From contig NZ_AQQU01000003.1 in the NCBI RefSeq assembly GCF_002210105.1, positions 186,001 through 250,000 of the forward strand: a stretch of 64,000 nucleotides of DNA, written 5' to 3'. Positions 1 to 64,000 of this stretch are shown one piece after another. The notes under the pieces were generated by a model. The model made no database searches. It saw only the letters and a list, made by a program, of their open reading frames with translations, and had not been told where the DNA came from. A program made the position numbers and the translations under genes. The DNA is from Oceanicola sp. 22II-s10i (GTDB taxonomy: Bacteria; Pseudomonadota; Alphaproteobacteria; Rhodobacterales; Rhodobacteraceae). Every line of letters starts with the position of its first letter. The first letter of the stretch is position 1.

Positions 1-42
1 ACGATGTTGCTGGGCATGCTCTATCTGCCCGCCCTGACCTGA
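1..42 (+). CDS. 3' end of an unidentified gene (partial)
   Basis: Reading frame 1 from the first base gives the last 13 residues of a protein, TMLLGMLYLPALT, then a TGA stop at 40-42. The hydrophobic tail would fit the end of a membrane protein, but this is too little to assign a family. The frame is accepted because it is open from the edge and nothing else competes for this stretch. The only intrinsic terminator on this strand lies 160 bases further on. Confidence 0.45.
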   Translation, partial: TMLLGMLYLPALT

Positions 43-202
43 GAGTTTCTGCCTGCGGTTTTCGTGTTTCCGGACCCCGCGCCGTCCCCCCGTGTTCCCC
101 AAGCGCGGTAGGTGCGCCCCCCTGGATCGCCTGTCCTGGATTGCCGGATTGCCTCATTCCCCGGCCGGGTCCGAAGTCCCCCACGGAAAACGCTTCTCCT
201 GA

Positions 203-238
203 CCGCCGCCTTCCGATCGGAAGTGCGGCGGTTTTTTT
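203..238 (+). terminator. rho-independent terminator
   Basis: The arms CCGCCGC (203-209) and GCGGCGG (225-231) pair. Inside them is a second perfect palindrome, CTTCCGATCGGAAG (210-223), so the whole forms one long stem. Seven T residues follow (232-238). This is a textbook intrinsic terminator for plus-strand transcription. It most likely ends the transcript of the partial gene at 1-42, or that of an unseen small RNA. Confidence 0.85.
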
Positions 239-289
239 ATGGGGTTCGCGCTTTGGGTGATGTCGCGCCTGTGCGGCGGTCAGGGCCGA

Positions 290-350
290 CGAGGGGGCTT
301 TGCCCCCTCGCGCTCCCCCAAAGTATTTGTGACCAGAAGAAGCAGGGGGG
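290..350 (-). repeat. repeated 3' element, copy A (downstream of the NifU-like gene)
   Basis: Read on the minus strand, this begins 18 bases after the stop of the Fe-S scaffold-like gene. It has a C run (345-350 on plus), the invariant core TGCTTCTTCTGGT, then CACAAATACTTT and a G run (315-319 on plus). A perfect 9-bp hairpin with a 3-base loop follows at 290-310 (CGAGGGGGC arm). Copies with the same layout lie at 22870-22948, 43434-43507 and 58006-58066. The function is unknown. The position suggests a 3'-UTR or termination role. Confidence 0.8.
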
Positions 351-368
351 CTGTGCGCCTGATGGGGG

Positions 369-824
369 TCAGGCGCAGTTGCTGCGGGCGGCGATGTCGT
401 CCAGTGCTTCGACCGTCGCGTCGAGGGCCAGGAGGATCGAGGCGTGACGGTTGCGATAGTCGCGGGCGGGGCGCAGCACTTCGAGGTCGGCAAAGGGGGC
501 GGGCGGCGTGGGGCCGTCTTCCTTGAGCATCCTGGCCAGCGCGTCGCGGGCGGCGCGAATCTCGTCCGGGGTGGCGCCGACGACATGGGCTCCGACGATG
601 CTGGCCGAGGCCTGACCGAGGGCGCAGGCGCGGACCTCCTGCCCGTAATCGGCGACCCGGCCGTCTTCCAGCTTCACGTCGACCGTTACGGTGGAGCCGC
701 AGAGCGGTGCGCGTTTCTTGACCGTGGCGTCGGCATCGCTGAGCCGGTCCTGCCGCGGAATGTCCGCCGCGAGCGCGAGGATGCGCGAGGAATACAGCTT
801 GATCAGGTCGCTTTCACCGGACAT
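369..824 (-). CDS. NifU/IscU-like iron-sulfur cluster assembly scaffold protein
   Basis: A 151-residue cytoplasmic protein of the IscU/NifU N-terminal scaffold type. The first cluster-ligand site is visible as APLCGS (Cys42) and the second as RACALGQASAS (Cys67). The third site, normally HCS in IscU, reads RHASILLALDAT (His127-Ala128), so the usual third ligand cysteine is replaced by alanine; a different cysteine sits near the C terminus (Cys150). It may therefore be a diverged scaffold or carrier. The ATG at 824 is chosen because GAAAGGAA lies just upstream; longer readings start without a ribosome site. It is divergent from hisI, and its 3' end carries repeat copy A. Confidence 0.8.
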   Translation of the reverse strand: MSGESDLIKLYSSRILALAADIPRQDRLSDADATVKKRAPLCGSTVTVDVKLEDGRVADYGQEVRACALGQASASIVGAHVVGATPDEIRAARDALARMLKEDGPTPPAPFADLEVLRPARDYRNRHASILLALDATVEALDDIAARSNCA

Positions 825-890
825 CGGGATTTCCTTTCGGGTCTGGCTCTTAGATAATGTGCCTTCCACGGGATGCAAAAGGTTTCGCAG

Positions 891-1250
891 ATGGCATTCG
901 ATCCGCGCACGCTGAAATACGACGCGAACGGGCTGATCCCCGCCATCGCCCAGGATGCGGGCAGTGGCGAGGTGCTGATGATGGCGTGGATGTCGGCCGA
1001 GTCGGTGGCCGAAACGCTGGCGACGGGGCAGGTGACCTACTGGTCGCGCTCCCGGCAGGAGCTGTGGCGCAAGGGCGAGACCAGCGGGCACCGGCAACGG
1101 CTGGTGGAACTGCGGGTCGACTGCGACCGGGACTGCCTGCTGATGCAGGTGGAACAGGAGGGGCCGGCCTGTCACACGAACCGGCGGTCGTGTTTCTATA
1201 CAACGGTGGATGACGGCGGCGAGACGGTGGTGATGGAGCCGATGGTCTGA
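891..1250 (+). CDS. hisI: phosphoribosyl-AMP cyclohydrolase
   Basis: Third step of histidine synthesis: opens the adenine ring of phosphoribosyl-AMP to give ProFAR. The protein has 119 residues, the length of the single-domain HisI that lacks a HisE fusion. The metal-site signature is clear: Asp77-Cys78-Asp79 and Asp81 in VDCDRDCLL, Cys94 in [10 protein letters not shown], and Cys101. The nearby motif [19 protein letters not shown] is also typical. The ATG at 891 is preferred over the in-frame ATG at 873 because AAAAGG sits about 8 bases before it and MAFDP is the usual family start. No other his gene is adjacent. Confidence 0.96.
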
Positions 1251-1254
1251 GGGA

Positions 1255-2148
1255 CTAGAGGCCGACCATCCGGCGGATGTCGGCCGGGCGCGCGCCTTCG
1301 GCCCGGTATTTCGCGATGGCGCGGGCGTCGTCGCGTTTGGCAAGGCGTTTGCCGGTCTCGTCGCGGATCAGGCGGTGGTGGTGGTAGGCCGGGACCGGCA
1401 GGTCGAGCAGCCTGGCGATCAGGACATGCAGCGGGGTCGCCTCGTATAGGTCGTGGCCACGTGTGACCAGCGTGATGCCCTGCGCGGCGTCGTCCACGAC
1501 CACGGCGAGGTGGTAGGCGGTGCCCCAGCCCCGGCGGGCGAGAACGGCGTCGCCTATGGTGGCGGTCAGGGTGTCGGGGGTCACGGTGATATCACCCGTT
1601 TCGCCGTCCGGTCCTGCACCGGTTTCAGTGAAACCTACCGGACCGGTGAGGGCGGCGGCGCGGGCCATGTCGAGCCGGAGTGCGACGTCGCGCGGACGCG
1701 GGCCCGAGGGGGCGGCATCGGGACGGCAGGTGCCGGGATAGACGATGCCGTCCGGTCCGGTCATCGGCGCGCCCTCCTGCGGGGCGGAGGCGGCGGCGAG
1801 GATGTCGCGGCGGTTGCAGGTGCAGGGGTAGAGCAGGCCCATGGCCCAGAGGCGGTCGAGCGCCGCGTCGTAGGCGGGCTGGCGGTCGGACTGGCGCATC
1901 ACCGGTTCGGGCCAGCTCAGGCCGAGCCAGCGGAGGTCGTCGTAGATCTGCGCCTCCCACTCCGGTCGGGAGCGGTCGCGGTCGATGTCCTCGATCCTTA
2001 GCAGGAAGGTGCCGCCCGCCTCCCGCGCCATGTCGTGGGCGAGTATCGCCGAATAGGCATGGCCCAGGTGCAGCGGGCCGGTCGGCGAGGGCGCGAAGCG
2101 GGTTGCGAGCTCAGCTCCGCTTGGAGAGCCAGCGGGTCTGGCGCTCAT
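1255..2148 (-). CDS. gluQ: glutamyl-Q tRNA(Asp) synthetase
   Basis: GluQRS: a shortened GluRS-like enzyme that activates glutamate and attaches it to queuosine in the anticodon of tRNA(Asp). Its 297 residues cover only the catalytic fold; the anticodon-binding domain of GluRS is absent. The ATP-site motif FAPSPTGPLHLGH is at about residues 18-30 and the KMSKS-like loop KRLAKR lies near the C terminus. Cysteines in YPCTCNRRD and YPGTCRP form the expected zinc site. The start at 2148 overlaps the end of the upstream small membrane-protein gene by 38 bases, so the two are probably translated from one message. No better downstream start precedes the ATRFAPSPTG block. Confidence 0.93.
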   Translation of the reverse strand: MSARPAGSPSGAELATRFAPSPTGPLHLGHAYSAILAHDMAREAGGTFLLRIEDIDRDRSRPEWEAQIYDDLRWLGLSWPEPVMRQSDRQPAYDAALDRLWAMGLLYPCTCNRRDILAAASAPQEGAPMTGPDGIVYPGTCRPDAAPSGPRPRDVALRLDMARAAALTGPVGFTETGAGPDGETGDITVTPDTLTATIGDAVLARRGWGTAYHLAVVVDDAAQGITLVTRGHDLYEATPLHVLIARLLDLPVPAYHHHRLIRDETGKRLAKRDDARAIAKYRAEGARPADIRRMVGL

Positions 2149-2308
2149 GGATCACGAGCCATGCGAGCAGGATGAAGACCGGATGCCCCAGGCCCCCGGA
2201 CAGCAGGATCGCGGGCAGCCAGACGAAGAAGATCACGATCCCCAGGATCGGGCGCCCGGCGAGGAGGATGGCGAGCGGGGGAAGCAGGAGGGCGAGCAGG
2301 TACAGCAT
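2111..2308 (-). CDS. small YqaE/Pmp3-like membrane protein
   Basis: About 65 residues with two hydrophobic helices: LYLLALLLPPLAILLAG, then a short turn and the segment VFILLAWLV. The LLPPL motif in the first helix and the overall size resemble the YqaE/Pmp3 (UPF0057) family of small inner-membrane proteins, whose role is poorly defined. The ATG at 2308 is preferred because GGAG lies about 10 bases upstream and homologous proteins begin near MLY; an in-frame ATG at 2329 would add seven residues. Its 3' end overlaps gluQ, and trmFO lies just upstream on the same strand. Confidence 0.65.
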   Translation of the reverse strand: MLYLLALLLPPLAILLAGRPILGIVIFFVWLPAILLSGGLGHPVFILLAWLVIHERQTRWLSKRS

Positions 2309-2364
2309 GAGACGTGAACTCCGCAACATCGGGTCGGGTTCCCGATATGGGAAGCGGTCGCGTC

Positions 2365-3723
2365 TCAGGCAAGCGCCGCCTCGTCCGTCGCCGCGAGCCA
2401 GTCCTGCCAGGCCGCCTTGGCGCGGTCGGTGTAACCCTTGTAGCGGTCCTTGCGGCCCCGCCGTCCGCCGCGTACGTCCTCGAGCGGGCGGAACAGGCCG
2501 AAGTTCACGTTCATCGGCTGGAAGGTCTTGGCCTCGGCCCCGCCGGTGATGTGATGGATCAGCGCGCCCATGGCGGTGTCCTGCGGCACGGGCGGCAGCG
2601 GGCGGCCGAGGATTTCGGCGGCGGCAAAGCGTCCGGCGATCAGGCCCATGGCGGAGCTTTCCACATATCCTTCAACACCAGTCACTTGCCCGGCGAACCT
2701 CACGTTCGGGCGCGAGCGAAGGCGCATCTGGTCGTCGAGCAGGGTCGGCGAGTTGATGAAGGTGTTGCGATGGATCCCGCCGAGACGGGCGAAGCTGGCG
2801 TTCTCCAGCCCCGGAATCATCCGGAAAACATCGGTTTGCGCACCGTACTTCATCTTGGTCTGGAAGCCGACGATGTTGAACAGCGTGCCGAGTGCGTTGT
2901 CGCGGCGCAGCTGGACGACGGCGTAGGGCTTGTACTCGGGCCTGTGCGCGTTGGTCAGGCCGACGGGCTTCATCGGGCCGTGGCGCAGCGTCTCGCGGCC
3001 GCGTTCGGCCATCACCTCGATCGGCAGGCAGCCGTCGAAATAGCCCGCCGTCTCGCCCTCGTGGAACTCCGTCTTGTCGGCGGCGAGGAGGGCGTCGATG
3101 AAGGCCTCGTATTGCGGCTTGGTCATCGGGCAGTTGAGGTAGGCTTTCTGCTCCGCCTCCGTTTCGCCCTTGTCGTAGCGGCTCTGCGCCCAGACGACGT
3201 CCATGTCGATGCTCTCGGCATAGACGATCGGCGCGATGGCGTCGAAGAAGGCCAGCCGTTCGGCGCCGGTTTCCGCCTGGATCGCCTGCCCGAGCGCGGG
3301 CGAGGTCAGGGGACCGGTGGCGAAGATCCAGTGACCGTCGGTCGGCAGATCGGTGATCTCGCCTGCCTCGACGCGGACGTTGGGCAGGGCGGTCAGGCGT
3401 GCGGTGACGTCTTCGGAGAACGGGTCGCGGTCGACGGCCAGTGCGCCGCCCGCGGGCAGGCGATGGCGGTCGGCGGTCTGCATGATCAGCCCGCCCGCCG
3501 CGCGCATTTCCCAGTGCAGCAGGCCGACGGCGTTCTGTTCGTCGTCGTCCGAGCGGAACGAGTTGGAGCAGACCATCTCGGCCAGGTTGCCGGTCTTGTG
3601 GGCGAAGGTGGCGACCTGCGGGCGCATCTCGTGGATGACGACATCCACGCCCATGCGGGCGGCCTGCCATGCGGCCTCGGAACCGGCCATTCCGCCGCCG
3701 ACGATATGAAGCGTTTTCGACAT
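2365..3723 (-). CDS. trmFO: methylenetetrahydrofolate-tRNA-(uracil54-C5)-methyltransferase
   Basis: Folate- and FAD-dependent enzyme that makes 5-methyluridine at position 54 of the T-loop of tRNAs. The N terminus carries the FAD-binding motif [13 protein letters not shown]. The family block ending in [11 protein letters not shown] follows, containing the reactive cysteine region. The length of 452 residues is normal for the family. It lies upstream of the small membrane protein and gluQ on the same strand, so two tRNA-modification genes are close together. The ATG at 3723 is the only start compatible with the intact dinucleotide-binding fold. Confidence 0.96.
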
Positions 3724-3762
3724 GCCCCGCGATCTAGGCGAAAGCGGGCGGTTTGGGAAGGG

Positions 3763-5073
3763 TCAGCGTTCGACCGGGAGGCCCGACGGCACGGTTTCCG
3801 GCACCCCGAGCCGCCCGTCGAGCGAGGCGGGATCGGTCAGCGCGCCGAGAAAGGCGATCAGGTCGGCGATCTGCGCGTCGGTCAGGCTGACCGGCGCGAT
3901 CTCGATGGATTCGGCGATGCGCATAAGTTCGTCGAAATCGTCCATCGCGCGCCAGTCGTCCGCCGTGCCGGGGGCAGAGGCCAGCCGCACCTGCGCGCGG
4001 TCATAGGCCGACAGGGACGCCATCGGGTCGAGGTGATGGCGCACGATGCCCTCCAGCGTGGCATAGGCGCCGTTGTGGCCGTAGGGGGCGGTCTCGGCCA
4101 CGTTGCGCAGGGACGGGGTGCGAAACCGGTAGCGATCCGTTTCCTCGCCCGAGACATAGGCGCGGCCGATGTCGGAATACCCGTCGGTGTCCTTGCCGGG
4201 CCCGAACTGCGGCAGGCCGAGCGCGTGAAAGCCGTGATCGGTCTGGAACGGGCCGGAATGGCAGCTGCTGCATGCGGCGTCGCCATAGAACAGGTCCATC
4301 CCGCGGCGCTGCGCCGGATCCAGCGCGTCCTTGTCCCCGGCAAGATAGGCGTCGAATGGACTGTCCGTGGCGCGGAACTCGTGGGTTTCGAACTCGGCCA
4401 GTGCGCGGGCGATGTCGCTGATATGCATGGCGCGTCCGTCGAGGAACGGGGCGAACCGCGCTGCATAGACGGGGTTGGCGGCGACACGGGCCGTGATCAT
4501 CGCCCAGGCCCCGTCGGGGCCGCCGATCCGCCCCTCGGCCACGGCATCGGCGATCGCGTTTTCGCCCGGTTGGCCGGCCATTTCATCCGGCGACTGCACC
4601 GGCATCAACGCCTGCGCCGCGAGCACGGTCGGCATCGGCCGTTCCAGGTCCCGTCCGGCGGGCATGCGTATGCCGAAGGGCGCGGCGGCGTCGCGCGCGG
4701 CCCGTCCGTCGTGAAACAGCACCGTGAACTCGTAGGCGCCGAGGTTGAACAGCGCCGAGGCATTCCGCGGCACCCGCGCCTGCGGCCTGTTCCGCACGGT
4801 CACACGCCGGTCAGGGCCGAGCGCGGTGCCGCCTTCGCCGATCGACAGCGACATGGCATCGCCGGTGGCAAGGCTGGGATGGTGGCAGGTGGCGCAGGAG
4901 ATGTTGAGATTGCCCGACAGCAGCGGATCGAAGAACAGGTCACGGCCCAGCAGGGCCAGTTCCAGGTCTGTCGGGGGGAAGTCCGAGTGGGTCACCGCAT
5001 TCGGTAGCTGTTCGGCCTGAGAGAGAGTGGCCTGGAGGGTAAGAATGCCGGCGGTGACCCACGCTCGTGTCAT
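3763..5073 (-). CDS. di-haem cytochrome c peroxidase/MauG-family protein
   Basis: Exported protein of 436 residues with an N-terminal signal peptide (about residues 1-20). It has two covalent haem sites: CATCH at 60-64, and CSSCH at 268-272. The sequence RFRTPSLRNV followed by PYGHNGA is typical of bacterial di-haem peroxidases and MauG relatives. These act in the periplasm, either reducing peroxide or oxidising a partner protein. No methylamine-dehydrogenase gene is near, so a MauG role proper is not implied. It stands alone, with an unusually AT-rich 190-bp upstream region holding two inverted repeats. Confidence 0.88.
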   Translation of the reverse strand: MTRAWVTAGILTLQATLSQAEQLPNAVTHSDFPPTDLELALLGRDLFFDPLLSGNLNISCATCHHPSLATGDAMSLSIGEGGTALGPDRRVTVRNRPQARVPRNASALFNLGAYEFTVLFHDGRAARDAAAPFGIRMPAGRDLERPMPTVLAAQALMPVQSPDEMAGQPGENAIADAVAEGRIGGPDGAWAMITARVAANPVYAARFAPFLDGRAMHISDIARALAEFETHEFRATDSPFDAYLAGDKDALDPAQRRGMDLFYGDAACSSCHSGPFQTDHGFHALGLPQFGPGKDTDGYSDIGRAYVSGEETDRYRFRTPSLRNVAETAPYGHNGAYATLEGIVRHHLDPMASLSAYDRAQVRLASAPGTADDWRAMDDFDELMRIAESIEIAPVSLTDAQIADLIAFLGALTDPASLDGRLGVPETVPSGLPVER

Positions 5074-5178
5074 TCAGCAATGTCCTGCATTACTAGCGCC
5101 TTTTTCCTAACAAAATCAAATGAGGCGAAAAAGGGTCAGAAGTGTAAAGAATTCGAACGAAAACGGAAACAATCGTGT

Positions 5179-5233
5179 AAGCAATTGAACTTGCTTTGGA
5201 ACATTGCGACTATTTCGTGAAGGTTAATAGTCG
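5179..5233. promoter_or_regulatory. inverted repeats upstream of the di-haem peroxidase gene
   Basis: Two perfect inverted repeats lie in the AT-rich spacer (5074-5265). The first is AAGCAA, six bases, TTGCTT (5179-5196). The second is CGACTATT, eleven bases, AATAGTCG (5207-5233). The spacer separates the end of the enoyl-CoA hydratase gene from the start of the peroxidase gene, both on the minus strand. Neither repeat has a T run, so operator sites are at least as likely as terminators. A possible minus-strand promoter (TTGATT, then TAGTAA about 18 bases on) lies nearer the gene. Confidence 0.35.
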
Positions 5234-5265
5234 AACCTGAAAAACGGACCTCAAAGCTAAGCGGA

Positions 5266-6051
5266 TTATTGCCGCCAGTCGGGCTTTCTCTTGGCGAGGA
5301 AGGCCTCAATTCCCTCATTGGTGTCCGTATCGAGCATATTCCGCACCATCACCTCACCGGTGAAGGCATAGGCGTCGTCCACTGTCATCTCGGCCTGGGC
5401 GTAGAACGCCGATTTCCCGATTCGCACCGCGCTGCCCAGTTTGCCCGCAATCGTTTCGGCCAGTTTCAGCGTCTCGGCCTCCAGATCCTCCGGCGGCGCG
5501 GTCCGGTTGATGAGCCCGAGGTCATAGGCGCGGGCGGTGTCGATGAATTCGCCGGTGGTCAGCATCTCGAAGGCCCGTTTGCGCGGGATGTTGCGGGACA
5601 GGGCGACCATGGGGGTGGAGCAGAACAGCCCGATGTTGACGCCGTTGACCCCGAAGCGCGTGCCCTCGGCCGCGACCGCCATGTCACAGGTGGCAACCAG
5701 CTGGCAGCCGGCGGCGGTGGCGATGCCGTGCGGCCGTGCGATGACCGGCTGGGGCAGGGTGCGGATGGTGCGCATGACGCGCGCGCAGCGGGCGAAGAGA
5801 TCGGCGAAGTAAGCCGCACCGCTATCCTCGGCCTGACGTCCGGCCTGCATCTCCTTCAGGTCGTGCCCTGCGCAGAACGCCTTGCCTGCGCCGGACAGGA
5901 TCACCACGCGGATGTCCCGGTCCTGCGCCAGGTCGTCCAGCCCGGACTGCAGCGCCGCCAGCATCGCGTCGGACAATGCGTTCAGCCGTTCCGGCGCATT
6001 CATCGTCAGATGCGCGATTGCGCCGGTGTCGTGACGTTCCAGAATTGCCAT
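5266..6051 (-). CDS. enoyl-CoA hydratase/isomerase family protein
   Basis: Crotonase-fold protein of 261 residues that probably adds water to, or isomerises, an enoyl-CoA. The oxyanion-hole segments are present as FCAGHDLKEM and HGIATAAGCQLVATCD, and the C-terminal FLAKRKPDW tail is common in this family. The exact CoA substrate cannot be read from the sequence. The ATG at 6051 is chosen for the strong GGAGGGAGG just upstream. It is divergent from a hotdog thioesterase gene 57 bases away, which fits a shared role in acyl-CoA metabolism. Confidence 0.9.
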   Translation of the reverse strand: MAILERHDTGAIAHLTMNAPERLNALSDAMLAALQSGLDDLAQDRDIRVVILSGAGKAFCAGHDLKEMQAGRQAEDSGAAYFADLFARCARVMRTIRTLPQPVIARPHGIATAAGCQLVATCDMAVAAEGTRFGVNGVNIGLFCSTPMVALSRNIPRKRAFEMLTTGEFIDTARAYDLGLINRTAPPEDLEAETLKLAETIAGKLGSAVRIGKSAFYAQAEMTVDDAYAFTGEVMVRNMLDTDTNEGIEAFLAKRKPDWRQ

Positions 6052-6108
6052 CTTGTGCCTCCCTCCGCTTTCACGGAACTCTATGCCGGCTAACGAGGGA
6101 GGGAAAGC

Positions 6109-6531
6109 ATGACGGTTCAGATGGATGCCGTGGCGCTCGAGGCGTTCATGGCGCGGGAGTTTCCGCAGGCTCAGCAGTATGTCGTGGACTCGGTGACCGA
6201 GCAGGGGATCGTCATGCGGCTGCCTGTGACCGACCGCCATCTGCGGCCCGGCGGCACCGTGTCGGGCCCGACGATGTTCGGTCTGGCGGATGTGGCCGTC
6301 TACCTGGCGATCCTTGCGCAGATCGGGCCCAAGGCGCTGGCGGTGACGACGAATTGCTCCATCGACTTCATGCGCAAGCCTGCGGCGGGTGTGGATCTGA
6401 TCGCGGAATGCCGGCTGTTGAAGCTCGGGCGGGTTCTGGCGGTCGGTGACGTGCTGATCCGGTCCGAGGGAACGGAAACCCCGGTCGCACGTGCCACGCT
6501 GACCTATTCGATCCCGCCCGAGCGGTCCTGA
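6109..6531 (+). CDS. PaaI-type hotdog-fold thioesterase
   Basis: A 140-residue single hotdog-domain protein expected to hydrolyse acyl-CoA thioesters. The PaaI-family core is visible as RPGGTVSGPTMFGLADVA (start of the central helix) and TTNCSIDFMRKP, followed by LLKLGRVLAVGDV. The start is supported by GAGGGAGGGAAA directly upstream. Divergent from the enoyl-CoA hydratase gene, so both may be driven from the short spacer. The substrate is not predictable. Confidence 0.87.
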   Translation: MTVQMDAVALEAFMAREFPQAQQYVVDSVTEQGIVMRLPVTDRHLRPGGTVSGPTMFGLADVAVYLAILAQIGPKALAVTTNCSIDFMRKPAAGVDLIAECRLLKLGRVLAVGDVLIRSEGTETPVARATLTYSIPPERS

Positions 6532-6547
6532 CGCCGCCGGAGGCGAT

Positions 6548-6579
6548 CCGCCGCGCCACCCTCGACCGGGGCGCGGCGG
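6548..6579. terminator. GC-rich hairpin between convergent genes
   Basis: A perfect 10-bp stem, CCGCCGCGCC (6548-6557) with GGCGCGGCGG (6570-6579) and a 12-base loop, lies between the thioesterase gene (plus) and the beta-barrel gene (minus). There is no T run on either side. Its place between two 3' ends suggests a bidirectional terminator or RNA end-protecting hairpin. Confidence 0.45.
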
Positions 6580-6595
6580 CGTTACGTTCAGTGGA

Positions 6596-7201
6596 TCAGA
6601 AGTCGATCCCGAGGGTGAAGGTGACCGTTTCCGGCCCGCCGTAGTCGTTGTCCTCGTAGAGGATCTTGCCATAGAAGCCGTTCGAGAAGGTGTAGACCGC
6701 CGAGGCTTCCCAGTAGACGCCGGTGCCGTCATCGCCGACCAGCGCGGCGAGTTCGAAGTTCTCGACCGGGGTCACGGCAAAACCGGCGGACACGTCGAAC
6801 GTCTCGTAGTCGAAGTTGTAGGCCACCGCGCCACCGACGCTGAGCATCTCGTTGACGGCGAAGGCGAGGGCCAGTTCGGCATCCGTCGAATCGTAGGTGT
6901 CATCGTAGATGTAGGTGGTGACGGTCGCGGCGACGTCGACCTGGCCCATGGTCAGGCCGTAGCCTGCATAGAGGTCGAATTCGACGTCGAACGGCCCGCC
7001 GTCGTCCAGGGTCGATGCCCAGACACCGGCGAAGAAGCCGTTGTAGCTGCCTTCGACATAGGCTTCGATCGTGTATTCCTCGCCGCCGCTGTAGACGGCG
7101 ATGTTCCCGGCTGCCCCGTAGGAAAACTCGACACTTTGCGCATTTGCAGGAGCGGCGAAGAGCGCCGCGCCCGCAACGGAAAGAGCGATCAGTTTGTTCA
7201 T
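6596..7201 (-). CDS. putative outer-membrane beta-barrel protein (TorF/porin-like)
   Basis: A 201-residue exported protein. The signal peptide runs to about residue 21 (AAPANA, then Q). The mature part is acidic and poor in lysine. It shows alternating polar/aromatic strands with many Tyr, Val and Thr residues and ends in phenylalanine (GIDF), the usual last residue of outer-membrane barrels. The pattern recalls the small TorF-type putative porins, but no specific function can be named. It is transcribed alone. Its leader contains a short hairpin (7266-7281). Confidence 0.7.
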   Translation of the reverse strand: MNKLIALSVAGAALFAAPANAQSVEFSYGAAGNIAVYSGGEEYTIEAYVEGSYNGFFAGVWASTLDDGGPFDVEFDLYAGYGLTMGQVDVAATVTTYIYDDTYDSTDAELALAFAVNEMLSVGGAVAYNFDYETFDVSAGFAVTPVENFELAALVGDDGTGVYWEASAVYTFSNGFYGKILYEDNDYGGPETVTFTLGIDF

Positions 7202-7539
7202 TGTGGTTGTCCCCTGTCACTTGAGTGCCAGTCGATATTGATCCGGCGGCGGAGAGAGGGAAGATCTTTCCTGACGGAAAGAGTGCGAAAGCCTGTTTTC
7301 TGGACATAATTTCGATGTATCGGCTGAATTATGATGCGGTTGCAGAAAGACGTGCTGCGCTGCGGAAAGGCCTTTGGGAGCGGCGCCCCCGCCAGTGTAT
7401 GGCGGTTCGCATTGGGGTATTTTGATACCTATTTTTTAAGTCATTGAAAATGCATGACTAATCCGGGGTCAATGCCCTTGACGGCGCAACTGAAATGCTT
7501 AGAACACCGCAATCCGAATTCCACGTCTCAGGAAGCGTC
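7202..7539. other. divergent intergenic region between the barrel-protein gene and rplM
   Basis: These 338 bases are AT-richer than the genes. Near the barrel gene lies a perfect inverted repeat CTTTCC, four bases, GGAAAG (7266-7281), which would be a small hairpin in the leader RNA or an operator. Near rplM lies the promoter candidate at 7478-7505. A 66-codon plus-strand open frame (7225-7425) crosses the region but has no family features or convincing ribosome site, and is not called. Confidence 0.5.
7478..7505 (+). promoter_or_regulatory. candidate housekeeping promoter of rplM-rpsI
   Basis: TTGACG (7478-7483) and TAGAAC (7500-7505) are spaced by 16 bases, with the rplM start 34 bases further on. 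TTGACG is a near-perfect -35; the -10 is weaker, as is common in this group. This would leave a leader of about 30 bases containing the CAGGAAG ribosome site. Confidence 0.45.
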
Positions 7540-8004
7540 ATGAAAACCTTTACCGCTACCCCGGCAGACATCGACAAGAAATGGATCATCATCGACGCCG
7601 AAGGCGTGGTGCTGGGCCGTCTCGCCTCGATCGTCGCCATGCGGCTGCGCGGCAAGCACAAGCCGTCCTTCACCCCCCACATGGACATGGGTGACAACGT
7701 CATCGTCATCAACGCCGACAAGGTGCAGATGACGGGCAAGAAGCGCACCGACAAGAAATACTACTGGCACACCGGCCATCCGGGCGGCATCAAGCACCGC
7801 ACGGCCGAGCAGATCCTCGAGGGTGCATACCCCGAGCGCGTCGTGACCGCAGCGGTCAAGCGCATGCTGCCGGGCAACCGCCTGAGCCGCAAGCAGATGA
7901 CCAACCTGCGCGTCTATGCCGGCACCGAGCATCCGCACGAGGCGCAGAGCCCCGAAGTGCTGGATGTGAAATCCATGAACGCCAAGAACACGCGGAGCGC
8001 ATGA
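7540..8004 (+). CDS. rplM: 50S ribosomal protein L13
   Basis: Large-subunit ribosomal protein of 154 residues. The family core is clear: [18 protein letters not shown] near the N terminus, [15 protein letters not shown], and the [11 protein letters not shown] block. The ATG at 7540 is chosen over an in-frame ATG at 7495 because CAGGAAG precedes it and MKTFTATP is the usual alphaproteobacterial start. The stop overlaps the start region of rpsI, the standard rplM-rpsI operon. Confidence 0.98.
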
Positions 8005-8504
8005 TGGCCGATCAGATCAATTCTCTGGAAGAGCTGAAGGGCGCCGTGTCCGAGAACATCGGTGGCGTCTCCGCACTGGCCGAGGCCGATGTCTCGCGCG
8101 AGCCGGTTCGCGACGAACTGGGCCGCTCCTATGCCACCGGCAAGCGGAAGGATGCGGTCGCCCGCGTCTGGATCAAGCCGGGCTCCGGCAAGGTCACCGT
8201 GAACGGCAAGGAGATGGACACCTACTTCGCGCGTCCCGTGCTGCAGATGATCCTGCGCCAGCCCTTCACCGTCGCCGGTGTCGAGGGTGAGTTCGACGTC
8301 TATGCGACCGTTGCGGGCGGTGGCCTGTCCGGTCAGGCCGGCGCGGTCAAGCACGGCATCTCCAAGGCGCTGCAGCTCTACGATCCGTCGCTGCGCGGCG
8401 CGCTCAAGGCAGCCGGGTTCCTGACCCGCGACAGCCGCGTCGTGGAACGCAAGAAGTACGGCAAGGCGAAGGCCCGCCGCAGCTTCCAGTTCTCCAAGCG
8501 CTGA
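8004..8504 (+). CDS. rpsI: 30S ribosomal protein S9
   Basis: Small-subunit ribosomal protein of 166 residues. The first 40 or so residues are an acidic extension also found in other alphaproteobacterial S9 proteins. The S9 fold follows, with [14 protein letters not shown], and ends in the conserved tail [10 protein letters not shown] that reaches the decoding centre. Two ATG codons sit in tandem at 8001 and 8004. The second is preferred because the CGGAG ribosome site is only 3 bases from the first. It shares one base with the rplM stop, so the pair is translationally coupled. Confidence 0.97.
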
Positions 8505-8530
8505 TACGGGGACCTGTTCCCGGAAATCGA

Positions 8531-8555
8531 AAGGGCCGCTCTTGCGGCCCTTTTT
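8531..8555 (+). terminator. rho-independent terminator of rplM-rpsI
   Basis: The 9-bp stem AAGGGCCGC (8531-8539) with GCGGCCCTT (8544-8552) and a TCTT loop runs into five T residues. It starts 26 bases after the rpsI stop codon. Confidence 0.9.
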
Positions 8556-8713
8556 CATGTCCACGAGGCAGAGGTGCGGATCAGGCGGACCCAGGGCGAC
8601 TGTGCGGACCAATGCGCGACTGGAACGCTGTGTCGATCCTCCTTGCGTTCTATACCGGGCGAATGCATCCGGGCCCCGGCAGCCGCAGTCCGGCACGAAC
8701 CAACAAATGGAAC

Positions 8714-8732
8714 AAAAGGTTCCTTTCGAACC
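8714..8732 (-). terminator. probable terminator of the chemoreceptor gene
   Basis: On the minus strand, GGTTC, a five-base loop and GAACC are followed by four T residues. This lies about 28 bases after the chemoreceptor stop codon. The stem is short but well placed. The remaining bases from 8556 to 8759 hold nothing else recognisable. Confidence 0.5.
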
Positions 8733-8759
8733 CCACCCCGAGGATAGACGATGCAGGGC

Positions 8760-10544
8760 TCAGGCGCTTTTCGCGACTGGTGGCGCAACGGGGGCTTTCA
8801 TGCCCCAATCCCTGTCCTCATCCGGGGCTATTCCGGTATCGAACATTTGGTCCGTACCCGGTGCGCCGGACATGCGGAACCGGCCGATCAAGGTCGTGAG
8901 GTGTCTGGCATTGTCGGTCAGCGCGGTGTTCGCGGCCATCGTTTCCTCGAACATCGCGGCATTCTGCTGTGTGACGTGATCGAGGTCCGAAATGCCGGAA
9001 TTCACATCCGCCAGTTCACGCGACTGCCGCTGCGTGGCCTCGGCGATGGTTTGCATACCCTGCGCGATATCTTCGACCGCGCCCTTGATCTCGCCCAGTG
9101 CGATGCCGGTGCGTTTGACCAGTTGCACGCCTTCGGTGATCTGCTGGCCGCTGGCATTGATCAGCCCGTCGATTTCCCGTGCCGCATCGGAGGAGCGCGA
9201 GGCCAGTGCCCGGACCTCGGTCGCCACGACTGCAAAGCCACGACCCGCATCACCGGCGCGTGCCGCTTCGACACCCGCGTTCAGGGCCAGCAGGTTGGTC
9301 TGAAAGGCAATGTCCTCGATCACGCTGATGATCTTGCGCACCTCGGAGGATGACGCCTCGATCGCGTCCATCGCCTGTACGGCACGGGTCATCACGTCTC
9401 CGCCCTGATGCGCCTTGTCTCGTGCGGCCAGCGTCTGGGTTCGCGCCTCGTTCGCATCGCTGGCCACTTTGGTCACGAGGTCCGTCAGGCTGCTCAGGGT
9501 GGTCGACAGGGCGGAAAGGGTGGCCGCCTGCCGTTCCGTCCGCTGGGACAGATCGCCCGCGGCCTGCGTGATCTCGCCCGACTGAGCCTGGATCGACTGG
9601 GTTTCCTGTGTAACCTGTCGCATCGTATCCGAAATCCGGTCCAGCGCGGCGTTGAACGCTTCGGCCCCGGCATTGTAGGCATCGGGCAGCGCCTCGGTGA
9701 AGCGGACGGACAGGTTGCCGCGTGACATCTGTTCGAGGTTCGCGATCATGCTCGAGACCGCATGCGCTGCCTCGTCCATGTGGCGGGCGCGTTCCTCCGC
9801 CGCCGTTTCCTCGGCCATGCGCGCGGCATGTGCGTTGTCTTCGGCACGGCGGAGCGCCGCTTCGGCCTCGTCCCGCGCGCGGGCGGCGGCGGCGATTGCC
9901 GCCTCGGCTTCCGCCAGGGCGGATTCGGCGCGCGCCTTTTCCGTTTCCGCGGTCTCGAGCGCGGCGGCGGTTCGTTCGGCCGCCGCCTGCATGTCCCGGT
10001 GCTGGGTCTGCGCGCGCTGTTCCAGGGCCAGACGCATGTGGATCGTCAGGCCGAGTGCGATCGTTTCCATTACGACGACCAACGCATGGAGCCCGGTGCG
10101 GCCGATGTTGAGCATCAGGTCGGTCGAGGGATAGACCAGCGCGGGCAGGGCGAAGGTCAGTATCAGGTGATGCACCGCTATGGTGCCAGCCGCCACCAGC
10201 AGGGCACGGATTCCGGACATCAGCATCAGCATGGCCAGCACGGCGAAATAGACCATGTGGATGTCGATCTGCATCGGATGGCCCATCATCGCTGCATTCA
10301 GTGTGATGCACTGGCCGGTGATCGCCTGCGCCGCGACGATGCGGCCCGTACGCCCCCGCATCCGAAGCGCCATGGCCCCGACCGCCGCAAAGACCAGTGC
10401 GCCGGTCAGCGCGACCGCGGGTGCCGTGCCCACGTACCAGCCCGTTCCTGCGACGACGGGCGCGCTGAGGATCGTCAGCAGGCAGATGATCCGCATTCCG
10501 AGGGCGCGCGATGCCTCGAAATCCGTGGTTTCCGATCTATCCAT
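8760..10544 (-). CDS. methyl-accepting chemotaxis protein
   Basis: A 594-residue chemoreceptor. The N-terminal 200 residues hold several hydrophobic helices without a large periplasmic domain, so the sensing part is probably in the membrane. A long alanine- and glutamate-rich coiled coil follows (about 190-275), then a HAMP-like segment. The signalling domain contains the highly conserved hairpin tip EDIAFQTNLLALNAGVEAAR and GRGFAVVATEVRALA, where CheA and CheW dock. The start at 10544 overlaps the upstream 97-residue gene by 8 bases. An earlier ATG would run deep into that gene. No che genes are nearby. Confidence 0.93.
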   Translation of the reverse strand: MDRSETTDFEASRALGMRIICLLTILSAPVVAGTGWYVGTAPAVALTGALVFAAVGAMALRMRGRTGRIVAAQAITGQCITLNAAMMGHPMQIDIHMVYFAVLAMLMLMSGIRALLVAAGTIAVHHLILTFALPALVYPSTDLMLNIGRTGLHALVVVMETIALGLTIHMRLALEQRAQTQHRDMQAAAERTAAALETAETEKARAESALAEAEAAIAAAARARDEAEAALRRAEDNAHAARMAEETAAEERARHMDEAAHAVSSMIANLEQMSRGNLSVRFTEALPDAYNAGAEAFNAALDRISDTMRQVTQETQSIQAQSGEITQAAGDLSQRTERQAATLSALSTTLSSLTDLVTKVASDANEARTQTLAARDKAHQGGDVMTRAVQAMDAIEASSSEVRKIISVIEDIAFQTNLLALNAGVEAARAGDAGRGFAVVATEVRALASRSSDAAREIDGLINASGQQITEGVQLVKRTGIALGEIKGAVEDIAQGMQTIAEATQRQSRELADVNSGISDLDHVTQQNAAMFEETMAANTALTDNARHLTTLIGRFRMSGAPGTDQMFDTGIAPDEDRDWGMKAPVAPPVAKSA

Positions 10545-10830
10545 TGGTCCGAACCCCGCATATCGCCGCGATCCGCCCGGCACCGATCACCGCCCAGACC
10601 CCGGTCAGGGCCTTGGCCGAACCGGGCGCCCCGGCTGCCAGAACCGCGAACGGCGCCTGCACCGGTCCGACCGGGCGCATTCCGGCGGCCGCAAGGATCG
10701 CTGCGGAGTCCCGCCAGGGTGGCACGACGACCAGAACGACCCCATCATCCGGCGCCGGGCCGGAGAGCAGGGTCAGCGGCCCGATGGCCAGCGCGATCAT
10801 GGTTGCGGCAGTGATGAGTGCATGCGTCAT
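10537..10830 (-). CDS. small hypothetical protein coupled to the chemoreceptor gene
   Basis: 97 residues, rich in Ala, Gly and Val. It has a hydrophobic N-terminal helix (TAATMIALAIGPLTLLSG), a second hydrophobic strand (GVVLVVVPPW) and a glycine-rich C-terminal part. No family was recognised. It is supported as a real gene by an excellent ribosome site (GGAAAGGAG, 5 bases before the ATG) and by its stop codon overlapping the chemoreceptor start by 8 bases. The overlap implies joint translation, so it may modulate or assist the receptor; that role is inference. Confidence 0.6.
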   Translation of the reverse strand: MTHALITAATMIALAIGPLTLLSGPAPDDGVVLVVVPPWRDSAAILAAAGMRPVGPVQAPFAVLAAGAPGSAKALTGVWAVIGAGRIAAICGVRTNG

Positions 10831-10887
10831 CGCGGCTCCTTTCCGGGCCTCTATGACGCAGTCAGGTTTCGATTTGGTTTCCGGCCG

Positions 10888-11514
10888 TCACACCGTGTCG
10901 TCGGGCGGCAGCAGGCCAAGCCCGCGCAGGTAGACGCCGATCCCGGATTCCAGCAGCTCTTCGGCGGGGAAGGGCGACTGGCTGCCGGGCGAATTGCGGG
11001 CGAACAGTTCCACGACCCCGTGGCTGAGCGCCCAGATATGGGCCGAGAACATGGAGGCCGGCGGGCGCTTTTCCGGCGGTATGTGGCGCGACAGGTCCGC
11101 GGCCGCCCTTTCCAGCGCGTCCCAGGCCCGGCGCGACACGGCGGCGAGCTCGGGCGTGCGGTTGACCGAGATGCCGCTTTCGAACATCGCGATGTAATGG
11201 CCGGGATACTTGCGGGCAAAGGCGAGATAGGCGCGGCCCGTCGCCTCGAACGCCGCCAGCGCCGAGGGCTGGCCCTTGGCATAGGCGTATTCGATGACAT
11301 CCGCGAAGATTTCATAGCCCTGCCGCGCGGCCTCGGCGATCAGGTCCTCGCGGCCTTCGAAATGACGGTAGACGGCGGCGGGGGTGACGCCCGCCAGCTT
11401 CGCCGCCTCGGAGAGGGTGAAGCCGGTCGGGCCCTTCTCCTCGATCAGGCTCAGCGCCGCCTCGACGAGGGCCTGCCGCAGGTTGCCGTGGTGATAGCCG
11501 CGTTTCTTATGCAT
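10888..11514 (-). CDS. TetR/AcrR-family transcriptional regulator
   Basis: A 208-residue repressor-type protein. The N-terminal helix-turn-helix domain spans about residues 10-60. It has the family pattern [20 protein letters not shown] and the recognition helix [18 protein letters not shown]. The C-terminal domain is the usual helical ligand-binding part and contains the [13 protein letters not shown] segment. The ATG at 11514 lies inside the end of ppk2, overlapping by 8 bases, so the regulator is cotranslated with a polyphosphate kinase rather than divergent from a target. The ligand is unknown. Confidence 0.92.
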
Positions 11515-12376
11515 CCCAGATGTCCGGCCCGCCGACGATCTTGGGATCGGGCTGACCGACGGCCTTCGTGTCCTTGCGGGCATAATCGACCGAGGCGAGC
11601 ACATGCCGGATCGCCCCGATTCGCGCCCGACGCTTGTCGTCCGACCGGATGATCGTCCACGGCGCGACGTCGGTGTGGGTGCGGCGCAGGGTTTCCTGGA
11701 TCGCCTCGGAATAGGCGTCCCATTTCTTCAGCCCCTCGACGTCGATCCACGACAGTTTCCACTGCTTCAGCGGATCGCGTTCGCGGTCGATGAACCGGCG
11801 GAGCTGTTCGGCGCGGTCGACGTTCAGCCAGAACTTGAAGAGCAGGATGCCTTCGTCCGCCAGCATCTTCTCGAACTCGGGGACCTGGTGAAAGAAGTGT
11901 TCGCGCTGGTTCGGCGTGCAGAAGCCGAAAACATGCTCGACCACGCCCCGGTTGTACCATGAGCGGTCGAAGAACACGATCTCGCCGCCCGAGGGCAGGT
12001 GGTCGACGTAGCGCTGAAAATACCATTGCGTCGCCTCGGTTTCCGAGGGCTTGGGAAGCGCCACGACCCGCGCGCCACGTGGATTAAGGTTCTCGCGGAA
12101 GCGTTTGATCGTACCGCCTTTTCCGGCGGCGTCGCGGCCTTCGAACACCATGGCGATCCGGGCGCCCGTTTCCTTGGCCCAGTACTGCAGCTTGACCAGT
12201 TCGATCTGCAGCGCCTCGAGCTCGCGGTCATAGGACTTGCCCTTCATCCGCTCGGAATAGGGATAGCCCGTGCCGATGATGTCGTCCTTCTCTGCGCGCT
12301 TGATGGCGTTGCGGATGTCCTTGGGCGCCTCGTCTTCGAAGAACGTGGTGATCGCGCCGTCAAAGGGCAGGTCCAT
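11507..12376 (-). CDS. ppk2: polyphosphate kinase 2
   Basis: PPK2 transfers phosphate between inorganic polyphosphate and nucleoside diphosphates. The 289-residue length fits the single-domain class. Walker A is [11 protein letters not shown], and [18 protein letters not shown] carries the Walker B aspartate and lid arginines, all intact. The ATG at 12376 is preferred over a GTG 21 bases upstream because AGAGGA lies 7 bases before it. The downstream TetR gene overlaps its stop codon. Substrate preference within PPK2 cannot be fixed from these motifs alone. Confidence 0.94.
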
Positions 12377-12417
12377 AAGGATTTCCTCTTTTTCCACAAT
12401 ATGGAGGCGCGGAGGGG

Positions 12418-13386
12418 TCAGCGCAATCCGGCCCGTTCGGCGGCCCTGCGGATTGCGGCGAGGACCGCGTCCTGCGCGACATGGTGCGGCATGTGGCCGA
12501 TGCCGGGCAGGCGGGTCAGGCGGGCGTCAGGCGCGTCGCGCTCCAGCGCCTCGGAGTGGATCTCCAGCCCGACGATGTCGTCGGCGGTGCCGTGCAGGAT
12601 CTCGATCGGCATGTCGACGCCCGGATAGTCATGCGACAGGGCGCGGAGTTCGGGGCGCAGGTCGGTCCGCTGCTGCGCATTGGCGCGGAGCGTCTCGGGG
12701 CGGATGATCAGGCCGAGGCCGATGGCGTCGTCATAGCCCGCGGGGGCATCCTGCGGGGTGAAGACCCCGTCGACCTGTCCGCGGATGTAGGACATGGGCA
12801 CCCACGCGGCGATCAGGTGGGTCAGGATCGGGCCGATCACCGGGCGGGAGAGGATGACGTAGAGCCGGTCCAGTTCCCCCGGCCAGGGATAGGTCGCGCC
12901 GGCCAGCAGGACCACCGAGGCCGCACGGTCCGGAAACCGGGTGGCCCATGCCATCGCGACCGCGCCGCCGAAGCTCTGGCCGACGACGACGGGGCGGTCG
13001 AGGTCGAGCGCCTGCGCCGCGCCCGACAGCAGGCGCGCCTGATCGGTGACGGTCACGCCCGAGGCGGCCATGCGCGGCGTATAGCCCATGCCGGGCCGGT
13101 CGAAGGCGGTGACGCGGAAGTCGCCCGCAAGCCGGTCGACCAGCGAAAACGTCATGTCCCGCGTGTTGCCGGACGCGCCGTGGATCAGCACCACGTCCGG
13201 GCCCTGACCCTTCTGCACGTAATGCACGCGCTGGCCGTCCACCTCGACAAAGCTGCCCTCGGGCGGATGCGCCGCCTCGGCCGCCGCGCGCCGGGACGAC
13301 ACGCGCCACAGCGTCAGCGCCGCGATGACGGCGACGATCAGGACCAGCGCGGTCACGATCCTAAGTGCCGATAGAAGCCAGATCAT
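12418..13386 (-). CDS. alpha/beta-fold hydrolase
   Basis: A 322-residue hydrolase with an N-terminal membrane anchor (about residues 2-28). The active site is typical: oxyanion region [10 protein letters not shown], nucleophile elbow [11 protein letters not shown] (Ser), acidic residue in the [10 protein letters not shown] segment and catalytic His in [10 protein letters not shown]. The substrate is unknown. The start at 13386 overlaps the end of metA by 26 bases. It could be coupled to metA, though nothing ties it to methionine synthesis chemically. Confidence 0.9.
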
Positions 13387-14284
13387 AGGGCGTCGTCTGG
13401 TAAATCTGGTTGATCCAGTTGCCGTAGAGCAGGTGCGCATGGCTGCGCCAGCGGTTCGTCGGCGGTTTGGCGGGGTCGTTTTCGGGGTAGTAGTTCACGG
13501 GAACCTCGATCGGTGTCCCTTCAGATACGTCCCGATCGTATTCCTGTTTCAGCGTGTCGCTGTCATATTCGAAATGATTGAAGATATAGAGCGCCCGGTG
13601 CCCCGGATCCTCGACCAGGCAGGGGCCGGTCAGCGGATCGGCCAGCAGGGTCTTGAGGTACGGCACCGCGTCCACCTCGCTCTGCCGGATCTCGGTCCAG
13701 CGCGACACGGGGATCGTGCAGGCATCCGAGAATCCCCGCAGGTAGGGCGAGGTCCGGTCGAGGTTCTGCAGCGGAAAGACACCGAACAGCTTGGCATCCA
13801 GCAGGTGCTTGGGTACGCCGTGGAAATGGTGGATCATCGCCATCCCGCCCCAGCAGACGCCAAAGGTCGAATGGACGTGGGTCTGGGTCCACTGGAAGAC
13901 GCGGGTCAGTTCGTCCCAATAGGTGACGGCCTCGTATTCCAGATGCTCGATCGGGGCGCCGGTGATGATCAGGCCGTCGAACTTCTCGTCCGAGGCCTCG
14001 ACCTCGGCGAAGGGGCGATAGAACTCCTCCATATGCTCCGAGGCGGTATTGCGCGTTTCGTGATCCGTCATGCGGATCAGCGTCAGCTCGATCTGCAGCG
14101 GGGTCGCCCCGATCAGGCGCGAGAACTGGATCTCGGTCTGGATCTTCTTGGGCATCAGATTGAGCAGCGCGATCTTTATCGGACGGATGTCCTGCCGGGC
14201 GGCCTGATCCTCGGACATGACCATCACGCCCTCGCGCGTCAGCACGTCATAGGCGGGAAGGTCGGAAGGGATCTTGATCGGCAT
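13361..14284 (-). CDS. metA: homoserine O-acyltransferase (MetA), probably acetyl-CoA specific
   Basis: First committed step of methionine synthesis: acylation of homoserine. The 307-residue protein has the MetA start [30 protein letters not shown], the nucleophile in FGVCWGG (Cys144) and the catalytic His in NHFEYD. In the acyl-donor pocket the sequence is [12 protein letters not shown]. The residue matching position 111 of characterised MetA enzymes is Glu113; glutamate there is reported to favour acetyl-CoA and glycine succinyl-CoA. The product is therefore predicted to be O-acetylhomoserine. The 45-bp upstream gap is too short for a SAM-II riboswitch. Confidence 0.93.
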
Positions 14285-14329
14285 GTGACTCAGCCTCGAT
14301 TGATTGTCAGCGGCGAAGATAGGGAATGC

Positions 14330-15187
14330 TCAGCGCGCCTCAAGGGCGTCGGCGATCATGTCTTCGAACCCGGCCGCACTGCGGATGGCGGCCACGGCAT
14401 CGGCGGTCACGGTCACCCCGCGGCGCGCGAGCGCCTCGTAGCGGGGCTGGCGGTGCGCCAGAGCCTTGGCATAGGTCCACCGCACGAAGGCGTCGGGGTC
14501 AACCTCTGCGGGTGCATTTCCCGTCTCGGACAGGTAGTCCGCCCAAGCCTTGTGCAGGAAGTCGGGCTGGTAATACATCGGCTTGGGTGCGCGGTCGAAA
14601 CGGCGGATCAGTTCCTCGGTATGATCGTCAGAGCCCTTGATCCACACCAGCAGCGCCGTCTGCGCGATTTCGTCCAGCAGCGGATCGGCCGGATCGAAGG
14701 GATCGACGATCTCGCAGATGGACCCGGAGGTGTCGCAGACGAAATGCGGATAGCCATAGAGCCGGACGGCCCGGTCCGCGAAATGCGCGGTGTCGCGCAT
14801 CGCGGCGATCTCGGCCTCGCGGTGCTGGGCCTGACGGATCATGTAATCCTCGAACGGCACGCCGCCCTTGTCGGGATCGCCGGGCTTGCCGAGGTAGGTC
14901 GAAAGCGGCGCGAGGTTGTGGAAGGTGATGTTGGATCCGATGTAGATCGAATCCGACATCAGCAGTTCGCGCAGGAACGGCACCTTCATCGCATGCGCCT
15001 TGGCGTTGTCGGTGATGTGCTCGCCCATGTAACGGGTGCCGATGCGGTAATCGACCGAGTAGTGGAACCAGTCGCCGCTGTTGCGCAGCAGGTTCGACAC
15101 GTGGGTCTTGCCGAGCCCGGACATGCCGAACAGCATCACCCGTTTCTGCGTGGCCGCGCGCCAGTCGTCCGCCGTCTTGTAGATCAT
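14330..15187 (-). CDS. P-loop ATPase/kinase-like protein of unknown function
   Basis: 285 residues. A Walker A loop is obvious near the N terminus: MLFGMSGLGKTHVSNLL (about residues 18-34). The rest is hydrophilic, with aromatic-rich segments (YSVDYRIGTRYMGEHI, KPMYYQPDFLHKAW) and no membrane helix. I do not recognise a characterised family; the small nucleotide-binding fold would fit a kinase or an AAA-free ATPase. It lies 45 bases upstream of metA on the same strand, so the two may be one transcription unit. Confidence 0.7.
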   Translation of the reverse strand: MIYKTADDWRAATQKRVMLFGMSGLGKTHVSNLLRNSGDWFHYSVDYRIGTRYMGEHITDNAKAHAMKVPFLRELLMSDSIYIGSNITFHNLAPLSTYLGKPGDPDKGGVPFEDYMIRQAQHREAEIAAMRDTAHFADRAVRLYGYPHFVCDTSGSICEIVDPFDPADPLLDEIAQTALLVWIKGSDDHTEELIRRFDRAPKPMYYQPDFLHKAWADYLSETGNAPAEVDPDAFVRWTYAKALAHRQPRYEALARRGVTVTADAVAAIRSAAGFEDMIADALEAR

Positions 15188-15243
15188 CGCGCCACCCTCG
15201 GGTTCCAGTCAGGCCAGCGTGTTAGGGCAGGGTGCGAGGACGG

Positions 15244-16164
15244 TCAAACGCTATTGCTCCGCGCCGGGATCAGCAGCCGCAGGATGCGGCCATCCAGCAC
15301 CGCGAGGCCCAGCGTGATCAGTGCGAACCCGGCGTAGTGGCGCGGATGCAGTGCCTCGCCGAACACGACGGCGCCCAGCACGATCGCCACCGGCGCGACC
15401 AGCAGCGTCACCAGCATCAGGTTGCCCGATCCGGCCTTGGCGAGGATCGAGTAGTAGAGCAGGAACGCCGCCGCCGTCGCGATGATCGAGAAATAGCCGA
15501 TCGCGGCCCATGTCACCGGTTGCAGCGACAGCGACACCGGGCCCTCGACGATCCAGACCAGCGGCAGCATGACCACCGTGGCCCCGGTCAGCATCCCGGC
15601 CGCGGCCATCTGCGGCTTCAGGTGCCCCAGCCGGGCCCGCGCCCATGACCCGGCCGAGCCATAACAGACCGCCGCCCCGATGCAGGCCAGCTGCGCGACC
15701 GAGCGCAGGTCGAACTGGCGCAGGTTCTCCAGCCCCATGGCCACCGCGACGCCGCAGAACCCGAAGGCGACGCCGAATGCCTTGCGCCGGGTCAGCTTTT
15801 CGTCGGCAAAGACGATGGCCGCGATCAGCACGCCGAAGACGGCGGTCGAGGCGTTGAAGATCGACACCAGCCCGGTTTCCAGATGCGCGGTGCCAAAGAC
15901 CAGCAGGCTGAACGGCAGCACGTTGTTCAGCACGCCCATCACGAGGAACGCCCCCCATGTGCGGGCGTCGCGCGGCACCTCAAGCCCCGCGATCAGCACG
16001 TAGGCCCAGAGCGCCAGCATCGCCCACCCAGTCCGGTGCAGCACGACCGTGAAGACGCCGATTTCGTCCAGCGCGATCCGCATGGCCATGAAGGACGCGC
16101 CCCAGATCAGGGCAAGCAGGGCGATCTGGCCCCATGCGGCGGATGAGATGGTCTTTTGTTCCAT
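15244..16164 (-). CDS. EamA/DMT-family transporter
   Basis: 306 residues with about ten hydrophobic helices in two repeated EamA halves. The first begins IALLALIWGASFMAMRIAL; the second contains the TAAAFLLYYSILAKAGSGN motif typical of drug/metabolite exporters. It acts in the inner membrane; the exported metabolite is unknown. The ATG at 16164 is preferred, although a TTG at 16215 immediately after the stop of the neighbouring exporter is possible and would make the two genes abut. Confidence 0.88.
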   Translation of the reverse strand: MEQKTISSAAWGQIALLALIWGASFMAMRIALDEIGVFTVVLHRTGWAMLALWAYVLIAGLEVPRDARTWGAFLVMGVLNNVLPFSLLVFGTAHLETGLVSIFNASTAVFGVLIAAIVFADEKLTRRKAFGVAFGFCGVAVAMGLENLRQFDLRSVAQLACIGAAVCYGSAGSWARARLGHLKPQMAAAGMLTGATVVMLPLVWIVEGPVSLSLQPVTWAAIGYFSIIATAAAFLLYYSILAKAGSGNLMLVTLLVAPVAIVLGAVVFGEALHPRHYAGFALITLGLAVLDGRILRLLIPARSNSV

Positions 16165-16215
16165 GCCGCGATCAAGCGCCTTTCCATGGGCGGCCGCAAT
16201 CCGAACCTTGTGCAA

Positions 16216-17094
16216 TCACGCACGCGTCTCGGCGCGGATGTTCAGGTAGTTGCCCGCAAAGATCACCGCCGCCCCCAGCAGGACCCATGGATCGAGCGGT
16301 TCGGCATAGATCAGCGCCCCGATGACCGCCACCAGCGGCAGGCGGGCGAAGTCGACGGGCATGACCACGCTGGCGGGCGCCAGCCGCAACGCGTTGGTCA
16401 GGCAGAAATGCGCCAGCAGCCCCGCGCAGCCGATCAGCAGCAGCCACGGCGCGGTGACGGCAGAGGGCAGGCGGAGGTCGCCGTCGTAGCCCGCGCAGAT
16501 CAGGCCGAACAGCGCCTGCAGCACGGTCAGCCAGAACAGGATGCATGCGACCGAGGCGGTGCGCGTCAGTTTGCGCGTCAGCACGTTGGTGGTCGCAAAG
16601 CCGATGGCGGCGACGGCGGCGCAGATGACGCCCGCATTGATCTCGCCGGTGCCGGGGCGGGTGACGATCAGGATGCCCGCAAAGCCGATCAGCGCCGACA
16701 GGCCGCGCACCTTCGTCATCCGTTCGCCGAGGATCAGCGGCGCCAGCAGCAGCACCCAGAGCGGAGAGGTGAATTCCAGCGCAAAGACCTGTGCCAGCGG
16801 GATCACGGTGATCGCGTAGAACCACAGGTTCTGGCCGGTGAAATGCGCGAGGTTGCGGATGCCGTGCAGCCGCATCTGGCGGGCGTTGACCTGTCCCCAG
16901 AGCCCGCGCGTCGTCAGCACGGCGCAGACGATGATGATCCCGGTGACCGAGCGCCACAGCATGATCTCGAAGGTGTCGAGGTCAAAGCTGACGGCCCGCG
17001 CGGCAACGGCCATCGAGATGAACGACACGATCGCCCCGGTCATCCACACGAGCGCCCTGAGCGTGTCCGCCCGTTTCTGTCCGCTGTCGTCCAT
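16216..17094 (-). CDS. EamA/DMT-family transporter
   Basis: 292 residues with about ten transmembrane helices in two EamA repeats. The segment FTGQNLWFYAITVIPLAQ followed by EFTSPLWVLLLAPLILGERM is characteristic of the RhaT/EamA exporter superfamily. It sits immediately upstream of a second EamA gene on the same strand. The two proteins are clearly different in sequence, so this is not a recent tandem duplication. Substrate unknown. Confidence 0.9.
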   Translation of the reverse strand: MDDSGQKRADTLRALVWMTGAIVSFISMAVAARAVSFDLDTFEIMLWRSVTGIIIVCAVLTTRGLWGQVNARQMRLHGIRNLAHFTGQNLWFYAITVIPLAQVFALEFTSPLWVLLLAPLILGERMTKVRGLSALIGFAGILIVTRPGTGEINAGVICAAVAAIGFATTNVLTRKLTRTASVACILFWLTVLQALFGLICAGYDGDLRLPSAVTAPWLLLIGCAGLLAHFCLTNALRLAPASVVMPVDFARLPLVAVIGALIYAEPLDPWVLLGAAVIFAGNYLNIRAETRA

Positions 17095-17220
17095 ACGGCT
17101 CCCCCGGTTGCGCGCGAGGCATGCACCCTCGGGTCCGGAAGGGCAAGGGGGCGGGACGCGGGCGCGGGTGCAACCCCGCCCTCGCGCGGGGGGCGGGCGG
17201 GTTTCGCCGCACCGCGCCTT

Positions 17221-17247
17221 CGGACAGAACGCGGGCCGCGTTGTCCG
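17221..17247 (-). terminator. hairpin directly after the DUF1697 gene
   Basis: On the minus strand the bases right after the DUF1697 stop codon form CGGAC-AACGCGG paired with CCGCGTT-CT-GTCCG: a 12-bp stem with a small bulge and almost no loop. There is no T run. It probably ends the antiporter-DUF1697 transcript or protects its 3' end. The rest of the 17095-17220 spacer is very GC-rich and holds nothing recognisable. Confidence 0.45.
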
Positions 17248-17772
17248 TCAGACCAGGTCCCGAATTTTCCGCACGGAGTTCAGGTTCCGAGCCGTCACGG
17301 CACAGCCGACCGCCTTCTCGATCCTGCCGTTCAGCTTCGACTTGCCCAGCCCCTCGGGCGTATGCGCGTAGAGGCAGTGCCGGCCCATCACCAGCACTTC
17401 GTCCTGTGTGCACTGCGGCTCCAGCACCGACAGCGCATCTTCGGCCGGCGTGGCGGTGAAGAACATCAGGTGCACATGCTTCGGCTCGGGCACGTCAGGC
17501 CAGGGCACACCGCTGAGCGCCGCGTCAATGTCCTCGGGCCGGAAAGCCATGACGCCGGGGCGGAAGCCGAACTGCGTTTCCACAAGACTCATGACGAACC
17601 CCTCGACCTCCCGCGGCTCTCCTTTTTCGATGTCCATCAGAATGTTGCCGGACTGAATGTAGGTCGCGACGTTCTCGGCCCCGCCCTGCGCAAGCGCGTC
17701 CCTCAGCGCCGTCATGGGCAGTTTCCCGGTGCCGCCGACATTCACGGCGCGCAGCAGGACCACCCACCTCAT
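17248..17772 (-). CDS. DUF1697 family protein
   Basis: 174 residues. The N terminus WVVLLRAVNVGGTGKLPM, then YIQSGNIL, is the hallmark of the DUF1697 family. Its members are small cytoplasmic alpha/beta proteins without an established function. A C-terminal GLGKSKLNGRIEK segment is also conserved in the family. The start codon overlaps the antiporter stop by four bases (ATGA), so it is translated together with the antiporter. A functional link is inferred from that only. Confidence 0.85.
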   Translation of the reverse strand: MRWVVLLRAVNVGGTGKLPMTALRDALAQGGAENVATYIQSGNILMDIEKGEPREVEGFVMSLVETQFGFRPGVMAFRPEDIDAALSGVPWPDVPEPKHVHLMFFTATPAEDALSVLEPQCTQDEVLVMGRHCLYAHTPEGLGKSKLNGRIEKAVGCAVTARNLNSVRKIRDLV

Positions 17773-19046
17773 ACCAGGTCCGGTTCCCGTCCGACCCGGT
17801 TCGCCAGTTTCGCGACCGTCAGCCCCTGCACGATGATCGAGAAGATCACGACGCAGTAGGTCGCGGTCAGGATCAGGGGTTTCCATTCGCTCTCGGGCAG
17901 GGCCAGCGCCAGCGCGACCGAGATTCCGCCCTTGAGCCCGCCCCATGTCATGATCGGGATGGTGCCCTGCGCGAACTCGCGGAACGGGCGCAGCATCAGC
18001 ACCGGCACGGCCACCGCCGCCAGCCGTGCCACCAGCGCCAGCGCGATCGCCGCCGCGCCGGTCAGCAGCAGGTCGCCGCTGAAGGCGACGGCAAAGACCT
18101 CGACCCCGATCAGCAGGAACAGGACGGCGTTCAGGATCTCGTCGATCAGCTGCCAGAAGGTGTCCACGTATTTGCGGGTCGTCTCGCTCATCCCGTGCTT
18201 GGCGCCGACGTCGCCGATCAGCAGCCCCGCGCAGACGGCCATGATCGGGGCCGACACATGCAGGGCGACGGCGAGCTCGTAGCCGCCGAAGGCCAGCGCC
18301 AGCGTGATCAGCACCTCGAGCGAATGGTCGTCGATCAGCCGCATGACACGGAACGTCAGCCAGCCCAGCACAAGCCCGAGCAGCGCACCGCCAAAGGCTT
18401 CCTGCACAAACAGCAGGATCGCATCCATCGCGACCCCGCCGTCGTCATGCCCGGCGCCGTGCCCCGTGCCGTGTCCGGCCACTGCGGGAAAGGCGAGGCC
18501 GACGAGGACGAGGTAGACGACATAGCCGACGCCGTCGTTGAACAGGCTCTCGCCCGCGATCTTGGTTTCCAGCGACTTCTTCAGGTTCGCCGCCCGCAGG
18601 ACGCCCAGAACCGCCACCGGATCGGTGGGCGAGATCAGCGCGCCGAACACCAGCGCCACGATCAGCGGCATACCGGTCAGCCATGAAAAACCGAAGCCAA
18701 CCACCGCGGTGGACAAGGCAATCCCGATGGTGGCCATCAGGAAGACCGGCCCCCACTGGTCGCGCAGGTCCTGCACCTTGACGTGCAGCGCACCGGCGAA
18801 GAGCAGCAGGCCCAGCATCCCCTCCAGCAGGGCATCGGAAAAGTCGATCCCGAGCACAAGTGCGCGGACATCTTCGGCGATCCCGAGAGCCGGGATAAAC
18901 TGGTCCAGCACCAGAACCCCGAGCGAGGCCAGCAGCGCCACCACGAGGATCCCGATGGCGGCAGGTAGGCGCAGGAACAGGTAGTTGATCGCGCCGAAGG
19001 CCGCGGCGAGCACGATGAGCAGGGATGTGATCTGTAGAATGGTCAT
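17769..19046 (-). CDS. CPA1-type sodium/proton antiporter
   Basis: 425 residues with about twelve transmembrane helices. The ion-binding region has the expected SPTDPVAV and GESLFNDG motifs of NhaP/NHE-type exchangers; WGGLKGGISVALALALP follows in the C-terminal half. It would expel Na+ (or K+) in exchange for protons across the inner membrane. A histidine-rich loop, GHGTGHGAGHDDGG, sits between two helices in the middle and could sense pH or bind metal. No C-terminal regulatory domain is present. The downstream DUF1697 gene is coupled. Confidence 0.93.
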   Translation of the reverse strand: MTILQITSLLIVLAAAFGAINYLFLRLPAAIGILVVALLASLGVLVLDQFIPALGIAEDVRALVLGIDFSDALLEGMLGLLLFAGALHVKVQDLRDQWGPVFLMATIGIALSTAVVGFGFSWLTGMPLIVALVFGALISPTDPVAVLGVLRAANLKKSLETKIAGESLFNDGVGYVVYLVLVGLAFPAVAGHGTGHGAGHDDGGVAMDAILLFVQEAFGGALLGLVLGWLTFRVMRLIDDHSLEVLITLALAFGGYELAVALHVSAPIMAVCAGLLIGDVGAKHGMSETTRKYVDTFWQLIDEILNAVLFLLIGVEVFAVAFSGDLLLTGAAAIALALVARLAAVAVPVLMLRPFREFAQGTIPIMTWGGLKGGISVALALALPESEWKPLILTATYCVVIFSIIVQGLTVAKLANRVGREPDLV

Positions 19047-19105
19047 TGAAATACGCCCCGTAACAGGCTTCCACCTTGATCAGAGGATAGGTGCGGGGGC
19101 AAGCC

Positions 19106-19804
19106 TCACGCCTTCGTGAGGTCGATCCAGACGGGCAGGTGGTCCGATGCGACGCGGGCGGGCTGGGTCTTGTGCACCTGCGGCCCGTCACTGGCCAGAC
19201 CGGGGCCGAGCGCGAAACGGTCCAGCGCTGCGACCGGGCGCGGGGCGGGATAGGAGGGGCGCGACGGCAGGATGCGATAGGGATCGAGCTGCGACTGCAT
19301 AGCCTGCGGCCCGCCCCATTCGTTGAAATCCCCGGCGATCACCGTCGGCCGGTCGTCGAGGTCGTCCAGCGCCCTGCGGATGGTCGCAAGCTGCATCAGC
19401 CGGTAGCGCCGGATCAGCCCGAGGTGGGTGCCCACGACCCGCAGCGGACCGAGCGGCGTCTCGAAATCCACGCGGATCGCGCCGCGCGGCTCCAGCCCCG
19501 GCAGTTCGATCAGGTCGGTCTCGGCCACTTCGACATCGTCGCGGTGCAGGACCGCGTTGCCGTGCCAGCCGATGGATCCGTCGTGGCTCTCCAGGTTGGC
19601 CACCCGCCAGCCGTGCGAATGCGCCAGCGCATGGGGCAGGGCGGCGGGCCGGGGCGGGATGCGCTTGTCGGCCTCCTGCAGCACGGCGATCTGCGCGCCG
19701 GTCGCGGCCAGCACGGCAAGCGACCGGTCGGGCCGGCGCCTGAGATCGAGGCCGACGCATTTCTGCAGGTTGTAGGTTGCTATACGGACCGAGCGCGCTT
19801 TCAT
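19106..19804 (-). CDS. endonuclease/exonuclease/phosphatase-family protein
   Basis: 232 residues of the Mg-dependent EEP fold. The metal and catalytic motifs are visible: RIATYNLQK, AVLQEAD, VGTHLG, VIAGDFNEWG and ASDHLPVWIDL. No signal peptide or membrane helix is seen, so it should act in the cytoplasm. The fold serves DNA repair nucleases and lipid or sugar phosphatases alike, and the target cannot be told. It lies 59 bases upstream of the antiporter on the same strand and is divergent from a DUF2238 gene. Confidence 0.9.
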   Translation of the reverse strand: MKARSVRIATYNLQKCVGLDLRRRPDRSLAVLAATGAQIAVLQEADKRIPPRPAALPHALAHSHGWRVANLESHDGSIGWHGNAVLHRDDVEVAETDLIELPGLEPRGAIRVDFETPLGPLRVVGTHLGLIRRYRLMQLATIRRALDDLDDRPTVIAGDFNEWGGPQAMQSQLDPYRILPSRPSYPAPRPVAALDRFALGPGLASDGPQVHKTQPARVASDHLPVWIDLTKA

Positions 19805-19840
19805 AAGAGACTGGATAGGTCAATTTCGGAGCAAGTCACC

Positions 19841-20485
19841 ATGTTTCAGGGTCAGGCCCTGCTGACGCGCGTCATCTGGACGCTGCTGGCCCTGTTTGCC
19901 GCCTATGCTTTGATCCGCTGGCGGCTGGAAGTGGGCATGGTGGCACTTGTGACGCTGGGCCTGTCGATGGCCCCGGTCTTTGTCGCCAAGTGGGCCGAGA
20001 TCGAGGTCCCGCGCGGATTCATCGCCGCCACCACGATGTTCGTCGGCGGCACGCTGTTCCTGGGCGAGGTGTTCCAGTTCTACTACCGCTTCTGGTGGTG
20101 GGACATCGCGATGCACGGCGGCAGCGCCATCGGTTTCGGCCTGATCGGCTTCATCCTCGTCTTCATGATGTTCCAGGGCGACCGCTATGCCGCGCCGCCG
20201 ATCGCGATGGCCTTCTTCGCCTTCTGCTTTGCCATGACGATCGGGTCGATCTGGGAAATCTTCGAATTCGGGATGGACCAGATATTCGGCACCAACATGC
20301 AGAAGTCCGGCCTGATGGACACGATGGGCGACCTGATCGTGGACGCGGGCGGGGCGTTGCTGGGATCGGCTCTCGGGTTCGCATGGCTCAAGGGGCAGAA
20401 CCTCGGGGGGCTGACCGGGGCGATCCAGTATTTCGTCCAGAAGAACCCCAAGATGTTCTCGCGCTTCCGTCGTCCGAGGTCTTGA
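19841..20485 (+). CDS. DUF2238 (YjdF-like) inner-membrane protein
   Basis: 214 residues with six or so transmembrane helices. The family core is the polar pair of motifs WWDIAMHGGSAIGFGLIGF and WEIFEFGMDQIFGTNMQ, followed by the segment DTMGDLIVDAGGALLGS. The conserved His, Glu and Asp residues within helices suggest an enzyme or ion-handling role, but none is established. The start at 19841 has CGGAG about 9 bases upstream. A hydrophilic tail ends the protein. Confidence 0.82.
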   Translation: MFQGQALLTRVIWTLLALFAAYALIRWRLEVGMVALVTLGLSMAPVFVAKWAEIEVPRGFIAATTMFVGGTLFLGEVFQFYYRFWWWDIAMHGGSAIGFGLIGFILVFMMFQGDRYAAPPIAMAFFAFCFAMTIGSIWEIFEFGMDQIFGTNMQKSGLMDTMGDLIVDAGGALLGSALGFAWLKGQNLGGLTGAIQYFVQKNPKMFSRFRRPRS

Positions 20486-20516
20486 CGCGACCTAACGGTC
20501 GGTCAGAGTGCGCGCC

Positions 20517-21413
20517 ATGACCAAGACCCGTATCGACGCGCCCGGCGCGGCGTTCCTCATCCTCATTTCCCTGATCCTCGGCGGCAACCAGGTGGTGATG
20601 AAGCTCACCTCCGAAGGGCTGTCGCCGGTGTTTCAGGCGGGGTTGAGATCGGGCGTCGCCGCGTTGTTCATCGCGGCCTATATCCTGCTGCGCCGGATCC
20701 GGTTTCCGATGACGCGCGAGGTGGTGATCGCGGGCTGCGCGGTCGGCTTCCTGTTCGCGTTCGAATTCCTGTGCCTCTACGTGGCGGTCGACCGGACCAG
20801 CGTCAGCCACGTGTCGATCATGTTTTACACCATGCCCGTGCACCTGAGCATCATGGCCCACTTCCTGCTGCCCGGCGAACGGCTGACCGGGTCGCGCATC
20901 CTCGGGCTCGGCCTGTGTCTGGCCGCCGTGGCGGTGGTGATGGCCGACCAGGGCGGCGAGCGGACGGATCTGCTGGGCGATGTCGTGGCCTTTGTCGGGG
21001 CGATCGGCTGGGCGGCGGTCGGGATGCTGCTGCGCGCTTCGGCCATGTCACGGATCCCGGGCGAGGCGACGCTGTTGTGGCAGCTCGGCGTCTCGACGCC
21101 GTTCCTGCTGGGCGCGGCGGTGTTCTTCGGTCCGCTGGTGCGCGACTTCGAAAGCCAGCACATCTGGCTGATGGGCTACCAGGTCTTTGCCGTGGCCCTG
21201 TTCTGCTTCTGGGCCTGGCTGCTGCTGATCCGCATTTATCCCGCCCCCGCGGTGGCGAGCTACAGCTTCCTGACGCCGGTCTTTTCGGTGGTCCTGGCCT
21301 GGGCGATCCTGGGCGAGCCGCTGCACGCCTCGGTCGTCATCGGGATCACGCTGGTCGCGGCGGGGATCTGGCTGATCAACCGCCGGACTCAGGTGCCGCA
21401 GAAGGTGGCCTGA
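20517..21413 (+). CDS. EamA/DMT-family transporter
   Basis: 298 residues, about ten transmembrane helices in two EamA halves. It starts [15 protein letters not shown] and has the second-half motif [21 protein letters not shown] followed by GEPL, typical of metabolite exporters. It is the third exporter of this family in 6 kb but is not clearly related to the other two. A GTG nine bases upstream is an alternative start. Its 3' end overlaps the convergent selO gene by 25 bases. Confidence 0.9.
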
Positions 21414-22810
21414 ACCTCTTCACCGGGCAGCGGCGGACGGGTCAGATCCTCGGTCTCGGGCTGATCCTCGTAGGGACGGGCGAGCACCTGCATCAGCCGT
21501 TCGAACGGGGCCATGTCGCCCGCGACGGCGGCCTCGATCATCTGCTCGATCCGGTGGTTGCGCGGGATGAAGGCCGGATTCGCGCGGCTCATCCGACCTG
21601 AACGGTCGGCCTCGCCCTCCGACCGGGCCAGCCAGCGCTCCGCCCAGGCGTCGAAGGCGGCCCGGTCGGTGAACTGGTCGCGCGCGGCGGGGGTGCCGAG
21701 GGCGCGGAAGGTGTTGGTGAAATCCGCCCCGTCGTTGGCCATCAGCGCCAGCAGGTCGGTGATCAGGCGTTCGTCCTCCTCGCGCCTCGAGGCGAGGCCC
21801 AGCTTGGCGCGGTAGAGGTCGAGCCATTCCGCGCTGACCCGGTCGGGGACGGCATGGATCATCTCGGTGAACCGGGCGACGGCGGCGTCCTGATCCGGCA
21901 TCAGCGGCACGAGGCAGGACGCGAACTGCGCGAGGTTCCAGGTGATGATGCCCGGCTGGTTCTGGAAGGCGTAGCGCCCCTGCCGGTCGATCGAGGAATA
22001 GACCGTGGCCGGGTGATACTGGTCCATGAAGGCGCAGGGGCCGTAGTCGATGGTCTCGCCCGAGACGGTGGTGTTGTCGGTGTTCATGACGCCGTGGATG
22101 AAGCCCACGGACATCCACTGCGCCACCAGCCGCGCCTGCCTGGCGATGACCGCCTCAAGTAGGTCCTCGGGCGTGTCAGTGTCAGGGTAGTGACGCGCGC
22201 GGACATGGTCGAAGAGGTCGCGCAGGGCACCGGCGTCGCGGCGCGCGAAGAAATACTGGAAGGTGCCGACCCGGATGTGGCTCGCCGCCACGCGGGTCAG
22301 GATGGCGCCGGGCAGCATCGCCTCGCGCGCGATCTCCTCGCCGGTGGCCACGGCGGCCAGTGCGCGGGTGGTGGGGATGCCGAGGCCGTGCATCGCCTCG
22401 GACACCACGTATTCGCGGAGCACGGGGCCAAGCCAGGCCCGGCCGTCGCCCATGCGGGAATAGGGGGTGGGGCCCGACCCCTTGAGCTGGATGTCGCGGC
22501 GCGTGCCATCGGGGGCCGTGACCTCGCCCAGCAGGATCGCGCGGCCATCGCCGAGCTGGGGCGAGAAGCCGCCGAACTGGTGGCCGGCGTAGACCTGGGC
22601 GAGGGGGGTGGCGCCTTCGGGCAGGGTGTTGCCCGAGAAGATCGCGGCGAGGGTCGCGGGGTCGGGGATGTCGGTGAGGCCGAGTTCCGTGGCGAGCGCG
22701 GTGTTGAAGGCGAGGAGCCGGGGCGCGCGCACCGGTGTGGGCGCGAGGCGCGTGTAGAAACCGGCGGGCATCCGGGCGTAGCTGTTGTCGAAGGGGATCG
22801 CGAGGGTCAT
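21389..22810 (-). CDS. selO: protein adenylyltransferase SelO (YdiU/UPF0061)
   Basis: SelO is a pseudokinase-fold enzyme that transfers AMP from ATP to protein Ser/Thr/Tyr residues. The 473-residue protein contains the expected [20 protein letters not shown] block, [15 protein letters not shown], and the metal-binding [12 protein letters not shown] and DYGPCAFMD segments. The C terminus ends TFCGT with a single cysteine, where many SelO proteins carry a Cys-x-x-Cys or selenocysteine pair. The ATG at 22810 is chosen because [12 protein letters not shown] is the family start; the longer reading would run through repeat-like DNA. Confidence 0.94.
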
Positions 22811-22869
22811 GGGGGGAAGGTAGGTGCGGTGCGGGGCTTTTGCCAGCGGGCTGTGCCTGGTGGGGCGAG

Positions 22870-22948
22870 AGAGGGGGCTGTCTGCCCCCTCTTGCGGGCT
22901 GTGCCCGCAATTCACCCCCGAAAGTATTTGAGACCAGAAGAAGCAGGG
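22870..22948 (-). repeat. repeated 3' element, copy B (downstream of the GNAT gene)
   Basis: Read on the minus strand from the GNAT stop codon, 43 bases pass. The element then starts with CCCC, TGCTTCTTCTGGT, CTCAAATACTTTC and GGGGG (22948 down to 22915). A perfect 7-bp hairpin (22893-22909, TGCGGGC arm) and a perfect 9-bp hairpin (22870-22892, AGAGGGGGC arm) follow. It fills the spacer before selO. Same order and orientation as the other three copies. Confidence 0.8.
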
Positions 22949-22991
22949 GACCGGCGAGGGACGCCGTCGGGCGGGGCGAACGGGTGCCGGG

Positions 22992-23435
22992 TCAGAGGCG
23001 GAGGGTCATGACGACCGAATCGTCGTGATTGGCGAAACGGGCGCGGCGGAAGAAGATCTCGGTGGGGGTGGCGGGCGGCGCGGCGGCGCTGAGGGCGCAG
23101 AGCCCGGCCTGGGCCAGCGCCTTGGGCAGGGCGTAGAGCACCTCGGTCCCGATGCCGCGGCGGCGGACGCCGGGGCGGATCCAGATGTCCTGCACCTGTC
23201 CGGCCAGCCCGCCATAGGCCAGCGACCAGCCGAAGGAGATCACGGTGTAGCCGATCGGCGCGCGGACGGGCCCGATCATGTAGGCGACCCCGTGCGGTGA
23301 GCCGTCGAGCAGCGGCGCCAGCGCCGCCGCGCGGTCGGCGTCGGACTGCCGGATGCCCAGTTCGTCGTGGCAGGCGGCGACCATGGCCAGCAGGCGGTCG
23401 GCGTCCTCGGGGCGGGCGAGATGGATGTTGGTCAC
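22992..23435 (-). CDS. GNAT-family N-acetyltransferase
   Basis: A 147-residue single GNAT domain. The acetyl-CoA pyrophosphate loop is [20 protein letters not shown], with the RRRGIG motif A. The acceptor is unknown. The start is a GTG at 23435 that overlaps the stop of the nucleoside hydrolase gene by four bases (GTGA); upstream in-frame ATG codons would lie inside that gene. The C terminus (SVVMTLRL) completes the fold. Downstream lies repeat copy B. Confidence 0.87.
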
Positions 23436-24370
23436 AGGCGGGCCAGCCTTTCCGTCAGCAGCGCGAAATAGCCATCGTCGTCGATCGTGCCCATGAACAT
23501 GGCATTCGGCGCGCGTTTCGTCACCCGCCACCAGTCGGCGACGGTCATGCCGAGGGTCAGGGGCGAGGTGGTTTCCACCTCGACGTTGATGTGGCGGCCG
23601 GTGAAGAGCTCGGGGCGGATCAGGTAGGCGGTCACGCAGGGATCGTGCAGCGGCGCGCCTTCGGAGCCGTATTTCTCCTTGTCGAAGCGTTCGAAGAAGT
23701 CGGTCATCGCCGCCACCGCCTCGCCCACCCGGTTGCCGATGGCGCGGAAGGCGTCGTTGCGGGGGCGGGTGACAAGGGCCTTGTGGGTGACATCGAGCGA
23801 CATGACCGTGACCGGCACGCCGGAGCGGAAGACGGCGTCGGCGGCATGGGGGTCGACGTAGATGTTGAACTCGGCCGAGGGGGTGATGTTGCCGACTTCG
23901 AAATAGGCGCCGCCCATCAGGACGATCTCCTGCACCCGTCCGACGATGTCGGGGGCACGGGCGAAGGCGGTGGCGATGTTGGTCAGCGGCCCGAGCGGGC
24001 AGAGCGTGACAGTGCCCGGCGGCTCCTGTCGCAGGGTCTCGATGATGAAGTCGACGCCATGCGCGTCCTGCAGGGGCATGGTCGGATCGGGCAGCGTCGG
24101 GCCGTTGAGCCCGGTCTTGCCGTGCACATGCTCGGCGGTGATCAGCGGACGCTCCAACGGGCGGTCGCAGCCGGCGAAGATGCGGATGTCGGTTCGACCG
24201 GCCAGTTCGCAGACGATGCGCGCGTTCTTCTGCGTCAGCGCCAGCGGCACGTTGCCCGCGACGGCGGTGATCCCCAGCACTTCGATCTCGTCGGGGCTGG
24301 CCAGTGCCAGAAGGATCGCGACGGCATCGTCCTGTCCGGGGTCGGTGTCGATGATGATCCTGCGGGACAT
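23432..24370 (-). CDS. inosine-uridine-preferring nucleoside hydrolase
   Basis: 312 residues. Cleaves the N-glycosidic bond of ribonucleosides for purine/pyrimidine salvage. The calcium-binding N-terminal motif IIIDTDPGQDDAVAI is perfect. The family sequences TLCPLGPLTNIA, ILMGG-type EIVLMGGAYFEVGN and PLHDPCVTAYLI (metal-ligand Asp) are also present. No signal peptide, so it is cytoplasmic. Translationally coupled to the downstream GNAT gene. Exact base preference is not predictable from the motifs. Confidence 0.93.
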   Translation of the reverse strand: MSRRIIIDTDPGQDDAVAILLALASPDEIEVLGITAVAGNVPLALTQKNARIVCELAGRTDIRIFAGCDRPLERPLITAEHVHGKTGLNGPTLPDPTMPLQDAHGVDFIIETLRQEPPGTVTLCPLGPLTNIATAFARAPDIVGRVQEIVLMGGAYFEVGNITPSAEFNIYVDPHAADAVFRSGVPVTVMSLDVTHKALVTRPRNDAFRAIGNRVGEAVAAMTDFFERFDKEKYGSEGAPLHDPCVTAYLIRPELFTGRHINVEVETTSPLTLGMTVADWWRVTKRAPNAMFMGTIDDDGYFALLTERLARL

Positions 24371-24497
24371 GGGGGCTCCGTATTGCGAGGTGTCGCGCGA
24401 GAGTGACGCGGGCGGGCCGCGGAGTCCACGGGTGGATTGCGGCGACGCGGCGGATCGGAAAGGATGGCCGGAAACAGGGGCGGATCGGGCAGGGATC

Positions 24498-25373
24498 ATG
24501 CGGGTATACCTACACGCCGGGGCGCACCGGACCGGCACCTCGTCCTTCCAGGCCTGCCTGTCGGCCAACCGCGGCGCGCTGGAGGCGGCGGGGTTCGACC
24601 TGGCCTATCCGGGGCGCGACGGGATCGCCGACGGCAGGCTGGCGCTGCGGCTGCCGCATCCGCGCCACGCCCGGTCGCCGGACGACGCGTGGATCGCGGG
24701 CGTGACCGGGGAAATCGCCCGCCATCGCAAAGACGGGTCGCGTGACCTGATCCTGTCCGAGGAGAACATCCCCGGACGGATGTATCACTTCTACAAGGGC
24801 GAGTTCTTTCCCGCCGCGCGCCGCCGCGCCAAGCTGCTGGCCGCCGCGCTGCCGGGGCCGGTGGCGCATCTGGTCTACGTGGTGCGGCGGTACGACCAGC
24901 TGTTCGTCTCGGCCTATCGCAAGCGGGCCGAGGACAACGCGGTGCCGACGTTTGCCGAGATTCGCGACCGGATGGCGGGGATGGAGCGCGGCTGGCCCGA
25001 GCTGATCACCATCCTGCGCAACCGGTTCCGGCCCGAGCGGTTCAGCGTGGTGGAGTATGGCGCGCGGGGGACGAGTGCCGCGTTGCTGCAGCGCCTGCTG
25101 CCCGAGGGCGCGATCGCGGCCCCGGTGGAGCCGGAGCGGAGCCTGAACCTGTCCGCCACCGACCGCGCGCTGAAGTTGCTGCAGGCGCGGTATCGCGCGG
25201 GCGAGGCGCTGGACCGTCCCGCGTGGCAGGCGGTCGTGGCGGAGCATGCGGGGGACCGGACCGATCTGGGCTTTGCCGCCTTCACGCCCGGACAGATCGC
25301 GGCGATGGAAAAAAGATATGCCGACGATCTCGGGGAAATCGGCGGCATGGATGGTGTCACGCTGGTGCGCTAG
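24498..25373 (+). CDS. sulfotransferase-like P-loop protein
   Basis: 291 residues. The N terminus VYLHAGAHRTGTSSFQACL is a PAPS-binding-type P-loop as in sulfotransferases, at residues 3-21. VYVVRRYDQLFVSAYRKRAED resembles the 3'-phosphate-binding Arg/Ser motif. The remaining sequence is divergent, so neither donor nor acceptor is certain. The start has AGGGA just upstream. Divergent from the nucleoside hydrolase gene and tail-to-tail (7 bases) with the iron-binding protein gene. No polysaccharide cluster is near. Confidence 0.7.
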   Translation: MRVYLHAGAHRTGTSSFQACLSANRGALEAAGFDLAYPGRDGIADGRLALRLPHPRHARSPDDAWIAGVTGEIARHRKDGSRDLILSEENIPGRMYHFYKGEFFPAARRRAKLLAAALPGPVAHLVYVVRRYDQLFVSAYRKRAEDNAVPTFAEIRDRMAGMERGWPELITILRNRFRPERFSVVEYGARGTSAALLQRLLPEGAIAAPVEPERSLNLSATDRALKLLQARYRAGEALDRPAWQAVVAEHAGDRTDLGFAAFTPGQIAAMEKRYADDLGEIGGMDGVTLVR

Positions 25374-25380
25374 GCGCGGC

Positions 25381-26388
25381 TCAGCCGTCGAAATCGACCT
25401 CTTCGATCAGCTTGATCGCGTCGGGGCGCAGGGCGGCGATGTCCATCAGGTTGACGTCGTCCGGGGTGAACGTGCCCCAGCCCTGCACCAGCTCGGAGGG
25501 TTCGGAGCCCGGTGCGATCGGGTATTCGTGGTTCGCCTCGGCATAGATTTCCTGCGCTTCGGGCGAGACGAGGAATTCCATCAGCTTGATGGCGTTGTCC
25601 TTGTTCGGCGCCGACTTGGTCAGCGCGATGCCCGAGATGTTCACATGCGCGCCGCCGTTCTCGAAGGTCGGGAAGACGATGCGGACGGAGTTCGCCCATT
25701 CGGTCTGCTCGGGATCGGCCAGCATCTGGCCCATGTAATAGGTGTTGCCGATGGCGATGTCGCATTCACCGGCCCAAATCGCCTTGACCTGCGCGCGGTC
25801 ATTGCCCTGCGGCTTGCGGGCGAGGTTGGATTTCAGTCCTTCCAGCCAGGTCTTCGTGGCCTCCTCGCCATGGTGATGCAGGTAGGCGGCGACCAGCGCA
25901 ACGTTGTAGGCATGGGTGCCGGAACGGGTGCAGAGACGGCCTTCCCACTTCGGATCGGCGAGATCCTCGTAGGTGGTCACCTCGCCATCCGCCACGCGCT
26001 CTTTCGAGGCATAGACGATGCGGGCGCGGGTGGTCAGACCCCACCACTGGCCCTCGGGATCGTGGAAGGCGGCGGGGACGTTGGCGCTGAGGACCTCGGA
26101 CTGCACCGGCTGCGTGACACCGGCCTCGACCACGGCGTTCAGGCGGGCGATGTCGACGGTCAGCACCAGATCGGCGGGCGAGCGGTCGCCCTCGGCCTGC
26201 AGGCGCTCGACCATGCCGGTGTCGAGGAAGGCGACGTTTACGGCGATCCCGGTCTCGGCGGTGAAGGCGTCGGTCAGCGGTTTCAGCAGTTCCGGCTGGC
26301 GGTAGGAGTAGAGGTTCACCTCGTCGGCCATCGCGGGCGTGGCGGCGACAGCGAGGGCGAGCGCGGTGCTCTTGGCGGCGTGGAACAT
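25381..26388 (-). CDS. Fe(3+) ABC transporter periplasmic binding protein (FutA/FbpA type)
   Basis: 335 residues with a signal peptide ending at about AATPAMA (residue 21). The mature protein starts DEVNLYSYRQPELLKPL and has the class C iron-binding pattern, including GNTYYMGQML with the conserved tyrosine pair that binds ferric iron. It should capture Fe(3+) in the periplasm. No permease or ATPase gene lies beside it, so it must work with components encoded elsewhere. Its promoter region holds a good -35/-10 pair and an iron-box palindrome (26428-26477), which strongly supports an iron role. Confidence 0.92.
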   Translation of the reverse strand: MFHAAKSTALALAVAATPAMADEVNLYSYRQPELLKPLTDAFTAETGIAVNVAFLDTGMVERLQAEGDRSPADLVLTVDIARLNAVVEAGVTQPVQSEVLSANVPAAFHDPEGQWWGLTTRARIVYASKERVADGEVTTYEDLADPKWEGRLCTRSGTHAYNVALVAAYLHHHGEEATKTWLEGLKSNLARKPQGNDRAQVKAIWAGECDIAIGNTYYMGQMLADPEQTEWANSVRIVFPTFENGGAHVNISGIALTKSAPNKDNAIKLMEFLVSPEAQEIYAEANHEYPIAPGSEPSELVQGWGTFTPDDVNLMDIAALRPDAIKLIEEVDFDG

Positions 26389-26427
26389 GGGTCCTCCCTT
26401 TCGTGTGGAGCCTTTGCGTCGCCGCCG

Positions 26428-26456
26428 CTTAAATCCGAGTTATTTTGTCGGGTCAA
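26428..26456 (-). promoter_or_regulatory. promoter of the iron-binding protein gene
   Basis: On the minus strand TTGACC (26456-26451) and TTTAAG (26433-26428) are spaced by 17 bases, a good housekeeping promoter. Transcription would start about 35 bases before the gene, leaving room for the GGGAGG ribosome site. The iron box lies immediately upstream of the -35. Confidence 0.55.
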
Positions 26457-26458
26457 TG

Positions 26459-26477
26459 CCTGAATGTTTGTATCAGG
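26459..26477 (-). promoter_or_regulatory. candidate iron-responsive operator (TGA-N9-TCA, IRO-box type)
   Basis: The palindrome CCTGA, nine bases, TCAGG contains a perfect TGA-N9-TCA. This is the form described for the iron-Rhodo box of Rhodobacterales, thought to bind RirA or IscR. It sits 2 bases upstream of the -35 of the iron-binding protein promoter and overlaps the stop codon of mazG. The match together with the downstream gene's function makes iron control likely. Which regulator binds is not shown. Confidence 0.65.
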
Positions 26478-27321
26478 TATTCGTGTCCGCCCTTCGCGCC
26501 ACCGCCTTGCGTGCTTTTTCCTCCGCCTTGGCCTCATCCCAAAGCGCGTCCATTTCGGCCAGGTCGCTGTCGCGCGGGGTCTTTCCGATCGCTTCAAGTT
26601 TCTCTTCGATCCGATTGAATCGGCGCGTGAATTTCGCGTTGGCCGCCCTCAGTGCCCCCTCGGGATCGACCTTCAGATGCCGCGCGAGGTTGGCGACGAC
26701 GAACAGCAGGTCGCCGAACTCCTCCTCGATCTCCTCGGGGCCCAGCCGGTCCCGCGCCTCGACCAGTTCGGCGGCCTCCTCGGTCAGCTTGTCCAGAACG
26801 TCGCCCGCGCCGGGCCAGTCGAACCCGACCCGTGCGGCGCGGTTCTGCAGCTTGATCGCGCGGGTCAGCGCGGGCAGGCCGAGCGCGACGCCGTCCAGCA
26901 CGCCCCCCTGCGCCTTGGCCGCGCGTTCGGCGGCCTTGATCGTCTCCCAGTCCTTCGTCTGCTGCTCTGGCGACTTGTCGCGGCTTTCGTCGCCGAAGAC
27001 ATGCGGATGCCGGGCCACCATCTTGTCCGACATCGTGTCCGCGACCTCGTGAAAGTCGAACAACCCGCGTTCGACGGCCATCTGCGCGTGGAACACCGTC
27101 TGGAACAGCAGGTCGCCAAGTTCGCCCTTCAACTCGCCCCATGCCTCGCGCTGGATGGCGTCGGCGACCTCGTAGGCTTCCTCGATCGTGTAGGGGGCGA
27201 TGGTGGCGAAATCCTGCTCGATGTCCCAGGGACAGCCGGTCTCGGGATCGCGCAGCCGGGCCATGATCGCCAGCAGGCGCGGCATCCCGCCCTTGGGGTC
27301 GTGGATCAGGTCATCCGCCAT
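26473..27321 (-). CDS. mazG: nucleoside triphosphate pyrophosphohydrolase
   Basis: Hydrolyses (d)NTPs to monophosphate and pyrophosphate; in bacteria it clears non-canonical nucleotides and can lower ppGpp. The 282-residue protein has two MazG modules: CPWDIEQDFATIAPYTIEEAYEV followed by GELGDLLFQTVFHAQ, and then KLTEEAAELVEA with EEEFGDLLFVVANLARHL. These carry the EExxE/D magnesium motifs. The ATG at 27321 is supported by the family start MADDLIHDPKGGMPRLL. Its stop codon lies within the iron box of the next gene. Confidence 0.95.
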   Translation of the reverse strand: MADDLIHDPKGGMPRLLAIMARLRDPETGCPWDIEQDFATIAPYTIEEAYEVADAIQREAWGELKGELGDLLFQTVFHAQMAVERGLFDFHEVADTMSDKMVARHPHVFGDESRDKSPEQQTKDWETIKAAERAAKAQGGVLDGVALGLPALTRAIKLQNRAARVGFDWPGAGDVLDKLTEEAAELVEARDRLGPEEIEEEFGDLLFVVANLARHLKVDPEGALRAANAKFTRRFNRIEEKLEAIGKTPRDSDLAEMDALWDEAKAEEKARKAVARRADTNT

Positions 27322-27385
27322 TGCAGGCCCTCCGGCTTTCAGGTTTGGTGACAGGCAAACCAGAGCATCCTGCAGGAGTCCACCC

Positions 27386-28549
27386 ATGCCCGTCATCAAC
27401 CGCATCGCCGGCTTTGCCGACGACATGAAGACGTGGCGGCGGCACCTGCATGCGCATCCGGAGCTGGGATTCGAGTGCCACGAAACGGCGGCCTACGTGG
27501 TCGACCGGCTGAAGGAATTCGGGATCGAGGAGATCCACACCGGCATCGCCACATCCGGCGTCGTCGCGATCATCGAGGGGCAGGGCAAGGGTCCGACCAT
27601 CGGCCTGCGCGCCGACATGGACGCCCTGCCGATCATCGAGGCGACGGGAGCGGAACATGCCTCGACCGCGCCGGGGCGGATGCATGCCTGCGGGCACGAC
27701 GGGCACACGACGATGCTGCTCGGCGCCGCGCGCTATCTGGCGGAAACGCGGAATTTCGCCGGCCGGGTCGCGCTGATCTTCCAGCCGGCCGAGGAACTGG
27801 GCGGCGGTGCAGGCGTGATGGTCAAGGAAGGCGTGCTGGACCGCTTCGGCGTGGAACAGGTCTATGCCGTCCACAACGCGCCGGGCATCGCGGCGGGCAC
27901 CTTCATGACCGGGCCGGGGCCGGTGCTGGCCTCCGACGACACGTTCCACATCCACGTGAAGGGGCAGGGCGGCCACGCCGCCAACCCGCAGGAGACGCGC
28001 GATCCGATCATGGCCGCCGTCGGCATCGCGCAGGCGCTGCAGACGATCATCAGCCGCAACCACTACGCCCGTGACGAAATGGTGCTGTCGGTGACGCAGA
28101 TCCACGCGGGCACCGCCGACAACGTGATCCCCGACACCGCCTATCTGAACGGCACCATCCGCAGCTTCGTCCCCGAGGTGCGCGACATGGCGAAGCGCCG
28201 GATGGAGGAGATCGTGAAGGGGCAGGCGGCGGCCTATGGCGTCGAGGCGGAGCTGGACTACCAGTATGGTTATCCGCCCACCGTGAACGACCCCGACAAG
28301 GCCGCCTTTGCCGCCGAGGCCGCCCGAGGTGTGGTGGCAAGTGATCAGGTGATCTTTCGCGAGAACCGGGAAATGGGGGCCGAGGATTTCGCCTACATGC
28401 TGCAGGCCCGCCCCGGCGCCTACATGGTGATCGGGCAGGGCGACACGGACGGGCTGCACCAGCCCGGCTACGACTTCAACGACGACATCGCGCCGCTCGG
28501 CGCCAGCTACTTCGTGCGGCTGGTCGAGACGGCGCAGCCTGCGAGGTAA
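27386..28549 (+). CDS. M20-family amidohydrolase (hippurate hydrolase type)
   Basis: 387 residues. Two-metal amidohydrolase that removes acyl groups from N-acylated amino acids. The metal ligands are in place: GLRADMDALP, HACGHDGHTTML, QPAEELGGGAG and the late EDFAYM and GLHQPGYDFND. The dimerisation domain lies in the middle (HIHVKGQGGHAANP). It is cytoplasmic, with no signal peptide. CAGGAG precedes the ATG. Agmatinase follows after 3 bases, so the two form an operon that could feed nitrogen compounds into polyamine or amino-acid catabolism; the true substrate is unknown. Confidence 0.93.
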   Translation: MPVINRIAGFADDMKTWRRHLHAHPELGFECHETAAYVVDRLKEFGIEEIHTGIATSGVVAIIEGQGKGPTIGLRADMDALPIIEATGAEHASTAPGRMHACGHDGHTTMLLGAARYLAETRNFAGRVALIFQPAEELGGGAGVMVKEGVLDRFGVEQVYAVHNAPGIAAGTFMTGPGPVLASDDTFHIHVKGQGGHAANPQETRDPIMAAVGIAQALQTIISRNHYARDEMVLSVTQIHAGTADNVIPDTAYLNGTIRSFVPEVRDMAKRRMEEIVKGQAAAYGVEAELDYQYGYPPTVNDPDKAAFAAEAARGVVASDQVIFRENREMGAEDFAYMLQARPGAYMVIGQGDTDGLHQPGYDFNDDIAPLGASYFVRLVETAQPAR

Positions 28550-28552
28550 CGG

Positions 28553-29515
28553 ATGGCACTGGAAGACGCCAAGACCGCAATCGACGACGCCTTCACGCGG
28601 AAAGACCTGAAAGGCCTGTCCTTCGAGAACGCCTTCGCCGGCGCGACCTCGTTCCTGCGGCGGAAATACACCAAGGACCTGACCGGCGTGGACCTTGCCG
28701 TCACCGGCGTGCCCTTCGACCAGGCGGTGACGCACCGCACCGGCACCCGCTTCGGCCCCCGCGCCATCCGCGAGGCGTCGAGCCTGCAGCCCTACGACCC
28801 GCCCTATGGCTGGGATTTCGACCCGCTGAGCGAATTCGCCGTCATCGACTACGGTGACGTCGCGTTCGATTACGCCAAGGTCTGGGAGACCCCCGCACTG
28901 ATCGAGGCGCATATCCGCACCATCCTCGCGGGCGGCGCGGGGACCGTGACGCTGGGGGGCGACCACTTCGTCACCCTGCCGATCCTCAAGGCCCATGCCG
29001 AGAAGTTCGGCCCGCTCGCCCTGATCCAGTTCGACGCCCATTCCGACACATGGCAGGACGACGACATGGAACGGATCGACCACGGCACCTTCGTCTACAA
29101 GGCGATCAAGCTGGGGCTGATCGACCCGGCGCGATCGGTTCAGGTCGGGATTCGCACAACGAATCCGGATACCTGGGGCATGAACATCATCGACGCCCGC
29201 ACGGTTCACGAGGCCGGGCCTCAGGCCATCGCGGCGCGGATCCGCGAGATCGTGGGCGATCAACCGGCCTACCTGACATTCGACATCGACGCGCTCGACC
29301 CGGCCTTCGCGCCGGGCACCGGGACGCCGGTCTGGGGCGGGCTGAGCTCGGGTCAGGCGGCGATCATGCTGCGCGATCTGGCCGGGGTGAACCTGACCGG
29401 CGGCGACGTGGTCGAGGTCTCGCCGCCCTATGACACGACGGGGGCGACGGCCATCGCGGGCGCGCACGTCGCGATGGAACTGATCTGTCTCTGGGCCTAT
29501 ACTCGGCGCCGCTGA
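28553..29515 (+). CDS. speB: agmatinase/ureohydrolase
   Basis: 320 residues of the arginase/agmatinase superfamily. The two-manganese site is complete: GGDHFVTLP (His), QFDAHSDTW (Asp, His, Asp) and TFDIDALDPAFAPGTGTP (Asp, Asp). The agmatinase-like PVWGGLS and VEVSPPYDTTGATA stretches follow. It would hydrolyse agmatine to putrescine and urea. Related guanidino-hydrolases share these motifs, so guanidinobutyrase or similar activity remains possible. It starts 3 bases after the M20 stop; GAGGT is the ribosome site. Confidence 0.9.
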   Translation: MALEDAKTAIDDAFTRKDLKGLSFENAFAGATSFLRRKYTKDLTGVDLAVTGVPFDQAVTHRTGTRFGPRAIREASSLQPYDPPYGWDFDPLSEFAVIDYGDVAFDYAKVWETPALIEAHIRTILAGGAGTVTLGGDHFVTLPILKAHAEKFGPLALIQFDAHSDTWQDDDMERIDHGTFVYKAIKLGLIDPARSVQVGIRTTNPDTWGMNIIDARTVHEAGPQAIAARIREIVGDQPAYLTFDIDALDPAFAPGTGTPVWGGLSSGQAAIMLRDLAGVNLTGGDVVEVSPPYDTTGATAIAGAHVAMELICLWAYTRRR

Positions 29516-29535
29516 GGTCTCGCACAGGGGGAGGC

Positions 29536-29946
29536 ATGGTCTGGGCCCTGGCCATCTTGGTGGCCGCGATCGTCATCTTGCAGGCAGTGCTGCGTCTGGC
29601 GCCGATCCGGGCGGCGGACTGGCATGTGCCGCCGCAGGCCGAGCGGGACGAGGACCGGCCCGACGGCCTGCGCCGGCGCATCACGGCCTGGCCCGATGCG
29701 CTGGCGGAATTCGACCGCATCATCCGCGACACGCCCCGCACCGAGCTGCTGGCAGGCAGCCTGCGGTCGGGGATGATGACCTATGTCACCCGCTCCATGA
29801 TCTGGGGCCTGCCGGACCTGACGACGGTCCGCAGCCGCGACAGCCGGCTCGAGATCCATGCCCGCGCGCGGTTCGGCCGGTCAGATCTCGGGCGCAACCG
29901 CCGGCGTGTCGAGCACTGGCTGAGACGTCTGGAGCGGGGCGGTTGA
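29536..29946 (+). CDS. DUF1499 family membrane-anchored protein
   Basis: 136 residues. One N-terminal membrane helix (ALAILVAAIVILQAVLRL) is followed by a soluble domain with the DUF1499 pattern MMTYVTRSMIWGLPDLTTVR, then ARARFGRSDLGRNRRRVEHWL. The function of the family is not established. GGGGAGG lies just before the ATG. It trails agmatinase by 20 bases. Its last 66 bases overlap the convergent gene on the other strand, so the coding density here is unusual. Confidence 0.82.
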   Translation: MVWALAILVAAIVILQAVLRLAPIRAADWHVPPQAERDEDRPDGLRRRITAWPDALAEFDRIIRDTPRTELLAGSLRSGMMTYVTRSMIWGLPDLTTVRSRDSRLEIHARARFGRSDLGRNRRRVEHWLRRLERGG

Positions 29947-30207
29947 CTGCGGCAGGGATGTCCGGGGCAGCGACAGGCGCGACACCTCGCAGCCTTCGCT
30001 GATCTCGCGCCACATCGGCACGTTCAGCGACATCTGGCACTGGGCCATGAACATGCGGCCATCCACGTGCAGGCAGATCGTCTCGCCAAGTTCGATGCGG
30101 CCGCCGGTGGTGTCGGTGCAATAGCAGTCGATCACCTTGCCGCCCGGACCCTTGACGTCGGCGGCGGCGGACCCGGCCAGAAGGCAAAGGATGATCGCGC
30201 TACGCAT
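29881..30207 (-). CDS. small secreted cysteine-containing protein, unknown function
   Basis: 108 residues. A short signal peptide (about 1-16, ending SAAA) is followed by a domain with five cysteines: Cys28 and Cys30 (DCYCTDTTGG), Cys45, Cys57 and Cys73. The C-terminal 30 residues are proline/serine-rich and probably disordered. The cysteine spacing suggests disulfides in the periplasm. No family was recognised. The ribosome site is weak. Its disordered tail is encoded opposite the end of the DUF1499 gene (66-base overlap). Real-gene status rests on the coherent signal peptide and cysteine pattern. Confidence 0.6.
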   Translation of the reverse strand: MRSAIILCLLAGSAAADVKGPGGKVIDCYCTDTTGGRIELGETICLHVDGRMFMAQCQMSLNVPMWREISEGCEVSRLSLPRTSLPQSTAPLQTSQPVLDTPAVAPEI

Positions 30208-30268
30208 GGGCTGATGATACCACCGTCAGGGCCCTTGACCAAGCCCGAGTGATGGGGGACAGACCCGC

Positions 30269-31318
30269 ATGATTTCCGAAGACCGCATCCACCGCATTCT
30301 CGACCGTTTCGGCTATGTCGAGGCCCGCATGTCGCAGGGCGGCGGCGACATCGCCGCGCTTGGCCGCGAATATGCTGAACTGCGCCCCGTGGTGGAGCAG
30401 ATCCGCGACTGGCAGGCCCTGCGCGCCGACATGGACGAGGCGCAGGAGATGCTGGCCGACCCCGAGATGCGGGCGCTGGCCGAAGAGGAACTGCCGCGCC
30501 TCAAGGCCCGTCTGCCCGAGGCCGAGAAGGCGCTGCAACTGGCGCTCCTGCCCAAGGACGCCGCCGACGCGCGCCCCGCGATGATCGAGATCCGCCCCGG
30601 CACCGGCGGGGACGAGGCGGCGCTCTTCGCGGGCGATCTGCTGCGGATGTACCAGCGCTATGCCGAGGGGCGGGGCTGGCGGTTCGAGATCGTCGAGATG
30701 GCCGAGACGGAACTCGGCGGCATCAAGGAGGTCGTCGCAGCGGTCCGGGGCGAGGGCGTGTTTGCCCGGCTCAAGTTCGAATCCGGCGTCCACCGCGTCC
30801 AGCGGGTCCCCGAGACGGAATCGGGCGGGCGGATTCACACTTCGGCAGCCACCGTGGCGGTTCTGCCCGAGGCCGAGGAGGTGGACGTCCAGATCGACCC
30901 GAACGACCTGCGGATCGACACCATGCGGTCGTCCGGCGCGGGCGGCCAGCACGTGAACACCACCGATTCCGCCGTGCGCATCACCCATATCCCGACCGGT
31001 ATCGTGGTGACCTCGTCGGAAAAGTCCCAGCACCAGAACCGCGCCATCGCGATGCAGGTGCTGCGGAACAAGCTGTTCGACATGGCCCGCCAGTCCGCCG
31101 CCGACGCCCGCGCGGCCGACCGCAGGGCGCAGGTCGGATCGGGCGACCGCAGCGAGCGGATCCGCACCTACAACTTTCCGCAGGGCCGGATGACCGATCA
31201 CCGGATCAACCTGACGCTCTACAAGCTCGATGCCGTGATGCAGGGCGATCTGGACGACATCATCGACGCCCTGATCGCGGACCATCAGGCCGCGCTCTTG
31301 GCCGAGGACGAGGCGTGA
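30269..31318 (+). CDS. prfA: peptide chain release factor 1
   Basis: RF1 reads UAA and UAG stop codons and triggers peptide release. The 349-residue protein has the GGQ motif in [17 protein letters not shown] (about residue 230), which is the site methylated by PrmC, and the preceding release-factor core [21 protein letters not shown]. The C-terminal [15 protein letters not shown] is the standard family ending. The stop overlaps the GTG start of prmC by four bases, the usual prfA-prmC pair. Confidence 0.97.
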
Positions 31319-32154
31319 CCACCGGTCACGCGGTGATGACCGAGGCCGGTCGCCGCCTGACCGCCGCGGGGATCGAGAACGGGCAGGGCGACGCGCTGGC
31401 GCTCATGGCCCATGCCTATGGCGGCTCGACCCCGCGCTATGCGCTCATGGGGGCCCTGCGCGATCCGCTGCCCGACGCTGTCGCGGCGCGGTTCGAGGCT
31501 GCCGTCGCGGCACGTCTGAAACGCCAGCCGGTCAGCCAGATCACCGGGTATCGTCAATTCTGGAAGCACCGCTTCGCCGTCACCCGCGACACGCTGGACC
31601 CGCGCCCGGATACCGAAACGCTCGTCGCCGCCGCGCTCGAGGTGCCGTTCGACACGGTCCTTGACCTCGGCACCGGCACGGGCTGCATATTGCTGAGCGT
31701 TCTCGGCGACCGGCCCGGCGCGACCGGGACCGGCACCGACCTCTCTGACGCCGCGCTGGCGGTTGCGCAGCGCAATGCCGGGGCGCTTGGCCTGACGGAA
31801 CGCGCGACCCTGATCCGGTCCGACTGGTTCGCGCAGGTCAGGGGCCGTTTCGACCTGATCCTGTCGAACCCGCCCTACATCACCGAGGCCGAGATGGCCG
31901 ACCTCGCCCCTGAGGTGCGGGACTGGGAGCCGCATCTCGCGCTCACACCCGGCGGGGACGGGCTGGAGGCCTATCGCACTATTGCGGAGGGAGCGTCGGC
32001 ACATCTGACCGGGGGTGGACATCTGATGGTCGAGATCGGCCTGACACAGGGCGCGGCCGTCGCCGAGGTCTTCGCGGCAGCCGGTCTGACGGACATCCGC
32101 ATCCTTCCAGATCTGGACGGAAGGGACCGCGTGGTTGCGGCAAAAGCGCCGTAG
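31315..32154 (+). CDS. prmC: release factor glutamine methyltransferase
   Basis: Methylates the glutamine of the GGQ motif in release factors, using S-adenosylmethionine. The 279-residue protein has the N-terminal helical domain, the SAM loop [12 protein letters not shown], and the catalytic [10 protein letters not shown] motif. The start is a GTG at 31315 overlapping the prfA stop (GTGA), with an ATG 21 bases later as alternative. The [11 protein letters not shown] motif of PrmC/HemK is also present. Its substrate, RF1, is encoded next door. Confidence 0.95.
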
Positions 32155-32211
32155 ACCCATCACAACAGGGCGAAAATGCGCGTAAAGCTGTGGATTTTTC
32201 CCATTTCCCCC

Positions 32212-32239
32212 TTGTCAGGACCCCTCCGAGATGTTTACT
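32212..32239 (+). promoter_or_regulatory. candidate promoter upstream of the DUF4167 gene
   Basis: TTGTCA (32212-32217) and TTTACT (32234-32239) are spaced by 16 bases, in the 231-bp spacer after prmC. A 5-bp hairpin (CCGAG/CTCGG) overlaps the -10. This would give a leader of about 140 bases. No other strong candidate is seen. Confidence 0.3.
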
Positions 32240-32385
32240 CGGATACCAAGTCAGCGCGGAGGATGACCTTTCGCCATCCCGCTTGACTCCAAGCCGAACA
32301 GAACCGCCGACCCGAGACAAGGACGCGCAAGAGGCGCATCGCGGGGCGCACGGAACGGATAAACGCAGGCTGGACTACAGGACAT

Positions 32386-33024
32386 ATGAGATCTTCGAAA
32401 TCACGTTCGCGGAACAAGTCGAACCGCAACAACCGGTCCGTCGGGAACATCGTCAACCGCGTTTTCGACAGCTCGGGGCCCGAGGGCAAGGTCCGCGGCA
32501 CCCCGCAGCAGATCATCGAGAAATACAATCAGCTGGCGCGTGACGCACAGCTTGGCAACGACCGCGTGGCGGCTGAGAACTTTCAGCAGCACGCCGAACA
32601 CTACCTGCGGATGCTGGGCGAGGCCCAGAAGGAGCAGGACCAGCGGCGCGAGCAGCAGGAACAGGAAAACCGCCAGCGTCAGGCCGATCGCGATCGCGAA
32701 CGCGCGCAGCGGCAGGAACGGGAATCGGGCGGTCAGTCCGACGACCAGCCCCAGCATTCCGAGGCCGAGGCGGCACGCGACGACAGCGGGCGGCAGGAGC
32801 AGCCCCGTCAGGACGCACCCCGTCAGGACGCCCCGCAGAAGGCCGATGCGCTGGACGTGGTCGAAACCTCCGAGCCCTCGGGCGACGAGGAAAGCGGCCT
32901 TGTCGAAACGCCCGAGAACAAGCCCCAGGCCAAGCCCAAGCGGACCTACAACCGCAAGCCGCGCAAGCCCAAGGGTGACGGGAATTCGACCCCGGACGAA
33001 GGCGCACCCGCCGCGGCGGAGTGA
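32386..33024 (+). CDS. DUF4167 domain protein
   Basis: 212 residues. The N-terminal 80 residues form the DUF4167 domain: a basic, Arg/Ser/Asn-rich start (SKSRSRNKSNRNN) followed by GPEGKVRGTPQQIIEKYNQLARDAQ and AENFQQHAEHYLRML. The remainder is a highly charged Gln/Glu/Arg-rich, low-complexity tail containing the repeat QDAPRQDAPQ and ending in a lysine-rich stretch. The family is widespread in alphaproteobacteria and its function is not established; the composition suggests nucleic-acid binding. Ribosome site AGGA precedes the ATG. Confidence 0.87.
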   Translation: MRSSKSRSRNKSNRNNRSVGNIVNRVFDSSGPEGKVRGTPQQIIEKYNQLARDAQLGNDRVAAENFQQHAEHYLRMLGEAQKEQDQRREQQEQENRQRQADRDRERAQRQERESGGQSDDQPQHSEAEAARDDSGRQEQPRQDAPRQDAPQKADALDVVETSEPSGDEESGLVETPENKPQAKPKRTYNRKPRKPKGDGNSTPDEGAPAAAE

Positions 33025-33027
33025 TCG

Positions 33028-33492
33028 TCAGGCGGGCTTGGTCAGCATCAGCCAGACGATGGCCAGCACCGCCGCGAAGGCCGGAAAGCCGAAGGCGAAC
33101 CACAGACGGTAAAGACGATGATAGGCGGGCGGCAATGCCCGCCTTTCGTCCCTCGCGGCCCGCGCCATGTCGCGCAGCCGGATCTGGAAGCCTACGACCG
33201 GCAGCCAGAACGCGCCCACCACGACATAGAGCAGCAGCGACCACGCGACCCAGCCCTCGGTCAGCGGCCATCCCGCGCTCAGCGCCAGCAGCGCGCCGGT
33301 GACGGGCTGGGCGATTGCGGCGGTGGCGGTAAAGACGAAATCCGCGATCACCACGATCTCCGCCACATGCGCGATCAGCGACGGATCGCGGCTGCGCTGC
33401 GCCATCACCATGAAGAACGCGATTCCCGCCCCGGTGCCGAGCAGCACGGTCGCGCCGATGACGTGCAGGAACAGCAGGATGTCGTGGGTCAT
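33028..33492 (-). CDS. DUF2269-type integral membrane protein
   Basis: 154 residues with four predicted transmembrane helices. It starts HDILLFLHVIGATVLLGTGAG, has the helix FTATAAIAQPVTGALLAL with a conserved proline, and ends in a hydrophobic helix (FPAFAAVLAIVWLML). The pattern matches the DUF2269 family, whose histidine near the N terminus hints at haem or metal binding; this is not proven. The start overlaps the stop of the upstream SDR/DoxX gene by four bases, so it is the last gene of the lptF-to-rsmA series. Confidence 0.75.
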   Translation of the reverse strand: MTHDILLFLHVIGATVLLGTGAGIAFFMVMAQRSRDPSLIAHVAEIVVIADFVFTATAAIAQPVTGALLALSAGWPLTEGWVAWSLLLYVVVGAFWLPVVGFQIRLRDMARAARDERRALPPAYHRLYRLWFAFGFPAFAAVLAIVWLMLTKPA

Positions 33493-34790
33493 CGCGTCTC
33501 AAGCCCCAGCCAGACCACGATGGCCAGCGCCATGCCGGGGATCACCTTGACCATCGCACCCAGCGGATCGGCCCAGAGGTCCGGCGCCAGAAGCGCGGCC
33601 CCGGCCATGTAGGCGAGCGACACGGCCACCATCCCCGCCGCCGCCAGCCGCGTGGCCCTGCGCCACAGGATCGCCGCGCCGAGGGCGATGTCGGTGACGG
33701 CGCCGCCGAGGACCAGCACCATGGCGAGAGCTCCATTCGTGCCCCGCGATGTCAGAACCTCTGCCGCAGCGCCGGGATCGGCCAGGGCCACAAGCCCCGA
33801 GACCAGCCAGAACAGCGCCAGCACGCCGATGGCCAGCGGCAGGGCGAGGAACATCCGCGCGTAGGTCACGTCCTGCCGCGTGGCGGGCATGGCGGCCAGC
33901 GTCGCCTCCAGCCCCCGGCAGGGGTGCGCGCCCGCTGCGTTCCATACCGCAGGGTCGCCCCGGATACCCTCCGCCAGCGCCTTCAGCGCCGTGGTGCGCA
34001 ACGGGGACCGCCAGCCGAGATGGCCGAGCGCGTCCGCCATGGCGCCGCCAATGCGCAGCAACGGATAGGGGACGGAGGGTGTCCATGGCGCGGGGGGCAG
34101 GCCCAGCCACCGGCGGATCCGTGTGGAGAGGTCGGGAAAGGTCCAGACCTCCGGCCCGGTGAGATCCGCGACCAGTCCCGAGGTCACGTCGCCCCGGACC
34201 GCCGCAACCACCGCTGCAGCCAGATCGTCGATGAACACCGTCTGCACCGGCGCGTCCGGCAGGATGCGCGGCATCACTCCCGGCATAGCGCAGGCGGCGC
34301 GCAGCAAAGCCGTGCCGCCATAGGCTTCGGGGGCCAGCACCAGAGTCGGGCGCAGGATCACGTGGTCGGCCATCCCCGCCACCACCGCATCGCCGCGCGC
34401 CTTGGAGCGGAAGAACTCCGTTCCGGCTATCTCCGATACGCCTGCCGCCGAGATCTGCACGAACCGCAGCGCACGCCCCTCCGCCGCCCCGGCAATCCGC
34501 GACAGGGCGGTGACGTGAATCGCCTCCAGATCGTCACGCGCCCCGTCCTGCAGCGCGCCCGAGGCGTTCACCACCGCGTCCACGCCGTCGAGGAGGACGC
34601 GCCAGTCGTCGACGCTGACCTGACCTATGTCCCGGATGTGCCAGTGTATGTCCGGCGCCACGGCTTCGGCCGACCGCGCGGACCGGCCCATGCCGGTGAC
34701 CTCGAACCCCTGGGCCTTCAGCGCCCGCAGACAGGCGGAACCGATCAGGCCGTAGCCGCCCAGAACCAGAACACGCCGGACCCCGGTCAT
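33489..34790 (-). CDS. NAD(P)-binding epimerase-like protein fused to a DoxX-like membrane domain
   Basis: 433 residues in two parts. Residues 1-290 form an atypical short-chain dehydrogenase/NAD(P)-binding domain with the nucleotide motif [19 protein letters not shown] and the segment [14 protein letters not shown]. Residues 310-433 form four transmembrane helices with the DoxX-like pattern ([23 protein letters not shown] and similar). The fusion suggests a membrane-bound redox or quinone-linked activity, but the reaction is unknown. The start overlaps the rsmA stop by four bases. Confidence 0.82.
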
Positions 34791-35629
34791 CCCGCCTTGA
34801 CAGCGCGGGCCAGCGCGCAGAACTGTTCCAGCGACACCGTCTCGGCCCGGTCGGTCGGCTCGATGCCGGACGCGATCAGACGGTCTTCCAGATCGGGGAC
34901 CAGCCCCTTGAGCGCCGCGCGCAGCATCTTGCGCCGCTGGTTGAAGGCCATCGCCACCACCCGTTCCAGCACCTTGGGATCGGCCTCGAACCGCGGCGCG
35001 GGCAGGGCGGTCAGGTGCACGACGGCGGAGGAGACCTTGGGCGCGGGGGTGAAGGCCTCGGGTGGCAGGCTCAGCACGATGCGCGGATCGGCGCGCCACT
35101 GGGCCAGCAGGGCGAGACGGCCGTACGCCTTCGATCCCGGCGCGGCGGTGATGCGCTCGGCCACCTCCTTCTGGAACATCAGCGTCAGGCTTTCCCAGAA
35201 CGGCGGCCATTCGGCGGGGGTCAGCCAGCGCACCAGCAGTTCGGTCCCGACATTGTAGGGCAGGTTCGCCGCGACCCGGATCGGCGGGGTCAGATGCGCC
35301 AGCGGGTCGACTTCCAGCGCGTCCCCGTTGATGACCTCAAGCCGCCCCGGATAGACCGCCGCGATCTCGGCCAGCGCGGGCATGCAGCGGGCGTCCTTCT
35401 CGATCGCCAGCACGCGCCGCGCGCCTTCGGCCAGCAGGCCACGGGTCAGGCCGCCGGGGCCGGGCCCGATTTCCAGCACGTCGCAGGCCGACATATCCCC
35501 CGCGAGGCGGGCGATCTTGGCGGTCAGGTTCAGGTCCAGCAGGAAGTTCTGGCCGAGCGCCTTCTTCGCGCTCAGCCCGTGGGTCGCGATGACATCGCGC
35601 AGGGGCGGCAGGCCGTCGATGGTCGCCAC
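34787..35629 (-). CDS. rsmA: 16S rRNA (adenine1518/1519-N6) dimethyltransferase
   Basis: KsgA/RsmA dimethylates two adenines in helix 45 of 16S rRNA during small-subunit maturation. The 280-residue protein has [14 protein letters not shown], the SAM motif [16 protein letters not shown] and the catalytic [11 protein letters not shown]. The start is a GTG at 35629, 16 bases after the surA stop, giving [14 protein letters not shown], the usual family start; an ATG at 35701 would overlap surA by more than 50 bases. In many relatives pdxA lies between surA and rsmA; here it is missing. Confidence 0.95.
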
Positions 35630-35645
35630 GGACGGCCCCGCCCGG

Positions 35646-36896
35646 TCAGTAGATGACGATCCGCGTCTCGGCGCGGAGCTGTTCCAGCAGGGTGGCGCCA
35701 TAGCTTTCCAGCTTGGCGTTCTGCAGCTGCGCGCGCAGTTCCTCGCGGTCCACGCCCTCGGCGGCCTCGGTGTTGCGCTTGCACAGCATCAGGAACACCA
35801 GCGTCTGCCCGTTGGAGCGGGTCAGCGCGGTCGAGACCTCGTTGGTGTCCAGCTTGGCCAGTTCGTAGGCGACATCTGTCGGGATCTCGCCCAGGGCCTT
35901 TTCGCCCCGGTCCAGAACGCTCGGCGGCTGGCCCTTGGCGACGCCGTAGAGATCGTCACAGGTGTCCACGGTGTTGCGCAGCTTGGCGGCCTCGGCCAGC
36001 GTGGCCTCGCTGCGGCCCCCGGCAAGGTAATAGGCGGCATAGTCGATTCCGGTCACCTTGCGCGGCTTGAACTCGCCTTCCTCGATGGCGCGCAGCTGGA
36101 ACAGCGCGATGGCGCCGGGGATGGTCAGCGGGCTGGAAACCTCGCCGACCTTCAGCCCGAGGATGACCTGCCGCAGCGCGGGCGGCATGTCGGGCACGTT
36201 CATCCAGTTGACGCGGCCACCGGACCGGCCCGAAGGCGCGGCGGAATACTCACGCGCGGCGGCGGCGAAGCCTTCCAAGGTGGTGATCCGGGCGATCTGG
36301 CTGGCGATGGCCTGTGCCTGACCCTCCTGTCCCGGCGGGGTCGGGATGAAGATCTCGGAAATCAGCACGCGCACGTTGTCGCCCGAGCCCGAGGTGGTCA
36401 GCACCTGGTCGATGTCGCGGTCGGTGATGTCCACCAGACGGCCATAGCGGCCACGGACGACCTTGCGCCACAGCAGGCCGGCGCGGACGAAATCGTCGAA
36501 AGTCTGTTCGGCCACGCCCGCGCCGGCCAGCGCCTGCACGAACTGTTCCGAGGTCAGGTTGGCACGCGCCGCGAATTCCGTCTTGCCGGTCGCCAGCTCG
36601 CCCTCTTCCAGCTCGGCCCCGACCTGCCGGGCCGCTTCCAGCCGCAGGCGGTCGTCGATCAGCTGCTGCTGCGCGATTTCCTCGGGATCGCCGGGGGCGT
36701 TCAGGACTTCCAGCAGGCGCACGCGCTGCTGGAACTCGAACTGGGTCACGACCTCGTCCCCGACCTTGATGGCGGGGGCGAACAGGCCCTGCGCGGAAAC
36801 GTTGCCCGCAGCCAGGGTCAGGACTAGCGCCAGGACTGCGCCGATGAATCGGGAGACATGAAATCGTGTCGTGGTCATCTGTGCTCGATACGTCAT
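35646..36896 (-). CDS. surA: periplasmic peptidyl-prolyl isomerase/chaperone SurA
   Basis: Chaperone for outer-membrane proteins. The 416-residue protein has a signal peptide ending at about NVSAQ. A SurA N-terminal chaperone domain follows ([20 protein letters not shown]), then one parvulin domain ([16 protein letters not shown] to [10 protein letters not shown]) and a C-terminal helix region. Only one recognisable isomerase domain is present, against two in E. coli. The start at 36896 overlaps the lptD stop by four bases; the ATG at 36878 is an alternative giving a shorter signal peptide. Fits its neighbour LptD, a known SurA client. Confidence 0.9.
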
Positions 36897-39058
36897 TTGC
36901 AGGTCCGGGTGAAGCGCTGGCCGCCGGCCTTGGCTGAAAAGCCGCGCAGCCCGATGGAAAAGCTGAACTCGGTCGATGGCTGGACGATAGTGGAAGAGGT
37001 GAAGCGGCGCGAGGCCGAAAACTCCATCTCGACGCACTCGTTGATATAGGCGATCCCGAAGCCTGCCTCGGCGGTGGCATCGGCCAGCAGGTCATAGCGC
37101 CAGCTCGCGCTAAGCAGGACGTTCTCGGTCACGCGGAAGGTGCTGTCGATCGACCATTCCGACAGCGTGTCGGGCCGGTTTTCCTGCGGATCGTCGTCCA
37201 GCCACAGGTAACTCGCCCCGATCGCGACCTTGGGCGTGATCCAGCTGGCCCGCGCTTCGGCCTTGGTCAGGTCGCGGCGGTCGCGGAAAATTGCACGGGC
37301 GGTGAACGCCAGATTCTCGGGCGAGGTGATCTGACCGGCTACCAGCAGGTCCGAACTCCGCCCCGACAGGCCCGAGGACAGGTGGAAATCGCCGTCGTTG
37401 TCCTCGCGCACGATCTGGCCCAGCGTCACGCGGTTCTGCCAGCCCGTGGCGGTGAAGCGCGACCAGTTCAGCCCGATCGCCGCCCGCCGCCCGCGTTCGC
37501 GCCGGTCGGTCGAGGGAAAGCGGGACATGGCCAGCAGGTTGCCCTCGTCGAACTCGACGCGGGTGCTTTCCTCGTTGGCGACCGTCAGGTCCTGCCCGCC
37601 GGTCCATGCGAACTGGGCCACCGGTTCGATGATGTTGACCGACCCGTCGCCGCCGCGCCGCGACCACGGCCAGCGCAGGGTGATGCCGGTGCGCGGCGCG
37701 ATGCCGGTGTCCGAGGCGGGCAGGGTGCTGTCCTGCCCGGTGCGGATCGCATCCACCGAGACGCCGAACTCCATCCCGAGCCGCAGCCCGAGCGGCAGCG
37801 TTTCCGTCCGGTGATAGGCCGCGTCGACGCTCAGCCGTCCCACGTCGCGCCCGTCCACGATCGTATCCGGATCCGGCCCGTCGGTGTCGCGGTCGGACCA
37901 GCGCAGATGGCTGTGCGCCTCGGCCCCCAGCCGGAACTCGCCCCCGAAGCGGGCGGGGAAGAACCGCCGTTCATAGGTGACGTTGCCGATGAAGGCCGGG
38001 ATCGTGTTGTTGTCCTCGTTCACCCGCAGGGTGCGGAAGCTGGTGATCGCGCCCCGGATGAACTCGTCGCGGCGGACCCGGATGACCGAGACCTCGCTGT
38101 CCAGCCGGTCCTTGTCGGAATAGTCGTATTCGGTCGGATAGGCCGCGTCGGTCGTGGCCTCGATGTCGAACTCGAGCCGGAAGTCGCGGGGCAGGCGGAA
38201 GCTGCCGCCGCCCGAGATGAAGCCACGGATGTCGCCGGGCCGGATGTCGTCGTCGCTGATCGCGCCGTTGAACTCGATCCGACCGGTGCGGAACGCCTGA
38301 CGATAGCGCGCCTCAAGCGTCCGGGTCCGGTCCGAGACATAGGGCGTCAGCGTCAGGTCGCGGCTTTGCCCGAGTGTGATGAAGTAGGGGACCTTGACCC
38401 CGGTCCCGGTTTCCGAGTTGCGGCGGAGCGAGGGGATCAGGAACCCGGTCGCGCGATCCTGCGTCGGGTCGGGAAAGCGCATCCGGGGCAGCCAGAAGAT
38501 CGGAATCCCGACCACCTCGAACCGGGCGTCTTCGAAATAGAGCTGCCGCTCGGTCTGGTCGTGGACCACCCGCCGCGCCCGGATCTGCCAGAGCGGCGGA
38601 GTGCCGTCATCGCAGACGTGGCAGGATGTCACCGTCGCCTTGTAGAGCTGGGTATAGCGCCCCTCGATCCGGTTCAGCTGGTACGAGGCGAGCTGCACCT
38701 GCTGGTCCAGCATCATCCGCGCCCCGCGCACCAGACCGTTGCGCAGGTCGGCGTCCAGAGCGGCGCTGTCGGCGATGATGACGGCGCGGCCGGTCTCCTC
38801 GGTCAGGACGATCGGGCCCTCGATATAGAGCTTGTCGCCAGTCCGGTCATAGACGATCCGCCGGGCCTGCAGGCGGGTGCCATCGCGCAGCGCCTCGACA
38901 TTGCCCGTCGCGACGACCCGGTTGCGCCCGTCCAGTTCCACCCGGTCGGCCACCAGCACCGCGCTGCCGCTCTGCGCCATGGCCGGACGGGGGCCGGCCG
39001 CGGCAAGCGCGGCGGCAATCCCGAGGGCGGCGAGGAGGGTGGTCAGGCGGCGGATCAT
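36893..39058 (-). CDS. lptD: LPS-assembly outer-membrane protein LptD
   Basis: Outer-membrane barrel that, with LptE, inserts lipopolysaccharide into the outer leaflet. The 721-residue precursor has a signal peptide ending about PRPAMAQ. An OstA-type periplasmic jellyroll follows (VLVADRVELDGRNRVVATGN) and then the long LptD barrel. Cysteines occur in SCHVCDDG, in NECVE and at the very end (RTCK), consistent with the disulfides that activate LptD. The start at 39058 has AGGAGG 9 bases upstream; the ATG nine bases earlier overlaps that site. It begins one base after the lptG stop. Confidence 0.94.
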   Translation of the reverse strand: MIRRLTTLLAALGIAAALAAAGPRPAMAQSGSAVLVADRVELDGRNRVVATGNVEALRDGTRLQARRIVYDRTGDKLYIEGPIVLTEETGRAVIIADSAALDADLRNGLVRGARMMLDQQVQLASYQLNRIEGRYTQLYKATVTSCHVCDDGTPPLWQIRARRVVHDQTERQLYFEDARFEVVGIPIFWLPRMRFPDPTQDRATGFLIPSLRRNSETGTGVKVPYFITLGQSRDLTLTPYVSDRTRTLEARYRQAFRTGRIEFNGAISDDDIRPGDIRGFISGGGSFRLPRDFRLEFDIEATTDAAYPTEYDYSDKDRLDSEVSVIRVRRDEFIRGAITSFRTLRVNEDNNTIPAFIGNVTYERRFFPARFGGEFRLGAEAHSHLRWSDRDTDGPDPDTIVDGRDVGRLSVDAAYHRTETLPLGLRLGMEFGVSVDAIRTGQDSTLPASDTGIAPRTGITLRWPWSRRGGDGSVNIIEPVAQFAWTGGQDLTVANEESTRVEFDEGNLLAMSRFPSTDRRERGRRAAIGLNWSRFTATGWQNRVTLGQIVREDNDGDFHLSSGLSGRSSDLLVAGQITSPENLAFTARAIFRDRRDLTKAEARASWITPKVAIGASYLWLDDDPQENRPDTLSEWSIDSTFRVTENVLLSASWRYDLLADATAEAGFGIAYINECVEMEFSASRRFTSSTIVQPSTEFSFSIGLRGFSAKAGGQRFTRTCK

Positions 39059-39059
39059 C

Positions 39060-40157
39060 TCATGCATCCTCCTGATGCAGGATGAGGCCGAGCGCAAGCA
39101 TCACCGCCGCAACTGGCGGAGTCCATGCGGCGACGATCAGCGGAACCTGCCCGTTTTCCCCGAGGATCTGGGCGAAGTTGCGGATGTAGTGCAGCGCGAA
39201 TCCCACAAGCACCGAGGCCAGCACCGCGATGCCCGTCCGCCCGCTGCGGATGTGGCGCATGGTGAAGGCGGCGGCGATCATCACCAGCGCGGTCAGGAAC
39301 ACCGGCCGCGCCAGTTCCGTCTGGAACCGCAGCAGGTGCCGCCGCGCGGTAAAACCCGCCTCTTCCAACGTGTCCGCATAGGCGGGCAGGTCCCAGACCG
39401 ACACGGTGAGCGGGCGGGAAAAGCCCTCGCGGATGCGGTCGACCGTCAGGGTGGAGGGCAGGGTCATCTCGGCCCGCACCACGACCTGCGCCTCGGGGTT
39501 GACCACGCCGTCGAAATTCCACTGCGTGACGTTGCGCAGCCGCCAGACCCCGCCGCCGAGGCGTGCGACCTCGGCCTCGATCCGCCCGGTCAGCCCGCCC
39601 TCGGGCGCATAGGTGTAGAAGGTCGCGCCGTGCAGCCGCGCGCCGTCCTCGTCGGCGCGGTCCGCGCGGATAACGGTCTGCCCCTCGGGGCCGCCCTGCC
39701 TGAGCCACAGCCCGTCCTGGCTGATCGACAGGGCGTCGGTGGTGCCGAAACGGTAGAAGTCGCGCAGCGCGGAATATTGCCGGGCGGTGGTCGCGACGAT
39801 CGGATTGATGACTGCCAGCGCCAGTATCCCGATGACCAGCATGGCCGCCATCGGCGCCAGCAGGCTGGTCAGCCCCGACCGCCCGGCCGCCCGGACCACG
39901 ACCATCTCGGACGAGCGGGCCAGCCCGAGATAGGTGGCCACGGTGGCCAGAATGGCGATCAGCGGCAGGATCTCGTAGATCGTCTCGGGCGCATGCAGCA
40001 GCGCCATCCTTACCGAATCCGCGAACCCGGCACTGGTGTCCGACAGGATGCGGATCTGTTCGATCAGCTCGATCAGTGCCGTCAGCAGGCACAGGAGCAG
40101 GGCCAGGACGCCGAAGGCGCGCAGGAACCGGCGGGCGAAATAGGCATGCAGCGTCAT
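39060..40157 (-). CDS. lptG: LPS export permease LptG
   Basis: Inner-membrane half of the LptB2FG transporter that extracts lipopolysaccharide. 365 residues: three N-terminal helices starting YFARRFLRAFGVLALLL, a periplasmic beta-jellyroll domain (about 130-260), and three C-terminal helices with the family motif FALHYIRNFAQILGENGQ. It overlaps lptF by four bases and is followed by lptD one base away. LptB and LptC are not encoded in the window. The ATG at 40157 is the only start that keeps the first helix. Confidence 0.94.
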   Translation of the reverse strand: MTLHAYFARRFLRAFGVLALLLCLLTALIELIEQIRILSDTSAGFADSVRMALLHAPETIYEILPLIAILATVATYLGLARSSEMVVVRAAGRSGLTSLLAPMAAMLVIGILALAVINPIVATTARQYSALRDFYRFGTTDALSISQDGLWLRQGGPEGQTVIRADRADEDGARLHGATFYTYAPEGGLTGRIEAEVARLGGGVWRLRNVTQWNFDGVVNPEAQVVVRAEMTLPSTLTVDRIREGFSRPLTVSVWDLPAYADTLEEAGFTARRHLLRFQTELARPVFLTALVMIAAAFTMRHIRSGRTGIAVLASVLVGFALHYIRNFAQILGENGQVPLIVAAWTPPVAAVMLALGLILHQEDA

Positions 40158-41299
40158 GCTGTCCGGGCCCCGCCGCCAGCCGGCGCGCGCCGTCGGCCCG
40201 TCCAGCCCAGAAACGCCGCCGTGATGGCCAGCCCCAGCACCAGCGGCGCATAGATCGCGGGCCACATGGCCGGGTCCCGCAGTGTCGCGGCGGCGGTGAT
40301 GTTCTCGGTCATCTTGACCAGCGCCAGCACCACGACGGCCAGCCCCATCTGCCGCCACGGCGCGAAGCGGCTGAAGCCGGCGTTCAGCATCACCGCGAAC
40401 CCGGCCAGCGCCGTCACCAGGCAGGCGAGGCTGTCGCGCACCCGCCCGTGGCCCTCGGCCAGCACGAAACCCGTCGTTTCGCCGGTCAGCACCGCGATCG
40501 CCGCCGGATCGCGCAGAAGCGTCGCCGTCGGCAGCGCCAGCACCGGGGTCTCGTCGCCGATGCCCATGTCGATCAGCCGGGTCAGATCATACGAAAAGTC
40601 CTGAAACCGGGTGGTCAGCAACCGCCCGCTCTCCGCGTCCAGCGACTGCGCCATTCCGCCCAGCATCACCAGCCGCGGCTGCGCCCCGGAGTCCGCCTCC
40701 GGCTCGGCCGTATTCACAAGGTAGGCCCGCGCGGCGGTGTAGGTCTCGGCATGATCGTCCGCACGCCGGTCCGACAGAAACACGTCGTGCAGCGTTCCAC
40801 TGTCGTCGATCCGCCGGATGTAGAACGTGACCCCCTGCACCGGGTGCAGGAACGTGCCCTCGCTCAGCAGCCGCGCCGCGACGTCCCGCGCAAGGCTGCG
40901 CTTCATGTCCGTCATCTCGCCCCGCGCCGAGGGCAGGACGACATGCACCAGCAGCGCCGCCCCCAGCGACACGGCCAGCCCGAACAGCACCACCGGCCGC
41001 GCCAGACGCCAGCCCGAGAAGCCCGCCGACTGCAGCACCAGCAGCTCGCTTTCCCCGTTCAGCCAGTTGGTCACGTAGACCACCGCGGCAAAGACCGCGA
41101 TCGGCAGGACGATGCCGATCACCTCGGGCAGCGACAGTGCGGAATAGCGCAGCACCAGCCCCGCGCTCTGGCCGTCGCCGATCAGCCGGTCGAACACCTG
41201 AACGGCGGTGTTGATCCAGTAGATGCCGACCAGCACGAGGGCGAAAAATCCAAACAGGCGCGCCAATTGCGACAGCATGTATCTGTCGAACCGTGTCAC
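40154..41299 (-). CDS. lptF: LPS export permease LptF
   Basis: Partner of LptG in the LPS ABC exporter. 381 residues: RFDRYMLSQLARLFGFFALVLVG first helix, the conserved cytoplasmic coupling segment ELLVLQSAGFSGWRLARPV, a periplasmic domain, and three C-terminal helices. The start is taken as GTG at 41299, preceded by GGGGA at a good distance; an ATG seven codons later is possible. It is the first gene of the lptF-lptG-lptD-surA-rsmA series and is divergent from pepA across a 160-bp spacer that should hold both promoters. Confidence 0.93.
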   Translation of the reverse strand: MTRFDRYMLSQLARLFGFFALVLVGIYWINTAVQVFDRLIGDGQSAGLVLRYSALSLPEVIGIVLPIAVFAAVVYVTNWLNGESELLVLQSAGFSGWRLARPVVLFGLAVSLGAALLVHVVLPSARGEMTDMKRSLARDVAARLLSEGTFLHPVQGVTFYIRRIDDSGTLHDVFLSDRRADDHAETYTAARAYLVNTAEPEADSGAQPRLVMLGGMAQSLDAESGRLLTTRFQDFSYDLTRLIDMGIGDETPVLALPTATLLRDPAAIAVLTGETTGFVLAEGHGRVRDSLACLVTALAGFAVMLNAGFSRFAPWRQMGLAVVVLALVKMTENITAAATLRDPAMWPAIYAPLVLGLAITAAFLGWTGRRRAPAGGGARTA

Positions 41300-41459
41300 C
41301 GCCCCTTGTCCCCTTCTCCGCGGGGGCACGTGCCTGTGCCGCCGCCTCACGGGGCGAAGCCTAGCCCAATCCCCGGCACGGGAAAACTGCTATCTGGCCA
41401 AACCGGGGGGGCGGCGCTAGCCTGCCCGGCGACACCCGATCACCCGACAGGAGCCCCCC

Positions 41460-42929
41460 TTGACCGACCCCGTTTCCGTAAGCTTCGCCGCCACCGACCT
41501 CGACGCCATCGCCACCGCCAAGGGGACCGTCGTCGTTCTCGCCGACGAGGAGGGCAGGACCGGTCCGGTCGGCCGCCGGGTGAACAAGCTGACGCGCGGC
41601 GCGCTGAACCGGCTGACGGAGAGCGAGGGCTTTGCCAAGGTCAAGACCGGCCAGACCCGGACCATCGCGATGCCCGTGGGGATGGAAGCCGAGACGCTGG
41701 TCGTCCTGCGCCTGCCCAAGAAGGCCACGCAGGACGAGGCCCGCCGCGCAGGCGGCGCCCTGGCCGCCACGCTCGGCACCGGCGGCCTGACGCTCTGCGC
41801 CGACAAGGCGCGGCGCGCCGGTGACATCGCCTTCGGCCTGATGCTGCGCGCCTATGCCTTCGACGCCCGCAAGACCGAAAAGGCCGATGCCAAGGGCGCC
41901 GTCACCGTCATGGTCGCCGATCCCGACGCCGCCGAGGCCGCATTCGCCGCGCCCCGCGCGCTGGCGGAGTCGGTGTTCTTCACCCGCGATCTGGTGAACG
42001 AACCCGCCAACGTCCTGACCACCACCGAATTCGCCGACCGGCTGCTGGCGATGAAGGACCTCGGGCTCAAGGTCGAGGTGCTGGAAGAGGCGGACATGGA
42101 AAAGCTTGGCATGAACGCGCTGCTGGCCGTCGGCATGGCCTCGGTTATGCCCTCCAAGGTCGTGGTCATGCAGTGGAACGGCGGCGGCGACGAGGCGCCG
42201 CTGGCGCTGATCGGCAAGGGCGTCGTCTTCGACACCGGCGGCATCTCCCTCAAGCCCGCGGGCGGGATGGAAGAGATGACGATGGACATGGGCGGCGCGG
42301 GCGTCGTCGCGGGCACCATGCGCGCACTGGCGCTGCGCAAGGCCAAGGCCAACGTGGTCGGCCTCGTCGGGCTGGTCGAGAACACGGTGGCGGGCAACGC
42401 CCAGCGTCCGGGCGACGTGGTCACGACGATGAAGGGCGACACGGTCGAGGTCATCAACACCGACGCCGAGGGCCGCATGGTTCTGTGCGACGTCATGTGG
42501 TACGCGCAGGACCGCTTCAAGCCCGCGGGCATGATCGACCTCGCCACCCTGACCGGGGCGATGATTATCGCGCTCGGACACGAACATGCGGGCATCTTCT
42601 CCAACGACGACGCCTTCTGCGGCGCGCTGCTCAAGGCGGCGGGGACCGAGGGCGAGGGGGCCTGGCGGATGCCGCTCGGCGACAAGTATGCCGAACAGCT
42701 GAAAAGCCGTATCGCCGACTGCAAGAACGTCGGCGGCCGTCCGGCGGGCTCGATCACCGCGGCGGAGTTCCTCAAACGGTTCGTCAAGGATGACACGCCG
42801 TGGTGTCACATCGACATCGCGGGCGTCGCGCTGAAGTCCGGGGACAGCCCGCTGTCGCCCAAGGGGGCGACCGGCTGGGGTGTTCTGACGCTCGACCGGC
42901 TGGTCGCGGACGGATACGAAAAGGGCTGA
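41460..42929 (+). CDS. pepA: leucyl aminopeptidase
   Basis: M17-family two-zinc aminopeptidase of 489 residues that releases N-terminal amino acids. The N-terminal regulatory domain is followed by the catalytic domain with GKGVVFDTGGISLKPAGGM, MDMGGAG and the signature NTDAEGRM. Metal ligands Lys, Asp, Asp and Glu are all in place. The start codon is TTG, with AGGAG 7 bases upstream; no ATG fits. The E. coli homologue also binds DNA in Xer recombination; that role cannot be judged here. holC follows after 3 bases. Confidence 0.95.
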   Translation: MTDPVSVSFAATDLDAIATAKGTVVVLADEEGRTGPVGRRVNKLTRGALNRLTESEGFAKVKTGQTRTIAMPVGMEAETLVVLRLPKKATQDEARRAGGALAATLGTGGLTLCADKARRAGDIAFGLMLRAYAFDARKTEKADAKGAVTVMVADPDAAEAAFAAPRALAESVFFTRDLVNEPANVLTTTEFADRLLAMKDLGLKVEVLEEADMEKLGMNALLAVGMASVMPSKVVVMQWNGGGDEAPLALIGKGVVFDTGGISLKPAGGMEEMTMDMGGAGVVAGTMRALALRKAKANVVGLVGLVENTVAGNAQRPGDVVTTMKGDTVEVINTDAEGRMVLCDVMWYAQDRFKPAGMIDLATLTGAMIIALGHEHAGIFSNDDAFCGALLKAAGTEGEGAWRMPLGDKYAEQLKSRIADCKNVGGRPAGSITAAEFLKRFVKDDTPWCHIDIAGVALKSGDSPLSPKGATGWGVLTLDRLVADGYEKG

Positions 42930-42932
42930 TCC

Positions 42933-43400
42933 TTGGGCGAGGCCTATTTCTACCACCTGACCCGCCAGCCGCTCGAGGCCGCGTTGCCCAAGCTGCTCGA
43001 GGCCGCGATGTCGCGCGGCTGGCGCGTCGCCGTGCGTGGCCGCAATCCGCGTTTCATCGACTGGCTGGACCAGAAGCTGTGGCAGGGCCCGGACGAGGGC
43101 TTCCTGCCGCATGGCCAGTCGGGCGGCCCCCACGATGCGCTGCAACCGGTCCTGCTGACCACGGCCCCGAAGGCCGCGAACAACGCCACCTGCGTCATGA
43201 GCGTCGAGGGCGCCGAGATCGCCCCGGACGAGGTCCGCGCGCTGGACCGCAGCTGCATCATCTTCGACGGGGCCGACCCGGCCGCGCTCGACCGCGCGCG
43301 CCAGCAGTGGCGCGACCTGACCGGCGCGGGCTGCGGCGCGCAATACTGGTCGGACGAAAGCGGCTCATGGGCCAAGAAGGCCGAAAAACCCGCCACCTGA
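42933..43400 (+). CDS. holC: DNA polymerase III chi subunit
   Basis: 155 residues. Chi links the clamp loader to single-strand binding protein. The family features are FYHLTRQPLEAALPKLLEAA at the N terminus, then LDQKLWQGPDEGFLPHG and FDGADPAALDRARQQW. The start codon is TTG at 42933, 3 bases after pepA stops, with AAGGG as ribosome site. The pepA-holC order is common in proteobacteria. Its 3' side carries repeat copy C. Confidence 0.93.
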   Translation: MGEAYFYHLTRQPLEAALPKLLEAAMSRGWRVAVRGRNPRFIDWLDQKLWQGPDEGFLPHGQSGGPHDALQPVLLTTAPKAANNATCVMSVEGAEIAPDEVRALDRSCIIFDGADPAALDRARQQWRDLTGAGCGAQYWSDESGSWAKKAEKPAT

Positions 43401-43433
43401 CCGCGTGCGCCGCCCGATGGTGTCTCTCGCAGG

Positions 43434-43507
43434 CCCCCTGCTTCTTCTGGTCAAAAATACCTCGGGGGAGGCGCGGCCCAACGGGCCGTGACGGGGGCAG
43501 AGCCCCC
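43434..43507 (+). repeat. repeated 3' element, copy C (downstream of holC)
   Basis: Starts 33 bases after the holC stop: CCCCC, TGCTTCTTCTGGT, CAAAAATACCTC, GGGGG (43434-43468). Two perfect hairpins follow: CGGCCC/GGGCCG with an AAC loop (43474-43488) and GGGGGC/GCCCCC with an AGA loop (43493-43507). The preceding bases CTCGCAGG are shared with copy D. It fills the convergent spacer before the di-haem cytochrome gene. Confidence 0.8.
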
Positions 43508-43538
43508 ATCGGCGCTCACCCCCGGACCGACGTCCCGG

Positions 43539-44429
43539 TCACTGAACCGCCGGCACCGCCTTCAGATAGGCCGCGATCGCCGCCCGGTCCTCGTCGCTCA
43601 GCCGCGCGGTGTTCTGAACCACTTCGGCCATCTCGCCGCCGACCACGTCGAATTCGGGCGTGAAGCCGGACTTGAGGTATTCCGCGATGTCGCCCTCGGA
43701 CCAGTCCAGCCCGCCCGGCGTGATGTTGGGGATCCGTCCTTCGCCCGACGGGCTCGCCGCGCCGCCGAGCCAGCTGCCCGTCTCCAGCCCGCCGAGCGCG
43801 TTGCGCGGGGTGTGGCATTCGGCGCAGTGGCCGAGCGCCTCGACCAGATACCGGCCACGCTGCAGTTCCGGCGACAGCTCGCCCTCAAGCACCCAGTCGT
43901 CCTTGAAGAACAGGAATTTCCACCCCCCCATGAGCCGCCGGATACTGAACGGCAGGCCGACGTCATGCGGCTGGCTCGGCGTGTCCGAGCCGGGCAGGGT
44001 GGTCAGGAAGGCGTGCAGGTCCGCGATGTCCTGCGGTTCTGCCTTCACGTAGGAGGTATAGGGGAAGGCTGGGTAATAATGCTGACCCTCTGGCCCCACG
44101 CCCGCCTGCATCGCATTGGCGAGGTCGGTGAGGCTCCACCCGCCGATGCCGTGATCCGGATCGGACGAGATGTTGGGCGCGTAGAAGGTGCCGAAGTCGG
44201 TCTTGAACGGCAGACCGCCCGCCAGTACCAGCCGGGCCTCCTCCGCCGCGCCGGGGACCGCGTGACACGCCGCGCAGCCGCCGGCATAGAACACGGCCTC
44301 GCCGTGTTCCGGATCGCCGGTCAGGCCATCGAACCGCGCCGCGTCGACGCCCTGCGGCCGCGTGATGAACCAGAACGCCGCGCCGCCGAGCAGCGCGAGG
44401 ATGAAGACGAGCCTGAGAAACCGATACAT
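43539..44429 (-). CDS. membrane-anchored di-haem cytochrome c
   Basis: 296 residues. An N-terminal helix (LRLVFILALLGGAAFWFI) anchors or exports the protein. Two cytochrome c domains follow with haem sites CAACH (52-56) and CAECH (203-207). Probable Met-type distal-ligand regions lie after each. The layout resembles the cytochrome subunits of alcohol and aldehyde dehydrogenases and other periplasmic electron carriers. No dehydrogenase gene is next to it. It lies 39 bases downstream of a cytochrome c' gene on the same strand, so the two are probably cotranscribed. Confidence 0.9.
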   Translation of the reverse strand: MYRFLRLVFILALLGGAAFWFITRPQGVDAARFDGLTGDPEHGEAVFYAGGCAACHAVPGAAEEARLVLAGGLPFKTDFGTFYAPNISSDPDHGIGGWSLTDLANAMQAGVGPEGQHYYPAFPYTSYVKAEPQDIADLHAFLTTLPGSDTPSQPHDVGLPFSIRRLMGGWKFLFFKDDWVLEGELSPELQRGRYLVEALGHCAECHTPRNALGGLETGSWLGGAASPSGEGRIPNITPGGLDWSEGDIAEYLKSGFTPEFDVVGGEMAEVVQNTARLSDEDRAAIAAYLKAVPAVQ

Positions 44430-44468
44430 CCGACCTCAGCCCTCCACGGCGCGACGTCTGGTCATCAT

Positions 44469-44945
44469 TCAGCTTTCCGGCGCGCGGTAAGCTTTGTGGC
44501 AGGCGCCACAGGCACCGCCGACACCGGCCATCGCACCCTGAAGCGCGGCCTGATCGTTGCCCGCCACTTCGGCCATCGTCGCGGTGGCTTCGGTCAGGGC
44601 CATCGCCTTGGCGCCGACGTCTTCCATGTTTTCCCAGATCGCGGGCAGGGCGCGGGTGCCCTCGACCGACCCGTTGTCCGACCCCTGCGGCCACAGCGAC
44701 ATCTGGTTCATCGAAGCCAACGCATGAAGGTTCTCGGCTGCCGCCTTGGCCGCGTCCGCGTTGTATTCCACGTCGCCCTTGGCCATCGCACCAAGCTGGC
44801 CGAGGTTGTAGGCGTAGAGATCCATCACCGCCTTGCGGGCCTTCACCGCGCCGGCGATTGCCGGGTCCGCGTGGCTTGCACCGATAGCCGCCCCGCCGAC
44901 ACCAAGCGCGGCCATAGCGGCCAACGCCATACCAAGTTTCTTCAT
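44469..44945 (-). CDS. cytochrome c' (c-556 type)
   Basis: 158 residues with a signal peptide (to about residue 23). The mature protein is a helical bundle with one C-terminal haem site, CGACHKAYR (Cys146-His150), the mark of cytochrome c'. Such proteins bind NO or carry electrons in the periplasm. The upstream helix ALPAIWENMEDV is typical. It is the first gene of a two-cytochrome unit. Its upstream region contains short palindromes (45013-45068). Confidence 0.9.
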   Translation of the reverse strand: MKKLGMALAAMAALGVGGAAIGASHADPAIAGAVKARKAVMDLYAYNLGQLGAMAKGDVEYNADAAKAAAENLHALASMNQMSLWPQGSDNGSVEGTRALPAIWENMEDVGAKAMALTEATATMAEVAGNDQAALQGAMAGVGGACGACHKAYRAPES

Positions 44946-45012
44946 ATCCTAGCTCCCTGTGCTTGGAATTTTCGTATCCTACTTCTAGCAAGCGGAGCGT
45001 GTCGCACCGCTG

Positions 45013-45068
45013 ACGAATTCGTGAGCCTTTCCGACACAGCTGAACACGGAGTGTGCATGCGCGCACAC
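45013..45068. promoter_or_regulatory. palindromes upstream of the cytochrome c' gene
   Basis: Two perfect inverted repeats lie in the spacer: ACGAATTCGT (45013-45022) and GTGTGC, six bases, GCACAC (45051-45068). The first is about 70 bases before the cytochrome c' start and could be an operator. The second lies 25 bases after the stop of the small membrane-protein gene and might instead end that transcript, though no T run follows. Confidence 0.3.
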
Positions 45069-45092
45069 AATGCCCGCTTCTCGTGCACAGCT

Positions 45093-45269
45093 TCAGCGCA
45101 GGCGGGACGGCGGGCGAACCTGCTCCTTGTCCCACGGAAACCCGAAGACCTGTTCGAGCCCCCAGATCGCCAGGCAGGCCAGAACGACCGATCCCACCAG
45201 GATGATCCGGTTCCGCGAGGGCGGGTGACGCGCCCATCGGGTCATTCGGATCAGCCAGATCGGGTCCAT
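45093..45269 (-). CDS. small single-helix membrane protein
   Basis: 58 residues. A basic N-terminal part (IRMTRWARHPPSRNR) is followed by one hydrophobic helix (IILVGSVVLACLAIWGL) and the short tail FGFPWDKEQVRPP. The ATG at 45269 lies one base after the hpt stop codon, so it is probably cotranslated with hpt. Small proteins of this WARxPPS-helix type are, from memory, common in Rhodobacteraceae, without known function. Confidence 0.65.
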   Translation of the reverse strand: MDPIWLIRMTRWARHPPSRNRIILVGSVVLACLAIWGLEQVFGFPWDKEQVRPPSRLR

Positions 45270-45270
45270 C

Positions 45271-45810
45271 TCAGGTGAACCGCACTTTCCCGATGTAGGG
45301 CAGGTTGCGGTTGCACTGGGCATAGTCGATCCCGTAGCCGACCACGAACTCGTCCGGGATCTCGAACCCGATCCAGTCGGCGCGGAAGTCGACCTCGCGC
45401 CGCGACGGCTTGTCCAGCAGGGCGATGGTCTTCAGCTTCTTGGGGCGCCGTGCGGACAGCAGGTGGATGACGTGGCTCAGCGTATAGCCGGTGTCGACGA
45501 TGTCCTCGACCACCAGCACGTTGCGACCTTCGATCTCGCCCCGCAGGTCCTTGAGGATACGCACCTCGCGGCTCGACTCGGTCGCATTGCCGTAGGACGA
45601 GGCCTCGAGGAAATCGACCTCGACGTCGCGGTCGCCCAGTTCGCGCACGAGGTCCGCGATGAACACGAAGGACCCGCGGAGCAGGCCGACGACGACCAGC
45701 CGCTCGTCCTTGGGAAACTCCGCCTTGATGTCGCGGCACAGCGCCTCGATCCGCGCCGCGATCGCCTTGGCGCTGATCATCTGGTCGATGACATATGGAC
45801 GCTCTGCCAT
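45271..45810 (-). CDS. hpt: hypoxanthine phosphoribosyltransferase
   Basis: Purine salvage: joins hypoxanthine (and often guanine) to PRPP. The 179-residue protein has the PRPP-binding loop [14 protein letters not shown], the family segment [18 protein letters not shown], and the purine-site region [23 protein letters not shown] precedes the ATG at 45810; the longer reading lacks a ribosome site. Divergent from a COQ10-like gene. Confidence 0.94.
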
Positions 45811-45876
45811 GATACCCCCTTGATCTCGCGGGCTCACTCTACGACATGGGGACCCACTGACAAGCACGGGAGCGTC

Positions 45877-46326
45877 ATGCCAACCCATTCGGAAACCAGA
45901 GTGCTGCCCTATACGGCGGATCAGATGTACGACCTCGTGGCCGACGTGGGATCCTATCCGCAGTTCCTGCCGTGGTGCGCCGCGGCGCGTGTGAACCGGC
46001 GGACCGAGATCGAGGGCGGCGAGGTGATGGAAGCGGACCTCGTCATCTCGTTCAAGGTGTTCCGGGAAAAGTTCGGCAGCCGCGTGACGCTGTGGCCCGA
46101 ACAGAAGAAGATCGACACCGAATACATCGACGGGCCGTTCAAATACATGAAGTCGAACTGGGCTTTCCGCGATGTCGACGGCGGCTGCGAGGTCTCGTTC
46201 TTCGTGGATTTCGAATTCAAGAACGCCGTGCTTCAGGGAATCATTGGCATCGTCTTCAACGATGCGATGCGCCGGATCGTCCGCGCGTTCGAGAACCGGG
46301 CGCAGGACCTCTACGGGACGGCGTGA
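45877..46326 (+). CDS. COQ10/RatA-like START-domain protein
   Basis: 149 residues of the polyketide-cyclase/START fold. The sequence [25 protein letters not shown] at the start is characteristic of COQ10-like ubiquinone-binding proteins and their E. coli relative RatA, and FVDFEFKN followed by [16 protein letters not shown] completes the lipid-binding pocket. In alphaproteobacteria a quinone-chaperone role is the more likely. GGGAG precedes the ATG. The stop codon lies inside a 10-bp inverted repeat shared with the convergent amt gene. Confidence 0.9.
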
Positions 46327-46347
46327 CCGGCGGCTGACCGGTCACGC
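46321..46347. terminator. inverted repeat between convergent genes (COQ10-like and amt)
   Basis: A perfect 10-bp stem, GCGTGACCGG (46321-46330) with CCGGTCACGC (46338-46347) and a 7-base loop. It includes the stop codon of the COQ10-like gene and ends 8 bases before the amt stop. No T run. Probably a bidirectional 3' hairpin. Confidence 0.45.
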
Positions 46348-46355
46348 CCCTCGCG

Positions 46356-47534
46356 TCAGGACACGTGGTCGTAGGCGCGTTCGCCGTGCTGCATCAGGTC
46401 GAGCCCGTTGGTCTCGGTCTCGGCATCGACCCGCATCGGCATCAGGAAGCCCACCAGTTTCGCCAGAACGAAGGTCACGACGACCGTGAACACGCCCACG
46501 ATGGCCAGCGACCCGAGCTGTGCTGCAAAGCTGCCCGCGCCGAAGACCGCGATCATGATGGTCCCGAAGATGCCGCCGACGCCGTGGACGGCAAAGACGT
46601 CCAGCGTGTCGTCGATCTGCAGGACGCCGCGCATCAGGTTGACCGCCTCCTGACACAGGATCCCGGCGATGGCGCCGATCACCACGGCCTCGACCGGGCC
46701 GACATAGCCCGAGGCGGGGGTGATGGAGGCGAGACCGGCGATGGTGCCGGTGACGAGACCGACGAGCGACGCCTTGCCGTGCTTCATCCGTTCCCACATC
46801 GCCCATGTGAGCGATGCGGCGGCGGCGGACAGGTGCGTGACCACGATCGCCATCGCCGCGCCGCCATCCGCCGCCAGCTGCGAGCCGCCGTTGAAGCCGA
46901 ACCAGCCGACCCAGAGCATCGAGGCGCCGATCATCACGAAGCCGGGGTTGTGCGGCGGCTTGGTCTTGTCGCGCCGCGGCCCGAGCATCAGCGCGATCAC
47001 GATGGCCGCCAGCCCCGCAGTTTCATGCACCACTATCCCGCCCGCGAAGTCACGCGCACCGGTTTCACCGAAGATGCCGCCATCCGCCAGCATCCCGCCG
47101 CCCCAGATCCAGTGGACCACCGGCGCGTAGCACAGCAGCATCCACAGGGTTGAGAAGGTCAGGACCCAGCCGAAGGACGCCCGTTCGACATAGGCGCCGA
47201 CGATCAGCGCGGGCGTGATGATCGCGAATGTCATCTGGAAGGCAAAGAACAGGATCTCGGGCAGGGTGCCCGACAGGCTCTCCGTGTCGATCCCGAGCAG
47301 CAGGGCCTTGCCGAAGCCGCCCCAGACCGCATTGCCATCCCCGAAGGCGATGGAATAGCCGAAGGCGAACCATGCGAGGCTCATCGCGCAGGCGATGGCA
47401 AAGCAGTGCATGAAGACCGAAAGCACGTTCCGCGCGCGGACAAGGCCGCCGTAGAACAGCGCCAGTCCCGGCAATGTCATGAATAGGACCAGGGCCGTGG
47501 CCACGATGATCCATGCGGTGTCCGCTGCGTTCAC
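46356..47534 (-). CDS. amt: ammonium transporter
   Basis: 392 residues, eleven transmembrane helices. Conserved Amt features: the GLALFYGGLVRARNVLSV start, VVHETAGLAAIVIALMLG (first pore His), WVGWFGFNGGSQLA, and FAVHGVGGIFGTIM (second pore His). It has no signal peptide, unlike E. coli AmtB. The start codon is GTG with GGGAGGGG just upstream. No glnK lies beside it, which is unusual because glnK-amtB is the common pair. A 14-bp palindrome lies about 80 bases upstream. Confidence 0.95.
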   Translation of the reverse strand: MNAADTAWIIVATALVLFMTLPGLALFYGGLVRARNVLSVFMHCFAIACAMSLAWFAFGYSIAFGDGNAVWGGFGKALLLGIDTESLSGTLPEILFFAFQMTFAIITPALIVGAYVERASFGWVLTFSTLWMLLCYAPVVHWIWGGGMLADGGIFGETGARDFAGGIVVHETAGLAAIVIALMLGPRRDKTKPPHNPGFVMIGASMLWVGWFGFNGGSQLAADGGAAMAIVVTHLSAAAASLTWAMWERMKHGKASLVGLVTGTIAGLASITPASGYVGPVEAVVIGAIAGILCQEAVNLMRGVLQIDDTLDVFAVHGVGGIFGTIMIAVFGAGSFAAQLGSLAIVGVFTVVVTFVLAKLVGFLMPMRVDAETETNGLDLMQHGERAYDHVS

Positions 47535-47610
47535 TGTCCCCTCCCGCGCAACCCGAATGATTTCAGGTGCACCACAGGGGGCGATTAGAAAAGGGGCAAA
47601 ATTCCCTGGA

Positions 47611-47624
47611 CCCGATTAATCGGG
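47611..47624. promoter_or_regulatory. 14-bp perfect palindrome upstream of amt
   Basis: CCCGATTAATCGGG is a perfect palindrome located about 77 bases upstream of the amt GTG. Minus-strand promoter-like sequence (TTGCCC) lies closer to the gene. It also lies 35 bases beyond the stop of pncC, but that gene is transcribed away from a terminator-like position here without a T run. An activator or repressor site for amt is plausible; no specific regulator is implied. Confidence 0.4.
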
Positions 47625-47658
47625 GCGCAGTTTGCAAAGAGACACATGGGTGGCGGGC

Positions 47659-48147
47659 TCAGGGACGGAACTCGGCCGCCTCCTTGAGCAGCTCCATCGC
47701 CCGGTCGCGTGACACCGCACGCACCCGGTCCCGGCCGAGCGCACCGAAATCCTGCGTCTCGCTGCGGGTCTCCATGCCTTCGCGGGCGACGGCGAAACAG
47801 ACCCGGCCCTCGGGCTTGTCGCCCGCGCCGCCGGGGCCCGCGATCCCGGTGATCCCGACCGCCACACCGGCCCTCAGCGCGCGGCGCGCGCCCTCGGCCA
47901 TCTCGACCGCCGTCTCCTCGCTGACCGCGCCGTAGGCTTTCAGCGTGTTCGTATCGACCCCCAGGACATCGCGCTTGGCGGCGTTGGAATAGGCGACGAT
48001 CCCGCCCAGAACCACGTCCGAAGACCCGGCGACGTCGATCAGCCGGGCGCTCACCATGCCGCCCGTGCAGCTTTCCGCGGTGGCCAGTTTCAGTCCTGCG
48101 GCGCGGCAGGCGTCCAGCACCGACTCGGGGGTGATCTCAGCACTCAT
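47659..48147 (-). CDS. pncC: nicotinamide-nucleotide amidase (CinA C-terminal domain protein)
   Basis: 162 residues equal to the CinA C-terminal domain alone. PncC deamidates nicotinamide mononucleotide to nicotinate mononucleotide in NAD recycling. The active-site block LATAESCTGGMVSARLIDV (Ser, Cys, Thr) is intact, followed by GGIVAYSNAAKRDVLGV and VGITGIAGPGG. ATG at 48147 fits the family start. In many relatives it directly follows pgpA; here an unrelated plus-strand gene lies between them. Confidence 0.92.
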   Translation of the reverse strand: MSAEITPESVLDACRAAGLKLATAESCTGGMVSARLIDVAGSSDVVLGGIVAYSNAAKRDVLGVDTNTLKAYGAVSEETAVEMAEGARRALRAGVAVGITGIAGPGGAGDKPEGRVCFAVAREGMETRSETQDFGALGRDRVRAVSRDRAMELLKEAAEFRP

Positions 48148-48302
48148 GGGGGCATTCCTCACGCTTAGGTTGAACGGCTCTGGCGCTGGCACATCCGGCG
48201 GCAGGTATCGCCCCGTGATGACCTGCGCCGCGCCATAATGGGAACGTTTTTCTAAGACATTTCATATCCCTGCACTCAGATGCAACAGAGGAGAAAGTGA
48301 GG

Positions 48303-48842
48303 ATGCTTTCATCCATAGGGCTGGGCAGCGTTCCCCTGCTGTCCCAGCTTCAACAGGCGGTCAGCGCATCGTCGTCTTCGGGTTCGCCCGGAAACGGCAA
48401 TTCGACGACCGTCGACACGTCGGGCAGCACCGCCACTTCGGGCGGCGAGGCCACAGGCGGTTCGTCCCTTGTGGACGAGGCGCTGAACGACGTACCGGTC
48501 AGCCCCGTGCCGACCGCGGACAAGTCGGCCCAGGCCGCCGGGTCCGTGTCCGGCACACAGGGCGTGGCCCAGGTCGTGGGGACCCAGTCCGCAGGTGAGC
48601 GTGCCTATGCGCCGCGCAGCTCGGGCGGGTTCGATTTCGACCGGGTTGCGGCCGAGGCCGTGCAGCGGGCGGATTTCCGTTCCCTGCTGATCGACCGGAT
48701 CGGGCAGGCACCCGACACCGAGGATTTGACGACCGTCAAGCCCTCCTCCGGTGGCTACGACGCGCCGAACCCGTTCGCCTCCGGACAGGCACAGGGCCAG
48801 TCGGCTCCGCCTGCCGCCAAGTCGCTCGATTACGCTTACTGA
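48303..48842 (+). CDS. hypothetical Ser/Gly/Thr-rich protein
   Basis: 179 residues. No family was recognised. The first 80 residues are low-complexity (SASSSSGSPGNGNS, TSGSTATSGGEATGG) and probably disordered. A short ordered region may lie at about 105-135 (FDFDRVAAEAVQRADFRSLLIDRIG). The C-terminal end is again disordered. It has no signal peptide and no membrane helix. AGAGGAG lies 9 bases before the ATG at 48303, a very good ribosome site, so the gene is probably real; a GTG at 48297 is too close to it. It interrupts the usual pgpA-pncC neighbourhood on the opposite strand. Confidence 0.65.
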   Translation: MLSSIGLGSVPLLSQLQQAVSASSSSGSPGNGNSTTVDTSGSTATSGGEATGGSSLVDEALNDVPVSPVPTADKSAQAAGSVSGTQGVAQVVGTQSAGERAYAPRSSGGFDFDRVAAEAVQRADFRSLLIDRIGQAPDTEDLTTVKPSSGGYDAPNPFASGQAQGQSAPPAAKSLDYAY

Positions 48843-48858
48843 TCGTCATGTGACCTTA

Positions 48859-48889
48859 CGGCGCGCCGCCTCCCTCGGTCGGCGCGCCG
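48859..48889. terminator. GC-rich hairpin between convergent genes
   Basis: CGGCGCGCCG occurs at 48859-48868 and again at 48880-48889. As each copy is self-complementary, the two also pair with each other as a 10-bp stem with an 11-base loop. It lies between the 3' ends of the hypothetical gene and pgpA. No T run; a bidirectional 3' hairpin is likely. Confidence 0.45.
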
Positions 48890-48897
48890 CATATGTC

Positions 48898-49389
48898 CTA
48901 AATCACCGCGTGGAACAGTCCGCCCATCACGGCCACGACCACCGCGGCGAAAACCCCCGCGATCACATCGTCCAGCATCACGCCCGTCGCATCCGCACGC
49001 CGGTCCGCCCAGCCGATCGGACCGGGTTTCAGGATGTCGAACGCCCGGAAGGCGATGAACGCCACGACCCAGCCGGGCCAGAGCGCCAGCACGTTCACCC
49101 CGGCATGATCCGCCCCGATCAGAACCGGCAGCAGGGCGATCCACTGGCCCGCCACCTCGTCGATCACCACGTGCGACGGATCGTGGTTGCCCGTCCGCTC
49201 GACCTCGCGCGCCGTGGCCCAGACCCCGACGAAATAGGCGACCGGAATGGCGAGGATCACCAGCCACGCGCCGCCGATGGCATGCAGCTGCCATGCCGAC
49301 AGCAGCCCGGCGGCCGAGCCCCATGTGCCGGGCATCGGGCGCATGTGGCCCGTGCCGCCGAAGGTCGCGATCAGGTGGCTGGGGGTCAT
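48898..49389 (-). CDS. pgpA: phosphatidylglycerophosphatase A
   Basis: Removes the phosphate from phosphatidylglycerophosphate to make phosphatidylglycerol. The 163-residue membrane protein has the active-site sequence GSAAGLL, the acidic motif [13 protein letters not shown], and [17 protein letters not shown], all diagnostic of PgpA. Several helices cross the inner membrane. The start overlaps the ispDF stop by four bases. Confidence 0.94.
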
Positions 49390-50543
49390 TGGCTGTCTCC
49401 GGTGGCGAACAGGGTTGCGGTGGCAAGGGCGGCGATGCCTTCCTCGCGGCCGGTGAAGCCCAGCCGTTCCGAGGTCGTCGCCTTGACCGAGATGCGGTCG
49501 GCGGGGGTGCCGAGGATGCGCGCCAGTTCGGCCTGCATCGTCAGGGCGTGGGGGCCGATCTTGGGGCGTTCGCAGACCAGCGTGCAGTCGATATTGCCGA
49601 TCTCGTAGCCCTTCGACCGGGCCAGCGCCCCGGCATGGGCCAGGAATATCCCGCTCGCCGCGCCCTTCCACTGGGGATCGGAGGGCGGGAAGTGGCGGCC
49701 GATGTCGCCCTCGGCCAGCGCGCCGTAGATCGCGTCGGTGATCGCGTGCATCCCGACATCGGCATCCGAATGCCCGACCAGCCCGTGCCCGTGATCGACC
49801 CGCACACCGCAGAGCATCACGTGATCGCCCGGCCCGAAGGCATGGACGTCGTAGCCGTTGCCCAGCCTCACCGGAACCCGTGTGGCGCCTGTCATCTTGC
49901 TGCCCCTCAATATGCGCTCGGCCCGCGCGAAATCGGCGGGCGCGGTGATCTTGATGTTGTCCGGATCGCCCGGAACCATCTGCACGGCGATGCCTGCGGC
50001 CCGCGTGACCTCCACGTCATCCGCCGCACCGCCCATATGCGCCCGGTGTGCGTCGAGGATGGTGCCAAAGCGGAAGCCCTGCGGGGTCTGCGCGCGGAAC
50101 AGGCCGTCACGGTCCTGCGTGCCCGCCACGTGCCCGTCCGCCCCGCGCCACAGGGCATCGCTGACCGGCAGGCCGGGCGCGGCGGCCTCGGTACCGTCCA
50201 GCGCGTCCACGACCGAGCTGATCAGCTCCGCCGTCACGCAGGGCCGGGCGATGTCGTGGATCAGCACCTTGTCCGGCGGCGTCTCCGCCAGCGCCTCCAG
50301 CCCCGCGCGGACCGAGGCGTCGCGGGTCGCGCCGCCGGTCACGCGGATCACGCCCTCGGGCAGGGGAATCGCGCGGTCGTCGGGATGCAGCACGACCACG
50401 ATCCTGTCGACGCCGGCGGCGGCAAAGGCGGCCAGCGTCCAGTCGGCCACGCGGCGGCCGGCAAGGGGCCGCCACTGCTTGGGCAGGCCGCCTCCGGCGC
50501 GGGTGCCGCGTCCAGCGGCGACGATCACTGCGGCTGTGGTCAT
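49386..50543 (-). CDS. ispDF: bifunctional IspD/IspF isoprenoid enzyme
   Basis: One 385-residue chain performing two steps of the MEP pathway. Residues 1-220 are IspD (MEP cytidylyltransferase), with [32 protein letters not shown] and RAQTPQGFR. Residues 226-385 are IspF (MEcPP synthase), with [42 protein letters not shown] and [19 protein letters not shown]. The fusion is typical of alphaproteobacteria. It is followed by pgpA in the same reading direction and is divergent from dusB. Confidence 0.97.
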
Positions 50544-50670
50544 GGGCTTCCTTCGTCTGGCCCCTGCATAGGCCCAAGGCCGGGGCGGGGCAATCGCAGA
50601 GGTGTCGCGGGTTGATGCCCAAAAAACGGGCGATTACGGGAATGTCAGGCCGCTTACGCGGGTGCATTTG

Positions 50671-50714
50671 TTGAACCTTTGTGCAATGTGTTCTAGCCAG
50701 ATGACGTTGCACAA
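50671..50714 (+). promoter_or_regulatory. candidate promoter and inverted-repeat operator of the dusB-ntrBC operon
   Basis: A possible promoter reads TTGAAC (50671-50676) and TAGCCA (50694-50699) with 17 bases between. An inverted repeat brackets this -10: TTGTGCAA (50679-50686) and TTGCACAA (50707-50714), 20 bases apart. The right arm touches the AAGGA ribosome site of dusB. If transcription starts further upstream, the RNA hairpin would hide that site; if it starts at about 50706, the repeat is a DNA operator. The repeat is exact; the promoter call is weaker. Confidence 0.4.
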
Positions 50715-50725
50715 GGAATAGGCAC

Positions 50726-51715
50726 ATGACGCCGACCCGGGGCGACCTGGCATTAAACCCTCCCGTCCTGCTGGCCCCGATGGCCGGAATCACCGATCTG
50801 CCGTTCCGCGATCTGGTGAGCCGCTTCGGTGCGGGCCTCGTCGTGAGCGAGATGGTGGCGAGCCAGGAGATGATCCAGGGCAAGCCCGGCGTCCGGGAAA
50901 AGGCCGAGCTCGGCATCGGCCGGGCACGCACCTCGGTCCAGCTGGCCGGGCGCGACGCGGGCTGGATGGCCCGTGCCGCACGCGAGGTCGCCGACCAGGG
51001 CGCGCAGGTCATCGACATCAACATGGGCTGCCCGGCCAAGAAGGTCGTGGGCGGGATGTCCGGCTCGGCCCTGATGCGCGAACCCGACCATGCGCTCTCG
51101 CTGGTCGAGGCGGTGGTGAACGCGGTCGACGTGCCGGTCACGCTCAAGATGCGGCTCGGCTGGGACGACGACTGCCTGAACGCGCCTGAGATCGCGGGGC
51201 GGGCCGAGGCGGCGGGCGTGCGGATGCTGGTGATCCACGGCCGGACACGCTGCCAGTTCTACAAGGGGCAGGCGGACTGGGCCGCGATCGCGGCGGTCAA
51301 GCGGGCGGTGTCGGTGCCGGTGATCGCCAACGGCGACATCGTCAGTGCGGCGACGGCGCGCGAGGCGCTGCGCCTGTCCGGCGCGGACGGCGTGATGATC
51401 GGGCGCGGCGCGCAGGGGCGGCCCTGGCTGCCCGCGCAGGTCGCGCATGAGCTCTATGGCCAGCCGGCCCCGACGATCCCGAACGGAGGCGATCTTTCCG
51501 ACATGGTCTCAGAACATTACGAGGCGATCCTCAGCTTCTATGGCGCCGCGCTCGGCACCCGCGTCGCGCGCAAGCACCTTGGCTGGTACATGGATGCGGC
51601 GGGCACCGGCGCGGCCCTGCGGCAGCGCATCCTGCGCAGTTTCGACACCTCCGAAGTCCTGCTGCTGCTGCCGCGCGCACTGGCGGCGCAGCAAGATGAA
51701 AAGGCCGCCGCATGA
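50726..51715 (+). CDS. dusB: tRNA-dihydrouridine synthase (NifR3 type)
   Basis: Flavoenzyme that reduces uridines in tRNA D-loops. The 329-residue protein has the TIM-barrel start LLAPMAGITDLPFRDL, the catalytic cysteine in DINMGCPAKKVVGGMSGSAL, the base-binding HGRTRCQFYKG and the FMN-phosphate site IANGDI followed by GVMIGRGAQGRPW. It is the first gene of the nifR3-ntrB-ntrC operon known from Rhodobacter capsulatus and overlaps ntrB by four bases. Confidence 0.95.
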   Translation: MTPTRGDLALNPPVLLAPMAGITDLPFRDLVSRFGAGLVVSEMVASQEMIQGKPGVREKAELGIGRARTSVQLAGRDAGWMARAAREVADQGAQVIDINMGCPAKKVVGGMSGSALMREPDHALSLVEAVVNAVDVPVTLKMRLGWDDDCLNAPEIAGRAEAAGVRMLVIHGRTRCQFYKGQADWAAIAAVKRAVSVPVIANGDIVSAATAREALRLSGADGVMIGRGAQGRPWLPAQVAHELYGQPAPTIPNGGDLSDMVSEHYEAILSFYGAALGTRVARKHLGWYMDAAGTGAALRQRILRSFDTSEVLLLLPRALAAQQDEKAAA

Positions 51716-52794
51716 CCCTGGCCGAAAACTCCATCTGGGCCTCGCTGCCGGTTCCGGCGCTGCTGCTCGACCCCGAGGACCGGATCGCGGACATCAACCC
51801 GGCGGCCGAAGGCTTCCTGAACACCTCCTCCAAGTCGATCCGCGGCCAGCACCTGTGGGAACGGGTGATGATCAACTCGCCGCTCGAGGACGCGTTCAAC
51901 CGGGCGCGCGAGACGGTGTCGCCGCTCTTCGTCAACGATGTCGACGTCGGCACCGGGGACCGCGCGCCGCTGCACTGCAACCTGCAGATCGCGCCGCTGC
52001 AGGACCAGCCGGGCTACATGATCTTCCTGATCTCGCCGCGCGAACTGGCGGGCCGGATGACGCAGGACCATTCGGTCAAGTCCGCCGCCAAGTCCGCCAT
52101 CGGCATGGCCGAGATGCTGGCGCACGAGATCAAGAACCCGCTGGCCGGCATCACCGGCGCCGCGCAGCTCCTGTCCATGGGCCTGAACGCCGAGGACCGT
52201 GAGCTGACCGACCTGATCGTGGGTGAGACGCGGCGCATCGTGAAGCTGCTGGAGCAGGTGGAGCAGTTCGGCAACCTGACGCTGCCCGACCTCAAGCCGG
52301 TCAACATCCACGACGTTCTGGACCGTGCGCGCCGGTCGGCCCTGCTGGGGTTCGGCGCGAACATGAAGATCGTCGAGGATTACGACCCCTCGCTGCCGCA
52401 TGCCATGGGCGACCCGGACCAGTTGCTGCAGGTCATCCTGAACCTGTTGAAGAACGCCGCGCAAGCCGCTGGAAAGGATGGCGGAACCATCCGCCTGCAC
52501 ACCTATTTCGAACACTCGTTCCGCCTGCGCCGCGCCGATGGCGGCGGGCGGTCGCTGCCCCTGCAGATCGAGGTGATCGACGACGGTCCCGGCCTGCCGG
52601 ACGAGATCGCGGACCAGATCTTCGACCCCTTCGTGTCGGGCCGCGAAAACGGCACCGGTCTGGGCCTCGCTCTGGTCAGCAAGATCATCTCGGACCACGA
52701 AGGCTGGATTTCGGTCAACTCCGTGCCCGGCCGCACCGTCTTCAGAATTTCCCTGCCTATGGCCCCGCGCCTCAGAAAGAAGAAAAAGGACTAA
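51712..52794 (+). CDS. ntrB: nitrogen regulation histidine kinase NtrB
   Basis: Soluble sensor kinase of the NtrB/NtrC pair, controlled by PII proteins in response to glutamine. 360 residues: an N-terminal PAS domain (PVPALLLDPEDRIADINPAA), the phospho-acceptor His138 in LAHEIKNPLAGI, and the ATPase domain with NLLKNAAQAA, DDGPGLP and NGTGLGLALV. The C terminus is a basic RKKKK tail. It starts in the dusB stop (ATGA) and ends 6 bases before ntrC. Confidence 0.96.
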   Translation: MTLAENSIWASLPVPALLLDPEDRIADINPAAEGFLNTSSKSIRGQHLWERVMINSPLEDAFNRARETVSPLFVNDVDVGTGDRAPLHCNLQIAPLQDQPGYMIFLISPRELAGRMTQDHSVKSAAKSAIGMAEMLAHEIKNPLAGITGAAQLLSMGLNAEDRELTDLIVGETRRIVKLLEQVEQFGNLTLPDLKPVNIHDVLDRARRSALLGFGANMKIVEDYDPSLPHAMGDPDQLLQVILNLLKNAAQAAGKDGGTIRLHTYFEHSFRLRRADGGGRSLPLQIEVIDDGPGLPDEIADQIFDPFVSGRENGTGLGLALVSKIISDHEGWISVNSVPGRTVFRISLPMAPRLRKKKKD

Positions 52795-52800
52795 ATCCAG

Positions 52801-54174
52801 ATGGATGGCACCGTTCTTGTCGCCGATGACGACCGCACGATCCGCACGGTTCTGACACAGGCGCTGACCCGCGCCGGGTGCAAGGTCCACGCGACGTCTT
52901 CGCTGACCACGCTGATGAGGTGGGTCGGCGAGGGCAAGGGCGACGTGGTCATCAGCGACGTCATGATGCCCGACGGGAACGGGCTGGAGATGCTGCCCAA
53001 GATCGCGCAGGACCGTCCGGGCCTGCCGGTGATCGTGATCTCGGCGCAGAACACCATCATGACCGCGATCCAGGCGGCCGAGGCCGAGGCCTACGATTAC
53101 CTGCCCAAGCCCTTCGACCTGCCGGACCTGATGAAACGGACGGCCCGCGCGCTGGAACACCGGCGCAAGCTGCCCTCGGGCCCCAAGCCCGAGGTCGAGG
53201 AGGTCGACCGCCCCGATGAACTGCCGCTGGTCGGCCGCACCGCCGGGATGCAGGCGCTCTATCGCCTCGTGGCGCGGGTGATGAACACCGACCTGTCGGT
53301 GATGATCTCGGGTGAAAGCGGGACCGGCAAGTCCCTGATCGCCAAGGCCATTCACGACTTCAGCGACCGGCGAAACCTGCCGTTCGTCACCGCCTCCGCC
53401 GCCGATCTGCAGGACCTCGAAGGACCAGCCCGCATCCTCGCCCGCGCCAAGGGTGGCACGGTGCTGTTCGACGAGATCAGCGATCTGGACCTCGAAATCC
53501 AGTCCCGCATCGTTCGGATGATGGACGGCCCCGCCGACACGCTGCCGCGCTTCATGGCAACCTGCCAGACGGATCCGAACCGCGCGATGGAAGAGGGCAA
53601 GGTCCGGCAGGACCTCTACTACCGCCTCTGCGGCGCGACGATCCACGTGCCCGCCCTGCGCGAGCGGGTGGAGGACATCCCGCTGCTGGTCGAGCACTTC
53701 CTCCAGCGCGCCGAACGTGACGGCGCGCCCCTGCGCCACGTGGCTGACGATGCGCTGGAACTGATGCGCACCTTCTCGTGGCCCGGCAACGTCCGCCAGC
53801 TGGAGAACGCGATCCGCCGCCTCGTGCTGACCGCGCGCAGCGACGAGATCACCCGCGCCGAGGTCGAGGCCGTGCTCGGCAACCAGCCGGAAAGCGAGCC
53901 GGTGCTGGGCGGTGGCGATACGGAAAAGCTCTCCGCCTCGGTCATGCGTCACCTGCGCCGGTATTTCGACCTGCACGGCAACGCGTTGCCGCCGCCGGGC
54001 CTCTATGCCCGCATCCTGAAGGAGATGGAAATGCCGCTGATCGAGATCGCGCTGGAGGCGACGGGCGGCAATCAGGCGAAATGCGCCGATCTTCTCGGCA
54101 TCAACCGCAATACTTTGCGCAAGAAGATCACTGACCTTGATATTCGCGTGACACGCCGCCGCAAATTGATGTAA
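52801..54174 (+). CDS. ntrC: nitrogen response regulator NtrC, lacking the GAFTGA loop
   Basis: 457 residues. Receiver domain with phospho-acceptor Asp53 ([12 protein letters not shown]). AAA+ domain with Walker A GESGTGKS (171-178) and Walker B VLFDEI (221-226). Fis-type DNA-binding C terminus ([22 protein letters not shown]). Between the Walker motifs the chain is about a dozen residues shorter than in sigma-54 activators and the GAFTGA loop is absent ([20 protein letters not shown] region). Rhodobacter capsulatus NtrC has the same deletion and activates sigma-70 RNA polymerase, so the same is expected here. Confidence 0.96.
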
Positions 54175-54189
54175 AACCGCAACAGAACC

Positions 54190-54254
54190 GTGGCCGATGA
54201 GAGTCGTCTCTCATGACGAGCCACAATATATGGCGGTAGTGGCCGAGAGGCCAC
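54190..54254 (+). promoter_or_regulatory. two hairpins in the ntrC-ntrY spacer
   Basis: The first (54190-54224) pairs GTGGC with GCCAC outside and ATGAGAG with CTCTCAT inside around a TCGT loop, with small internal bulges. The second (54239-54254) is a perfect GTGGCC, GAGA, GGCCAC hairpin. Both begin GTGGCCGA. They lie 16 bases after the ntrC stop and end 16 bases before the ntrY ATG. No T run follows. They could tune read-through or mRNA stability between ntrBC and ntrYX, or be operator sites. Confidence 0.5.
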
Positions 54255-54269
54255 GCGAGTAGGCGGGGG

Positions 54270-56555
54270 ATGCCTGTGGCAACCCGAGCACGATCTTCTA
54301 GCTGGGAGCGGCTGAGCCGTCTCCGGCGGCAGCGTCGGTTTCAGAGCGTGGCGACCCTCGGGCTCGTCCTGCTCGGGCCCGTGCTGGCCGTGGCGACCTT
54401 CCTTGTCCTCGGGCCCCTCGATCAGGGCGCGTCCTCGCTTGCCCTGCGGCTCGTCCTGCTGGCCGACCTCGTCTATGTGCTGACCGTCGCGGCGCTGGTG
54501 CTTCAGCGCGTGGCCCAGATGATAGCGGCCCGACGTGCCCGGTCCGCCGGCTCCCGGCTGCACCTGCGCCTGACCGGCGTCTTCGCGCTGATGGCACTGC
54601 TGCCCGCCGTCACGGTCGCGATCTTCGCGGCGATCACGATCAACGTCGGTCTCGAAGGCTGGTTCTCGGACCGGGTGCGCAACGTGGTGGGCACCTCGCT
54701 TTCGGCCGCGCGCGCCTACGAGGACGAACACCGCGCCGGCCTGCGCGAGGATGCGACGGCGCTGGCCGACTTCATCGACCGCGCCCGCGACAGCGTCTTC
54801 TTCATGAGCGATGGCGAACTGCGGCAGGTCCTGACCTCGGGCCAGACCCAGATCCAGCGCGGCCTGCGCGAAGCCTATGTCATCGACGGCGGTGGCGAGA
54901 TCCGGGCGCGGGGCGAACGCTCCTACCTGTTCGATTTCGAACGCCCCACCACGGCGCAGATCGAACAGGCGGGCGACAGCGGCCTCGCCATCATCGAGGA
55001 CTGGGACAACAACGAATTCCGCGCGCTTCTGCCGCTCCGGAACTTCACCGACCGTTACCTCTATGTCAGCCGCGAGGTCGACGGCGGTATCCTCAGCCTG
55101 CTGGACGACACCCGCGCCACCGTGCAGCTCTACCAGCAGCTGGAAAGCGAGCGGGGCAGGGTGCTCTTTGAATTCGGCCTGCTCTACCTCGGCTTCGCCG
55201 TCATCCTGATCCTCGCCGCCGTCTGGCTGGGCCTGTGGTTTGCCGAACGCCTGTCCCGCCCGGTCGGTCGCCTGACCGGCGCCGCCCAGCAGGTCGGTGC
55301 GGGCGATCTGGACGTGCAGGTGATCGAGGACGAGGGCGACGACGAGATCGCCATGCTGGGCCGCTACTTCAACCAGATGACCCGGCAGCTGAAACGCCAG
55401 CGCGAGACGCTGCTGGAAAACACCGGCCAGATCGAGGGGCGGCGGCGGCTGTTCGACAGCGTGCTGTCCTCGGTGACCTCCGGGGTCGTCGGTCTGGATG
55501 CCGAGGGCCGCGTGACCTTCGTCAACCGCTCGGCCGAACGGCTGCTGGCGTGGAACGAGGGCAAGGAGACGCTGGCGATCTGGGTCGCCGTGCCGGAGTT
55601 CGGGCCGCTCTTCGACCAGCTCCGCTCGGGCGGGGCCAGCGTGGTGCAGGAAGAGGTCAAGGTCTCGCGCAATGGCCGGATGGAGAACCTGCTGGTCCGT
55701 TTGGCCACCCGCCGCAATGCCGAGGGCGCGCGCGAGGGCTATGTGGTGGCCTTCGACGACGTCACCGACCTCGTCACTGCCCAGCGGATGGCGGCGTGGG
55801 GCGACGTGGCCCGGCGTATCGCGCACGAGATCAAGAACCCGCTGACGCCGATCCAGCTCTCGGCCGAGCGCATCAAGCGCAAGTTCAGCCGCCATCTGGA
55901 CGAGGCCCTTGCCGGCGACCTGGAAACGCTGACCGAGGTTATCGTCCGCCAGACCAACGACCTGCGCCGGATCGTCGACGAATTCTCCAAGTTCGCCCGG
56001 ATGCCCGAGCCCGAGACCCGAGACGAGGATCTCGGCGCGCTCCTGCGCAACGCCGTGGTCCTGCAGCAGGCGGGCCAGCCCGAGGTGGCGATCAGCGGCG
56101 ACCTGCCGGACGCAGCCCTGCCCGCCGAGGTGGATGCCACGATGATCGGGCAGGCGCTGACCAACCTGATCAAGAACGCGGGCGAGGCGACCGAGACCCT
56201 GCGCGAGAAGGGCGCGCCCGACGGCTATGCCCCCGCGATCCACGTCCGCTGCGCGACCGAGGCCGACGAGGCCGGACGCCACTGGGCGATCATCCGGATC
56301 GAGGACAACGGCGTCGGCCTGCCCGAGGACCGGGCGCGGCTGTTCGAACCCTACGTGACGACCCGCGACAAGGGCACAGGCCTCGGCCTGCCCATCGTGA
56401 AGAAGATTATCGAGGAGCACGGCGGAACGCTGGCACTCGAAGACGCACCCCTATTCGAAGGGTGCACCCACCACGGCGCTGCCGCTGTCATCCGGCTCCC
56501 CCTGAAGCCGGGCGCGGAGATAACGGCGCCGGAAAGCGAGCGAGAGGCGATATGA
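54270..56555 (+). CDS. ntrY: membrane histidine kinase NtrY
   Basis: Sensor kinase of the NtrY/NtrX pair, linked to nitrogen and redox or envelope control in alphaproteobacteria. 761 residues: three N-terminal membrane helices (about 27-49, 58-80, 99-125), an extracytoplasmic region, a further helix (303-325), HAMP (SRPVGRLTGAAQQVGAGDL), a PAS domain (FDSVLSSVTSGVVGLDAEGRV), His519 in RRIAHEIKNPLTPIQ and the ATPase motifs NLIKNAGEA, EDNGVGLP and KGTGLGLPIV. GCGGGGG precedes the ATG. It overlaps ntrX by four bases. Confidence 0.96.
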   Translation: MPVATRARSSSWERLSRLRRQRRFQSVATLGLVLLGPVLAVATFLVLGPLDQGASSLALRLVLLADLVYVLTVAALVLQRVAQMIAARRARSAGSRLHLRLTGVFALMALLPAVTVAIFAAITINVGLEGWFSDRVRNVVGTSLSAARAYEDEHRAGLREDATALADFIDRARDSVFFMSDGELRQVLTSGQTQIQRGLREAYVIDGGGEIRARGERSYLFDFERPTTAQIEQAGDSGLAIIEDWDNNEFRALLPLRNFTDRYLYVSREVDGGILSLLDDTRATVQLYQQLESERGRVLFEFGLLYLGFAVILILAAVWLGLWFAERLSRPVGRLTGAAQQVGAGDLDVQVIEDEGDDEIAMLGRYFNQMTRQLKRQRETLLENTGQIEGRRRLFDSVLSSVTSGVVGLDAEGRVTFVNRSAERLLAWNEGKETLAIWVAVPEFGPLFDQLRSGGASVVQEEVKVSRNGRMENLLVRLATRRNAEGAREGYVVAFDDVTDLVTAQRMAAWGDVARRIAHEIKNPLTPIQLSAERIKRKFSRHLDEALAGDLETLTEVIVRQTNDLRRIVDEFSKFARMPEPETRDEDLGALLRNAVVLQQAGQPEVAISGDLPDAALPAEVDATMIGQALTNLIKNAGEATETLREKGAPDGYAPAIHVRCATEADEAGRHWAIIRIEDNGVGLPEDRARLFEPYVTTRDKGTGLGLPIVKKIIEEHGGTLALEDAPLFEGCTHHGAAAVIRLPLKPGAEITAPESEREAI

Positions 56556-57970
56556 GTGATATTCTGATTGTTGATGACGAACGCGATATCCGGGAACTGA
56601 TTTCCGACATCCTCGAGGACGAGGGCTATTCCACGCGGCTGGCCGGGAATTCGGACGACTGCATGGCGCAGCTCAACACCGAGGCGCCGGGGCTCATGAT
56701 CCTCGACATCTGGCTCAAGGACAGCCGGATGGACGGGATCGACATCCTCAAGCACGTCAAGCGCAACAACCCGGACGTTCCGGTGGTCATCATTTCGGGC
56801 CACGGCAACATCGAGATCGCGGTCGCGGCGATCAAGCAGGGCGCCTACGACTTCATCGAGAAACCCTTCAACATCGACCAGCTTCTGGTGGTGATCCGCC
56901 GCGCCATGGAAACCTCGCGCCTGCGCCGCGAGAACAACCAGCTCAAGCGCAAGGACCCCGCCACGGCCGAGATGATCGGCAACTCCGCCACCTTCCGCGC
57001 GATGGTCGGCCAGCTCGACAAGGTGACCAAGTCGAACGGCCGCGTGATGCTGACCGGCCCCGCCGGGGCTGGCAAGGAAATCGCCGCCCGCTACGTTCAC
57101 ACCCATTCCAGCCGCGCCGAGGGGCCGTTCGTCGTGGTGCCCTGCGCCTCGATCGACCCGGACCGGATGGAACAGGTGCTGTTCGGCCGTGAAAGCCCGG
57201 AGCGCGGGGTCGAGAAGGGCCTGCTGGAGGAAGCGCATGGCGGCGTCATCTATTTCGACGAGGTCGCGGACATGCCGCTCGGCACCCAGTCGAAAATCCT
57301 CCGCGTGCTGGTCGACCAGCAGTTCGCCCGCGTCGGCGGCACCGACAAGGTCCGCGTCGACCTGCGGGTGATCTCCTCGACCGGGCGCGACCTCGATGCC
57401 GAGATCGCCGCCGGCACCTTCCGGCAGGAGCTCTACCACCGCCTCAACGTGGTGCCCGTCGCGGTGCCCAGCCTGTCCGAACGGCGCGAGGACATCCCGC
57501 TGCTGTCTGACCACTTCATCGAGGACCTGCACAAGACTCAGGGCCTGCCGAAACGCGCGCTCTCGGACGAGGCCGCCGCGCTGATGCAGACGATGAACTG
57601 GCCCGGCAACGTCCGCCAGCTGCGCAACGTGATCGAGCGGGTGCTGATCCTCGGCGACAGTCGTGCCGAGATCGGGGTGGAGGAAATCCCCGGCGAGGAA
57701 GAGCGCACCGACGGCGAGGGCCGTGTGGTCCTGTCGGGCGCGCTGGCGACCATGCCGCTCCGCGAGGCGCGCGAGGCGTTCGAGCGGGAATACCTGCTGA
57801 CCCAGATCAACCGCTTCGGCGGCAACATCTCGCGCACCGCGCAGTTCGTCGGCATGGAACGCTCCGCGCTGCACCGCAAGCTCAAGTCGCTGAACGTGGT
57901 CACCACCTCCAAGGCCGGCGCCCGCGTGGCCCATGTCGAGGACGAAGACGAAACCGAGCCGGCGGAATAA
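56552..57970 (+). CDS. ntrX: response regulator NtrX
   Basis: Partner of NtrY. 472 residues: receiver with Asp52 (LMILDIWLKDSRMDG), AAA+ domain with Walker A-like GPAGAGKE (169-176) and Walker B IYFDEV, and a C-terminal Fis-type helix-turn-helix (GGNISRTAQFVGMERSALHRKL). The sigma-54 contact loop is not the canonical GAFTGA; the matching stretch reads VLFGRESPERGVEKGLLEEA. This is common in NtrX proteins. It starts in the ntrY stop (ATGA). Its acidic tail ends 35 bases before repeat copy D. Confidence 0.95.
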   Translation: MSDILIVDDERDIRELISDILEDEGYSTRLAGNSDDCMAQLNTEAPGLMILDIWLKDSRMDGIDILKHVKRNNPDVPVVIISGHGNIEIAVAAIKQGAYDFIEKPFNIDQLLVVIRRAMETSRLRRENNQLKRKDPATAEMIGNSATFRAMVGQLDKVTKSNGRVMLTGPAGAGKEIAARYVHTHSSRAEGPFVVVPCASIDPDRMEQVLFGRESPERGVEKGLLEEAHGGVIYFDEVADMPLGTQSKILRVLVDQQFARVGGTDKVRVDLRVISSTGRDLDAEIAAGTFRQELYHRLNVVPVAVPSLSERREDIPLLSDHFIEDLHKTQGLPKRALSDEAAALMQTMNWPGNVRQLRNVIERVLILGDSRAEIGVEEIPGEEERTDGEGRVVLSGALATMPLREAREAFEREYLLTQINRFGGNISRTAQFVGMERSALHRKLKSLNVVTTSKAGARVAHVEDEDETEPAE

Positions 57971-58005
57971 TCCGCTCATCGCGCCTGACGGCGCGCCTCG
58001 CAGGT

Positions 58006-58066
58006 CCCCCTGCTTCTTCTGGTTTCAAATACTTTCGGGGGGTCCGGGGGGCAGACAGCCCCCCGG
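58006..58066 (+). repeat. repeated 3' element, copy D (downstream of ntrX)
   Basis: Starts 35 bases after the ntrX stop: CCCCC, TGCTTCTTCTGGT, TTCAAATACTTTC, GGGGGG (58006-58042), then a perfect 9-bp hairpin with the CCGGGGGGC arm and AGACA loop (58044-58066). The preceding CTCGCAGG matches copy C. Placed between convergent ntrX and the CNNM gene. Orientation and order agree with the other copies. Confidence 0.8.
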
Positions 58067-58120
58067 CCTCTCCGCCGGAACCGCCGCCCGGATCAGGTCA
58101 CCCCGATAAGCACGCCCCGA

Positions 58121-59431
58121 TCACAGCGGCCGGATCTTCAGCCGCGTGATCCGGTTGTCCTTGCGCGACACGACCTCGAACCGGAAGCCGTGGAACGAGA
58201 ACACCTGGCCGGTCGTGGGGATTGACTGCGCCTCGTGGATCACCAGCCCCGCGACGGTGTTCGCCTCGTCGTCCGGCAGCGCCCATTCCATCGCCCGGTT
58301 CAGGTCGCGGATCGTCATCGCCCCGTCGACCAGGAACTGCCCGTCATCCGCCTTGCGCACCTGCGAATCCGCCGCCGGGTCGAATTCGTCCGTGATTTCG
58401 CCCACGATCTCCTCGAGGATGTCCTCAAGCGTGATCAGCCCCTGCAGCGCGCCGTATTCGTCCACCACCAGCGCGAAATGCGACCGCATCCGCAGGAACT
58501 GGCGCATCTGTTCGTCCAGCGTCGTGGTTTCCGGCACGAAGTACGGCTTCATCGCCACGTCGGCGAGGCTGAATTCCTGCAGCGCCGCCTCGTAGGTCTG
58601 GCCGGCGCCGACGGTCAGCCGGTGGATCGAGCGCAGCAGGTCCTTGGCATGGACCACGCCGATGATGTTTTCCGGATCGTCCTTGTAGACGGGCAGGCGG
58701 GTGTGGTTGCTGTCCAGGCACTGGGCGAGGATTTCCTCGGGCGCATCCTCGGCGTTGATCATCTCGATCCGCGAACGGTGGAGCATGATCTCCTCGACCG
58801 TCCGGTCGCCGAGGTCCAGCGCGCCGAGGATCCGGTCGCGGTCCTCCTTCTCGACCACGCCCTCGCTGTGCCCCAGATGCAGGGCGCCCGCGATCTCCTC
58901 GCGGACCGCCAGCACGTTCGCCTCCGGATCGGTGCGGACGCCGAACACCCGCAGGACCATCCGCACCAGCACACGGACGGCGCTGACCACCGGAGAAAAG
59001 ACGGTGATGATGACCGCGATCGGGCCCGAGACCCGCGCCGCCGCCGCCTCGGCATTGGTGATGGCATAGGTCTTGGGCAGCACCTCGGCAAAGATCAGCA
59101 CCAGCACCGTCATCGCCAGCGTCGCCAGCGCCACGCCGCTGTCGCCGAACAGCCGCGTGAACAGCGCCGTCGCCAGCGAGGTGGCGAGGATGTTGACCAG
59201 GTTGTTGCCCAGCAGGACCGAGCCGATCAGGCGCTCGTTGTCCTCGGTAATGACCAGCGCCCGCTGCGCCCCGCGCGATCCCTTGTCGGCCTGGCTGCGC
59301 AGCTTGCCGCGCGACGCGGCGGTCAGCGCGGTTTCTGAGCCCGAGAAGAAGGCGGACATCACCAGCAGCGACAGGATCGCCCCCGCGCTGATCCAGAAGG
59401 CGGTGTCGAGAAAGGCGGTCGTGTCGTCCAT
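58121..59431 (-). CDS. CNNM/CorC-type hemolysin-family membrane protein
   Basis: 436 residues. N-terminal DUF21/CNNM membrane domain (about 10-190) with FFSGSETALTAASR and LLGNNLVNILATSLAT, two CBS domains (about 205-330; HRSRIEMINAEDAPEEIL and FALVVDEYGALQGLITLEDILEEIVGEI), and a C-terminal CorC/HlyC domain (345-436). Members of this family are linked to magnesium or cobalt efflux and act in the inner membrane; which ion is moved here is not known. Confidence 0.92.
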   Translation of the reverse strand: MDDTTAFLDTAFWISAGAILSLLVMSAFFSGSETALTAASRGKLRSQADKGSRGAQRALVITEDNERLIGSVLLGNNLVNILATSLATALFTRLFGDSGVALATLAMTVLVLIFAEVLPKTYAITNAEAAAARVSGPIAVIITVFSPVVSAVRVLVRMVLRVFGVRTDPEANVLAVREEIAGALHLGHSEGVVEKEDRDRILGALDLGDRTVEEIMLHRSRIEMINAEDAPEEILAQCLDSNHTRLPVYKDDPENIIGVVHAKDLLRSIHRLTVGAGQTYEAALQEFSLADVAMKPYFVPETTTLDEQMRQFLRMRSHFALVVDEYGALQGLITLEDILEEIVGEITDEFDPAADSQVRKADDGQFLVDGAMTIRDLNRAMEWALPDDEANTVAGLVIHEAQSIPTTGQVFSFHGFRFEVVSRKDNRITRLKIRPL

Positions 59432-59516
59432 CGGGCGTACAGGGCTCAGGAAAGGAAAGGGATGTCAGTGGTTATGGGGGCCGGCAGGCGCGGGTTCAAG
59501 CTGCGCCGCGGCGGGA

Positions 59517-60110
59517 TCAGCCGATCGTGGCGTAAAGCTCGAATTCCTCGGCACATTTGCGACGGTATTTCTCGGCCGTGCCGGGCGACAGCTCGACCGG
59601 CATCTCGGGCGAGACGTTTTCGCGGGCGAGATCGATCTTCATCTCCAGCCGCTCTTCGAGGAACCGCAGCAGCGCGCCCTGATCCTCGTAACGGAACAGC
59701 CGGGTCACCCGCGTGCCGTTCGGCTGCGCCTCGAGGAACTTGGCCTGGCTGCCGACATCCGCGAATCCGGGCCGGTTGCCCTTGCAATAGGCGTCCACGA
59801 AATCGTCGAAGCTGATCCCGTGGGTCGCGTTCGCCTTGCCCTCCATGAAGGGCCGCTGCCGGAATCGCCACCACGATCCCAGCCAGGACACCGGCTCGCG
59901 CATCACCGCGATGACCTCCAGCTCAGGGGCCACGAATTTCTCCAGCATCGGGCGGAAGAAGCGGTTGTAGCGATAGACCGGCGCGTGTTTCAGCTCGGGG
60001 GGATTCTGCACCCAGATGTCCGACACGGGGCCGAGCGCCGACTCGAACGCCGTCGTCCCGGTCTTGGGCACCGAGAGCATCACCAGACGAGCCTTTGAAA
60101 ACACGAGCAT
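59517..60110 (-). CDS. sulfotransferase-family protein
   Basis: 197 residues. PAPS-type P-loop in VMLSVPKTGTTAFESAL (residues 10-26) and the 3'-phosphate motif VIAVMREPVSWLGSWWRFR. LFRYEDQGALLRFLEERL and the C-terminal YRRKCAEEFELY also fit the family. It has no signal peptide. The acceptor is unknown. It stands alone, divergent from recA across a 200-bp spacer, and follows no polysaccharide genes. It is different from the longer sulfotransferase-like protein at 24498-25373. Confidence 0.83.
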   Translation of the reverse strand: MLVFSKARLVMLSVPKTGTTAFESALGPVSDIWVQNPPELKHAPVYRYNRFFRPMLEKFVAPELEVIAVMREPVSWLGSWWRFRQRPFMEGKANATHGISFDDFVDAYCKGNRPGFADVGSQAKFLEAQPNGTRVTRLFRYEDQGALLRFLEERLEMKIDLARENVSPEMPVELSPGTAEKYRRKCAEEFELYATIG

Positions 60111-60202
60111 TTCCCGCCAGACCTTTCCCTGTCCGCTGCATCACGCCTGCGTAAACTACTCCTTAACCCTGCTGGTCAACACTTCTTTCGGGAAGAAAAT
60201 TG

Positions 60203-60231
60203 TTGAAATGTTCTCCTTTTGATCCTATTCA
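60203..60231 (+). promoter_or_regulatory. recA promoter
   Basis: TTGAAA (60203-60208) and TATTCA (60226-60231) are spaced by exactly 17 bases in an AT-rich stretch. Transcription would begin about 60238, placing the LexA box across the start point. Confidence 0.6.
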
Positions 60232-60236
60232 TTCCG

Positions 60237-60251
60237 GAACAAGAGGCGAAC
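60237..60251 (+). promoter_or_regulatory. LexA (SOS) box of recA
   Basis: GAAC, seven bases, GAAC: an exact match to the direct-repeat SOS box of alphaproteobacteria (GTTC-N7-GTTC on the other strand). It lies just after the promoter -10 and 60 bases before the recA start, where a bound LexA would block transcription. Confidence 0.85.
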
Positions 60252-60311
60252 ATAAACGGTAGCCCCGCGTGATTGCCCTCGGGCGGCGGGTGTGAAAAAA
60301 GGATGACAGGC

Positions 60312-61382
<1,071 letters not shown>

Positions 61383-61451
61383 TCGCCTGGACGCAGACGG
61401 CCACTGCAGAAAGGCCCCTCCGCCCGGACGCTGGCGGTGAGAATATCCGGG

Positions 61452-61477
61452 AAAGGGCGGCCGACGGGCCGCCTTTT
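61452..61477 (+). terminator. rho-independent terminator of recA
   Basis: Stem GGCGGCC/GGCCGCC with a GACG-type loop, preceded by AAA and followed by TTTT (61474-61477). About 70 bases after the recA stop codon. Confidence 0.75.
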
Positions 61478-61597
61478 CTCGTTCCGGCCCCACGTCCGTG
61501 TCCGGCACCGGCGGCGCGTGCCCAAGTTGTGGACACCGGCCCGCCGCATCGCTACATCAGGCCAACGCGACGCCGCCTGATCCGGAAAGTGCCGACA

Positions 61598-64000
61598 ATG
61601 CAGACCCTGAACGATATCCGTTCGACGTTCCTCAATTATTTCGCCAAGCAGGGCCACACGATCGTGCCCTCCAGCCCGCTTGTCCCGCGCAACGACCCCA
61701 CGCTAATGTTCACCAACTCCGGCATGGTGCAGTTCAAGAACTGCTTCACCGGGGTCGAACACCGCGACTACACCCGCGCCACAACCGCGCAGAAATGCGT
61801 CCGCGCGGGCGGCAAGCACAATGACCTCGACAACGTCGGCTACACCGCGCGGCACCACACTTTTTTCGAGATGCTGGGGAACTTCTCCTTCGGTGACTAC
61901 TTCAAGACCGAGGCGATCCCCTTCGCCTGGGAGCTTGTGACCAAGGATTTCGGCATCCCCAAGGACAAGCTCTACACGACGGTCTACCACACCGACGACG
62001 AGGCCTTCGAGATCTGGAAGAAGGTCGGCGTGCCGGAAAGCCGGATCATCCGCATCGCGACCTCGGACAACTTCTGGCAGATGGGGCCGACCGGCCCCTG
62101 CGGCCCCTGCACCGAGATCTTCTATGACCACGGCGAGAAATACTGGGGCGGCCCTCCGGGAAGTCCGGAAGAGGATGGCGACCGGTTCATCGAGATCTGG
62201 AACGTCGTCTTCATGCAGAACGAGCAGTTCGAGGACGGCTCGATGCGGGCGCTCGACATGCAGTCGATCGACACCGGCATGGGCATCGAACGGGTCGCGG
62301 CGCTGCTGCAGGGCACCAACGACAACTACGCCACCGACCTGATGCGCGCGCTGATCGAGGCCTCGGCCCATGCGACGTCTTCGGACCCCGACGGCCCCGG
62401 CAAGACGCATCACCGCGTTATCGCCGACCACCTGCGCTCGACCTCCTTCCTCATCGCCGACGGCGTCATGCCCTCGAACGACGGCCGCGGCTACGTGCTG
62501 CGCCGGATCATGCGCCGTGCCATGCGCCACGCGCACCTGCTGGGCGCGCAGGATCCGCTGATGCACCGGCTGGTCCCGGAACTCGTCCGCCAGATGGGCG
62601 AGGCCTATCCCGAACTCCGTGCCGCCCAGCCGATGATCGAGGAAACGCTGAAGCTGGAGGAAACCCGCTTCCGCCAGACCCTCGACCGTGGCCTCAAGCT
62701 GCTGGACGACGAACTGGGCAAGCTGCCGGACGGCTCCGATCTGCCGGGCGAGGCCGCGTTCAAGCTCTACGACACCTACGGTTTCCCCCTCGACCTGACG
62801 CAGGACGCCCTGCGCGAGATGGGGCGCAAGGTCGACACCGGCGGCTTCGACGCCGCCATGGCCGAACAGAAGGCCAAGGCCCGCGCCGCTTGGGCCGGGA
62901 CCGGCGAGGCCGCGGACGGCAAGGTCTGGTTCGACCTGTCCGAAAAGCACGGCGCGACCGAATTCCTCGGCTACGACACCGAGGCCGCCGAGGGCCAGAT
63001 CCTCGCCGTCGTCGCCGACGGGGCCGAGACGGACGCGAAAGGGGCCGGCGAGGCCTGCCAGATCGTGGTGAACCAGACCCCGTTCTACGGCGAGTCCGGC
63101 GGCCAGGTCGGCGACACCGGCACGATCACGACCGAGACCGGCACCGCGCGAGTCACCGACACCAAGAAGGCGGCGGGCGTGTTCATCCACTTCGCCGAGG
63201 TGGAGCAGGGCACGATCTCCAGGGGTCAGGCCGCCAAGCTGACCGTGGACCACGACCGGCGCGGCCTGATCCGCTCCAACCACTCGGCCACGCACCTGCT
63301 GCACGAGGCCCTGCGCGAGGCACTCGGCGACCATGTCGCGCAACGCGGCTCACTCAACGCGCCCGACCGGCTGCGCTTCGACTTCAGCCACGCCAAGGCG
63401 CTCAGCCCCGAAGAGATCGCGCAGGTCGAACGCGACGTGAATGCCTACATCCGGCAGAACACGCCGGTCGAGACGCGGATCATGACCCCCGACGACGCCC
63501 GCGCCATCGGCGCGCAGGCGCTCTTCGGCGAGAAATACGGCGACGAGGTCCGCGTGGTCTCCATGGGCAGCGCGCCGACCGGCAAGGGGCAGGACGGCCA
63601 GACCTATTCGCTGGAGCTCTGCGGCGGCACCCACGTCCGCCGGACCGGTGACATCGGCGCCTTCGCCCTGACCTCGGAAAGCGCGTCCTCCGCCGGTGTC
63701 CGCCGGATCGAGGCGCTGACCGGACAGGCGGCCCTCTCCGCCCTGCGGGGCCGCGACGTGGCGCTGTCGGAAATCGAGGGCCTGCTCAAGGTCGCCGGGT
63801 CCGGCGTGGTCGACCGCGTCCGCGCACTGGTCGACGAACGCCGCACGCTGTCGAACGAGGTCGCCCAGCTCCGCCGCGAACTGGCGATGGCCGGCGGCGG
63901 CGGGCAGGGCGCTGCGCCCGAGGCCGAGGAGGTCGCGGGCGTCAAGTTCCTCGCCCAGGTCATGTCCGGCGTGTCCGGCAAGGACCTGCCTTCGCTGATC
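61598..64000 (+). CDS. alaS: alanyl-tRNA synthetase (3' end missing)
   Basis: The first 801 residues of AlaRS, open to the window edge. The catalytic domain begins [19 protein letters not shown] and has class II motif 2 with [20 protein letters not shown] and [11 protein letters not shown]. The editing domain has the metal motif [11 protein letters not shown], and [15 protein letters not shown] follows. Only part of the C-terminal coiled-coil/C-Ala region is visible. The ATG at 61598 gives the standard family start; its ribosome site is a modest CGGAAAG upstream. The recA-alaS order is common in this group. Confidence 0.97.

Follow-up and report, generated by a model that had tools for sequence, protein, structure and literature searches.

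A short interspersed hairpin repeat with genome-specific core dialects behind genes of Rhodobacteraceae, probably of the REP/BIME kind

Results

Four copies in the window

Four places in the 64-kb window (the whole stretch of DNA analysed) carry one short structured repeat (Table 1), and the genes that flank them are ordinary: a NifU_N-domain gene at copy A, GNAT and SelO genes at copy B, HolC and cytochrome c genes at copy C, and genes for an NtrX-like sigma-54 response regulator and a CNNM/CBS protein at copy D. An earlier note on this DNA had identified the preceding genes correctly, ‘NtrX’ being a reading of the domains, and had set the limits of the four modules right to within one base. 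Its claim of an exact common core was borne out: TGCTTCTTCTGGT has exactly four mismatch-free occurrences in the window, at 332-344 (-), 22933-22945 (-), 43439-43451 (+) and 58011-58023 (+), and CTTCWTCTNNNNNNAAATAY, searched with up to two mismatches, has only four matches there, all perfect, where 0.10 are expected and none of 100 shuffles held four. The bipartite core CTTCWTCT-N6-AAATAY, again with up to two mismatches, finds the same four sites and nothing more. Exactly four window copies thus read CTTCTTCTGGT-YNN-AAATAC followed by GC hairpins, and the order within the unit is C-run, TG, CTTCTTCTGGT, YNN, AAATAC, a short pyrimidine link, G-run and GC hairpin, with an accessory hairpin between G-run and GC hairpin in copies B and C. 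A covariance model built from 14 copies scores copies A to D at 53.7 to 67.7 bits, all four being in its training set.

All four copies point the same way as the preceding gene, 18, 42, 33 and 35 nt behind its stop codon in A to D respectively, as had been claimed for the window. The C-run and G-run had also been said to pair across the core; minimum-energy folds pair them in copies A (z -2.36) and D (z -2.08), but in B (z -3.37) and C (z -1.07) other pairings replace them. No named family was found for the repeat, in agreement with the earlier note: Rfam covariance models gave no hit at gathering threshold in the window and none at E<=1 in 12 element loci, and our literature searches returned nothing on this repeat and no name for it.

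Table 1. Coordinates of the four repeat copies in the window, their parts and their gene context.
Feature	Position	Strand	Description
Copy A	290-350	-	C-run; core CTTCTTCTGGT-CAC-AAATAC 323-342; G-run 315-319; GC hairpin 290-310
Copy A, context	369-824	-	NifU_N gene; copy 18 nt past its stop
Copy B	22871-22949	-	C-run; core with YNN = CTC 22924-22943; G-run 22915-22919
Copy B, hairpins			accessory about 22892-22910; GC hairpin 22871-22891
Copy B, context	22992-23435	-	GNAT gene; copy 42 nt past its stop; SelO gene (-) next
Copy C	43434-43507	+	C-run; core with YNN = CAA 43441-43460; G-run 43464-43468
Copy C, hairpins			accessory about 43472-43490; GC hairpin 43493-43507
Copy C, context			convergent gap: holC (stop 43400) / cytochrome c gene (43539, -)
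Copy D	58006-58066	+	C-run 58006-58010; core with YNN = TTC 58013-58032; G-run 58037-58042; GC hairpin 58044-58066
Copy D, dialect half	58013-58023	+	CTTCTTCTGGT; genome-specific, spelling varies between genomes
Copy D, YNN	58024-58026	+	fast-changing positions
Copy D, AAATAC	58027-58032	+	near-invariant across the repeat family
Copy D, context			convergent gap: NtrX-like gene (stop 57970) / CNNM/CBS gene (58121, -)

Size and range of the family

The window's own genome (G000, 5.11 Mb) holds at least 113 covariance-model matches at E<=1 and at least 84 at E<=3e-4, with 150 of the 2333 first-look candidates scored; the 84 and the next two make up our working set of 86 own copies. The strict pattern occurs 12 times in this genome, against 0 for its mirror (reversed) version. 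Counts of the looser core CTTCWTCT-N6-AAATAY reach their maximum here, at 111, with 105 in the sample's one congener, and one match or more was found in 192 of the 292 genomes of the order. Across 385 genomes sampled from the whole class, none outside the family exceeds three, which is background, as the mirror control reaches up to four; as far as seen, the repeat appears to be confined to Rhodobacteraceae. Carriers among the matches listed include Paracoccus, Sagittula and Ruegeria plasmids and several marine Rhodobacteraceae. Within the window's GTDB genus, pattern counts run from 0 (G672, G675, G686 and G688, where missed dialects may account for the zeros) to 209 (G678); the pattern used for this comparison undercounts, finding only 25 in the window's own genome because the link to the G-run differs there.

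Own copies are mostly single. Near-identical units also occur in this genome, one pair matching at 80 of the 80 positions compared. Separately, in a subfamily made up of C1:809195, C1:1040743, C12:318258, C23:149122 and similar own copies, homology extends far past the hairpin, through CAAGTAAAGG..GCGCCGCAGGCGC, to give units of about 120 nt.

Core dialects and the YNN positions

Among the copies listed per genome, the left half of the core varies by genome and AAATAY is nearly constant. The left half reads TTTCCCTGT in most listed copies of G673, TCTTTCGCT and TCATCTTTC in those of G674 and mostly TCTTCTTG in those of G677, each before AAATA, and TCATCTGGC in three of the four of G676; on a plasmid of P. 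pantotrophus it is TCTTTCTTG in 10 of the 14 listed copies, also before AAATA. Both dialect and pattern count shift inside one genus. A second dialect, CTTCATCTTGC..AAATAT, was seen in the window's own genome at C1:404694, 534279 and 845804 (three of the ten own places listed).

Across 77 own copies the core positions are near-invariant save YNN, for which TCC (32) and CAA (13) are spellings found among 79 copies. Among 40 close own pairs, the shares that differ at the three YNN positions are 47, 60 and 42%, while the other positions average 5.5%, and in 11 disjoint own pairs YNN accounts for 15 differences in 33 comparisons against 52 in 847 elsewhere; close pairs were picked for their likeness outside YNN, which favours this contrast. 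A fairer, leave-one-position-out test puts the first two YNN positions at linkage equilibrium (0.97 and 0.98) and the third at 0.68; position 20 (0.80), one position in the flank (0.76) and one in a hairpin loop (0.64) are high as well, and most of the rest stay under 0.3. Judged from these ratios, YNN is either unconstrained or unusually changeable. A copying of YNN from the flank, as a target duplication, was considered and rejected: the best of about 1200 offsets reached z 2.98, and no flank match was prominent.

Anatomy of the hairpins

The accessory stems vary in sequence and keep their pairing: 29 of 37 in own copies are distinct, with a mean of 7.6 bp (4.0 when shuffled), and in other genomes 33 of 45, with 5.5 bp (3.2 when shuffled). 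The C-run/G-run parse succeeded in 73 of 77 own copies and 100 of 164 others, and the analysis of stems and G-run lengths covered 67 and 77, respectively. C-run and first G-run are equal in length in 85% of own and 79% of other parsed copies, against 51% and 40% when permuted. The leading C-run, which the earlier note had made part of the module, counts at least four bases in 64 of the 73 parsed own copies but in only 20 of the 100 parsed elsewhere. Sixty of the 164 other-genome copies lack the G-run and have a different continuation, often CTCCGCCGGAG (by eye). A stem of at least 5 bp ends just before TTC[TA]TCT in 22 of 77 own copies (8.3% in shuffles) and 27 of 164 others (8.6%); directly beside GTATTT, stems are less frequent than in shuffles. 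None of the 86 own copies has a T-tract right behind the GC hairpin, and on the opposite strand 3 of 86 have one. A small hairpin of the form GGU-loop-ACC, examined by eye, is not kept across dialects and was rejected as part of the unit.

Inverted pairs of units also occur. Head-to-head core pairs, about 15-20 nt apart, which would form one long hairpin, were noted in L276 (at about 3960-4020), in L277, L282, L295, L296 and L302 (near 1500) and in L161 and L175.

Placement and orientation

Genes were called with our own codon-based finder, trained on codon position. The 86 own copies lie in 36 convergent and 4 divergent gaps and, in tandem gaps, 21 with and 17 against the genes; five more overlap a called gene and three are at a contig or window end. 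In other genomes 115 copies from 109 loci were placed (125 matches in 124 loci, less one cut by an end, one duplicate and eight near an end): 49 convergent, 19 tandem with, 36 tandem against, 6 divergent and 5 inside a called gene. This placement and the C-run parse use exact core patterns, so that diverged copies are missed, and both omit 20 loci (19 from other classes or phyla and, by mistake, the Cognatishimia locus L155, which is of Rhodobacterales); the placement further omits L130 and L233 (50% G+C or less).

Among own gaps of at least 85 nt, those with an element are convergent, tandem and divergent in the ratio 34/35/4, against 12/48/47 for those without, so that divergent gaps make up 4 of 73 with and 47 of 107 without (Fisher p 3e-9); most of the gaps compared come from loci chosen around elements, and the filled fraction is not a genome estimate. 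Tandem copies in other genomes lean towards ‘against’ (two-sided binomial p 0.03), and pooling gives 40 copies that point with the genes and 53 that point against them (p 0.21). The preference for gene 3' ends is real, and orientation is free. The rule that the element always follows a stop codon and points the same way as that gene thus fails in the rest of the window's own genome and in other genomes; what stands of that rule is the preference for gene 3' ends.

In Ruegeria sp. AD91A a copy lies antisense between two genes that the public annotation gives as xanthine dehydrogenase genes, and an orthologous antisense copy is common to three Ruegeria plasmids, its core unchanged save at the N positions. 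At an orthologous copy (L307 650-820 against L275 3950-4085) the THAF33 version is extended, between G-run and final C-run, by a long stretch that can form a hairpin, and AD91A and SCSIO 43209 have the short form.

Turnover at orthologous sites

The site of copy D is occupied in the window's own genome, occupied in the same direction by another dialect in G682, occupied in reverse by G685's own dialect in G685 and empty in G690; in 17 other genomes fetched the neighbouring gene is a different one, and no core was seen by eye in the 190 nt behind the gene. The site of copy C, between holC and the cytochrome c gene, is empty in G682 and G690. Where holC has another neighbour, inverted pairs follow it in G673 (117 bp), G691 (121 bp) and G678 (129 bp), and in G688, which has no pattern match, a classic T-tract terminator does. 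These empty and re-occupied sites were seen between congeners of about 75-82% identity. The congener G207 shares with own copies 6 of 29 distinct sites (from 30 loci of the 35 matches listed), against about 0.6 by chance on a rough estimate. Because of the empty and re-occupied sites on one side and the shared sites on the other, copies appear to come and go while some last. No target-site duplication or insertion in progress was seen.

Discussion

The observations are best explained if the repeat belongs to the short interspersed palindromic elements of the REP/BIME kind and bears a tag that differs from both described REP tags, with a reader that would drift between lineages; we give this explanation a probability of about 0.6. 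Short palindromic repeats dispersed behind genes, with divergent gaps avoided, as found here, are what marks REP/BIME elements, and the earlier description of a structured module that recurs behind unrelated genes and is ‘mobile or selected’ is supported. The unit would consist of a pyrimidine-rich dialect of 8-11 nt, YNN and AAATA[C/T], in most copies with one or two GC hairpins after it, for a total length of about 60-95 nt, with one dialect common to most copies of a genome and two in some genomes. Subfamilies, copy number and the empty or re-occupied sites suggest that copies spread inside a genome and turn over, and they would be tolerated where they do least harm, namely behind genes, in either orientation and outside promoter gaps. 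The dialect and AAATAY together most likely form the site that a trans-acting factor recognises, with a specificity that would shift from lineage to lineage, and in this genome that factor would be other than the known REP transposase family. Once placed, the GC hairpins may act both ways, in 3'-end protection or as weak terminators. A study of R. sphaeroides (PMC7866481) reports that a MEME analysis of the sequence upstream of PNPase-dependent 3' ends yielded no motif.

The best-known REPs have a GTAG tag and a RAYT (TnpA_REP) gene, form inverted pairs and lie between unidirectional or convergent genes, as described in parts of PMC3733652 and PMC3116915. By those descriptions the present repeat resembles GTAG REPs and BIMEs in its unpaired tag beside a hairpin, its dispersal, its inverted pairs, its tandem and convergent gaps and its species-specific families; it differs in a tag of about 20 nt that is partly genome-specific, and in the lack of Y1_Tnp here. 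GTAG is found within 30 nt upstream in one of the 77 own copies and two of the 164 from other genomes, and anywhere in the 90 nt downstream in 1 of 77 and 17 of 164. The Y1_Tnp domain (PF01797) has no match in the window's own genome or in G207 and is present in 30 of the 292 genomes of the order, 14 of which hold at least ten core matches; a RAYT-driven REP was accordingly rejected for this genome, though such a transposase may be involved in others. Since both definers, the tag and the RAYT gene, are absent, we do not file the repeat as a GTAG REP.

CGTC REPs, in the parts of PMC3733652 that treat them, are alphaproteobacterial, have no dedicated transposase known, carry hairpins and form inverted dimers, all of which brings them close to the present repeat. 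The tag here, however, is AAATAY with its dialect, the stems are GC-run stems whereas those of CGTC REPs have A-T pairs at the first positions (PMC3733652, in the same parts), and the CCA tail described there was not seen here by eye. The sequence CGTC is present in the 30 nt upstream of 17 of the 77 own copies and somewhere downstream of 34, and no fixed place for it was seen (by eye). Eight Rhodobacterales names have no occurrence in the main text of PMC3733652. The inverted pairs around a spacer behind holC, and the sequence families by genome, recall REPINs as parts of PMC3116915 present them, but own copies are mostly single and come with no RAYT. Intrinsic (Rho-independent) terminators share the GC hairpins behind genes and differ in the T-tract, which is lacking here.

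A narrower form of the REP/BIME reading is that this is a third tagged kind of REP, private to Rhodobacteraceae, in which a factor other than a RAYT reads the dialect plus AAATAY and either copies units or rewrites existing copies, such that dialects shift in concert and only YNN is left free. We hold this form tentatively, at clearly less than even odds. The genes between close copies look ordinary (by eye, from their sequences), and no mobilising enzyme was seen among them. Old copies that are kept, such as those at the sites shared with G207 and the Ruegeria copy with its unchanged core, imply that some selection or conversion must act, as a purely selfish repeat would be expected to decay at such places. 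A phage origin was rejected: seven phage records gave short partial matches only, at the level of chance, and the bare core turned up in 19 viral contigs, in every case without the G-run hairpin (by eye).

Selection could instead maintain the element for the host as a two-way transcript end, its hairpins terminating or protecting transcripts from both sides between convergent genes, which we regard as unlikely. In that design the forward direction would use a short hairpin, GCAGG..CCTGC, followed by TTCTTCT, and the backward direction the GC hairpins followed by GTATTT. The enrichment of convergent and avoidance of divergent gaps, the matched lengths of G-run and C-run and the stem before TTC[TA]TCT in own copies are consistent with it, as is the T-tract terminator behind holC in G688, where G673, G678 and G691 have inverted pairs; a consensus scan also rated copy C as terminator-like whichever way it is read and copy D one way only, among 12 sites in 18 kb where 7.5 are expected. 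However, the hairpins of own copies are not followed by T-tracts on either strand save in the three copies mentioned, the forward stem is a minority feature, also in other genomes, and stems beside GTATTT occur less often than in shuffles. At one shared site the two species each carry another hairpin, with a short T run, next to the element (by eye), in Ruegeria a copy separates two genes that belong to a single row, and the dialects are left unexplained.

The bipartite core of about 20 bp, with free spacer positions and an orientation independent of genes, could also be where a chromosome-organising or replication protein binds, with gene 3' gaps as merely free space. The best two-arm strand runs comprise 35 of 43 copies on contig C1 of G283 (0 of 300 shuffles), 29 of 36 on C1 of G192 (p 0.003) and 22 of 29 in G026 (p 0.08), so that two of three genomes beat shuffles, with contig sizes rounded. 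The polarity relative to dnaA is nevertheless opposite in G283 and G192, on which ground we rejected replication polarity; in the window's own genome the large contigs carry copies on both strands (by eye), and this reading, which we hold improbable, would explain neither the hairpins nor a spread of counts from 0 to 209 within a genus.

No better placed is the strand-specific 3'-UTR RNA module of the earlier note, an sRNA or a target of Hfq, ProQ or Rho. All four window copies do follow a stop codon in the direction of the gene, but the genome-wide orientation count that the note itself had proposed as a check came out at 40 with and 53 against in tandem gaps, antisense orthologues are kept in Ruegeria, and orientation is thus free, which argues against such a module. 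A DNA-uptake mark can be dismissed almost entirely: the uptake sequences (DUS) of Neisseria likewise come in dialects by species and stand as inverted pairs at the ends of genes, but uptake sequences number in the thousands per genome, whereas the present repeat has tens to about two hundred copies, with hairpins attached.

If the REP/BIME reading is true, genomes of a large and well-studied family of bacteria each hold up to a hundred copies or more of a repeat for which our searches gave no name, and the repeat would offer a new test case for the spread of repeats without a known transposase. Dialects that change within a genus would then be a natural experiment for finding the reader, by comparison of copy-rich with apparently copy-free congeners. 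It would also call for caution in the transcriptomics of Rhodobacteraceae, in which conserved hairpins behind genes can be copies of a repeat.
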